Shown here: piece by piece, positions 1 to 36,229 of the stretch
How the letters are laid out: every line of letters starts with the position of its first letter
Position numbering within the stretch: position 1 is the stretch's first letter
From: Spirochaetia bacterium
GTDB lineage: Bacteria > Spirochaetota > Spirochaetia > Treponematales > Treponemataceae
DNA length: 36,229 nt
Direction: 5' to 3'
Assembly: GCA_022773305.1 (NCBI GenBank)
Contig: JALFAW010000046.1
Location: 1 to 36,229 of the forward strand
Position numbers and translations under genes: made by a program
Notes under the pieces: generated by a model
The model's database searches: none
What the model was told of the DNA's origin: nothing
Seen by the model: the letters and a program-made list of their open reading frames with translations, nothing else

Positions 1-2
1 CA

Positions 3-356
3 GTTCGCTCAATTGCAACTAATGTTGCTTCTGAATATGGTGCTACAGTTGATATTAATATAGAAGATATTTGTGATCCATGCACAAATCCAGCAGAAAC
101 TGCATCAGAAGTGGTTAATTCAGCAGTCAAACTTGTCCCACAGGAAAATGTAATCACTAATTTAGATAAACGTTTTGGTTCAGATAATTTTGCTGACTAT
201 AGCAGAAAGGCACCAGGTACGTATGTACATGTCGGCTCTTCAAACAGTACCGTCACTAGCGCACCACATCATAACGAATATTTCGATTTGGCAGAAGACA
301 GCTACTCATACGCAACTGCTCTCGCCGTCCAATATACATTGGATTATTTAAAATAA
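3..356 (+). CDS. M20-family amidohydrolase/peptidase, C-terminal part (5' end outside window)
   Basis: The frame is open from the left edge to a TAA at 354-356, giving about 117 C-terminal residues. They contain the M20D-type closing pattern: FGSDNFADYSRKAPGTYVHVG, then an HH pair (APHHNEYFDLAEDS) and a final helix ending in LDYLK. In HipO/AbgB-type amidohydrolases this segment carries the last metal-binding His and closes the catalytic domain. These enzymes remove acyl or amino-acid groups from N-acylated amino acids or peptides, normally in the cytoplasm. The GTG at 111 is only an internal codon, because similarity runs upstream of it. The substrate cannot be told from this fragment. The family call is fairly secure; the missing N-terminal metal-binding half is outside the window. 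Confidence 0.75.
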   Translation, partial: VRSIATNVASEYGATVDINIEDICDPCTNPAETASEVVNSAVKLVPQENVITNLDKRFGSDNFADYSRKAPGTYVHVGSSNSTVTSAPHHNEYFDLAEDSYSYATALAVQYTLDYLK

Positions 357-371
357 TTTTTTTTTAATCAA

Positions 372-638
372 GGTCTGTCCCCATTTTTACGTCACAAACT
401 CAAAATTGCCCCTATACATTGAAAATCAACTTTTTTTTCAATATAATAAAAATTGTTCTAGTAAAACAAGGTCTGTCCCTGACTCGTGTTTCCCTGTTAG
501 TGCTGTCAACTTGCACGCCAACGTAAATTTAGTTAGCACGAGCCGTGAGTTTTGGCAATTTTTTTTGTTCCTTTTGTAAGATGAGTTTTATTTTTGCCAA
601 AACTCGGGTTTGGTTTAGTTTAAAACGAGGTCTGTCCC
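372..638 (+). repeat. Three GGTCTGTCCC repeats in the gap before pyrE
   Basis: The 316-bp gap between the M20 gene and pyrE holds three direct copies of GGTCTGTCCC at 372-382, 470-479 and 629-638. No coding potential is visible. An inverted repeat, GAGTTTTGGCAA (547-558) with TTGCCAAAACTC (594-605), sits between copies 2 and 3: a 12-bp stem with a 35-nt loop. No convincing promoter box was found. The same core recurs at 19020, 19221 and in the 32.3-32.6 kb cluster. Confidence 0.8.
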
Positions 639-672
639 TGTTTAAATATTAATTTTTTATTGGAGTAAAAAT

Positions 673-1359
673 ATGGATTACAAAAAACAGTTTATTGATT
701 TCATGGTAGAAGCACAGGTTTTGAAATTCGGTTCGTTTACCCTAAAAAGCGGACGCCAATCTCCGTTTTTCATGAATGCCGGAGCTTATATCACCGGTTC
801 TCAACTAAAACGTCTTGGCGAATTTTATGCGCACGCAATTCATGACAATTTTGGAGACGATTTTGACGTGTTTTTTGGTCCTGCATACAAAGGAATTCCA
901 CTGGCAATAACTACAGCAATTGCCTACAGTGAAATTTATGGAAAAGAAGTAAAATATTGCTGCGACAGAAAAGAAGAAAAAGACCACGGTGCAGACAAAG
1001 GCGGACTTTTAGGCTACAAAATAAAAGATGGAGACCGCGTTGTAATAATCGAAGATGTAACAACTTCAGGAAAATCAATCGAAGAAGTTTTTCCAAAAAT
1101 CAAATCACAAGAAACACAAAAAGATTCCATTAAAATAGTTGGAGAAATAGTAAGTTTAAATCGCATGGAACGTGCCCCTGACACCACAAAGTCCGCTTTG
1201 CAAGTTATATCAGAAACTTATGGATTTAAAACTTGCGCCATAGTCACAATGGATGATGTAATCGATGCTCTGTACACAAACGGTGACAAAAAAATCATTA
1301 CACCGGAAATAAAAACCAAGCTAGATGAATATTATTCACAATGGGGATGCGTAAAATAA
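673..1359 (+). CDS. pyrE: Orotate phosphoribosyltransferase
   Basis: PyrE joins orotate to PRPP to give orotidine 5'-monophosphate, the fifth step of pyrimidine synthesis, in the cytoplasm. The 228-residue protein is of normal length. It has the phosphoribosyltransferase PRPP loop VVIIEDVTTSGKS at residues 123-135, the FxLKSGRQSPFFMNAG substrate segment at 22-37, and the basic, glycine-rich flexible loop RKEEKDHGADKGG at about 99-111. The ATG at 673 is preceded by TTGGAG about 7 nt upstream. No other pyrimidine gene adjoins it. The downstream lipoprotein gene begins at or inside the pyrE stop codon, so the two are likely co-transcribed although unrelated in function. Confidence is high. Confidence 0.95.
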   Translation: MDYKKQFIDFMVEAQVLKFGSFTLKSGRQSPFFMNAGAYITGSQLKRLGEFYAHAIHDNFGDDFDVFFGPAYKGIPLAITTAIAYSEIYGKEVKYCCDRKEEKDHGADKGGLLGYKIKDGDRVVIIEDVTTSGKSIEEVFPKIKSQETQKDSIKIVGEIVSLNRMERAPDTTKSALQVISETYGFKTCAIVTMDDVIDALYTNGDKKIITPEIKTKLDEYYSQWGCVK

Positions 1360-2507
1360 TGCAAAATAAAAAACTGTCAGAACAAATGTCGGGTTTTAAA
1401 TTTTTATTCTTTGGGTGGCTTTTTGCTTCGCAAAAAAAGCGAGAAATGCATAGCATTTTCTCGTCCCGAGTTTGCATTGCAAACTCGCGCTTTTCAGGGT
1501 TACGCTATCGCTACATTCCTTCGCTACGCTTCGGAACTGGCTTCGCCAGCCCTTACAATCCTTGCCACAGTTTAAATTCAAAAGCTAACCTCCAAAAACA
1601 AAAAAAAACTTTTTCACAATTTTCAGTTAATCTTCAAAAACTTGCATTAATTTCATTCATTCTTTTAATGTTTTGCAGCTGTCAGAAAAAGACAGAAACT
1701 CTCAAAAATACTGATTTCATTCCTCAGTCAATAATCTCACTTTCGCCAGCCTCAACTGAAATTCTATTTGCAGTTGGAGCTCAAAATCAAATTGCTGCAG
1801 TAAGTGATTTATCAGATTATCCGCCAGAAACCAAATCTCTTCCAAAAGTCGGCGGTTTTGATGGAAAAACACTCAGTTTGGAAACAATTCTTTCATTTAA
1901 ACCAGATTTTGTTTATCTTACTGATGGAATGCACAATTTTTTGATTGAACAGCTCGAACAAAACAACATCAAATATTACATTTCATCATCTTCCTCTATT
2001 AATGACATTTTTTCAGAGATGATGGAGATTGGAAAAATCACTGGTCATCAGGCAGAAGCTGAAAATAAAGTTACTTTGCTGCAAAACCAATTACATGAAA
2101 TAACCGATTCTTCATCAGTTAATTCGTCCGCTAATGCAGATTCAAAGGCAAAACAAAAAACTGTTTATTATGAAGTTTGGAATGCTCCTTACATGAGCTG
2201 CGGTTCCAGCTCCTTTATCAACGACATCATAGAAAAAGCTGGCGGAAAAAATATTTTTGCCAATCTTCAGGACGCATATCCAATCGTGAGTGAGGAAACA
2301 ATTCTTGCGGAAAATCCAGACATCATCTTGATTCCACAAAGTTCAGGCATTTCAATCGATTCCATAAAATCTCGAAATGGCTGGAATAAAATGCAGGCTG
2401 TACAGAAAAATCAAATCTACCTGGTAGACGACAATCTGCTCAGTCGGCCGGGTCCAAGAGCTATCAATGCAGTTCAAAATCTTGCAAAAATCTTGAATAC
2501 ACAATAA
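1359..2507 (+). CDS. Iron/cobalamin-type ABC transporter substrate-binding lipoprotein (BtuF/FecB-like) with a repeat-derived N-terminal insert
   Basis: The body matches the Peripla_BP_2 (BtuF/FepB) fold: SIISLSPASTEILFAVGA early, then AAVSDLSDYPPETKSLPKVGG, KPDFVYLTD, and a C-terminal lobe with VYYEVWNAPYMSCGSSSFI and NPDIILIPQSSG. It should deliver a metal chelate (siderophore, haem or cobalamin) to the FecCD permease encoded 10 bp downstream. A lipoprotein signal peptide (LALISFILLMFCSC) is present, but the likely lipidated Cys lies near residue 108 instead of about 20. Codons 11-73 or so are made of a GC-rich intergenic repeat (1390-1577). Between the repeat and the Cys there is no in-frame ATG, GTG or TTG except the ATG just before FCSC. 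Possible starts are 1341, 1347 and 1359 (ATG overlapping the pyrE stop); I chose 1359. Either the long form is made, an atypical start such as ATT is used, or the gene is damaged. Confidence 0.72.
   Translation: MQNKKLSEQMSGFKFLFFGWLFASQKKREMHSIFSSRVCIANSRFSGLRYRYIPSLRFGTGFASPYNPCHSLNSKANLQKQKKTFSQFSVNLQKLALISFILLMFCSCQKKTETLKNTDFIPQSIISLSPASTEILFAVGAQNQIAAVSDLSDYPPETKSLPKVGGFDGKTLSLETILSFKPDFVYLTDGMHNFLIEQLEQNNIKYYISSSSSINDIFSEMMEIGKITGHQAEAENKVTLLQNQLHEITDSSSVNSSANADSKAKQKTVYYEVWNAPYMSCGSSSFINDIIEKAGGKNIFANLQDAYPIVSEETILAENPDIILIPQSSGISIDSIKSRNGWNKMQAVQKNQIYLVDDNLLSRPGPRAINAVQNLAKILNTQ
1390..1577 (+). repeat. GC-rich modular repeat inserted at the 5' end of the binding-lipoprotein gene
   Basis: This is a copy of a modular repeat also seen at 33816-33950 and, reversed and diverged, at 18004-18105. 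Shared blocks are GGGTGGCTTTTTGCTTCGCA, CTTTTCAGGGTT, CATTCCTTCGCTACGCTTCG and AACTGGCTTCGCCAGC, ending CCTTACAATCCTTGCCAC. This copy alone carries two extra hairpin modules: CGAGAAATGC/GCATTTTCTCG (1440-1463) and a perfect 9-bp stem CGAGTTTGC/GCAAACTCG (1467-1487). TTTTAAA and GTTTAAA tracts flank it. It is read through in frame by the lipoprotein ORF. Confidence 0.8.
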
Positions 2508-2517
2508 TTTATCCAAA

Positions 2518-3537
2518 ATGAAATCAAAATATTCCAAAATATACTTCATTTTTTTTGTGCTTCTCTTCATAGCTTTCATCCTTGAAATAACACAGGGAGC
2601 ACAAAAAATTCACCTTTCTTCCATATTAACACGCAGTGATACATTTGAAAAAACAATTCTCTGGAATCTTCGTTTACCAAGAGCTATTTTAGTTCTCCTG
2701 TCGGGCATTCTTCTTGGCGCAGGCGGAGCAGTTTTTCAGCTTTTTTTCAGAAATCCACTTGCAGAACCTGGCATTCTTGGCATAACATCGGGAGCAACTT
2801 TAGGCGCAGTTTTTGCCACCGCTTTTGTCCCTGCTGTTACATCAATTTCTTTTCTTCATAACACTTTTTTTTCCACAATTTTAAAATATTTTTCCCCCGT
2901 CAGTCTTTTTGCTTTCATCGGGGCAATTACAGCTGGCATCGTTGTCACAGCATTATCTTTCACACAAAAAAAACAAAACACTTCCATAGTTATATTACTT
3001 TGTGGCACTGCATTAGGAACACTTTATTCATCTCTCAGTTCACTTATCCTTTTGACAAGAAGTCAAACTCTTCATTCCATTTACAGCTGGATTCTCGGAA
3101 GTTTTAATGGACGCGGCTGGAACGAAGTTTTTTTCATCCTTTTGCCTGCCATCGTTTCTTTTATTCTAATTTTTTTTATAGCAAAACCCTTAGATTTACT
3201 CAGCGGTGGTGAAACAAATGCACAAAGTCTTGGTGTCCAGGTGTCCACGCTCCGCATTCAAGTTCTAATCATTGGTGCCCTTTGCACAAGTTGTGTAGTA
3301 TGCGCTGGCGGCACAATAAATTTTCTAGGACTCATTGCCCCCCACATCGCACGAAAAATCGTTGGTCCAAAATCACAAAAACTTATACCTTTCAGCATGA
3401 TTTTGAGTGCTATAATCTTGTTATTTGCAGACATATTGTGTAGAATAATTGTGAGACCAAGCGAATTGCCAACGGGAATCATAACTTCAATCATAGGAGT
3501 TCCATTTTTTATCACATTATGTTTTGAAGAAAAATGA
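2518..3537 (+). CDS. FecCD-family ABC importer permease (BtuC-like)
   Basis: This 339-residue inner-membrane protein carries several FecCD/BtuC marks: WNLRLPRAILVLLSG near residue 45, GAGGAVFQLFFRNPLAEPGILGITSGA next, and the late segment GTINFLGLIAPHIARKIVGP that contacts the ATPase. About ten hydrophobic segments fit the usual topology. It forms the channel for iron-siderophore, haem or cobalamin uptake with the binding lipoprotein just upstream (10-bp gap). The expected ATP-binding gene does not follow: the next 240 bp are repeats, and then an exporter pair begins. The ATPase may be supplied from elsewhere. Substrate not assignable. No strong Shine-Dalgarno precedes the ATG, consistent with coupled translation. 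Confidence 0.9.
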   Translation: MKSKYSKIYFIFFVLLFIAFILEITQGAQKIHLSSILTRSDTFEKTILWNLRLPRAILVLLSGILLGAGGAVFQLFFRNPLAEPGILGITSGATLGAVFATAFVPAVTSISFLHNTFFSTILKYFSPVSLFAFIGAITAGIVVTALSFTQKKQNTSIVILLCGTALGTLYSSLSSLILLTRSQTLHSIYSWILGSFNGRGWNEVFFILLPAIVSFILIFFIAKPLDLLSGGETNAQSLGVQVSTLRIQVLIIGALCTSCVVCAGGTINFLGLIAPHIARKIVGPKSQKLIPFSMILSAIILLFADILCRIIVRPSELPTGIITSIIGVPFFITLCFEEK

Positions 3538-3559
3538 TTTTTTGGCTTTTTTTTTGGAA

Positions 3560-3750
3560 TTTTATGGGCACAGTCCACATTCCAAGTCACGTTCCGCAAT
3601 TCGCTAACGCTCAGCCCCATATTTTGAAAAAGAATTAATAATCGATGCATTTTTTTTTAACATCACCCAAAGTATTAATTTACCACGATTTTTCAAAATA
3701 TGGTGGCCGCCTTTCGGCGTTGCTCCATGCTCGGTGCGCCATTACCTCAA
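3560..3750. repeat. Repeat-rich gap with long inverted repeat after the FecCD gene
   Basis: The 243-bp gap before the ABC exporter genes has no credible gene. It contains a perfect 15-bp inverted repeat, CCATATTTTGAAAAA at 3617-3631 and TTTTTCAAAATATGG at 3689-3703, 57 nt apart. The inner edges are also complementary (AATTAATA with AGTATTAATT). GC-rich stretches outside the arms (CCGCAATTCGCTAACGCTC on the left, GGCCGCCTTTCGGCG on the right) resemble the modular repeats elsewhere in the window. It could be a small non-autonomous element or a stable RNA hairpin between operons. Confidence 0.65.
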
Positions 3751-3780
3751 ACCCTTTAGCTTATCTGGAGAAATAACAAC

Positions 3781-5628
3781 ATGAAACGTGAAGACAATCC
3801 TTACCACAAAGAATTCGGCTTTTTCAGCAACCTCAAGTTTGTTCTCAAAGTAATGAAAAAATATTCACCGATGCTTCTTTTCCTATTACCAGTTTCAGCA
3901 ATGATTTCAGTTGGAAACAGATACACAGTATCATTCCTTATTAAATATATTATCGATATTGCAACAAATCATGGAACCCTTCAGCAGCTTTTGATAACGC
4001 TGGGCATTTTTTCAGTTATTTTTATAACTCTTTGGAACACAAACTCATGGTACAACTCCAAATCAGAAATAAAATGCATAATTGCGCGCATGAATCTCAT
4101 TCTTGAAAAAAATCTTATCACCATGACTATGCCTTTTATTTATACAGAAGATCCAAACATGCTCGACTGCAATCAAAAAGCATCTCAGGCTGTCGGTGGA
4201 AATCAACAGGGTGTAGAAGGAATGATGCATATCATTTTAAATTTCTCAGGTTCACTTGGTGCTGTTATTGCAGGTCTTTCAATCATCAGTACAATAAATT
4301 TTAAAATCGTCATTTTGATGATTGCCATTGCACTTGCAAACTTTTTTATCTCAAATCTTGCAAATAAGTGGTGCAAAAAACACGTTTGGGACGAACTAGC
4401 TCCATGGTGGCGTAAACGCTGGTACATGGATATTGCACTGGGAGATTTTAGTTATGCAAAAGACATCCGCATGTTCGGACTAAAAAATTATTTAACACAT
4501 AAATTTCAAGAAATAAACAAAATACGCTTTAATTATCAGAAAAAGAATAACCGAGTTTGGCTTTTGGTTTCCATTGCAAGTTCGTTCTTTTGGGTTATCT
4601 CTCAAGTACTCATTTATATTTATTTAATTCGCTGCATTTTTGCGAAAACAATCACGATAGGAAATTTTACACTTTATCTTTCTGCAACAGCAACTTTTTT
4701 TGAATGTGTTATGTCACTTTTAAACTCAATCACAAATTTTTTAAACAACAGCCGTTATGTTGATGATTTTCGTTCATTTTACGAAATGCCAGAACTTCGT
4801 CAAAATCTCCCAGACCAAAAAACAAACCTTCCAAAACTGCAACCTCAATCACACTATGAATTTGAATTCCAAAATGTCAGCTTTAAATATCCACGTGCAG
4901 AACGATTTGCTTTGCAAAATGTCAGCATAAAGATTAAAGCTGCTGAAAGGCTTGCTGTTGTCGGATTAAACGGCGCTGGAAAATCCACATTCATCAAACT
5001 TCTTTTGCGCCTTTATCAGCCAACTGAAGGAAAAATCCTCTTGAACGGAACTGACATCCAAACTTACGATTTAAACAGTTATTTTAAAATTTTTGCTCCA
5101 GTTTTCCAGGAAGTAAACCTTTTTGCAATGAGTTTTGCAGAAAATGTTTCCATGAAATCTCTTGAAAACACAGATAAAGATTTGGCTCATCAGTCAGTTG
5201 TTCAAAGCGGACTTGAAGAAAAACTTGATTCCCTTGAAAAAGGTCTTGATACACAGCTTTTAAAAGTCATCTACGATGATGGAATCGACCTTTCTGGTGG
5301 ACAAAAACAAAAACTTGCACTTGCACGCGCTCTTTACAAAAATTCACCTGTAGTTGTTCTCGATGAACCTACAGCAGCTCTAGATGCAATTGCAGAAAGC
5401 AAACTTTATTCTGATTTTGACAAACTCATTGGCGGAAAAACTTCAATTTACATAAGTCACCGTCTCAGTTCTACACAATTTTGCAATAATGTCGCAATGT
5501 TCAAAGATGGAAAACTCATAGAATATGGAACTCATGAATCACTTTTAAAACAAAACGGTGAATATGCAAATATGTTCAAGATTCAAGCACAATATTATGT
5601 AGATGCAGGAGAAACAAATGAAAACTAA
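3781..5628 (+). CDS. ABC exporter half-transporter, permease fused to ATPase (first of a pair)
   Basis: A 615-residue type IV (exporter-fold) ABC protein. The membrane domain with about six helices spans residues 30-325; the nucleotide-binding domain spans 360-600. Walker A GLNGAGKS is at 395-402, the signature LSGGQ at 504-508, Walker B VVVLDE at 524-529 with the catalytic Glu, and the switch His at 560 (SHRLS). All are canonical, so the ATPase should be active. There is no C39 peptidase domain. The downstream gene overlaps by 11 bp and encodes a similar protein, so the two probably form a heterodimer. No peptide precursor, modification enzyme or regulator is adjacent, so the exported substrate (lipid, peptide or drug) is unknown. 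ATG start after GGAGAAATAACAAC. Confidence 0.92.
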   Translation: MKREDNPYHKEFGFFSNLKFVLKVMKKYSPMLLFLLPVSAMISVGNRYTVSFLIKYIIDIATNHGTLQQLLITLGIFSVIFITLWNTNSWYNSKSEIKCIIARMNLILEKNLITMTMPFIYTEDPNMLDCNQKASQAVGGNQQGVEGMMHIILNFSGSLGAVIAGLSIISTINFKIVILMIAIALANFFISNLANKWCKKHVWDELAPWWRKRWYMDIALGDFSYAKDIRMFGLKNYLTHKFQEINKIRFNYQKKNNRVWLLVSIASSFFWVISQVLIYIYLIRCIFAKTITIGNFTLYLSATATFFECVMSLLNSITNFLNNSRYVDDFRSFYEMPELRQNLPDQKTNLPKLQPQSHYEFEFQNVSFKYPRAERFALQNVSIKIKAAERLAVVGLNGAGKSTFIKLLLRLYQPTEGKILLNGTDIQTYDLNSYFKIFAPVFQEVNLFAMSFAENVSMKSLENTDKDLAHQSVVQSGLEEKLDSLEKGLDTQLLKVIYDDGIDLSGGQKQKLALARALYKNSPVVVLDEPTAALDAIAESKLYSDFDKLIGGKTSIYISHRLSSTQFCNNVAMFKDGKLIEYGTHESLLKQNGEYANMFKIQAQYYVDAGETNEN

Positions 5629-7456
5629 AGCAAATTTATCATCAAAAAACAGTATTCCTGTCAAAAAAGTTCTCAAAAATATGTTTTATGAAGCAGCAAA
5701 AAACCGCCCAATTGTTTTTTTGGCTTATTTCATTCAGTTTTCTGTTAGTCTGATTAGAAAATTTCAAATCATTGTATTACCAAAATTTCTCATAGAAGAA
5801 TTACTTGCCGTTTACAATGGGGACGAACCTTCTGCTCATCTTCAAAGAATCGTTTTTCTCGTTGTACTTACACTAGGAATTATGTTTTTTGGAAACATTT
5901 TAGATGGCATTGCAAACTGGATAAAAAACTTAAGTCAGGAATGGTTTAACGAATATTTCCAGGTAAAAATCAATCAGCAGTCTATGTCAATAGACTTTGA
6001 ATGTACAGAAAATCCTCAAGTTCTCGATCAAATGAACAAAGCAAAAGAGGGAATGGATTGGTACAGTGGCAATGTTTGTGGCATTCTCGACCAGTTCTTT
6101 TCTATTGTAACTAATATTGCAGGCTTAATCGGTGTGATTACAATTCTTATGTTCAGTTCACCTCTTGTTATCATTTTTCAGATTTTTTCAATTGCTTGCT
6201 TTACTTTTTTTAACAATAAAATCAAAAAGATTGAATTAGAAAGTTTCAAAAATCTTGCAAAAAGCAATCGAATTTTTGGTTATCTTTTCTTTGAACTTTC
6301 AGATTTTTCTTATGGAAAAGATATTCGTCTTTACGATGCATCAAATCTTTTTACTAAACTTTCATCAAAACACTTGGATGACCAGACATGTATTTGGACT
6401 GACCGTTTAATCAAAACAAAAAAACAAAATTACAAGATGAATTTTTCTAATCTTATTTGTAATTTTCTAATCTTTTGTTACTTAGGTTACAAAGTAATCA
6501 AAAACTTAATCACAATCGGAGATTTTTCCATGTGCGTAACAGCTTCCAACGATTTTACAAACTGTTGTCAGGCAATTGTACAAAGCGTCCAGGAAATCTT
6601 GAAACGTACAAATTATGTAAATGAATATCTCAAATTTATGGAATATCCTGTTGCTCTTCCAAAAGGTTCAAAATCTGTTGTATTGGACAAACCGCACACA
6701 ATAGAATTCAAAAATGTTTCATTTAAATATCCGCGTTCCGAAAAATATGTTCTCCAAAACGTAAGCATCAAAATCCCAAATGCGCAGCATCTTGCAATTG
6801 TGGGATTGAATGGAGCTGGAAAAACAACTTTTATTAAACTTTTGTGTCGCCTTTACGATGTTACAGATGGCGAAATCCTCATTGATGACATTAATATAAA
6901 AGAATATTCTGATGATGAATACAGAAAACTTTTTGCTGTTTTGTTCCAGGATTTTAAACTTCTTGCGTTCTCTCTCAAAGAAAACATTGCATTTTCACCA
7001 GAAGTTCCAGATTCACAGATTGACGATGTTCTCAAACTTGCAGGCCTTTATGAAGATGCTCAAAAACTTCCCAAAAAGAACGACACATGCATTTATAAAA
7101 GTTTTGATGAAACCGGTGTGGAGCTTTCAGGTGGACAAAAACAAAAAACTGCCATTGCCAGAGCACTTTATAAAAACTCACCAATTGTCATTCTTGATGA
7201 ACCTACGGCTGCTTTAGATCCACTTGCCGAAGCTGAGATTTACGAAGATTTCAACAAAATGGTTGGCGGAAAAACAGCTATTTACATTTCCCACAGACTT
7301 TCCTCTTGCAAATTCTGCGATCAGATTGCAGTTTTTTCTGAAGGAAATATCAAAGAATATGGAACACATGACCAACTCATGCAAATTCCAGACGGTATTT
7401 ATAAAGAAATGTTTACAACTCAAGCAAAACCATATTTAGACAAACAGGAAAATTAA
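5618..7456 (+). CDS. ABC exporter half-transporter, permease fused to ATPase (second of a pair)
   Basis: Partner of the preceding gene, 612 residues from the ATG at 5618. I chose this start over the ATG at 5603 because AGGAG lies 6-7 nt before it, inside the end of the previous gene. The 11-bp overlap implies translational coupling and 1:1 production. Walker A GLNGAGKT is at about 396-403, followed by the signature LSGGQKQK, Walker B IVILDEP and SHRLS, all intact. Both subunits share the cytoplasmic-loop motif FSY(A/G)KDIR, probably a coupling segment. Unlike many heterodimeric exporters, neither site looks degenerate. An intrinsic terminator follows at 7473-7514. Substrate unknown. Confidence 0.92.
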   Translation: MKTKANLSSKNSIPVKKVLKNMFYEAAKNRPIVFLAYFIQFSVSLIRKFQIIVLPKFLIEELLAVYNGDEPSAHLQRIVFLVVLTLGIMFFGNILDGIANWIKNLSQEWFNEYFQVKINQQSMSIDFECTENPQVLDQMNKAKEGMDWYSGNVCGILDQFFSIVTNIAGLIGVITILMFSSPLVIIFQIFSIACFTFFNNKIKKIELESFKNLAKSNRIFGYLFFELSDFSYGKDIRLYDASNLFTKLSSKHLDDQTCIWTDRLIKTKKQNYKMNFSNLICNFLIFCYLGYKVIKNLITIGDFSMCVTASNDFTNCCQAIVQSVQEILKRTNYVNEYLKFMEYPVALPKGSKSVVLDKPHTIEFKNVSFKYPRSEKYVLQNVSIKIPNAQHLAIVGLNGAGKTTFIKLLCRLYDVTDGEILIDDINIKEYSDDEYRKLFAVLFQDFKLLAFSLKENIAFSPEVPDSQIDDVLKLAGLYEDAQKLPKKNDTCIYKSFDETGVELSGGQKQKTAIARALYKNSPIVILDEPTAALDPLAEAEIYEDFNKMVGGKTAIYISHRLSSCKFCDQIAVFSEGNIKEYGTHDQLMQIPDGIYKEMFTTQAKPYLDKQEN

Positions 7457-7472
7457 AAGAATTAAAAAACAT

Positions 7473-7520
7473 AAAAAAGAGATGCTAAAACATGAAGTTC
7501 AGCATCTCTTTTTTATTTAA
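7473..7520 (+). terminator. Intrinsic terminator after the ABC exporter pair
   Basis: A perfect 14-bp stem, AAAAAAGAGATGCT (7473-7486) with AGCATCTCTTTTTT (7501-7514), has a 14-nt loop and ends in a T run on the plus strand. The A tract on the 5' arm means it could also work on the minus strand. Confidence 0.88.
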
Positions 7521-7536
7521 GGCTAGTTCAAAACTC

Positions 7537-7587
7537 AAAAAAGTCGAAGTCAAGTTTTAAGTTCCATGGTTCTTTTCTTGACTCGAC
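7537..7587 (-). terminator. Intrinsic terminator for the minus-strand outer-membrane-protein operon
   Basis: Read on the minus strand, GTCGAGTCAAG (7587-7577) pairs with CTTGACTTCGAC (7554-7543), with one bulged base, and is followed directly by TTTTTT (7542-7537). It lies 16 bp beyond the stop of the gene at 7603-8832. With the plus-strand terminator just before it, the convergent operons are separated by back-to-back terminators. Confidence 0.72.
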
Positions 7588-7602
7588 ACATTTTAGAATA
7601 TA

Positions 7603-8832
7603 TTAGAATCCAATAGATACAATTGCGTATGCACCAAATCCATTGTTACTAAAACTTTTTGAAAAATCAGTTGACTGTAAAGAAGCGCCACATTCAAATT
7701 CAACAAGACGAATATTTACAGCAAAAGCAATTTGATGTTTAAATATTTGGCTTGAATATTCAGTTGAAACAGTGAATTTCAACATATCTATTAAATTTAT
7801 ACCTGCGCTTAAATAATATTCAGGATACATAAAATTATCCGAAAGGAAAGGGTGATAAACTCCAATTCCTCCACCAGCACAAAGATTCAGAAGATTTCCA
7901 ATTGGTGAGTATTTGGCAAAAACATTGAATTTTAGTGGACGATTGATAGAAACTTTTTCTGAAAGTTTTGAAGAAGTTAAATTAAAATCTTCGTTGTCAA
8001 TTTTTAAATCATTCAAATTCAATTGAGCATCACCAGAAACAATTTCTGCAGTATTAATTGTGAGACTTTTTTCAACAGAATTTGTCATTTTATATTGTAA
8101 TTGACCAGGAACGATAGGAATTCTAGCTTTAGCAGAAAGAACAGTTTTTCCAAAAGGTATAGATAATTGTCCTCCTAAATCAAAACCAATTCCAGAACTT
8201 AAATCATTAAAGAATTCTGAAACATTAAGTTGATTTATTTTTACAAAATCTACATTTGATAAAAACTCTGCATTTGACTTTATCAATAAATCCAAAGAAC
8301 CATCTTCTTTATTTTCAAAAGTTACATTTGCAAGTGAACCAGAAGATGAAATTACTGGCATAAAAATTCCAGGAATAGCGTGAATATTGAATCTACCAAA
8401 ATTAATTCCCAAGTCTGCTTCTGCATAAAGAAAAGCATCTGTGTAATTATTTATGCTTACATTGATAGGCTTTCCAATTTCATTTCCTTTTCCCAAAAAA
8501 TCAAACAAATCTTTGGAAACATTCATTTTTTCATAAACGTCAAGACCAATACTAAAACCAACATGCACAACAGCTATATTAAAATTCATAGCAAAATAAG
8601 GTGTTGATTGAATTACAATGTCAGCTCCGTTTGGAGAAATAGAATCGGAAAGCTTAGTTAAATCTATAACCAGTTGTTCTTTCATAATGTCATCAAAACT
8701 TAAAACATTATTCGAAAAACTTACTGGAACACCTACCTGTAATTCAAAAAATCTTTGAGCAAAAAAGTTTTTTGAAAATCCAAAAGTAGAAATACCGATT
8801 AAAAATATAAATAAACAAGATAATTTTTTCAT
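7603..8832 (-). CDS. Probable outer-membrane beta-barrel protein, unknown function
   Basis: I do not recognise a named family. The 409-residue protein starts with a Sec-type signal peptide (MKKLSCLFIFLIGISTFGFS) and has no lipobox Cys. The remainder alternates polar and hydrophobic residues in beta fashion and ends in Phe (AIVSIGF), as many outer-membrane barrels do. Segments such as FNIAVVHVGFSIGLDVYEK, FNVFAKYSPIGNLLNLCAGG and YYLSAGINLIDMLKFTVSTE read as amphipathic strands. AGGAG lies 7 nt before the ATG. It follows a large lipoprotein gene by 18 bp in the same operon, suggesting a surface lipoprotein and barrel acting together. Barrel nature is inferred from composition only. Confidence 0.7.
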   Translation of the reverse strand: MKKLSCLFIFLIGISTFGFSKNFFAQRFFELQVGVPVSFSNNVLSFDDIMKEQLVIDLTKLSDSISPNGADIVIQSTPYFAMNFNIAVVHVGFSIGLDVYEKMNVSKDLFDFLGKGNEIGKPINVSINNYTDAFLYAEADLGINFGRFNIHAIPGIFMPVISSSGSLANVTFENKEDGSLDLLIKSNAEFLSNVDFVKINQLNVSEFFNDLSSGIGFDLGGQLSIPFGKTVLSAKARIPIVPGQLQYKMTNSVEKSLTINTAEIVSGDAQLNLNDLKIDNEDFNLTSSKLSEKVSINRPLKFNVFAKYSPIGNLLNLCAGGGIGVYHPFLSDNFMYPEYYLSAGINLIDMLKFTVSTEYSSQIFKHQIAFAVNIRLVEFECGASLQSTDFSKSFSNNGFGAYAIVSIGF

Positions 8833-8850
8833 TTCTCAGCTCCTGTTACA

Positions 8851-11376
8851 TTAAAATTCCATTTCAATATCAGTTTCTATAGATATTGCCAAGTTTAATT
8901 CCAAATTCATTTGTTGTGGAATTGAAAACTCAGTTCCATTGCCAATGTTTATCTTTAAATCAAGATTTGCAGGATATGACTTCAAAACTTTCTTAATATC
9001 ATCAGATTTTATTGAAATTGTACCAGACTGTAATGAAGAATTTTCTGTGAGATTTATTTTTTCAGGATTATTTCCTTCTCCTAAAATCAGTCCAGCATTG
9101 AGTTTTACAGCATTTTTATTAGTATTAAATGGAAGTTGAGTGATTTGATAATTGAATGAAGCTTTTCTGATATAGTCAATATATTGTTCAAGATCATTCA
9201 TATCAGAATTTGCATCTTTTCTTCCAAAAATGTCACCGTTCAATGAATCTCCTGCCAGTTCAGCCGCATCAAGCGTTATGTTACTTACTGTTTTAAATTT
9301 CAAAGGCAAAACAACATAAGCAAAAATTCCAAGAGAACCACCATCAGACAACATTTCAGATCTTATTTCAATTTCGTTATCTGTACCACCATCAAGCGAA
9401 AGATTGTAGTCAACAAACAGACTGGAATTTTCTGAAGTACTTGAAAGTGATTGATTAATAATGTTTGCTAAATTTGCATAAATAGAACAAGTAGTTTCTT
9501 TGAACTCTGAAAGGATTTTCTTTCTATCACTAGAGAAATTGATTTTAGGATAATCTTTGAAAACAATTGAATCAGTATCATCCTGGATAGTTTCTTTAAA
9601 ATCAGCTTGATCTTCAGTTCCATAGTAAATTGAAATATTTCCCTTGAATTTTATATCTTTAAAAGGATCCTCTGTTGAATTTTCGAAAGTAGGTTTAGTA
9701 CAGTAAAGATAAATTGGAAGAGAATCTAATTGAACTTTTTTCAACAAATCATCGATTTTAAAAGAAGAAGACATATTTTTGATAAGTTCGTTTATATTGA
9801 CTGGTAAATTCATTTTCCCTTTTTGAGACATGCTGTCAGTCAGTTTATCAGATAAAACAATGCTTTCCCAATCAATTTCAGGTGTAAGTTTTAAAGAAAT
9901 AAAATAATCTTCGCCGAGCGCAACATTTGAAATAAGTATTCTATTTGGTTTTTCTGAAGTAGCTCCAGGAAGAGTAAGTTTTCCAGTAAAATCATAACTG
10001 TCGTAACCGCCATCTCCAATTAATATTACTTTATTATCCGTTGATGTGATTTTTTCAGTTCCGTTTTCACTTCCACCTTGTAGAGTAATTTTATCATTAA
10101 TATTAAAAATATCGGATTTTGTATTTAACGTGATATCATTGCCTTCAGGGAAAGTGTTTGTATATTCAACATTTAAAGTAAGACTGTTTAAATTGATTTT
10201 CTTTACAGAATCAATTACTTCTTGAGGAAGTTTTTCTGAATAGTTGATGTCTGTTTTAACATCATCTAATTCAATACACAATGATTTAAGTTGGTTGATT
10301 TCACTTGAAATTTCAATCTGCATAGCTTCATCTTCGTTTGTAAAGTCTAAAGTTGCATTACTAAGCGAAATTTCAATATCTGAATTGGAAGTAGTTTTTT
10401 TATTCGAAATACTTGTATTTGTTAATTGAATCTCTTTTTTTAAATTTCCATTTTTGTCAGCATTTACTTCAATTCCTCCTGTTGATGTGAAATTATAATC
10501 AACAGAAACCCCTGACCATGTCGAAGGAACTTTTAAATCAGTAATAAGTTTACCGTCTGCGATTTCACATGATTCAAAGTTAGTTGTATTAGCATCTGAC
10601 AAAGAAAAACTCATTTCAAATGGGAAAGAAATATTTTCTGGAGAATTAACGTTGTGAATACTTGCAATTTCACTATCTTCATCAACAGTAATAAGATATG
10701 GGTAATCTTTATTATCATCAAATGTTACATAAAAATTTTCTGAATCAATAGTAAAATCTGAAACTTCGATATTACAAGTATTATTATAAATATAACCGTA
10801 AATATCTTTATGATCAGATTCAATAATTACACGAGTTCCATCTGGAATAGATCCTGTGATATTGATTGTACAATTCTTATAAACAATTTTTGAAAAATCT
10901 AGGATAAATCCATTTTTAGTATCAGGAATAACTGAGTTGTTATAAATCACAAGATTGTTAATTCCTTTTTTAATCTCTGAAATATCAATTTTTGCAGTAT
11001 GATTAAAAGAAATTTCTGGTACAGAAATCCTCTGTTCAAAAGATAATCCTGAAATTGCATCAGAAATTCCACTGTTCTTTATGTATTCAGAAAAATCAAC
11101 AGGAACTTCAGCAATAGAAAATCTAAGTGCAAAAGATTTTGGAGCATCTTCATTTGGACAATAATTGTATACTCCAAACTGTTCGCTTCCAGATTCTAAC
11201 ATATCGTCTACGATAGAATCCAAATTGATTTGTTTAGATAAATCATTCTTTATTGTTCCAGCACTGAAATTAAAGGTTGGACTAGCTTTTACTGTAGCTT
11301 TTTGAGGAATCTGCCAATTACAACCAAAGAAAAGCATAGTTCCAAATAAAATTAGAAAAGTATTTTTTATCTTCAT
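8851..11376 (-). CDS. Very large predicted lipoprotein, unknown function
   Basis: An 841-residue protein with a lipoprotein signal (MKIKNTFLILFGTMLFFGC, lipidated Cys19). The mature part is rich in Asn, Ser, Asp and beta-prone stretches, with many short Ile/Leu-alternating strands (for example FPFEMSFSLSDANTTNF and DITLNTKSDIFNINDKITL), suggesting a long beta-solenoid or repeated beta-sandwich architecture. No enzyme motif is visible. It ends in Phe. AAGGAGG stands 7 nt before the ATG. It is first in an operon with the probable outer-membrane protein, so the pair may form a surface complex or an envelope-transport device. The 5' leader carries a terminator-like hairpin. Lipoprotein call strong, function unknown. 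Confidence 0.82.
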   Translation of the reverse strand: MKIKNTFLILFGTMLFFGCNWQIPQKATVKASPTFNFSAGTIKNDLSKQINLDSIVDDMLESGSEQFGVYNYCPNEDAPKSFALRFSIAEVPVDFSEYIKNSGISDAISGLSFEQRISVPEISFNHTAKIDISEIKKGINNLVIYNNSVIPDTKNGFILDFSKIVYKNCTINITGSIPDGTRVIIESDHKDIYGYIYNNTCNIEVSDFTIDSENFYVTFDDNKDYPYLITVDEDSEIASIHNVNSPENISFPFEMSFSLSDANTTNFESCEIADGKLITDLKVPSTWSGVSVDYNFTSTGGIEVNADKNGNLKKEIQLTNTSISNKKTTSNSDIEISLSNATLDFTNEDEAMQIEISSEINQLKSLCIELDDVKTDINYSEKLPQEVIDSVKKINLNSLTLNVEYTNTFPEGNDITLNTKSDIFNINDKITLQGGSENGTEKITSTDNKVILIGDGGYDSYDFTGKLTLPGATSEKPNRILISNVALGEDYFISLKLTPEIDWESIVLSDKLTDSMSQKGKMNLPVNINELIKNMSSSFKIDDLLKKVQLDSLPIYLYCTKPTFENSTEDPFKDIKFKGNISIYYGTEDQADFKETIQDDTDSIVFKDYPKINFSSDRKKILSEFKETTCSIYANLANIINQSLSSTSENSSLFVDYNLSLDGGTDNEIEIRSEMLSDGGSLGIFAYVVLPLKFKTVSNITLDAAELAGDSLNGDIFGRKDANSDMNDLEQYIDYIRKASFNYQITQLPFNTNKNAVKLNAGLILGEGNNPEKINLTENSSLQSGTISIKSDDIKKVLKSYPANLDLKINIGNGTEFSIPQQMNLELNLAISIETDIEMEF

Positions 11377-11387
11377 TTTTGCCCTCC

Positions 11388-11469
11388 TTAAAAAAACACC
11401 GCATTAGCGGTGGCACATGGTGATGCTGAATCCAAATTTATGAAATGCAACGCACGGAATAAACTTGGA
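11388..11469 (-). promoter_or_regulatory. Structured 5' leader with terminator-like hairpin before the large lipoprotein gene
   Basis: On the minus strand the leader first forms an 11-bp near-perfect stem (TCCAAGTTTAT, 11469-11459, with ATAAATTTGGA, 11441-11431; one G-U pair). Then comes CACCGC-TAAT-GCGGTG (11412-11397) followed by seven T (11396-11390), immediately before the AAGGAGG ribosome site. A GC hairpin with a U run in this position is the layout of an attenuator or riboswitch expression platform. An upstream CATCACC could compete for the GGTG arm. It matches no riboswitch class I can recognise. A weak TTGAAA (11513-11508) could be the -35 box. Confidence 0.5.
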
Positions 11470-11594
11470 TTTGACATCTCTAATAATAAGATAAAATAAA
11501 CTCACATTTTCAAACAAAGTTTACGTTAAAAATTAATCAAAATCAAGAAAAAAACTAATAAAATAAGAAAAATCTGTAAGAAATGAAAAGAAGA

Positions 11595-12476
11595 TTAAAT
11601 TTCTGGCAGGTCTTCTATTGGATTATTTGCAGTTAAATCATCAACTTTTGCATACAACTGATCCAAAAGATTTTTGCAATTCGATGACATAAGTTTGTAT
11701 ATATTCGGAACAAAAAGCTGTTTTATTCTTGGATCCAGTCCGTTTGCACCAGTCGATGAAACAAATGAAAAAACATAAAGTTTATCAAGACCAAGATCAC
11801 GTTCCATAATCAAAACAGCATCGGAGCGAAACAAAAAACCTCGAATATTAAAGTGGAAGTCGTTAACTTTTTCGTAAAGCTGGATATTAAGTTGTCCAGA
11901 GCGTGAAATAAGCGTAAAATGTGACAGACTAATATCTTGTAATGTTCCATTAATATCTATTGCGCCATGATGCCATGAATAAGTACAGGCAGGTGTACAA
12001 ATAGCACGAATATTTTTTCTTCGTCCTTGTGCTTGATTTGCATATAAAATTTTTTCGATTATTTCAAAATTTTGTCGTTTCTGGTATTCCAGCTGGATGC
12101 AACCACAACCAAGTCCCATTTCATAAAGATACTTCTGTTCAAGTTTTGCTTTTTCATCCTTTTTTTGGCGACGCGTATATAAAACGCCAATTGAAGTACG
12201 GTTATTATATTTTTCAATCAGATTTCTGATATATGTAGACCATTCAATATCTTCAATACGAAAATCCAAATTAAAAAAAAGAATTACATCTTTAAAAAGA
12301 GAAAGTATGATGTCTATTTTTTTCTGAAGTTTTACCCTTTTATCATTTTCTACAAAATAACATTCATATCCTAGTGCAAAAAAATCTTCTAGATATGTTT
12401 CGGGAATTAATGAAGTATCTGGTGTGATAAAAAATGTTTTCCTTCCAGTTACAATCTCTTTTACTGATATAGCCAA
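11595..12476 (-). CDS. Hypothetical cytoplasmic protein with possible PilZ-like C-terminal domain
   Basis: A 293-residue soluble protein. The start is TTG (12476-12474) with AAGGA about 7 nt upstream; no ATG gives the same N terminus. Residues 1-120 look like an alpha/beta, receiver-like fold (TFFITPDTSLIPETYLEDFFALGY, then DVILFFNLDF). The second half has a segment, NGTLQDISLSHFTLI, resembling the DxSxxG part of PilZ domains, and RRKNIRAICTP could stand for the RxxxR arginine motif of c-di-GMP binding. The match is degenerate, so ligand binding is uncertain. Spirochaetes use PilZ proteins to couple c-di-GMP to motility, but nothing nearby supports that here. Confidence 0.55.
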   Translation of the reverse strand: MAISVKEIVTGRKTFFITPDTSLIPETYLEDFFALGYECYFVENDKRVKLQKKIDIILSLFKDVILFFNLDFRIEDIEWSTYIRNLIEKYNNRTSIGVLYTRRQKKDEKAKLEQKYLYEMGLGCGCIQLEYQKRQNFEIIEKILYANQAQGRRKNIRAICTPACTYSWHHGAIDINGTLQDISLSHFTLISRSGQLNIQLYEKVNDFHFNIRGFLFRSDAVLIMERDLGLDKLYVFSFVSSTGANGLDPRIKQLFVPNIYKLMSSNCKNLLDQLYAKVDDLTANNPIEDLPEI

Positions 12477-12610
12477 CTCTTTATCCTTTTTTTATATAAT
12501 TCTCAAAAAAAAATGAGATAAGACTTTTAATATTATCTCTAATTATATCACTAAAACACTAAAAATCAATAACCTTTAGGGCGATTTTTTTTTTGTAAAA
12601 CAAGTTACTT

Positions 12611-12735
12611 GTTTAAACCCGGCAAGGTGTATGGAGTGCCGTCGCAGGCGTTCTGAAGTGGAGCGAAGCGAAACGGAAGAATGAAGCGATAGCGGAAGCA
12701 CGAAACACACCGGTTTTGCGAAGCAAAATGCCTGA
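12611..12735 (-). repeat. GC-rich modular repeat between the symporter and PilZ-like genes
   Basis: Read on the minus strand it begins TTCAGGCATTTTGCTTCGCA, continues with GCTTCCGCTATCGCTTCATTC and TTTCGCTTCGCTCCACTTC, and ends CACCTTGCCGGGTTTAAAC. The order of blocks (TTCAGG, TTTTGCTTCGCA, ATTC, CCTTGCC then GTTTAAA) matches the repeats at 1390 and 33816, but the middle differs. It lies in a 266-bp gap (12477-12742); the rest of that gap is AT-rich with no recognised signal. Confidence 0.65.
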
Positions 12736-12742
12736 AAAAAAA

Positions 12743-13972
12743 TCAAATAAAATGCGTGATGCTGTGATGTTCTATTAATTTTGTTTTAACTGCAACGATA
12801 TAACTGCCAAACATTGCGGTAACTGTATCAAAAAGTGATGCAAATGAACAGATTATCAAAGAAGCTGGTTGAAGCAAAAGAAAACTTGTTTCAAATCCTT
12901 TTGCATATTTGTTACACATAATTGTAAGAAGAATAAATGCACCGCCACTTGGAAAACCGCCCAAAAGGAATGAAAGTCCGAACGAAATTCCAAAAATCCA
13001 CAAAATGTCTGCAACTGGTAAACTTAAACTTGAATAAGAACGCCAAATTAGAACAAATGAAATTGTTGTAACAAGTGCAGAACCACCACGTGCAAAAATC
13101 GAAAACAGCGGATATGTAAAACCACGACAACGACGACGAATTCCAAGACTTTCTCCACCGTGACGCATGCTTAATGGAATAACTAAATTTGAATCTCCGG
13201 AAATAAATGAAAGAATTACTGGTGCTATGCTTGCAAATAAAACTCTGTAAGGATGAGGGTCATGACACAAAAATCTTAAAATCAGTGGATAAATAAGACC
13301 GGCTACAATTACAAAATCACAGACAAACATAAGAATCATTGGTGTATAAATTCCAGGTTCTACAATATCTCTAAACTGTACAAACCAATAAGCCATAATC
13401 GCCACGCAAAAAACGGACATGATTTCTGTAAAGAAAACAGCTATATCAGAAAAAAGTTTAGAACATGCATCTGCCAAAGCAAAAACAGGTTTAAAAAGAA
13501 TTTCGTTTGCTGAACTTTCCCAGCCGATTATAAAAGCCATTACGAGGCAAACGAGAAGGAACGAACCTTCGTTTACAGCCTGAAAACCTGATGACGGAAA
13601 TAACGACAATATCATCTGCTTGATGTTGATTTGGGTTACTTCCGACGGAACATCAACTGTGATAGGAATGCGTGGAAGTTTTATGATTAAAATAGAAGTT
13701 ATTCCTACTATTGTCAAAAGCAATGAGGACAGAATGATGATAGAAAAAGTCCATCCTGAAATTTTAAGCAGCATTTTTGATGAACGCAATTTGTTGATTG
13801 AACAGATGGCAGTCGAAAAGATTAATGGTACAACTATGTACCGTCCTACACGGATGAACAAATCTGTCAAAAAAATAAAAGCTTCTTTGACTTTGATGTT
13901 ATCAAAAGGCAAAAGAAACGATGCTACAATTCCCAAAGCAATTCCAAGTAAGTATTTAATCCAAACTTTCAT
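12743..13972 (-). CDS. Divergent dicarboxylate/amino-acid:cation symporter (SDF family)
   Basis: A 409-residue inner-membrane protein with about eight helices and the SDF (DAACS, SLC1-like) layout. The N terminus (FIFLTDLFIRVGRYIVVPLIFST) and the post-hairpin region (PLSMRHGGESLGIRRR, compare the family pattern PVTMxxxxxxLG) align well. The two binding-site motifs are altered. The Ser-rich SSSATLP of hairpin 1 appears as SGDSNLVIPL (residues 258-267), and NMDGT of helix 7 appears as ARGGS (294-298). Substrate or sodium coupling may therefore differ from glutamate or dicarboxylate transporters. The ATG follows AGAGGACATA. It is a single gene in its own transcription unit. Confidence 0.85.
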   Translation of the reverse strand: MKVWIKYLLGIALGIVASFLLPFDNIKVKEAFIFLTDLFIRVGRYIVVPLIFSTAICSINKLRSSKMLLKISGWTFSIIILSSLLLTIVGITSILIIKLPRIPITVDVPSEVTQINIKQMILSLFPSSGFQAVNEGSFLLVCLVMAFIIGWESSANEILFKPVFALADACSKLFSDIAVFFTEIMSVFCVAIMAYWFVQFRDIVEPGIYTPMILMFVCDFVIVAGLIYPLILRFLCHDPHPYRVLFASIAPVILSFISGDSNLVIPLSMRHGGESLGIRRRCRGFTYPLFSIFARGGSALVTTISFVLIWRSYSSLSLPVADILWIFGISFGLSFLLGGFPSGGAFILLTIMCNKYAKGFETSFLLLQPASLIICSFASLFDTVTAMFGSYIVAVKTKLIEHHSITHFI

Positions 13973-14077
13973 TATGTCCTCTAAAAAACGTTTCTACTAA
14001 AATTCTAAAATCAAAACGTGTATTCTTTTTTTGATTATATCACATTTTTTTAAACTATGGAATGTCATTCTATTGTA

Positions 14078-14094
14078 TGTTATAATAAACAGTA
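14078..14094 (+). promoter_or_regulatory. Extended -10 promoter placed for a leaderless message
   Basis: TG-T-TATAAT (14078-14086) is a perfect extended -10 element with no good -35 box. The ATG of the next gene begins at 14094, seven bases after the TATAAT, which is where transcription would start. No Shine-Dalgarno lies in between. Confidence 0.6.
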
Positions 14095-14819
14095 TGGCTA
14101 ACACTTTATTTATTGGAAAAGATTTACCTGATGGACTAGAGATTGCTGAAGCTTTTTCAAATTCAGGCAGAAAAGTTTTTGCTATTTGCAAATCTGAAAA
14201 GGATGCTACAAATTTTGAAGCTGAGAAAATTGTTGCTTCAACTTGGAACAGAGCATCTGCAGTTTCAACCCTTTCTCTGTTGATAAAATCAGAAACAGCG
14301 CTTGGTAATATTGATGAAGTTGTTTTCTATTTTGATGCTAATTATTTTGCTTCAAGATTTGAACTTGATAAAACAGAAGAAATTGCAAATTCTGTTGATT
14401 ATATGATAAGCGGATATTTTTACGCTGTAGATGAACTATTAAAACGTATTGAACAAAAAAAAGAAAAAATGATTGTTTCTTTTTTAGTTCGAGATTATCC
14501 GTCGAAATTTGAAGTTTGTTCTGCAAAATCTGCTGCGATTGTTCCTGCCAGTAATATTGTAAGTGCTGCAAAACAAGCTTTCATTTCTATGGCTGAAAAT
14601 TTTAGTACAAATGTTTCTGATAAAGATTATATTTCTGTGCTTCTTGCAAAGTGTTCGATTGGAAATGATATTTATAAAAATGAAAAACTGATTGGAGATT
14701 GGCTTTGCGAAAGTTTGACAACGATTTCTGCTGCAAAAAATCATCAGTCTGTGAAAAATGCAGGCACTTGGAATAAAGTTGGTTCAAAAGTGTCAACAGG
14801 ATTTATGTTATTTAAATAA
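14094..14819 (+). CDS. Degenerate short-chain-dehydrogenase-like protein, unknown function
   Basis: A 241-residue soluble protein from the ATG at 14094; the frame is open 63 bp further upstream, but that part would include the promoter. The alternating alpha/beta pattern fits a Rossmann fold: NTLFIGKDLPDGLEIAEAFSNSGRKVFAIC at the start, an IDEVVFYFDAN strand, and a KMIVSFLVRDYP strand, each followed by helices. The classical SDR motifs TGxxxGxG and YxxxK are missing, the nucleotide loop reading GKDLPDG. It may be a non-catalytic or regulatory homologue. The MgtC-like gene follows 56 bp downstream and may be co-transcribed. Confidence 0.68.
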   Translation: MANTLFIGKDLPDGLEIAEAFSNSGRKVFAICKSEKDATNFEAEKIVASTWNRASAVSTLSLLIKSETALGNIDEVVFYFDANYFASRFELDKTEEIANSVDYMISGYFYAVDELLKRIEQKKEKMIVSFLVRDYPSKFEVCSAKSAAIVPASNIVSAAKQAFISMAENFSTNVSDKDYISVLLAKCSIGNDIYKNEKLIGDWLCESLTTISAAKNHQSVKNAGTWNKVGSKVSTGFMLFK

Positions 14820-14875
14820 TCTGTCAAAAAATAAGATTTTGATTTTAATAATTGATATTTTAGGTGGTTTTTACT

Positions 14876-15547
14876 TTGAATTTCGAAACTATATTAGATT
14901 ATTCTCTTCGTTTTGCTTTGAGCATGATTTGTGGTATTCTTTTGGGTGTTGAACGAAAAAGCAGACAAAATGCTGTAGGTATAAGAACTCTTGTTTTGAT
15001 TAGCATTTCCTGCTGTCTTCTTTCTATTTTGTCTGTTCATCTTGCACAAATGGGCGTGATAAAAGGCGACCCGACTAGAATTGCTTCAACAGCAGTTACT
15101 GGAATTGGTTTTATTGGCGGTGGTGCTATTTTAAAACAAGGATTAAATATTCGTGGTCTTACTACGGCAGCTATTATTCTCACTTCGGCTGCAATCGGTT
15201 TGAGCTGCGGCGCTGGTCTTTATGTGCCTGTTGTAATCACCATGGTGATTGTTCTTGTCATTCTTTTTACGATGAATCGTCTGGAAAAAGTGATTTTTCC
15301 TGCCACAAAAACAAAACTGCTGCAGTTGACTATTAATGGATTGAATTGTCAGGAAGATAAAATTGTAAAAGTTTTGACGGACAATGGAATTATTATAAAC
15401 GATTTGAATGTAAAATTTGTTGCTGAAGATAAAAGAACGGAATTATTTTTTACAGTAAAAACTCCAGATAAACTTGATTCGTTTAAGCTAGCCTCTCAAC
15501 TGTCAAAAATTGAAAGGCTTGCGAGTTTTGCAATTAATGATAAATAA
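14876..15547 (+). CDS. MgtC/SapB-family membrane protein
   Basis: The family signature is clear: MICGILLGVERKSRQNAVGIRTLVLI, then GIGFIGGGAILKQG and GLTTAAIILTSAAIGLSCGAG. About five membrane helices are followed by a soluble C-terminal domain (about 150-223) resembling an ACT-like fold. MgtC proteins are tied to magnesium limitation and, in some species, inhibit the F-type ATPase; most family members remain uncharacterised. I chose the TTG at 14876 because AGGTGG (14862-14867) lies 8 nt before it. A GTG at 14864 lies inside that ribosome site and would add four residues. Confidence 0.85.
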   Translation: MNFETILDYSLRFALSMICGILLGVERKSRQNAVGIRTLVLISISCCLLSILSVHLAQMGVIKGDPTRIASTAVTGIGFIGGGAILKQGLNIRGLTTAAIILTSAAIGLSCGAGLYVPVVITMVIVLVILFTMNRLEKVIFPATKTKLLQLTINGLNCQEDKIVKVLTDNGIIINDLNVKFVAEDKRTELFFTVKTPDKLDSFKLASQLSKIERLASFAINDK

Positions 15548-15561
15548 AACAGAATTGGAAC

Positions 15562-15876
15562 TTACTTGCTTGTAACTACAACTGAGTTATCAGCGTTGCT
15601 AAATGGAGCTGGAATATATTTATCTGCTTTCCAATCATTTTCCCAACGACAACCATCTAAAAGATATCTGAACTGAAATTCGTGGTCTACTGGCAATTCT
15701 ACTGTAACTGAAAAAGAACCATCTTTTCCCTGTTTCAAAGGAGTATCTGTGCTGCTCCAGCTGTTAAAATCGCCTGCAAGATTAATTTTCTTTGCGCCTT
15801 GTGCTGCTTCTTTTGAAACTGAAAATGTTACTTTACAAGTTTTCTTGTCTTTTGAAAAAGATTTTTTAAGTGACAT
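15562..15876 (-). CDS. Small CBM48/isoamylase early-set domain protein
   Basis: A 104-residue protein that is essentially one glycogen-binding (CBM48) domain: KVTFSVSKEA, then KKINLAGDFNSWSS (the hallmark GDFNxW), a turn, SFSVTVELPVDHEFQFRYLLDG and WENDWKADKYIPAPF. It has no signal peptide, so it is cytoplasmic, and no catalytic domain. Stand-alone CBM48 proteins may bind glycogen or act as adaptors; no glycogen gene is adjacent here. I chose the ATG at 15876, with GGGAG about 7 nt upstream, rather than a longer frame starting at 15903. It converges on the MgtC-like gene, 14 bp from its stop, with no terminator between. Confidence 0.82.
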   Translation of the reverse strand: MSLKKSFSKDKKTCKVTFSVSKEAAQGAKKINLAGDFNSWSSTDTPLKQGKDGSFSVTVELPVDHEFQFRYLLDGCRWENDWKADKYIPAPFSNADNSVVVTSK

Positions 15877-15964
15877 TCTTTTCTCCCATGCTTTATGGAA
15901 CACCCTAATAATAGGTAAATTCCATTAAAAAATACAATTATTATGTATATAAAATATTGAATTT

Positions 15965-16085
15965 TTGTGTTTTATGCAATATATTTTAAATAATAATTTA
16001 TGTTTCTTATCCGCCGATTTATCCAAATTGCAGAGCGGAGTTCGTTTCGTATGATTCGAAAAATCTTGCTAAATAGGAGACCAAT
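15965..16085 (+). promoter_or_regulatory. metK upstream region: weak promoter and short hairpin leader
   Basis: TTGTGT (15965-15970) with the AT-rich TAAATA around 15987-15992 is a weak sigma70-like pair. Downstream, TCCGC (16010-16014) can pair with GCGGA (16035-16039). TAGGAG (16074-16079) is the metK ribosome site. I looked for the SAM-I, SAM-II and SMK riboswitch cores and saw none, so regulation by SAM through RNA is not supported. Confidence 0.3.
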
Positions 16086-17300
16086 ATGTCTATCTTATCT
16101 AACAATCACTATCTTTTTACTTCTGAATCTGTTGGTGAAGGTCACCCAGATAAACTTTGCGATCAGGTTTCTGATGCCGTTCTTGATTACTGCATTTCTT
16201 TAGACCCAGATGTTCACGTTGCCTGCGAAACTTTTTCTACTACAAACTTTTTGCTTGTAGGCGGTGAAATTGGTTTTCAGAATATTACTGTTGATGATGA
16301 ATTCCTGCAGAAATTTAATGCCGATATCGAAAAAATTGCACGTCAGGTTGCTTTGGATATTGGCTATAATTCAAACGAAGTTGGACTGGACGGTGCAAAT
16401 TGTGTTTTTGAAAACAGACTTCATCCTCAATCAAAAGATATAAATCAGGGCGTTGTGGGTAAAGGTCTTGATAAATATGAAGGTCAGCAGGGAGCTGGAG
16501 ATCAGGGAATGATGTTCGGTTTTGCTTGTAATGAAACACCAACTCTCATGCCTGCTCCAGTTTATTATTCTCATTTGCTTTTGCACAAAGCTCATCAGTT
16601 ACGCCACGACGGAGAAATCAAATGGTTACGTCCTGATGCAAAATCTCAAGTAACAGTAGAATATGATGAAAATCACAAACCTGTTAGAATTGCTGCAGTT
16701 GTACTTTCTCATCAACATGATGACAATATAACTCACGAGGAAATAGAAAATACTATCATCAATCAGGTGATTAAGCCAGTTCTTGAACCAACAGGACTTC
16801 TTGATGAAAATACAAAATATTATATCAATCCAACTGGAAGATTTGTAACTGGTGGTCCAGACGGTGACTCAGGCTTAACTGGACGAAAAATCATTGTTGA
16901 CACTTACGGCGGAATGGGACGTCATGGTGGTGGTGCTTTTTCTGGAAAAGACCCTTCAAAAGTGGATCGTTCGGCTGCTTATATGGCTCGTTATATTGCA
17001 AAAAACATTGTAGCGGCAGACTTGGCTGACAGGGCGGAAGTTGAACTTGCTTATGCAATTGGTGTTCCTTATCCTGTTTCAATTCTCGTGGAAACTTTTG
17101 GAACTGAAAAAGTGGAACGAAGCAAAATTGAAGCTGCTGTAGAAAAAGTTTTTGACTGCACTCCAGCTGGAATTGTAAAAACTTTGCAATTGAAACAACC
17201 GATTTATAGAAAAACTGCAAGTTATGGTCATTTTGGTCGTGAAGGCTTCCCTTGGGAAAAAACAGATAAAGTGGAAGCATTAAAAGCTGAAATCAACTAA
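16086..17300 (+). CDS. metK: S-adenosylmethionine synthetase
   Basis: MetK makes S-adenosylmethionine from methionine and ATP in the cytoplasm. The 404-residue protein is slightly longer than the 384 residues of E. coli. It has the conserved [13 protein letters not shown] near the N terminus (GHPDK 19-23), the nucleotide-binding [10 protein letters not shown] at 136-145, and the P-loop-like [17 protein letters not shown] at 281-297. Key Lys, Asp and His residues in these motifs are all present. TAGGAG stands before the ATG. The nth gene follows by 1 bp, so the two share a message; the pairing is probably just operon convenience. Confidence is very high. Confidence 0.97.
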
Positions 17301-17301
17301 A

Positions 17302-17940
17302 TTGAATCTTCTTTCTGCTGATGAAATGAAAATTGTTTTTTCTCGATGGCAAGCGCAAAATCCATCGCCAGCATCTGAATTGGATTATGTTAATCCTTTT
17401 ACGCTGCTGGTGGCGGTTGTACTTAGTGCTCAAGCAACTGACAAAAGTGTAAATCTTGCAACAAAAGATTTGTTTGCAGTGGCTGACACGCCAGAAAAAA
17501 TGCTTGCACTTGGAGAAGAAAAACTTATTTCTTACATTAAGACAATTGGACTTTATAAAAATAAAGCAAAACACGTTTTGGGACTTTCGGCAAAATTGAT
17601 TTCTGATTTTGGAGGAAAAATTCCAGATAATCGTGAAGATTTAATGAAACTTCCTGGTGTTGGAAGAAAAACGGCGAATGTTGTTTTAAACGTAATTTTC
17701 CATCAACCTACAATGCCAGTAGATACTCACCTTCTGCGCATTTGTCCAAAAATTGGTTTAGCTCAAGGCAAAACTCCCGAACAGATTGAAAAATCACTTT
17801 TGGAACGTATTCCAGTTGAATTTATGCAAAATGCACATCACTGGATTTTACTTCACGGAAGATATGTTTGCACAGCAAGAAATCCACATTGTCAGGACTG
17901 TTTGATTTGCGATATTTGTAAGAAAAATGAGGAATTTTAA
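17302..17940 (+). CDS. nth: Endonuclease III (DNA glycosylase/AP lyase)
   Basis: Nth removes oxidised pyrimidines from DNA and cuts the abasic site, starting base-excision repair. The 212-residue protein has the family length and parts. The helix-hairpin-helix LPGVGRKTANVV carries catalytic Lys123; VDTH provides the catalytic Asp141; and the iron-sulfur loop has four Cys at 190, 197, 200 and 206, with the exact C-x6-C-x2-C-x5-C spacing. The TTG at 17302, one base after the metK stop, gives an N terminus aligning with E. coli Nth. An ATG at 17326 is the alternative but has no ribosome site. Where many homologues have Arg-x-Gly after VDTH, this one has RICPKIG. Confidence 0.95.
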   Translation: MNLLSADEMKIVFSRWQAQNPSPASELDYVNPFTLLVAVVLSAQATDKSVNLATKDLFAVADTPEKMLALGEEKLISYIKTIGLYKNKAKHVLGLSAKLISDFGGKIPDNREDLMKLPGVGRKTANVVLNVIFHQPTMPVDTHLLRICPKIGLAQGKTPEQIEKSLLERIPVEFMQNAHHWILLHGRYVCTARNPHCQDCLICDICKKNEEF

Positions 17941-18003
17941 TCAAATGGCTGAATTTGCACGTTTGATTTACAAAATTAATAGGTTAGATTTCGAGTTTTT
18001 CAG

Positions 18004-18105
18004 ATTTTAAACCGTTGCAAGGATTGTAATAACTGGCGTAGCAAGTTCCAAGGCATAAGAAGCATAGCGAAGGAATGAAGACACTTTGACGCCAGACCCC
18101 TGAAA
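18004..18105 (-). repeat. Diverged modular repeat between nth and the MscS gene
   Basis: On the minus strand the blocks run in the same order as in the copy at 33816: TTTCAGGGG, TCTGGCGTCAAAG, TTCATTCCTTCGCTATGCTT, TGGAACTTGCTACGCCAG, and ATTACAATCCTTGCAACGG, then TTTAAA. Point differences are spread through it, so it is an older copy. It fills most of the 200-bp gap. The MscS ribosome site (GGAGG) lies just beyond. Confidence 0.75.
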
Positions 18106-18140
18106 TACATACGATTTAACCTTTTTTGGAGGAAATTATT

Positions 18141-19013
18141 ATGGAAGAAAAAATGTCTGAAATTTCGGATGCGGCAATTTCTGCGGCAGAGGAAACAATC
18201 ATCACACAAACTTCAACTTTTATTCATTGGGTGAAAAGTCTTTTGACTTGGGAAAATCTTTTTAAAGTGATTGGTGCGGTCATAATTTTGCTTGCAATGT
18301 GGATTGTTTATAAAATTATTCTGCGTAGCATAAAAAAAGTTCCTCTGGAGAAAACAAATGAACATAAACAGCAGATTGCAGTTAAGTTCGTAAAATACAT
18401 TTTTTATATCTGCGTTGTAGTTTATGTTTTAGGACTTTTTGGCGTAAAACTTAGTGCTATTTGGGGCGCTGCTGGAATTGCCGGTGTTGCCATTGGTTTT
18501 GCAGCACAAACTTCGGTGAGCAATGTAATAAGCGGTCTTTTTGTACTAACGGAACGCTCGCTTAAAGTTGGTGACACAATCATCGTGAATGGAATAACTG
18601 GCGTTGTTGATACAATTTCACTTTTATCTGTAAGAGTGCATACTTTTGACAATCAAATGGTGCGCATTCCGAACTCTACAATCATAAATTCAAACCTCAC
18701 GAACAATTCATATCATGACAAAAGAAGAATTACACTTGGAGTTTCAATCAGTTATGATGCTGATATGAAAACTGCACTTGAAGTTCTTGGAAAAGCACCT
18801 GCCCTTTGTCCCACAGTTTTGGAAGAACCAGCTCCTGCAGTTTGGTTTGACGGTTTTGGGGAGAGCGGAATTGATATGACAGTTGCAGCATGGTTTAAAC
18901 CTGAAAACTTTTTACAGACAAAAAATGATTTGTTTATAGCGATTAAAAAAGTTTTGGACGAAGCGCAAATTGAAATTCCATATAATCAGCTCGATGTAAA
19001 GATGAAACAGTAA
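18141..19013 (+). CDS. MscS-family small-conductance mechanosensitive channel
   Basis: A 290-residue inner-membrane channel that opens under membrane tension to release solutes during hypo-osmotic shock. An N-terminal amphipathic region precedes three helices. The third, pore-lining helix matches the family (LSAIWGAAGIAGVAIGFAAQ with its Gly/Ala packing), followed by SVSNVISGLFVLTERSLKVGD and the beta domain VRIPNSTIINSNLTN. Length is close to E. coli MscS (286). The start is the ATG at 18141, with GGAGG 10 nt upstream; the in-frame TTG at 18126 abuts that site and is not the start. Three in-frame stop codons in a row end the gene (19011-19019). Confidence 0.94.
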   Translation: MEEKMSEISDAAISAAEETIITQTSTFIHWVKSLLTWENLFKVIGAVIILLAMWIVYKIILRSIKKVPLEKTNEHKQQIAVKFVKYIFYICVVVYVLGLFGVKLSAIWGAAGIAGVAIGFAAQTSVSNVISGLFVLTERSLKVGDTIIVNGITGVVDTISLLSVRVHTFDNQMVRIPNSTIINSNLTNNSYHDKRRITLGVSISYDADMKTALEVLGKAPALCPTVLEEPAPAVWFDGFGESGIDMTVAAWFKPENFLQTKNDLFIAIKKVLDEAQIEIPYNQLDVKMKQ

Positions 19014-19019
19014 TAGTAA

Positions 19020-19232
19020 GGTCTGTCCCTGCATGTTCCTAACCCATTTGACAATTGTCCACCATATCACCCTAGAGCTTTATATCCATCAAATAATAAT
19101 TGTGGTGTGGAGAATGGTACTTCCATGGCTGTTAACGGACCAACAGCAACAGCAGGCGTTGGAAAAAATTGAAAAATTTCTATATAACAAATTACACTAA
19201 ATTTGAATTAATAGTTGGGAGGTCTGTCCCCC
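19020..19232 (+). repeat. Two GGTCTGTCCC direct repeats flanking a 190-bp segment
   Basis: Copies at 19020-19029 and 19221-19232 bracket an AT-rich segment containing an orphan coding remnant. The left copy touches the end of the MscS gene; the right one lies 14 bp before the HD-protein start codon. No terminator or -10 element is clear in the gap. Confidence 0.7.
19030..19172 (+). pseudogene. Possible C-terminal remnant of an unidentified gene
   Basis: Between the two repeats a frame without a good start encodes PNPFDNCPPYHPRALYPSN, then NCGVENGTSMAVNGPTAT and AGVGKN before TGA at 19170-19172. The composition (two Cys, aromatic and Pro residues, no lysine-rich noise) looks like real protein, not random AT-rich translation. 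No family was recognised. It is probably a decayed gene end carried with or left by repeat insertion. Confidence 0.35.
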
Positions 19233-19245
19233 TTTTAATAAAATT

Positions 19246-20478
19246 ATGGAAGAAATTGTGAATTATTTTGCAAACATGGATTGGGAATTTATGAAATCCC
19301 GATATGATATTACAGATTCGAGTCGCCATTTTTCTGTTTCGGAATATCATGATATCTTGTGTCCGCCATCTGAAAAACCTGACTTTTTACAAAAATATCT
19401 GGAACTGCCAGTTTTGAAACGTCTTGACGGAATCAGTTTGCTATGCGGCACTGACTGGACAAAACTTTATAACAACCGCGTAAAATATTCACGACTCGAC
19501 CACAGCATTGGTGTTGCATTAATAGTGTGGCATTTTACAAAAGATAAGGCACAAACAATAGCAGGACTTTTGCACGATATTTCAACTCCTGTTTTCAGCC
19601 ATGTTGGTGATTTTCGCAATGGAGACGCACTGACACAAGAATCAACTGAAGCACAAACATCACAGATTATCAAACATGATAAACAACTCCAGAAACTTTT
19701 ACACGAAGATGAACTTTCAACAGAACTTGTAGACGATTATCACAAATATCCAATTGCAGATAATGAAATTCCTTGTTTGAGTGCGGATCGTCTTGAATAT
19801 ATGTTTCCTTCCGGAGCTTCTCTGGACGGCAGTTGGACTTTCGACGAAATCAAAAAATGCTATGAAAACATTTGTATTTTACAAAATGAAAATGGCTTAC
19901 CAGAATTAGGTTTTTCAGACGTAAAAATCGCTGAACTTTACTGCGAAAAATTTTGTTGCATTGGACACATTCTTCAGTTAAATGAAAACAAACTAACACT
20001 ACAACTACTCGGTGAAATTATGAATTTGGGCGTGAAACTCAATGTTTTGCAAGAAAAGGATTTTATGACGCTATCAGAAAAACAAGTAATCCAAAAAATT
20101 GAAAACTGGATTTCCACTAACAAATTTGCACTAAACTTTGAAAATGAACATTCAAAAAGTGACATTTCTGACAATTTATCAACACGCTTTGCGAATTATT
20201 ATTTGACTTTCAAAAATATGAAAAAAATATATCACAGCGAAAAAAAATTACCAGAAAATCAGTATTATTCAGTCAGTTTAAAAGTCAAACAACGTTTTAT
20301 AAATCCTCTTGTAAAAATCCCTGAATGTAGTTTTTCTCCACAAAAAAATCTTCTACCCTCAAAAAGTTTTTCAAAAACAGTTCGTTTAAGTGAAATTTCA
20401 AAACTTTCTTCCAAACTTATCAAAGATTTCAAAAATTTCTCTGACACAACGTTCGGCAGTGTAAAATTATTTTTTTAG
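19246..20478 (+). CDS. HD-domain phosphohydrolase-like protein
   Basis: A 410-residue cytoplasmic protein. The HD superfamily metal-binding set is present near the N terminus: YSRLDHSIGVALI (His86), then AGLLHDISTPVFSHVGDF (His110-Asp111, His119), with a later CLSADRLEYMF (Asp). This arrangement resembles HD domains of deoxynucleoside triphosphohydrolases and their relatives, so a nucleotide or phosphoester substrate is plausible but not shown. Residues 210-410 are helical then Ser/Lys/Phe-rich, with no motif I recognise. The ATG follows a GGTCTGTCCCCC repeat and has no clear Shine-Dalgarno, so the repeat may have displaced the original upstream region. Confidence 0.82.
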   Translation: MEEIVNYFANMDWEFMKSRYDITDSSRHFSVSEYHDILCPPSEKPDFLQKYLELPVLKRLDGISLLCGTDWTKLYNNRVKYSRLDHSIGVALIVWHFTKDKAQTIAGLLHDISTPVFSHVGDFRNGDALTQESTEAQTSQIIKHDKQLQKLLHEDELSTELVDDYHKYPIADNEIPCLSADRLEYMFPSGASLDGSWTFDEIKKCYENICILQNENGLPELGFSDVKIAELYCEKFCCIGHILQLNENKLTLQLLGEIMNLGVKLNVLQEKDFMTLSEKQVIQKIENWISTNKFALNFENEHSKSDISDNLSTRFANYYLTFKNMKKIYHSEKKLPENQYYSVSLKVKQRFINPLVKIPECSFSPQKNLLPSKSFSKTVRLSEISKLSSKLIKDFKNFSDTTFGSVKLFF

Positions 20479-20489
20479 ATTTTTTTTAT

Positions 20490-20610
20490 GTGGGTGTTCC
20501 CGCCTTTGGCGGTCGCTACGTTCCAGGTTCCGCTATCGCTCCAGCCGCTTCCTTCGCTCCGCTCAGTCCAGTGGCCGGCTTCGCCGCCTTTCACATCGCT
20601 AACACAATTT
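20490..20610. repeat. GC-rich hairpin-rich repeat in the convergent gap
   Basis: Located between the convergent HD-protein and transglycosylase genes. It contains self-complementary pieces (CCGCCTTTGGCGG, CCGGCTTCGCCG) and family blocks such as TTCCTTCGCTCCGCTCAGTC and GGTTCCGCTATCGCTCCAG. It is much more GC-rich than its surroundings. The stable hairpins could also work as a bidirectional terminator, as no ordinary one is seen. Confidence 0.6.
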
Positions 20611-20632
20611 TCCCATCACATAATCAATTTTT

Positions 20633-22888
20633 TCACTTTAGTAATTGTTTTACTGTTTGTGAAAAGTTTTGTGGATTTTCTAAAAAGTCGTACATTGTAG
20701 CTGCAGAAACTAGTTTACGTCCATATTCTCGAGTTTCAGTGTAAGGAAGCGTTTCTAAAAACAAATCCATTGGAAGTTTGCTTTTTGTTCCAAACTCTGT
20801 AAGAGAACTTTTCAGCCATCGACGCACTCTTGTAATTCCAGCATTATATGAGAAAAAAGCTTGTAATAATGAATTATCACATCTATGCAACAGCTCAGCA
20901 AGATAATAAGTTCCTATATGAAGATTAGTTTCCACGTCCACCAAAGAATAATCTGTAAGTTTCAATTTCCTTGCAACATCGCTTGCTGTAAACTCCATAA
21001 GTTGCGTAAGTCCCACTGCTCCAACCGCACTTTTGATATTTGGATCAAAAAAACTTTCACTTCGCACAAGAGCATACATAATGTTTGGCGAAATCATATA
21101 TTCAGTGGCATATTTTTCTATTTCATCATTATAACACTGTGGAAAAACAAGTTTCATATCTGTTTGTGTAAGAGTTTCTGTGGAATAATTATAGTTTTTC
21201 GAAGCAATTCGTAAACTTTGTGTGTAAAAACTATTTGTATAATCAGTTTTCCCGCAATTGTGCAAGAACTCTGCTATAAAAAAATTCGTTTCTTCTGATA
21301 AATCAGGAAAATAAGTTTTCCATTCTTCATAAATCAAATCTGGAAATCCAAAACTAACATAGCCTTCCATCAATAAGTCAGCCATTTGTTCATTTAGTTT
21401 CGTCATATCAGAAATTTTTTTGTTCCTCTGTTCTTTTGACATAACTGGACAAAATAAAACTTCTTGTAACTGTTTTTCATCAAAATTCAATTGATACGCA
21501 GAAAGAATTTTATAATAAAGAGCACTTCCAGATTGAATTGCACGTAAAAATGCTTCATTAATTTGCTGTTCATTAGCAATTGTTATTTTTTCTTGTGCAA
21601 GTCTTGCAAAAATATAAGCATATTTGGCAACTGTTTCATCTGTTGCATAACCATCTATTTTTTTGTAAACACTTTGGAATCCTTTCCACCGTGCAGACGA
21701 TATCAAAGTTACCGAAAGCTTATCAAAAAAATCATCAAAATATTCTGCATCATGGAACAATTTTGCATAATCATGAATATTTGTAATCAAAAAATCTAAT
21801 TGATAATCAAGCATTGTGTCTAAAAGATACCAAAGAGCATTGTCTTTTTTTTTGTCAGAATCAGCTTTTTCCATAGCATTTTCAAAACATTTTTTTGATT
21901 CCGAAAAGTAAGTTCCTATTTTTTCAAAACATCTTCCTGCATAAAACCAAAAATAAAATTCCATAGGTGTATTACTAAAATATTCCGCAAGAATGATAAA
22001 ATCTTGTGCATTCTGCAAATAATTGGCACTGCCATACAAACAAGCTTTACCCAAATCAGAAGCAAGCTGTTCACAGGGCTGTAAATCCCCATTTTTTAAA
22101 AGATTAATAACTGTTTGAACATGCGAAAAAGCATAAGTATAATTGCGTTTATATAACTCTATCCTAAAATTCATGATAAAAGGATTTATTAATTCTTTTT
22201 GATTTTGAAAATCAGACAATTCTTGTTCAACTTTGTCTTGGAATTCCAAAAAACCATTAAATTCAAGAGAATTGTCTGTCTTTTCATTCTTTTGTAAATT
22301 TTGTTCATCTTTATTCAGAGACACATTTTCAAAATCTGGATGATTATAAATATCTCGATAAAACTGATAATGCTCTTTGGAAATACTTCTTTTTGTAAAC
22401 CAATCAAAAACTTCACTTTCATAAGAATTGACATTCAATTTTTCCAAAGCAGTCAATCGAATTCTGATTAATTCGTTATCATCATTTTGCAAATCCAAAT
22501 TATCTGTGAATTCATAAATTAAAGAATTTTCTTCATATCTATAAAAAACTCTAGCAGCTATTAGTAAACTTTCTTTATCCTCAGGAAACAGTTGTACCAA
22601 CTTTACAGCATTTTTTATTTGTTCTTGAACAGTTCCAATTTGACTAAGTTTTTGTGCACTTTTCTTGGAAAAAATTTTATCACCTTTTTTTATGCATCGG
22701 TTCAGTTTTGTTTGTGCTTCTTTAATATTATTTCCATCATTTTTCTCAAGCAATTTCAAAGCCAAATAATAATCAGCATTTGCTCCAAACTTCTTGACAT
22801 TTTCATTTTGTGCATTACAGCCAAAAGTTTGAAACATAAAACAAAATGCTATAGAAAATACAAAAGTTCTGATTATCTTTGATTTCAA
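20633..22888 (-). CDS. Lytic murein transglycosylase, lipoprotein, with TPR-like N-terminal superhelix
   Basis: It cleaves the glycan strand of peptidoglycan, forming 1,6-anhydro ends. The 751-residue precursor has a lipoprotein signal (MKSKIIRTFVFSIAFCF up to Cys24). A long all-helical part (about 30-570) resembles the doughnut-like superhelix of Slt70. The catalytic GEWL-type domain follows: ALVRSESFFDPNIKSAVGAVGL with catalytic Glu611, GLTQLM, YYLAELLHR and AFFSYNAG. The start is TTG (22888-22886) with AAGGA 7 nt upstream. The gene lies 31 bp after the LysM membrane protein and is likely co-transcribed with it, linking both to cell-wall turnover. Confidence 0.92.
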   Translation of the reverse strand: MKSKIIRTFVFSIAFCFMFQTFGCNAQNENVKKFGANADYYLALKLLEKNDGNNIKEAQTKLNRCIKKGDKIFSKKSAQKLSQIGTVQEQIKNAVKLVQLFPEDKESLLIAARVFYRYEENSLIYEFTDNLDLQNDDNELIRIRLTALEKLNVNSYESEVFDWFTKRSISKEHYQFYRDIYNHPDFENVSLNKDEQNLQKNEKTDNSLEFNGFLEFQDKVEQELSDFQNQKELINPFIMNFRIELYKRNYTYAFSHVQTVINLLKNGDLQPCEQLASDLGKACLYGSANYLQNAQDFIILAEYFSNTPMEFYFWFYAGRCFEKIGTYFSESKKCFENAMEKADSDKKKDNALWYLLDTMLDYQLDFLITNIHDYAKLFHDAEYFDDFFDKLSVTLISSARWKGFQSVYKKIDGYATDETVAKYAYIFARLAQEKITIANEQQINEAFLRAIQSGSALYYKILSAYQLNFDEKQLQEVLFCPVMSKEQRNKKISDMTKLNEQMADLLMEGYVSFGFPDLIYEEWKTYFPDLSEETNFFIAEFLHNCGKTDYTNSFYTQSLRIASKNYNYSTETLTQTDMKLVFPQCYNDEIEKYATEYMISPNIMYALVRSESFFDPNIKSAVGAVGLTQLMEFTASDVARKLKLTDYSLVDVETNLHIGTYYLAELLHRCDNSLLQAFFSYNAGITRVRRWLKSSLTEFGTKSKLPMDLFLETLPYTETREYGRKLVSAATMYDFLENPQNFSQTVKQLLK

Positions 22889-22919
22889 GACTAATTCCTT
22901 ATCAATCCTTTTTCTGAAA

Positions 22920-24728
22920 TTATTCCGCTGGAATTGTAATATACGTTCCAGAAATGATGTAATCTGGATCTTTTATATGATTAAATTTTGCAATATATTT
23001 GTATCTCCAAGGATTTTTATAGTAAGTATCTGCAATATCCCACAGAGTGTCACCCCATTTTATTTTGTAATCAATATCTTTTGGTTTTTCAGGTGTCACA
23101 GGAGGCTGCTCAGGCACAACTAATTCTGCCTGTTCAACAACAACTACTTCTTCTTCCTGAGCTGGTGGTGCTATAGGTTCAGGTTCTGGTTCTATTTCTT
23201 CATGTTTAGGTTCTTCTTCGACTTTTGTTTCAATTTCTTGAACTTCAACCAATGGAGCTGGTGGTTCTTCAGTTGTTATTTCAGTTGTTTCTTTCGGAGA
23301 ATTTCCTTTATGCAGCAGATTATATTTTGAAGGAACAATAAAAAGGATAAGTAAAGTTGCAATCACACAAATAATGGCGCAAATAATACAAATAATCACA
23401 GGTACTTTTGTTTTTTTCTTAATTTTTTCATCCTCTGTTGATTGTCCAAGTTCTGTTTCCTTGTCATACAAACCTGTAAAACTAAGAGGACCTTTTCCAG
23501 CAGATGAATCTGAATTTGAAACACTATTCTCTGCAAATGAATTATCATCTAAAGAAAAATCATCAAGAGAATTGTCATCCAATGAGTTTAAATCAAAAGG
23601 ACTGTCTTCTTCTTCAAAAGGATTTTCATCCAAATCATCCAGAAAATCAGAGTTTTCTTTCTCTTTTTCATCTGATATTGTTCCAAAATCATTATCAAAA
23701 TATTTTCCAGAATCATTATCATCTATAGTTGTTTCAAATTCATTTTCTAAATCACTCTTTTCAAGAGAATTTTCCGTATCAAAAAAATTTTCAGGCATTT
23801 CATCCATTTCATCAGACATTTGATTAAAATCTTTTGCAGCATTTTCTAAAATTTCTTTTGAATCATCGCCAGGAAAATCGAAATTTAACTCTTGAAGTTC
23901 TTCATCATCAGAAATTTCATCATTTCCATCATCCTGAATAGTAGAATTTAGTTCAACTGTATTTTCTTCAATAGTTTCATTTTCAGTTTTTGTTTCTTCC
24001 TGTGGTTCGATTACTTCCTGAATATCAACCTTTTCTTCAGATATTTCATTAAGTTCAATTTCCTGAACAACTTCAGTATTCTCATTTTTTTCTTTTGGAT
24101 TTTCATCTTCGATAACTTGAGTTACATCTGTTTCATCTGGCCAGAAAACTTTTTCATCAGTGTCTTCAGTATTATCATTTGGAATCACCACATCATCAAT
24201 TAATTCAAGTTTTTTTTGCTTGTTAATTTCGTCATCAGCAGCTGGAGTAAAAGCAATAATCGTGTTATTATCATGCTCTTCTTGATTTTCATTTTCACGT
24301 AATTTTTCAGCTTTCGCTAAAAATCCAAGTCTTCGAACCTTTGGCTTATCTTTAGAATCAGAAATCTTATATTCATCTGTTGTTAATCTTTCTTCAATAG
24401 TTCGAGAAACTAATGTAATTGTTGTTTTGCTTTGATTACCAGTTTCACAATCTTTTATTTTTGCAGAAAGTTTATTATTTTCATCAATAGCCACTGTAAA
24501 TGAAATATCAGGTTCGCCATTTGGATGGGCTACCAAATTTTTTATTTGAAGGGAATCAACATATTCTGCATCTTCCATAGAGCAGTTTTTTGAACGATAT
24601 AAATCCACCATTACTTTTGTTTGATTATTGTGAGCAGTCGTTAAATCCAACTGTTTTTCTGAATTAGAAAATTCTTCCAAAACTGGATAAAAGGAACCGT
24701 CTGCAAGTTTAATTCCAATAGTTCTCAT
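22920..24728 (-). CDS. Single-pass membrane protein: Hsp70 substrate-binding-like domain, acidic linker, transmembrane helix, LysM domain
   Basis: A 602-residue protein without a signal peptide. Residues 1-115 read like the beta-sandwich substrate-binding domain of DnaK: TIGIKLADGSFYPVL (compare SLGIETLGGVFTKLI), NNQTKVMVDLYRSKN (NQTxVEIxVxQGE), NGEPDISFTVAIDENNKL (RGxPQIEVTFDIDANGI) and KIKDCETGNQSKTTI (SAKDxxTGxxQxITI). No Hsp70 ATPase domain is present. Residues 115-440 are Asp/Glu/Asn-rich and probably disordered. A helix (about 443-465, VIICIICAIICVIATLLILF) crosses the membrane, then a Pro/Glu-rich tether leads to a C-terminal LysM domain (552-602, WGDTLWDIADTYYKNPWRY) that binds peptidoglycan. 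Topology would be N-in, LysM in the periplasm. It is first in an operon with the lytic transglycosylase. Confidence 0.85.
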   Translation of the reverse strand: MRTIGIKLADGSFYPVLEEFSNSEKQLDLTTAHNNQTKVMVDLYRSKNCSMEDAEYVDSLQIKNLVAHPNGEPDISFTVAIDENNKLSAKIKDCETGNQSKTTITLVSRTIEERLTTDEYKISDSKDKPKVRRLGFLAKAEKLRENENQEEHDNNTIIAFTPAADDEINKQKKLELIDDVVIPNDNTEDTDEKVFWPDETDVTQVIEDENPKEKNENTEVVQEIELNEISEEKVDIQEVIEPQEETKTENETIEENTVELNSTIQDDGNDEISDDEELQELNFDFPGDDSKEILENAAKDFNQMSDEMDEMPENFFDTENSLEKSDLENEFETTIDDNDSGKYFDNDFGTISDEKEKENSDFLDDLDENPFEEEDSPFDLNSLDDNSLDDFSLDDNSFAENSVSNSDSSAGKGPLSFTGLYDKETELGQSTEDEKIKKKTKVPVIICIICAIICVIATLLILFIVPSKYNLLHKGNSPKETTEITTEEPPAPLVEVQEIETKVEEEPKHEEIEPEPEPIAPPAQEEEVVVVEQAELVVPEQPPVTPEKPKDIDYKIKWGDTLWDIADTYYKNPWRYKYIAKFNHIKDPDYIISGTYITIPAE

Positions 24729-24784
24729 GTGATTCTCCCTTATTTTTTAGCTCAAAAAAGCCGAATCTTTTATTTCCTCTTATT

Positions 24785-24812
24785 TTAATATCGGAAATAT
24801 TTTTATTTTCAA
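24785..24812 (-). promoter_or_regulatory. Candidate promoter of the LysM-transglycosylase operon
   Basis: On the minus strand TTGAAA (24812-24807) and TATTAA (24790-24785) are 16 bp apart. They lie about 57 bp upstream of the LysM gene start, whose ribosome site is AGGGAG. The rest of the 148-bp gap after the GntR gene is AT-rich with no clear terminator. Confidence 0.45.
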
Positions 24813-24876
24813 TATAAGAAAAATACACATTTTAAATATCAAGATTCAAGAATAATTTTCTTTTACAAATCTTTTT

Positions 24877-25254
24877 TCAAATATCAATTTCCCACTGCTC
24901 TTCCAAACTTTTTATAAGATGTTCCTTTGAGATTCCATTTTTTTTAGCTTCGTGACAAATTTTTTTTGCCAAGTTAACTACTTTTTCTTCTATTTTTTCC
25001 TGAATCTCAGATTTTTTAAGTATATTTACAAAAGTGCCACTACCCGCAACAGTTTTGATAAATCCCTGCTTATCAAGTTCTTCCCATGCCATTTTGACAG
25101 GAATTACACTTATGCGAAGTTGATTTGAAATCTGGCGAATTGCAGGAAGCTTTTCGCCAGGTTTTAAAGTTCCGTTAATTATTTGAGAACTAATTTGAGT
25201 AACAATCTGAGAATAAATAGGAACTTCCGAAGAAGGATTAATCACTATATCCAT
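24877..25254 (-). CDS. GntR-family (YtrA subfamily) transcriptional repressor
   Basis: A 125-residue regulator with the short YtrA layout. A winged helix-turn-helix occupies residues 1-75 (PIYSQIVTQISSQIINGTLKPGEKLP, IRQISNQLRISVIPVKMAWEEL, and the wing GFIKTVAGSGTFV), followed by a short helical tail for dimerisation. YtrA-type repressors typically control the ABC transporter genes beside them and respond to envelope stress or antibiotics. Here it is the last gene after an ATPase and a permease gene, 51 bp from the permease, and the operon promoter carries a strong palindrome (26875-26903) that is its probable target. The signal is unknown. Confidence 0.92.
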   Translation of the reverse strand: MDIVINPSSEVPIYSQIVTQISSQIINGTLKPGEKLPAIRQISNQLRISVIPVKMAWEELDKQGFIKTVAGSGTFVNILKKSEIQEKIEEKVVNLAKKICHEAKKNGISKEHLIKSLEEQWEIDI

Positions 25255-25305
25255 TGATAATCAATAATTGAAAATCAAAATCATCAAAAGCTAATCTGAA
25301 AAAGA

Positions 25306-25965
25306 TTATAAATCAACTTTTTCAAATAATGACGCACTTTTTTTGTATGTCAAAATCCAACCACCAAAGAAAACCAAAATTCCTACACAAAGAATAGGAA
25401 GTTGTTTGATTTGAGACGAGGCATCAATTTTATCCAGTAACTGAAAGAATTCAATATTAAAAATATTTTTAGTCCAAATCGGAAACTCAATAATCAAATA
25501 ACAAACCCAAAATACAACACTTGCTTTAAAAAATGGGCGACCAGATTTTTCTGCTTTCTTATAAAAACTTGTAAAGAAAATAAAGTTAAAAATTGTAAGC
25601 AAAATCAACACAAGGCCGTAAAAAGCCACATTTGAATCAATTCCAGCCTGATTTCCCTGAGGAACAAGTTTTTTTATCAAAATTGCAAAAGGAATTGTAA
25701 ACAAAGCACCGGCAATCTCATATACACACACTAAAATACATCTTGATTTAACCATATCCTTTTTAGTGATTGGTAAAACCATTGAATACTGAATGTCCTT
25801 ATTCAATTCCGCATTGTTGAATATAAAAAATATACTCAAGCAAAGATAGTAAAATGGAACATAACATGGATAATTAGGAATGATAATCATCGCAACAAAA
25901 GCCAAAAATAAATAATTTACTGCAGAAAGACACAGTTTAATTTCTTTTTCCAAAAAGTTTTTCAT
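25306..25965 (-). CDS. ABC-2-like membrane permease of the GntR-controlled transporter
   Basis: A 219-residue integral membrane protein with about six hydrophobic segments (for example VNYLFLAFVAMIIIPNYPCY, VAFYGLVLILLTIFNFIFFT, and a final LPILCVGILVFFGGWIL). There is no obvious signature motif, which is usual for this class. Its position between an ABC ATPase gene (44 bp upstream) and a GntR regulator, plus small size, makes it the transmembrane partner of that ATPase. The N-terminal pattern and the loop ELNKDIQYSMVLPITKKDMV fit the ABC-2 proteins that accompany YtrA regulators. GAGG precedes the ATG. Substrate unknown; export or self-protection is likely. Confidence 0.85.
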   Translation of the reverse strand: MKNFLEKEIKLCLSAVNYLFLAFVAMIIIPNYPCYVPFYYLCLSIFFIFNNAELNKDIQYSMVLPITKKDMVKSRCILVCVYEIAGALFTIPFAILIKKLVPQGNQAGIDSNVAFYGLVLILLTIFNFIFFTSFYKKAEKSGRPFFKASVVFWVCYLIIEFPIWTKNIFNIEFFQLLDKIDASSQIKQLPILCVGILVFFGGWILTYKKSASLFEKVDL

Positions 25966-26009
25966 AAATTTCCTCTAACCTCAATCTAGAAAATTTTGCA
26001 TTCTAATTT

Positions 26010-26849
26010 TTAACGTTCAGTGTGAACCATAATTTCTTCCATCGAAGGCTGTGTAATTTCACATTTCGTAAATAAATCTTTGTCAGATTTTAAAATCATA
26101 CCTTCAAAACCAAAATTATGTTCGTGAACACCAATTACTTTTGATTTTAATTCATCAGTTAAATCTTCTTTCTTGCCGTTTACAAGGAGATATTTATCTT
26201 TAAAACTTACAACATCACAAGAATCAAGAATTTTCCCTTTTTTGATATAAGTGATATAATCTGCACACTTTTCTAAATCTGAAATAACATGCGTTGAAAA
26301 AAGAATGCTATGTTCGCCGTCTGCAACATAATCTTGAAAAAGAATCACAAGTTCATCACGACTAACTGGATCAAGTCCACTTGTAGGTTCATCCAAAATC
26401 AAAAGTTTTGCATCATGACTCATTGCAAGTGCCAATTGATATTTAACTTTCATTCCTGCAGAAAGATTTTTTATAAACTTATTTTCATCCAGATTAAATT
26501 TTTCAAGTAGATTTTTATATGTTTCATCACTCCAGTTTGAAAAAAACTTTTTTGTAATGTCCGTAACCTGTTTAATTTTTTTGGAATTGTAGAATCCATC
26601 AAGCCCCGAAACAAAACCAATACTATTTTTCACAGAAAATTCATCTTTTTCAATGTCAAAACCATTTATTGAAACATTACCACAATCTGGATGTACAAAT
26701 CTGAGCATAGATTTAAGAGTTGTAGTTTTTCCAGCACCATTTCGACCAATAAACCCCATAATGTAACCTTTCTCCAACGAAAAAGAAACATTGTCCAATT
26801 TAAACGAAGGATAAGTTTTAGAAAGGTTTTCTACTTGCAAAATATTCAT
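26010..26849 (-). CDS. ABC transporter ATP-binding protein of the GntR-controlled transporter
   Basis: A 279-residue cytoplasmic ATPase. Walker A is GFIGRNGAGKTT, the signature is LSAGMKVKYQLA (LSAGM in place of LSGGQ, common in this subfamily), Walker B is KLLILDEPTSGLDP, and the switch His is in FSTHVISDL. The C-terminal 60 residues form a short extra domain. I chose the ATG at 26849 because AGAGGTGG stands 3-10 nt before it. A longer frame reaching 26966 would run through the promoter and operator. It is first in the operon with the permease and the GntR regulator. Confidence 0.93.
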   Translation of the reverse strand: MNILQVENLSKTYPSFKLDNVSFSLEKGYIMGFIGRNGAGKTTTLKSMLRFVHPDCGNVSINGFDIEKDEFSVKNSIGFVSGLDGFYNSKKIKQVTDITKKFFSNWSDETYKNLLEKFNLDENKFIKNLSAGMKVKYQLALAMSHDAKLLILDEPTSGLDPVSRDELVILFQDYVADGEHSILFSTHVISDLEKCADYITYIKKGKILDSCDVVSFKDKYLLVNGKKEDLTDELKSKVIGVHEHNFGFEGMILKSDKDLFTKCEITQPSMEEIMVHTER

Positions 26850-26874
26850 AACCACCTCTACTGAATAACAAAAA

Positions 26875-26927
26875 AAAGTGTGTATATTAGATATACACAC
26901 TTTAATGCTACGAGAATGATTTGTCAA
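26875..26927 (-). promoter_or_regulatory. Promoter and palindromic operator of the GntR-controlled ABC operon
   Basis: A perfect inverted repeat, AAAGTGTGTATAT-TAG-ATATACACACTTT (26875-26903), has two 13-bp arms. On the minus strand TTGACA (26927-26922) is a consensus -35 box; 17 bp further, TAAAGT (26904-26899) is the likely -10 and overlaps the palindrome. Repressor bound here would block the polymerase. The site lies 26 bp before the ATPase start codon. GntR/YtrA proteins bind such GTGTA-TACAC palindromes. Confidence 0.85.
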
Positions 26928-27011
26928 GTTAATTTTTTTAATCTTTAAAACTGAAAAACAATTCAATCTGAAAAAAACTGTCTGTCAATTCAGTGAGTAA
27001 AAAAATTTTTA

Positions 27012-28712
27012 TTATTTTTGTGCAGCTTCCAAAACCCCATAAAATGCTGGTTTACAAGTAAAACTATTTCTAAAAAGCAAAGGATATTGAGTGTAACCAT
27101 TGTATTCATCCAAAGCATTTAGCCATGTACCTTCATCATTTAATCCCCAAATAGTCACTCCTTCAATTCCATTTTTATCAGCAGTTTTACGATTTCTTAT
27201 AAACATATTAAAATACTGATTGTAAATAGCCTTCAAACGTAAATCATTGTTTGGAGATTTTCCGTTTGCAATATCGAGTTCTGTTACTTGAACATTAACA
27301 CCTTTTTCTACAAACATTTGAACAGCTTCTTCAAAACTATCTTTTCCAGTAATAGCAGGATAATCAACTTTTACATGAGACTGCATACCAATCACATCAA
27401 TTCTAGCATCAGGTGTCGCTTTGATTTCATCAATAAGCTTACAAATTGCCTTACGTTTTTGTTTAGCATAACAACCATAATCGTTATATGCAAGTTTTAC
27501 ATCCTTAGGAGCATATCGATTTGCATATCTAAATGCATTAATAATATATGTTTCATCTTTATAAATTTTTGTCCAGCGACTACTGTTTTCCGGTCTCACC
27601 CATGAAGTATCAGTTGCATTATCAGAAATAGCTTCGTTCACCACATCCCATGTTGTAACAATTCTTTCACCATTATTATTTGTATCTTCCCAATCCTTAA
27701 TATGATTTAAAACTGTCTTTATATACCATTCAAGACGTGCATTCATTTCATCAATAGAAACGAGCTCATTTGAACCAGTTGACCCCCAGTCTTCATAGAA
27801 AAACCACTCTGGAGTTTGAGCATGCCATACAAGAACATGACCACGCATTTTAAGTCCATTTTTCTTACATATATTCAAACATCTATCTACAGTAGAAAAT
27901 TTTGGTGGATTCAGTGGAACTTTATATGATTTTCCATCCTCACCAGTAAAATCAGTAAATTCAGTAGGTCGATTCCATGCAAAAATAAAATCTGGTTTAA
28001 ACTCATTGCCCATTGTTATACAGTCAGCATGACGGGCAAGTCCTTCTTGCACCTGTTTACGAGCCAACTCTTCATTGTAAGTTACTGCAAGTCCAAAATA
28101 ATCAAAATAATCTTTGTACGCCTCTTTCAAACTTGGAGCATCCATCCAATTAAGAGCTTCAAATTTTTGCTCACCAAGTCCATCACCAGAAAGTTTTAAA
28201 GAAAAGTTCTTGATATAAATTTTTGTATTTTCTTTATCAAGAGTTGAACCAGAAATATAAAGAGACCGTTTTTCTCCAAGTACAATGAACAATTTACTTG
28301 AAACTTTTACCCATTCGCCAGAAGGAACTTTTTCATTATAAAGCTGAGGCAATCCAGCATTTATTTCGTTAATCATCCAAGTGATTTCAGTTGTAGAAGC
28401 ATTTGGATTTTCAACAAGCATTTCACAATCAAATTCAAGATAAAGAGCAATATTTGCATAATCGGCAAGACTTACACTTACAGGATTATTTTTAGTAGAA
28501 AGTTTCAAATCTGCTACAGTTACATTATCAAAATCACCATATTTTTTGTTAAAAAGAATAGCCTTACCATCTTCGTCTACTCGTGTAATAGTAAGACTGC
28601 CATCATCGTTTTTTACAATTTTTGGAGTTTTTTCTTGTTTTGAACATCCAGAAAGTCCAAAAAGAATTGCCCCCGCAAAAATACAGTAAATAGTTTTCTT
28701 TAAGTTTTTCAT
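27012..28712 (-). CDS. Endo-1,4-beta-xylanase (GH10), lipoprotein with N-terminal CBM-like domain
   Basis: It cuts the beta-1,4 backbone of xylan. The 566-residue precursor has a lipoprotein signal (Cys23 after GAILFGLSG), so the enzyme is membrane-anchored, possibly at the cell surface. Residues 35-180 form a beta-rich, probably carbohydrate-binding domain of the CBM4/9/22 type. The GH10 barrel covers 185-566, with GHVLVWHAQTPEWFF (291-305), the acid/base Glu360 in TTWDVVNEAISD and the nucleophile Glu478 in VQVTELDIA. All hallmark residues are present. The ATG follows AAAAGGAA. The large lipoprotein gene upstream ends 80 bp before it in the same direction, suggesting a small fibre-degradation unit. 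Confidence 0.95.
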   Translation of the reverse strand: MKNLKKTIYCIFAGAILFGLSGCSKQEKTPKIVKNDDGSLTITRVDEDGKAILFNKKYGDFDNVTVADLKLSTKNNPVSVSLADYANIALYLEFDCEMLVENPNASTTEITWMINEINAGLPQLYNEKVPSGEWVKVSSKLFIVLGEKRSLYISGSTLDKENTKIYIKNFSLKLSGDGLGEQKFEALNWMDAPSLKEAYKDYFDYFGLAVTYNEELARKQVQEGLARHADCITMGNEFKPDFIFAWNRPTEFTDFTGEDGKSYKVPLNPPKFSTVDRCLNICKKNGLKMRGHVLVWHAQTPEWFFYEDWGSTGSNELVSIDEMNARLEWYIKTVLNHIKDWEDTNNNGERIVTTWDVVNEAISDNATDTSWVRPENSSRWTKIYKDETYIINAFRYANRYAPKDVKLAYNDYGCYAKQKRKAICKLIDEIKATPDARIDVIGMQSHVKVDYPAITGKDSFEEAVQMFVEKGVNVQVTELDIANGKSPNNDLRLKAIYNQYFNMFIRNRKTADKNGIEGVTIWGLNDEGTWLNALDEYNGYTQYPLLFRNSFTCKPAFYGVLEAAQK

Positions 28713-28751
28713 TTCCTTTTCCTATTTTCTTTTTCTCTAATTATATATCTA

Positions 28752-28776
28752 ATTCCCTAAAAAAATAATAGGGAAT
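28752..28776 (-). other. Hairpin between the large lipoprotein and xylanase genes
   Basis: ATTCCCTA (28752-28759) pairs with TAGGGAAT (28769-28776) around a 9-nt AT loop. On the minus strand no U run follows, so it is not a standard terminator. It may be a processing or stabilising structure that sets different levels of the two products. Confidence 0.4.
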
Positions 28777-28792
28777 ATTACTGACAAGATTG

Positions 28793-31207
28793 TTATTCTA
28801 TTGGCGTCCAATTATATTCAAACCTACCCAGACTTTTCACAAATGCTCCAGAAGATGCATCTTTATTTTCCACACTGAATTCCAAATGCGGAATAATAAT
28901 CAACTTATCACTTTGATTTAAAGCTTCTTTAAATTCCTGCGGAGTTTTTCCCAAACTGCTTGAGTCACTCATAAAATCTTTTCCTGTTTGAATATAATCA
29001 TTTACATTTGATTCGGTTACATTAAAATTATAAATCCACTTCATATCAGCATCATAAACATTCAAACACAACAATTTATATGAATATTTTGAAGAATCGT
29101 TGAACATATTAAAAGGATTTGAATTCAGTTTAATAATTCGCTTTGCACCCTCTGCATCATCATTTTCTTCATAAAGAACTTTGAAATCAGAAACTGTTTC
29201 TGAATCTGAAAGTTGCATTTCCGATGTTTTATCCGCAACAATAGCCACAGTTTCAAAAACTTTTCCATTAGGAGCAACAGTAAATTTATACTTAGAGCCT
29301 GCTTTTGTAAAAGGATAAATAAAAGATAAAGTGCCAGTTTCAGTCTGATTAATCAAATTATTTCCATTATGAATAAATGAGAATGGTAAACCTGTTTCTT
29401 TTCCGTCTTCCATTATATCAACGGCAAAAGTCACCCAAATATCCATTACTCCAGTCTTTTTGAGTGTAACTTGAATACCATTTTCAACATTTTCAACACT
29501 TATGTGGTCAGAAACCTGAGGATATTTTTTCAATTCAACCGATTTTAATTTCGCTTTTTTTGTACCTTCAACTTCTGTTAAGTGAGTGCGAATTAAAATA
29601 TCAGTGATTGGTTTTGATGTGTCCCACACAGAATCTTCAGGTACTTTATTAGTACTTTTTGTTCCATCCAGATTTATTTCAAAAACATTTGTTTCAGCCT
29701 GATAATCTGAAAGATAATCAAGAGTACATCCATCTTGAACAAGACTTACATAAAGTGAATCATCAGGATACTCAGAATCGAATTCAATGCGAATAACATC
29801 CCATTCAGACAAATCTAGATTTCCAACAAACCAACCTGTTCCTGGATGTTCCTCATTATTCTCATATCTCCATTCAATCATTCCATCAGAAGATGCTGAA
29901 GCTCCAAAGTATGAAGTTCCAAATTTATTGCCCAAAATAGAAATTGGTGATTCTTCAAAAATTGTATTATATTCCACCGTCGAACTTATGTCTTGCGAAA
30001 TCCATATTCGTTCCGCTTCATTTTCTACATTTTTATAATAATCAACTATAGAAAAAATCTTTCCATCCTGTATAGAATCATAAGCACGATAAAGTTCATA
30101 TGTAAAATCCGTATCGCTAAAAGCATCATCACCAAATTTGTAAGTTCTTCCGCATAACCAATTATCATCACCTTTAGAATTTTTTCCAGAAATAACACCT
30201 GCAACATATCCATCACAACCTTGAGATTTCAAATATTCCATAAACTTACTGCCAGGTCGATTTATTTTTAAAATGCCATTTTCAATTCTCAAATCAGAAT
30301 GACGATATTCATCTTTATCCTGCTGATACAAATAAGATGGACCTGAAGCATCAGTTTTTCCATAAGAAAAATATATTTTTACGGTGTTTTTTGGAGTTTC
30401 TAATAACTTCACACTATAATTTATTTCAAATTCTTCATCCGCCTTAATATTCTGTTTTACAGGTGTTAACCTGTCCTCTTCTGAAATCAAATCCGTCCAA
30501 TTTTTATTGGAATAATTATCTATTACAAGGAAATGAAGATTTTGAATATTAGTATCACACTTTCCTTTCCATTTTAGATTCAGAACATCATCTTTCTTTG
30601 GAAGCCCGTCTTTGAAACAACTTGAAATATCAAATGCCCCACTTTGATAATAGCAATATCTTTCATCCCCATATTCACTATTATCTGCAATATATCCATC
30701 TCCAACAATGTCTGAAATATCAATCGTCCATGTATTGAATTCTTCTTTCGGATCCTCAGGTTCATCAGGATTTTCTAGTTCATCAGGAATTTCGGGTTCA
30801 TCAGGTTCTGCTATAACTTTTTTCAATGTAATAAATACATCCGTGGATTTTCCTGCAATAATCTCAGCCTTTTCATATTTTCCTTCATAAATCACATTTT
30901 TTGGGGCAGATGACAAATAAGCTGAAATCACTATATCATATAAACCAGGACTCAATTCATAAGAATAAGTTTTTCCCTTCATTCCAATATCTGTTATCAC
31001 TTTTTTCGTATCATAATTTGTGATAGTGATTGTAAATTCCAAAGAATCAATATCAATAGAAGTATTAGTATCGGCAGAAGTTACAGCTCTAGAAGGAAGC
31101 GTAATAGAAAAATTTCCCATTTCAGGTTTTTCAAACAAACTGCTGCAAGAAAAGAATAATGACATTAAAAACACTATTAATATAGTAGAAAAAAAATTTT
31201 TTTTCAT
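28793..31207 (-). CDS. Large multidomain surface lipoprotein, probable carbohydrate-binding
   Basis: An 804-residue lipoprotein from the ATG at 31207, chosen because GGGGAG stands 7 nt upstream; a longer frame starts at 31243. The signal ends at Cys21 (MSLFFSC). An Ig-like beta domain follows (about 25-130, SITLPSRAV and YSYELSPGLYDIVISAYLSS), then a Glu/Pro/Asp linker (EPDEPEIPDELENPDEPEDP), then several beta-sandwich segments that read like carbohydrate-binding modules (TWTIDISDIVGDGYI; EWRYENNEEHPGTGWFVGNL; LSEWDVIRIEFDSEYPDDSL). No catalytic motif is seen. Its place directly upstream of the xylanase suggests xylan capture at the cell surface. No named family could be assigned. Confidence 0.78.
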   Translation of the reverse strand: MKKNFFSTILIVFLMSLFFSCSSLFEKPEMGNFSITLPSRAVTSADTNTSIDIDSLEFTITITNYDTKKVITDIGMKGKTYSYELSPGLYDIVISAYLSSAPKNVIYEGKYEKAEIIAGKSTDVFITLKKVIAEPDEPEIPDELENPDEPEDPKEEFNTWTIDISDIVGDGYIADNSEYGDERYCYYQSGAFDISSCFKDGLPKKDDVLNLKWKGKCDTNIQNLHFLVIDNYSNKNWTDLISEEDRLTPVKQNIKADEEFEINYSVKLLETPKNTVKIYFSYGKTDASGPSYLYQQDKDEYRHSDLRIENGILKINRPGSKFMEYLKSQGCDGYVAGVISGKNSKGDDNWLCGRTYKFGDDAFSDTDFTYELYRAYDSIQDGKIFSIVDYYKNVENEAERIWISQDISSTVEYNTIFEESPISILGNKFGTSYFGASASSDGMIEWRYENNEEHPGTGWFVGNLDLSEWDVIRIEFDSEYPDDSLYVSLVQDGCTLDYLSDYQAETNVFEINLDGTKSTNKVPEDSVWDTSKPITDILIRTHLTEVEGTKKAKLKSVELKKYPQVSDHISVENVENGIQVTLKKTGVMDIWVTFAVDIMEDGKETGLPFSFIHNGNNLINQTETGTLSFIYPFTKAGSKYKFTVAPNGKVFETVAIVADKTSEMQLSDSETVSDFKVLYEENDDAEGAKRIIKLNSNPFNMFNDSSKYSYKLLCLNVYDADMKWIYNFNVTESNVNDYIQTGKDFMSDSSSLGKTPQEFKEALNQSDKLIIIPHLEFSVENKDASSGAFVKSLGRFEYNWTPIE

Positions 31208-31280
31208 AATCATACTCCCCAAAGATAAATACTTTGAAAACAAAAATAAAAAGACAAGTTTTGAGTTTTGACAAAATCTA

Positions 31281-32195
31281 TTATAAACATTTTTTTTCCA
31301 GGCAACAAAGTTCTAGTTTTGCAAAAAAATCTTCCAAAATATAGCGAGAATCAATCTGAGTGTAAATGCGGATTTTTGGAAGTTCAGAATAAAAAGATGA
31401 AGAAGTGTCCCCATTTACAAAAGGCGCATTGTGTACGATAAATTTTCCACATCCGGGATTTATAGCGATTGCAATTGCCGGGGAATCTCCCAAAGACCAG
31501 CTTTCGCCCTGAGTCCACGAAGCAAACTCAGAATTATTGTAATCAACCATCTGTTCAAAAAGATGCTTTCCTATTTTTCCACAAGGCAGTACTTTTTTCT
31601 GCAATTCAGCAAGCCCCACAGTGATTGTGCAGTAAACATCAGATGGAACAAGCCAGATGTCAGCTCCACTTGAAAGTACAAAATTTGCACCTGCAATATC
31701 ATTTCCAGCATTAAATTCTCTAAACGGAGCAGAAGTCTGCAAACCATGAGTTCCAATCCATATAATTGTCATTTTTTTTGTAATATCAGGAGCTTTCATA
31801 ATTGCCGCAGCAACATTTGTAATCGCACCCTGACATAAAACAAACAGAGGTTTTTCATCATTTTTCAAAGCTTCATTTATGATAAAATCGCTAGCAGCCG
31901 AAACACTTTTTACATTCTGACCAAAAGGTTGTGAATAATCAAGCGGAAATTCTTCCCCCATAAAAACAGGAATTTCCAGATTTATTGCATTCAAAATAGT
32001 GATAATTTCATCAAAACTCCGCTGAACAGTGCCTTTTCCATTAAAATGTTCAGCCAAAATTCCTTTAACAATCAGTTTCGGACTCAAAAGTGCATGAACA
32101 ATCGCAAAAGGATCATCAGCTTCACAAGCCGCATCAGTATCAATAATCACACGCACCTTTTTGTAATCAGGCACATCAAAAGAAAGTCGATTCAT
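31281..32195 (-). CDS. Nucleoside hydrolase (IUNH family)
   Basis: A 304-residue protein that should release the base from ribonucleosides. The N-terminal calcium-binding motif reads VIIDTDAACEADDPFAIVHAL, a variant of the family DTDxGxDDxxA with three extra residues. Later segments also fit: PVFMGEEFPL, LFVLCQGAITNVAAAIMKAP, and EFNAGNDIAGANFVLSS with the second Asp region. The longer spacing in the first motif marks a divergent branch, so base preference cannot be stated. It has no signal peptide. I chose the ATG at 32195, which has GGGGGA 5 nt upstream, over the frame beginning at 32231. It precedes the large lipoprotein gene by 73 bp on the same strand. Confidence 0.85.
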   Translation of the reverse strand: MNRLSFDVPDYKKVRVIIDTDAACEADDPFAIVHALLSPKLIVKGILAEHFNGKGTVQRSFDEIITILNAINLEIPVFMGEEFPLDYSQPFGQNVKSVSAASDFIINEALKNDEKPLFVLCQGAITNVAAAIMKAPDITKKMTIIWIGTHGLQTSAPFREFNAGNDIAGANFVLSSGADIWLVPSDVYCTITVGLAELQKKVLPCGKIGKHLFEQMVDYNNSEFASWTQGESWSLGDSPAIAIAINPGCGKFIVHNAPFVNGDTSSSFYSELPKIRIYTQIDSRYILEDFFAKLELCCLEKKCL

Positions 32196-32285
32196 AAAAT
32201 CCCCCATAAACACAGCATAAACACCGCACAAGCTTGTTTTTTATTCAAGATTATCAATTAATGATAAAGATTTCAATAATATTGA

Positions 32286-32631
32286 GGTCTGTCCCTGTTT
32301 TAATTAATGTGAGTAAAAAGGGGGGACACACCTCACGTAAAAAAAAGGTCGTACCCCACTTTAATGAAAATAATGGACAGACCTTGATAGATTTTGATAG
32401 ATTGATTAGGTGTGTCCCCTGTTTTTAAGCATGTTTTATGTGATTCAACAAATGACACATTTCAAATTAAATTGTTAAAAAGAGGACAGACCTTGTTTCT
32501 TGTGTTTTTCCAAGGTCGTACCCCACTTTAATGAAAAAAGGGACACACCTCACGCACAAATTAAATAAGGTCTGTCCCCTTTTTAACAAAGCAAGCTCTG
32601 TTCCCACTCTAATGAAAAACAGGGACACACC
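32286..32631. repeat. Cluster of ten alternating GGTCTGTCCC-type repeats (REPIN-like)
   Basis: The 672-bp gap between divergent genes holds forward copies at 32286, 32347, 32409, 32514 and 32569 and reverse copies at 32321, 32375, 32484, 32540 and 32622, strictly alternating. Cores vary among GGTCTGTCCC, GGTGTGTCCC and GGTCGTACCC. Each forward/reverse pair can fold as a hairpin with a loop rich in T/A and often ACTTTAATGAAAA. GGTCGTACCCCACTTTAATG occurs exactly twice. No coding sequence or transposase is present. Confidence 0.88.
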
Positions 32632-32748
32632 TTAATGCTGGTAATCCTGCACATACACATACATACATACACGTGTACAAAATTACTTTTTTCCATTATA
32701 ATAAATCACACACAAAATGGAGCTGTCAAAAAAATTAATGCCTAATGT

Positions 32749-32777
32749 CATACCGAATTTATTTCGAAATTCGTATG
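32749..32777. repeat. Inverted repeat upstream of the acyltransferase gene
   Basis: CATACCGAATTT (32749-32760) pairs with AAATTCGTATG (32767-32777), one bulge. Just outside, AATGTCAT (32744-32751) and CAGCATGACAC (32808-32818) form a wider, weaker inversion. A short CA/TA-rich microsatellite (ACATACATACATAC, about 32658-32674) lies between this and the repeat cluster. No promoter is clear in 32632-32867. Confidence 0.45.
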
Positions 32778-32867
32778 CAATGTACAGCAAAGAAACTGAA
32801 TCAAAATCAGCATGACACTATTTTTTTAGACAACCATTTAAACAATATTTATTAAGGATGACTTTTT

Positions 32868-33767
32868 ATGAGTTACACTTTAAAAGAGAAATTTGGTGAT
32901 TTATTTGCGGAAATGGTTGCACATTCAAAAGCTGCCGCAAAAATTGATGAAACAAAAGTTTATGAAGAAGCAAATCCAGAAATGCGCAAATACATGTTTA
33001 AACTTTTGGATGACACTTTTTCTGCAGATTCGGGATTAGGAAATCTAGAAAATTTTAAAGATTTTTATGAAAAAGTTGTAAAACAAGGAAAATCTGGTTT
33101 AATTTTGATGGAACATTACACAAATCTTGATTTACCTGCAATAATCTATCTTTTACAGAAAGTTGGTGAACCTTGGGCTGATGATTTTGCTTCAAGAATA
33201 GTTGCTGTGGCCGGAATGAAACTGAACGAAGCAAGTGCAGGTGTACGCGCTTTTACAGAAGGTTTCACACGAGTTGTCATCTATCCTACCAGAAGTTTGA
33301 ATGCAGTAGAAGCAAAAGGCATTTCCCAGGAAGAGTTAAAAGCAGAAGAACAAAAAGCCAGAAAGATTAACTTTGCAGCAATGCGTGCAATGGACGCCTG
33401 CAAGAAACGTGGTCAGATGATTCTAGTTTTCCCTAGTGGCACAAGATATCGTCCTGGAAAACCAGAAACAAAACGCGGTCTTCGAGAAATTGACAGTTAT
33501 CTCCGCCTTTTTGATTACATGCTTCTTGTCGGAATAAACGGAAACTGTCTTCGCATCAATCCAGATAATCCTGATGATATGCTTGAAGATATTCTGGAAC
33601 CTGGAAAAGTAACTTTAACAGCCCATCCTGTTTTGGATTGCAAAAAATTCCGTGAAGATGTTCTTTCATCATTGCCTGCAGACGAACCTGATCCAAAACA
33701 AAAAACTGTAGATCAAGTTATGCAGATTTTAGATGAAATTCATAATCAGGTTGAAAGCCAGAATTAA
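32868..33767 (+). CDS. Glycerolipid acyltransferase (PlsB/PlsC-like, possibly glycerol-3-phosphate 1-O-acyltransferase)
   Basis: A 299-residue protein with the acyltransferase motif I HYTNLD (His83 to Asp88, HX4D) and motif III FPSGTR (188-193, followed by YRPG). The form FPSGTR (Ser in place of the usual Glu of FPEGTR), the helical N-terminal extension and the long insert between the motifs resemble the soluble chloroplast-type glycerol-3-phosphate acyltransferases more than compact PlsC. It should add the first or second acyl chain in phospholipid synthesis. There are no membrane spans, so it would be peripheral. AAGGA stands about 9 nt before the ATG. It is transcribed alone between repeat-rich gaps. 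Confidence 0.82.
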   Translation: MSYTLKEKFGDLFAEMVAHSKAAAKIDETKVYEEANPEMRKYMFKLLDDTFSADSGLGNLENFKDFYEKVVKQGKSGLILMEHYTNLDLPAIIYLLQKVGEPWADDFASRIVAVAGMKLNEASAGVRAFTEGFTRVVIYPTRSLNAVEAKGISQEELKAEEQKARKINFAAMRAMDACKKRGQMILVFPSGTRYRPGKPETKRGLREIDSYLRLFDYMLLVGINGNCLRINPDNPDDMLEDILEPGKVTLTAHPVLDCKKFREDVLSSLPADEPDPKQKTVDQVMQILDEIHNQVESQN

Positions 33768-33815
33768 AAATAAGTCCGTGTAACACAACAATTGGGAATA
33801 AATTTGGTAAAATAT

Positions 33816-33950
33816 CGAGTTTTATTTTTTTTATCTGGGTGGCTTTTTGCTTCGCAAAAAACAGGCTTTTCAGGGTTCCGGCGTCAAAGCGCCTTCATTC
33901 CTTCGCTACGCTTCGGAACTGGCTTCGCCAGCCCTTACAATCCTTGCCAC
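33816..33950 (+). repeat. GC-rich modular repeat before the IMP cyclohydrolase gene
   Basis: Closely matches the repeat at 1390-1577: the last 50 bp (CATTCCTTCGCTACGCTTCG through AACTGGCTTCGCCAGC to CCTTGCCAC) are identical, as is GGGTGGCTTTTTGCTTCGCA. It lacks the two hairpin modules of that copy and has CCGGCGTCAAAGCGCC where the other has ACGCTATCGCT. It lies in a 244-bp gap with no other signal besides AGGAG before the next ATG. Confidence 0.85.
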
Positions 33951-34011
33951 GAATCAAAATTGAAAACTTGATTTTGCACTTTATTAAAATTTATACTATT
34001 AGGAGAAATAA

Positions 34012-34746
34012 ATGAGTAAAATATTAGACATAAAATCAGAATTGAGCAGAACTAGTTACCCTGGACGGGGCATTATTGTTGGAAAAAGTGAAGATGGCAG
34101 CAAGGCAGTTGCAGCTTATTGGACAATGGGACGTAGTGCTGGCAGCCGAAATCGCATTTTTGCAACTGATACTGAATCAGAAGATGGAAGCGAAGTTATC
34201 CGCACAAAACCTTTTGACCCAAGCCTCATTGCTGGAGATCCTAGTTTGATTATCTATGCGGCAGTTCGTGTTTTGGGCAAAAAAACAATCGTTACAAACG
34301 GTGACCAGACAGATACAATCTATGATGGATTGAAAGCCGGACTTACCTTTGAACAATCACTTAGAAGCCGAAAATATGAACACGACGCTCCAAATTACAC
34401 ACCTCGCATTTCTTCTTTGATTGATTTGGAAAACGACTTCAATTATTCACTTTCTATTTTAAAAAGTGATGATGGAAATCCTGATAACACTTTGCGTTTT
34501 ACTTTTAATTACGATACACCCGTAGCTGGAGAAGGTCACTATATTCATACATATATGCAGGATGGAAATCCTCTTCCAAGTTTTGAAGGTGAACCAGTAA
34601 AAGTTAAAATCAACGGAAATATTGATGATTTTGCAGATGAAATCTGGAATTCATTAAACGAAGATAACAAAGTTTCGCTTTTTGTAAGATTTATTGATAT
34701 AAAAACTGGCAAATACGAATCAAAAATATTTAATAAAAATAAATAA
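34012..34746 (+). CDS. IMP cyclohydrolase, archaeal PurO-like family
   Basis: A 244-residue protein matching the IMP cyclohydrolase family first known from archaeal PurO. It has YPGRGIIVGKSEDG near the N terminus, YWTMGRSAGSRNRIF (36-50), a DPSLIIYAAVRV segment and APNYTPRISSLIDLE. The enzyme closes the ring of FAICAR to IMP, the last step of purine synthesis, in the cytoplasm. Most bacteria use the unrelated PurH for this, so it may replace or supplement PurH here. TAGGAG stands 6 nt before the ATG. The serine-hydrolase gene follows by 21 bp, but a functional link is not evident. No purine operon surrounds it. Confidence 0.88.
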   Translation: MSKILDIKSELSRTSYPGRGIIVGKSEDGSKAVAAYWTMGRSAGSRNRIFATDTESEDGSEVIRTKPFDPSLIAGDPSLIIYAAVRVLGKKTIVTNGDQTDTIYDGLKAGLTFEQSLRSRKYEHDAPNYTPRISSLIDLENDFNYSLSILKSDDGNPDNTLRFTFNYDTPVAGEGHYIHTYMQDGNPLPSFEGEPVKVKINGNIDDFADEIWNSLNEDNKVSLFVRFIDIKTGKYESKIFNKNK

Positions 34747-34767
34747 GATTATATAGAGGCTGAACTT

Positions 34768-35883
34768 TTGAAAAACACAATTACCAAAAAATTGAAAATT
34801 TTTTCTCTTTTTACATATTGTGTTTTTCTGAGTTCTATTTTTTTTCCATCTTGTTCATCTGTAAAAGAAAATAATATATCAGAGAATTCCATTCAAAATG
34901 AAAAATATGAAAAATTTTGCACTCAAACTGATGAATATCTTTTGGGTACAAATTTTTCTGGCACAATTCTTGTAGCAAAAGGGGATGAAATTGTTTTTGC
35001 AAAACCATATGGAGTTTGTGATAAAAATCTTCCAGATTCTCAGCCCATAACTTTAAACACCACTTTTGAAATCGGTTCTGTTTCCAAACAGATAACAGCC
35101 GCTGCAGTCATGCAGCTTGTTCAGAAAAAAAAGCTCTCTCTTGATGATAGGATTTCAAAGTTTTTTCCAGAATATGTTCACGGCGATAAAATATCCGTCC
35201 GAATGCTTTTGAATATGCGTTCTGGACTTACAGATCACATAAATGAAGCAGACGAGTTTTTTCCTCAAGAAATTTTTTCCACAATTCATAAAAAACAAAT
35301 TGCAAATGAACCTTTTGAGGAAAACTTTGTCCTCAAATATTTTTATGATGCACCGCTTCTGGCAAATCCAAATAGCACATATTTTTACTGTAATACAAAT
35401 TATTATCTTCTTGCAAAAATCGTGGAAATAGTTACAAAACAACCATATCACGAATATCTGCAAAAACATATTTTTGAAAAATGCAAAATGACAAACACAA
35501 ATACCGACTTTCAAAATACTACAGCAAAAGGTTATGATTTCAGAAACAGGTATTACAGTTTACCACACGATTTTGCGACAGGATGCGGTGATATCAACTC
35601 AACTGTTATAGATTTATATAAATGGAATATGCAGTTAGCAAAAGGTAAAATCATAAATAAAAAATCACTAAAACAAATGCTTGATACAGAAGCTTATGGA
35701 TTTGGGGTTTATGTAAAAGAAGATAAAATTTTTCATTCTGGAATCACAAACGTGTTCAATTCCTATAATCTATATTCGTTTAAAAATCAACTTTCAATCA
35801 TTGTTCTAGCTAACAAACCAATTGCACAATGTAATGCAACTTTTGTTGCAAACCGATTAGAAAAAATGTTTTATGAGGATTAA
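34768..35883 (+). CDS. Beta-lactamase-fold serine hydrolase, lipoprotein (class C/DD-peptidase-like)
   Basis: A 371-residue precursor with a lipoprotein signal (SSIFFPSC, Cys29). The class C serine-hydrolase motifs are present: SxxK as SVSK (Ser104 nucleophile, Lys107) in FEIGSVSKQITAAAVMQ, YxN as YCN in STYFYCNTNYYLL, and a HxG triad as HSG in IFHSGITN near the end. Such proteins act as DD-carboxypeptidases, esterases or amidases on the periplasmic side; most are not true antibiotic-destroying beta-lactamases. The start is TTG at 34768 with GAGG 8 nt upstream; the first in-frame ATG lies far inside. The FMN-binding gene follows by 10 bp. Confidence 0.9.
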   Translation: MKNTITKKLKIFSLFTYCVFLSSIFFPSCSSVKENNISENSIQNEKYEKFCTQTDEYLLGTNFSGTILVAKGDEIVFAKPYGVCDKNLPDSQPITLNTTFEIGSVSKQITAAAVMQLVQKKKLSLDDRISKFFPEYVHGDKISVRMLLNMRSGLTDHINEADEFFPQEIFSTIHKKQIANEPFEENFVLKYFYDAPLLANPNSTYFYCNTNYYLLAKIVEIVTKQPYHEYLQKHIFEKCKMTNTNTDFQNTTAKGYDFRNRYYSLPHDFATGCGDINSTVIDLYKWNMQLAKGKIINKKSLKQMLDTEAYGFGVYVKEDKIFHSGITNVFNSYNLYSFKNQLSIIVLANKPIAQCNATFVANRLEKMFYED

Positions 35884-35893
35884 AGATACAATT

Positions 35894-36229
35894 ATGAAAA
35901 AAGACTATTCTTCATGGGCAAAAGCACTCGCGGTGATTGCACTTCTTTCTATTATGGCAGGAGGTTTCTTGATTACCAGACGAAAAAATCACCTGGCAGA
36001 AGCAACAAAACTTCCTTATCACAATGTTTCATTGGAACAAGTTCCTGATGGATTTTACAAAGCACGAACAGAAACAAGTTTTTTACATGTGGAACTTCAA
36101 GTTCAAGTGGAAAGTCACAAAATAGTAAAAATCGAAGTCATTGAAGCTGATGGTATTGATGCAGTACCTGCCAAACCAGTTTTAGATAAAATGATTACTG
36201 AAAATAAAATTGCTGTCCAAGCAGTAAAA
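35894..36229 (+). CDS. FMN-binding-domain membrane protein, N-terminal part (3' end outside window)
   Basis: 112 residues are seen before the right edge. One N-terminal helix (WAKALAVIALLSIMAGGFLI) anchors the protein. Then QVPDGFYKARTETSFLHVEL and VQVESHKIVKIEVIEADG match the start of the FMN_bind domain (DGxYxG...V.V...G.I..V.V). In this family FMN is attached covalently, by ApbE, to a Thr in an SGAT-type motif, which would lie beyond the window edge. Such proteins take part in electron transfer at the membrane, as in Rnf/Nqr subunits or small reductases. It probably shares a transcript with the serine-hydrolase gene. Confidence 0.78.
   Translation, partial: MKKDYSSWAKALAVIALLSIMAGGFLITRRKNHLAEATKLPYHNVSLEQVPDGFYKARTETSFLHVELQVQVESHKIVKIEVIEADGIDAVPAKPVLDKMITENKIAVQAVK

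Follow-up and report, generated by a model that had tools for sequence, protein, structure and literature searches.

The repeat cluster at 32286-32631 of the window, the whole stretch of 36,229 nucleotides that was analysed, is best explained as an array of solo terminal-repeat copies of a TIRYT/RAYT-type Y1 (HUH) tyrosine transposase. We hold this explanation as a whole with a probability of about 0.8. Shared ends, multiple near-identical right ends, co-occurrence with the gene, clade-specific cores, intergenic location and turnover of units between sister species were all observed, and this enzyme would be the one which mobilises the solo copies. The window is contig C193 of G000, a draft genome of 3.1 Mb in 321 contigs from an uncultured Treponema whose closest named relatives are uncultured Treponema MAGs.

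The array, to which no strand is assigned, contains ten recognisable cores and one decayed core. It is located between divergent genes, with a nucleoside hydrolase (PF01156) gene on the left (31281-32231, minus strand) and a gene for a weakly acyltransferase-like protein on the right (32868-33767, plus strand). The forward copies F1 (32286-32295) and F5 (32569-32578) read GGTCTGTCCC, F2 (32347-32356) and F4 (32514-32523) read GGTCGTACCC and F3 (32409-32418) reads GGTGTGTCCC, all on the plus strand. On the minus strand, R1 (32323-32332), R4 (32540-32549) and R5 (32622-32631) read GGTGTGTCCC, R2 (32374-32383) reads GGTCTGTCCA and R3 (32483-32492) reads GGTCTGTCCT. F4 is an exact repeat of the F2 unit AAGGTCGTACCCCACTTTAATGAAAA. 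The ten cores follow the order +-+-+-+-+-, as the sequence-only reading had described, but the strictness which it claimed for this alternation did not hold. A decayed forward copy, F6 (GCTCTGTTCC, 32595-32604, plus strand), lies in the same unit context as other copies (AAGCTCTGTTCCCACTCTAATGAAAA, family D2), so the alternation is not strict and the order with F6 becomes +-+-+-+-++-. The whole window possesses 23 core copies when up to two mismatches are allowed; shuffles gave 6.7 +/- 2.6, and 0 of 100 reached 23. Five more exact cores (372, 470, 629, 19020 and 19221) are all on the plus strand and form no inverted pairs: a further solo core (372-381), two direct cores (470-479 and 629-638) flanking a stretch of about 150 bp with two inverted repeats (470-638), and two direct cores directly past the stop of an MscS-like gene (19020-19230).

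The earlier reading had linked the repeat to a RAYT gene, to be sought with this core at its borders, and such a gene was found in the genome. It encodes a Y1 transposase of 248 aa (G000:C227:4430-5173, equal to L007:1471-2214) and has two reverse cores upstream (-122 and -89) and one forward core downstream (+79). Near-identical right ends of this transposase unit were found in at least four places (C227, C6, C222 and C316), all ending at ...GGTCTGTCCCCTGTTTT, and an additional left end was found at C122. The right ends and the C122 left end are about 98-100% identical inside and unrelated outside. The outer flanks diverge right after ..CCCCTGTTTT or before AAAACAGGG.., so that the unit is bounded by AAAACAGGGACAGACCT... 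on its left side and by ...AGGTCTGTCCCCTGTTTT on its right. The shared ends, the same boundary and the different flanks together show that a gene unit present in several copies has the core as its terminal inverted repeat. Of the four right ends, three sit at contig ends of the 321-contig draft, as repeats in a draft assembly do, which also leaves room for assembly error.

The AlphaFold model of a 99%-identical copy from a sister genome (pLDDT 90) found its best fold match in TnpA-REP 4ER8, with Z 18.3 over 161 residues, and has an extra C-terminal helical part composed of helices 206-247. HTH_23 was matched by 12 of 37 relatives, with the Treponema protein itself below the match level. The HUH and Y---NP motifs are invariant in the 37 relatives (N59 H60 I61 H62; Y119, N123 and P124). 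The protein is related to NCBIfam REP_Tyr_transpos (NF047646; 55 bits, E 7.8e-15), at a score under the curated equivalog cut-off of 80 bits, and scored 22.7 bits with the IS200 profile, below its cut-off of 55 bits. The genuine IS200/IS605 TnpA genes of G000 were considered as the mobiliser and rejected, as their loci carry no core. A further Y1 domain was seen in L008 (G000:C209:1789-5055; hit L008:1501-1767), in frame within a frame of about 1,196 aa which, judged by its sequence, also encodes a putative type IIG restriction-modification-like protein. This domain is bounded by the palindromes GATTGCACAAGGGACTTAAGTCCCTTGTGCAATC and GACAAGGGACTTAAGTCCCTTG, each following a near-identical 16-bp direct repeat, GGCGGCAACAGMCGCG, and may represent a second system of transposase and palindromes whose insertion left the host frame intact.

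Census of the core GGTSTGTCCC in G000 gave 587 copies (283 plus, 304 minus) and none of the reversed control pattern. In a 0.99-Mb sample, the 12-mer had 187 exact and 61 one-mismatch copies, compared to 0 and 7 in reversed DNA. The consensus reads AAAACAAGGTCTGTCCCTGTTTT. Nearly all the cores are intergenic, with 11 of 175 lying within ORFs against 145 expected. Across the genus, a homologue of the transposase was found in 18 of 146 Treponema genomes. More than five copies of AGGTSTGTCCCY were present in 14 of these 18 and in none of the 128 gene-negative genomes, where the maximum was four (Fisher p 2.5e-16 across the 146 genomes, uncorrected for phylogeny or kinship). Congeners have between 0 and 575 copies of the core, a number that follows the presence of the transposase gene. 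Most full-length Treponema homologues of at least 45% identity have inverted cores on both sides, and other clades of the transposase have their own variant cores, GGGGTCTGTCCC or TATCCCTGTCCC, in their flanks. These variants were predicted from the flanks of the other-clade genes and then counted genome by genome, and they were abundant in the expected genomes. GGGGTCTGTCCC was counted 117 times in G014, 74 in G031, 68 in G010, 62 in G025, 49 in G140, 47 in G080 and 23 in G056, and zero times in G000, G131, G006 and 13 of 14 gene-free controls. TATCCCTGTCCCY was abundant only in G089 (37), G082 (35) and G080 (23). By these counts, three of the four gene-positive genomes which are without the first core have another one (G140, G082 and G089), while the fourth, G119, has neither the first core nor the variant cores counted. 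Cognate cores also crowd within 10 kb of the transposase gene in five genomes, own flanks excluded (observed/expected 18/0.46, 17/0.27, 8/0.36, 7/0.18 and 6/0.28). No such crowding was seen near one other transposase gene, in G034. The crowding may reflect local spreading or mark variable islands.

Orthologous sites in the sister genomes revealed rapid change of the units. The window locus in G006 has flanks of 99.7 and 97.6% identity, while its array spans 203 bp compared to 406 bp in G000 (both with margins). What differs are pieces with cores at their borders, in both of the arrays compared; the array is rebuilt between the sister species by gain and loss of units. At the corresponding locus of G131 the array is absent. 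In the 19020 region, the intergenic stretch of G006 is 154 bp shorter and keeps one core. The infC site carries the unit in G000 and G131 and neither core nor gene in G006. The site to the left of the C122 copy lies at the 3' end of an orthologous gene, where G006 carries a solitary core, AATAAGGTCTGTCCCTGTTTTATTA. In G000 that core is succeeded by this transposase unit, and in G131 by the left end of a different paralogue. The resident cores may serve as landing pads, or the solitary core may be a remnant, and under both readings the solo core is an element end. Single solo cores were compared between G000 and G006 in search of clean filled/empty pairs; in most intergenic stretches the divergence was too great for the exact junction to be read.

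On the basis of these observations, a mechanism can be proposed. The autonomous unit would be the element of about 0.93 kb, AAAACAGGGACAGACCT - transposase gene - AGGTCTGTCCCCTGTTTT. The enzyme would recognise the core and the T-tract end as single-stranded DNA and cut beside the T-tract, at a site which we infer. That end, by itself or together with the gene, would then be joined beside T-rich sites, often at a resident core, and resident arrays may grow or shrink via recombination or slippage between units. The shares of transposition and recombination in array growth are likewise apportioned by inference. It is conceivable, though somewhat doubtful, that this RAYT-type transposase still multiplies in the manner of an insertion sequence, takes its own solo ends as preferred landing pads and seeds repeats preferentially near its own gene. 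If true, the signature of this behaviour would be the presence, in sister species, of two different paralogues next to one shared resident core. The literature describes RAYTs as single-copy genes that do not copy themselves (PMC8049555), and IS-like copying of the transposase unit would therefore be unusual.

Some observations speak against the transposase-based explanation. Some array arrangements, with tandem spacings of 18, 20, 22, 119 and 147 bp, look like products of slippage or unequal recombination for which a transposase is not needed; direct arrays predominate elsewhere in the genome, for example one of seven units spaced by 18 bp, another of four spaced by 22 bp and one of six spaced by about 119 bp. 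The orientation of the cores showed no bias relative to GC skew (25 vs 26 clusters), which a Y1 enzyme acting on the lagging strand might give. G007, a Treponema genome of 94% completeness, carries 16 copies of GGGGTCTGTCCC, mostly in direct tandem pairs, and the transposase homologue was not found in it; these copies are a relic population or the gene was missed. Under another reading, host recombination and slippage alone, acting on relics of old transposase insertions, would have produced both arrays and dispersal with no current mobilisation in trans. The tandems with units 18-22 bp and 119/147 bp apart, the core-bounded differences of the G006 array and the short indels, which are the expected product of homologous exchange, agree with such an origin. 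However, the presence of solo cores in hundreds of intergenic places unrelated to one another requires an insertion step, and the near-identical transposase ends along with the enrichment near the gene suggest recent activity. We consider recombination alone to be improbable.

True REPINs, in which the transposase would act in trans on inverted core pairs as the form that replicates, with single cores left over by decay, are already disfavoured and appear quite unlikely. In their favour, several transposase genes have strong F-R palindromes on their left side (GGTCTGTCCCTGTTTTTCCTAAAAACAGGGACAGACC), most of the window array alternates, and short F-R/R-F pairs do occur (29 of the 90 neighbours no more than 60 bp apart, window excluded). 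But the genome-wide excess of inverted pairs which this reading predicts was not found, as 93 of 135 core neighbours up to 150 bp apart in the 0.99-Mb sample are direct and 42 inverted (binomial p 1.3e-5). Similarly, 19 of the 22 doublets in this sample are direct and only 3 inverted under the 200- or the 400-bp rule. The definition of REPINs requires over-represented inverted doublets (PMC3116915). GT[AG]G, the tetranucleotide at the foot of the canonical REP hairpin, is absent from the consensus AAAACAAGGTCTGTCCCTGTTTT. The REPIN-like alternating layout is thus peculiar to the window locus, an exception in the genome, and is not evidence for REPINs. An alternating array by itself does not identify REPINs, and here the genome-wide census shows the opposite orientation rule. 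Of the initial REPIN interpretation, the RAYT gene with the same core remains and the inverted REP pair as the replicating form does not.

The region as a whole folds better than shuffles (z -7.35 as ssDNA, -8.3 as RNA). The initial proposal that each neighbour pair can fold is weak: F-R neighbours in the cluster have folding z of -1.4 to -3.6, with +0.2 for F6-R5, the final pair of true neighbours. The strong inverted arms belong to non-neighbours, the best being 32472-32505 with 32556-32589, which joins R3 to F5 (z -7.0), followed by R1-F3 (z -4.7); the best-folding arms pair distant copies of like subtype. Core sub-families that may have spread separately had been suggested, and the subtypes were recovered genome-wide, with GGTCTGTCC, GGTGTGTCC and GGTCGTACC counted 144, 20 and 11 times in the sampled DNA. 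The changes between the cores had also been described as compensated-looking, and compensation is rejected. In the ten-copy reading, none of the five F-R neighbour pairs shares a subtype (CTGT/GTGT, CGTA/CTGT, GTGT/CTGT, CGTA/GTGT and CTGT/GTGT), so the core differences create mismatches rather than compensations, and window neighbours that never share a subtype also argue against true REPINs. A hairpin of a single unit can be drawn on the GGGACAGACC strand, with a 9-bp stem including one G-T pair. The consensus of this self-hairpin (AAAACA-a-GG TCTGT CC-c-TGTTTT) is complementary, but no column pair showed covariation beyond the marginals in 193 + 53 copies. The self-hairpin is therefore not claimed, and its want of covariation counts against the transposase-based explanation.

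That the core is instead a host regulatory site, an operator or promoter element for adjacent genes, is very hard to sustain, since its intergenic location and higher frequency between divergent genes (16 of 67 intergenic regions, vs 27 of 319 tandem and 4 of 52 convergent ones) stand against a congener copy number of 0 to 575 that tracks the transposase gene, its position as the precise termini of a gene unit with several copies, and tandem arrays with rapid turnover.

Among the known systems, TIRYT genes are flanked by TIRs with the motif GGGGWSAS, and TIR repeat families occur in dimers and clusters (Di Nocera et al. 2013, PMC3733652). Similarly, here a Y1 gene lies between inverted repeats (about -90 and +80), GGGGWSAS appears as GGGGACAG in the right end AGGTCTGTCCCC, and related repeats are dispersed singly, as dimers and as clusters. 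The known TIR families are 'moderately abundant' (PMC3733652), whereas here several hundred copies exist, mostly in direct arrays, along with several near-identical copies of the right end of the gene. The text of PMC3733652 has no mention of Treponema, and a literature text search with the core as letters gave only unrelated papers among the matches listed. Y1 HUH enzymes cut and join single-stranded DNA, and subclass 2.1 takes most of the TIRYTs (Quentin et al. 2018, PMC6006769). By its length (248 aa against a median of 238), its NHxH and Y---NP motifs, the FQ and SS motifs seen in the consensus of its family and its helix-turn-helix-like C-terminal tail, the protein appears closest to this subclass. 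Subclass 2.1 was reported without nearby REP-like sequences and with a mean within-genome copy identity of 49% (PMC6006769), unlike the dispersed cognate repeat and the 98-99% identical right ends found here. Like REPIN/RAYT systems (Bertels and Rainey 2011, PMC3116915), short intergenic repeats are tied to a Y1 transposase which is bounded by the same repeat and has the catalytic domain fold of 4ER8; the excess of inverted doublets and the GT[AG]G foot of the consensus are missing here. With IS200/IS605 the system shares the Y1 HUH catalytic domain and a gene unit at several sites, and it differs in having inverted terminal repeats, not subterminal hairpins, and Y---NP instead of Y---Q. The system fits a new, unusually abundant spirochaete member of the known, little-studied TIRYT/TIRtron repeat class. 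The origin of REP-like repeats, and whether long HTH-bearing Y1 transposases move them, is a standing question; Quentin et al. (PMC6006769) found no repeats for subclass 2.1, and Di Nocera et al. (PMC3733652) left mobilisation as a question. A genus in which some species have the gene and others do not, with hundreds of repeat copies and with cores that differ by clade, makes the pairing of enzyme and repeat directly testable.

A few further repeats were noted. L121:9984-10152 is a seven-unit 18-bp tandem of the variant AAGGACTGTCCCTGCTTT, and the GGACTGTCC variant, as in this tandem, also borders a transposase paralogue in G131:C69, which suggests paralogue-specific cores within one species group. 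Composite units (470-638 of the window; L055:6514-7093; L109:8326-8932) combine the core with a GAGTTTTGGC...GCCAAAACTC inverted repeat and a CTCGTG...CACGAG inverted repeat, and are arranged in tandem at 119- or 147-bp spacing as a mosaic of several repeat families. A separate high-copy intergenic repeat family of about 150 bp lies at 33797-33971 of the window, 3' of the acyltransferase-like gene, and each of three sister genomes has dozens of matches to it, at 71-100% identity.
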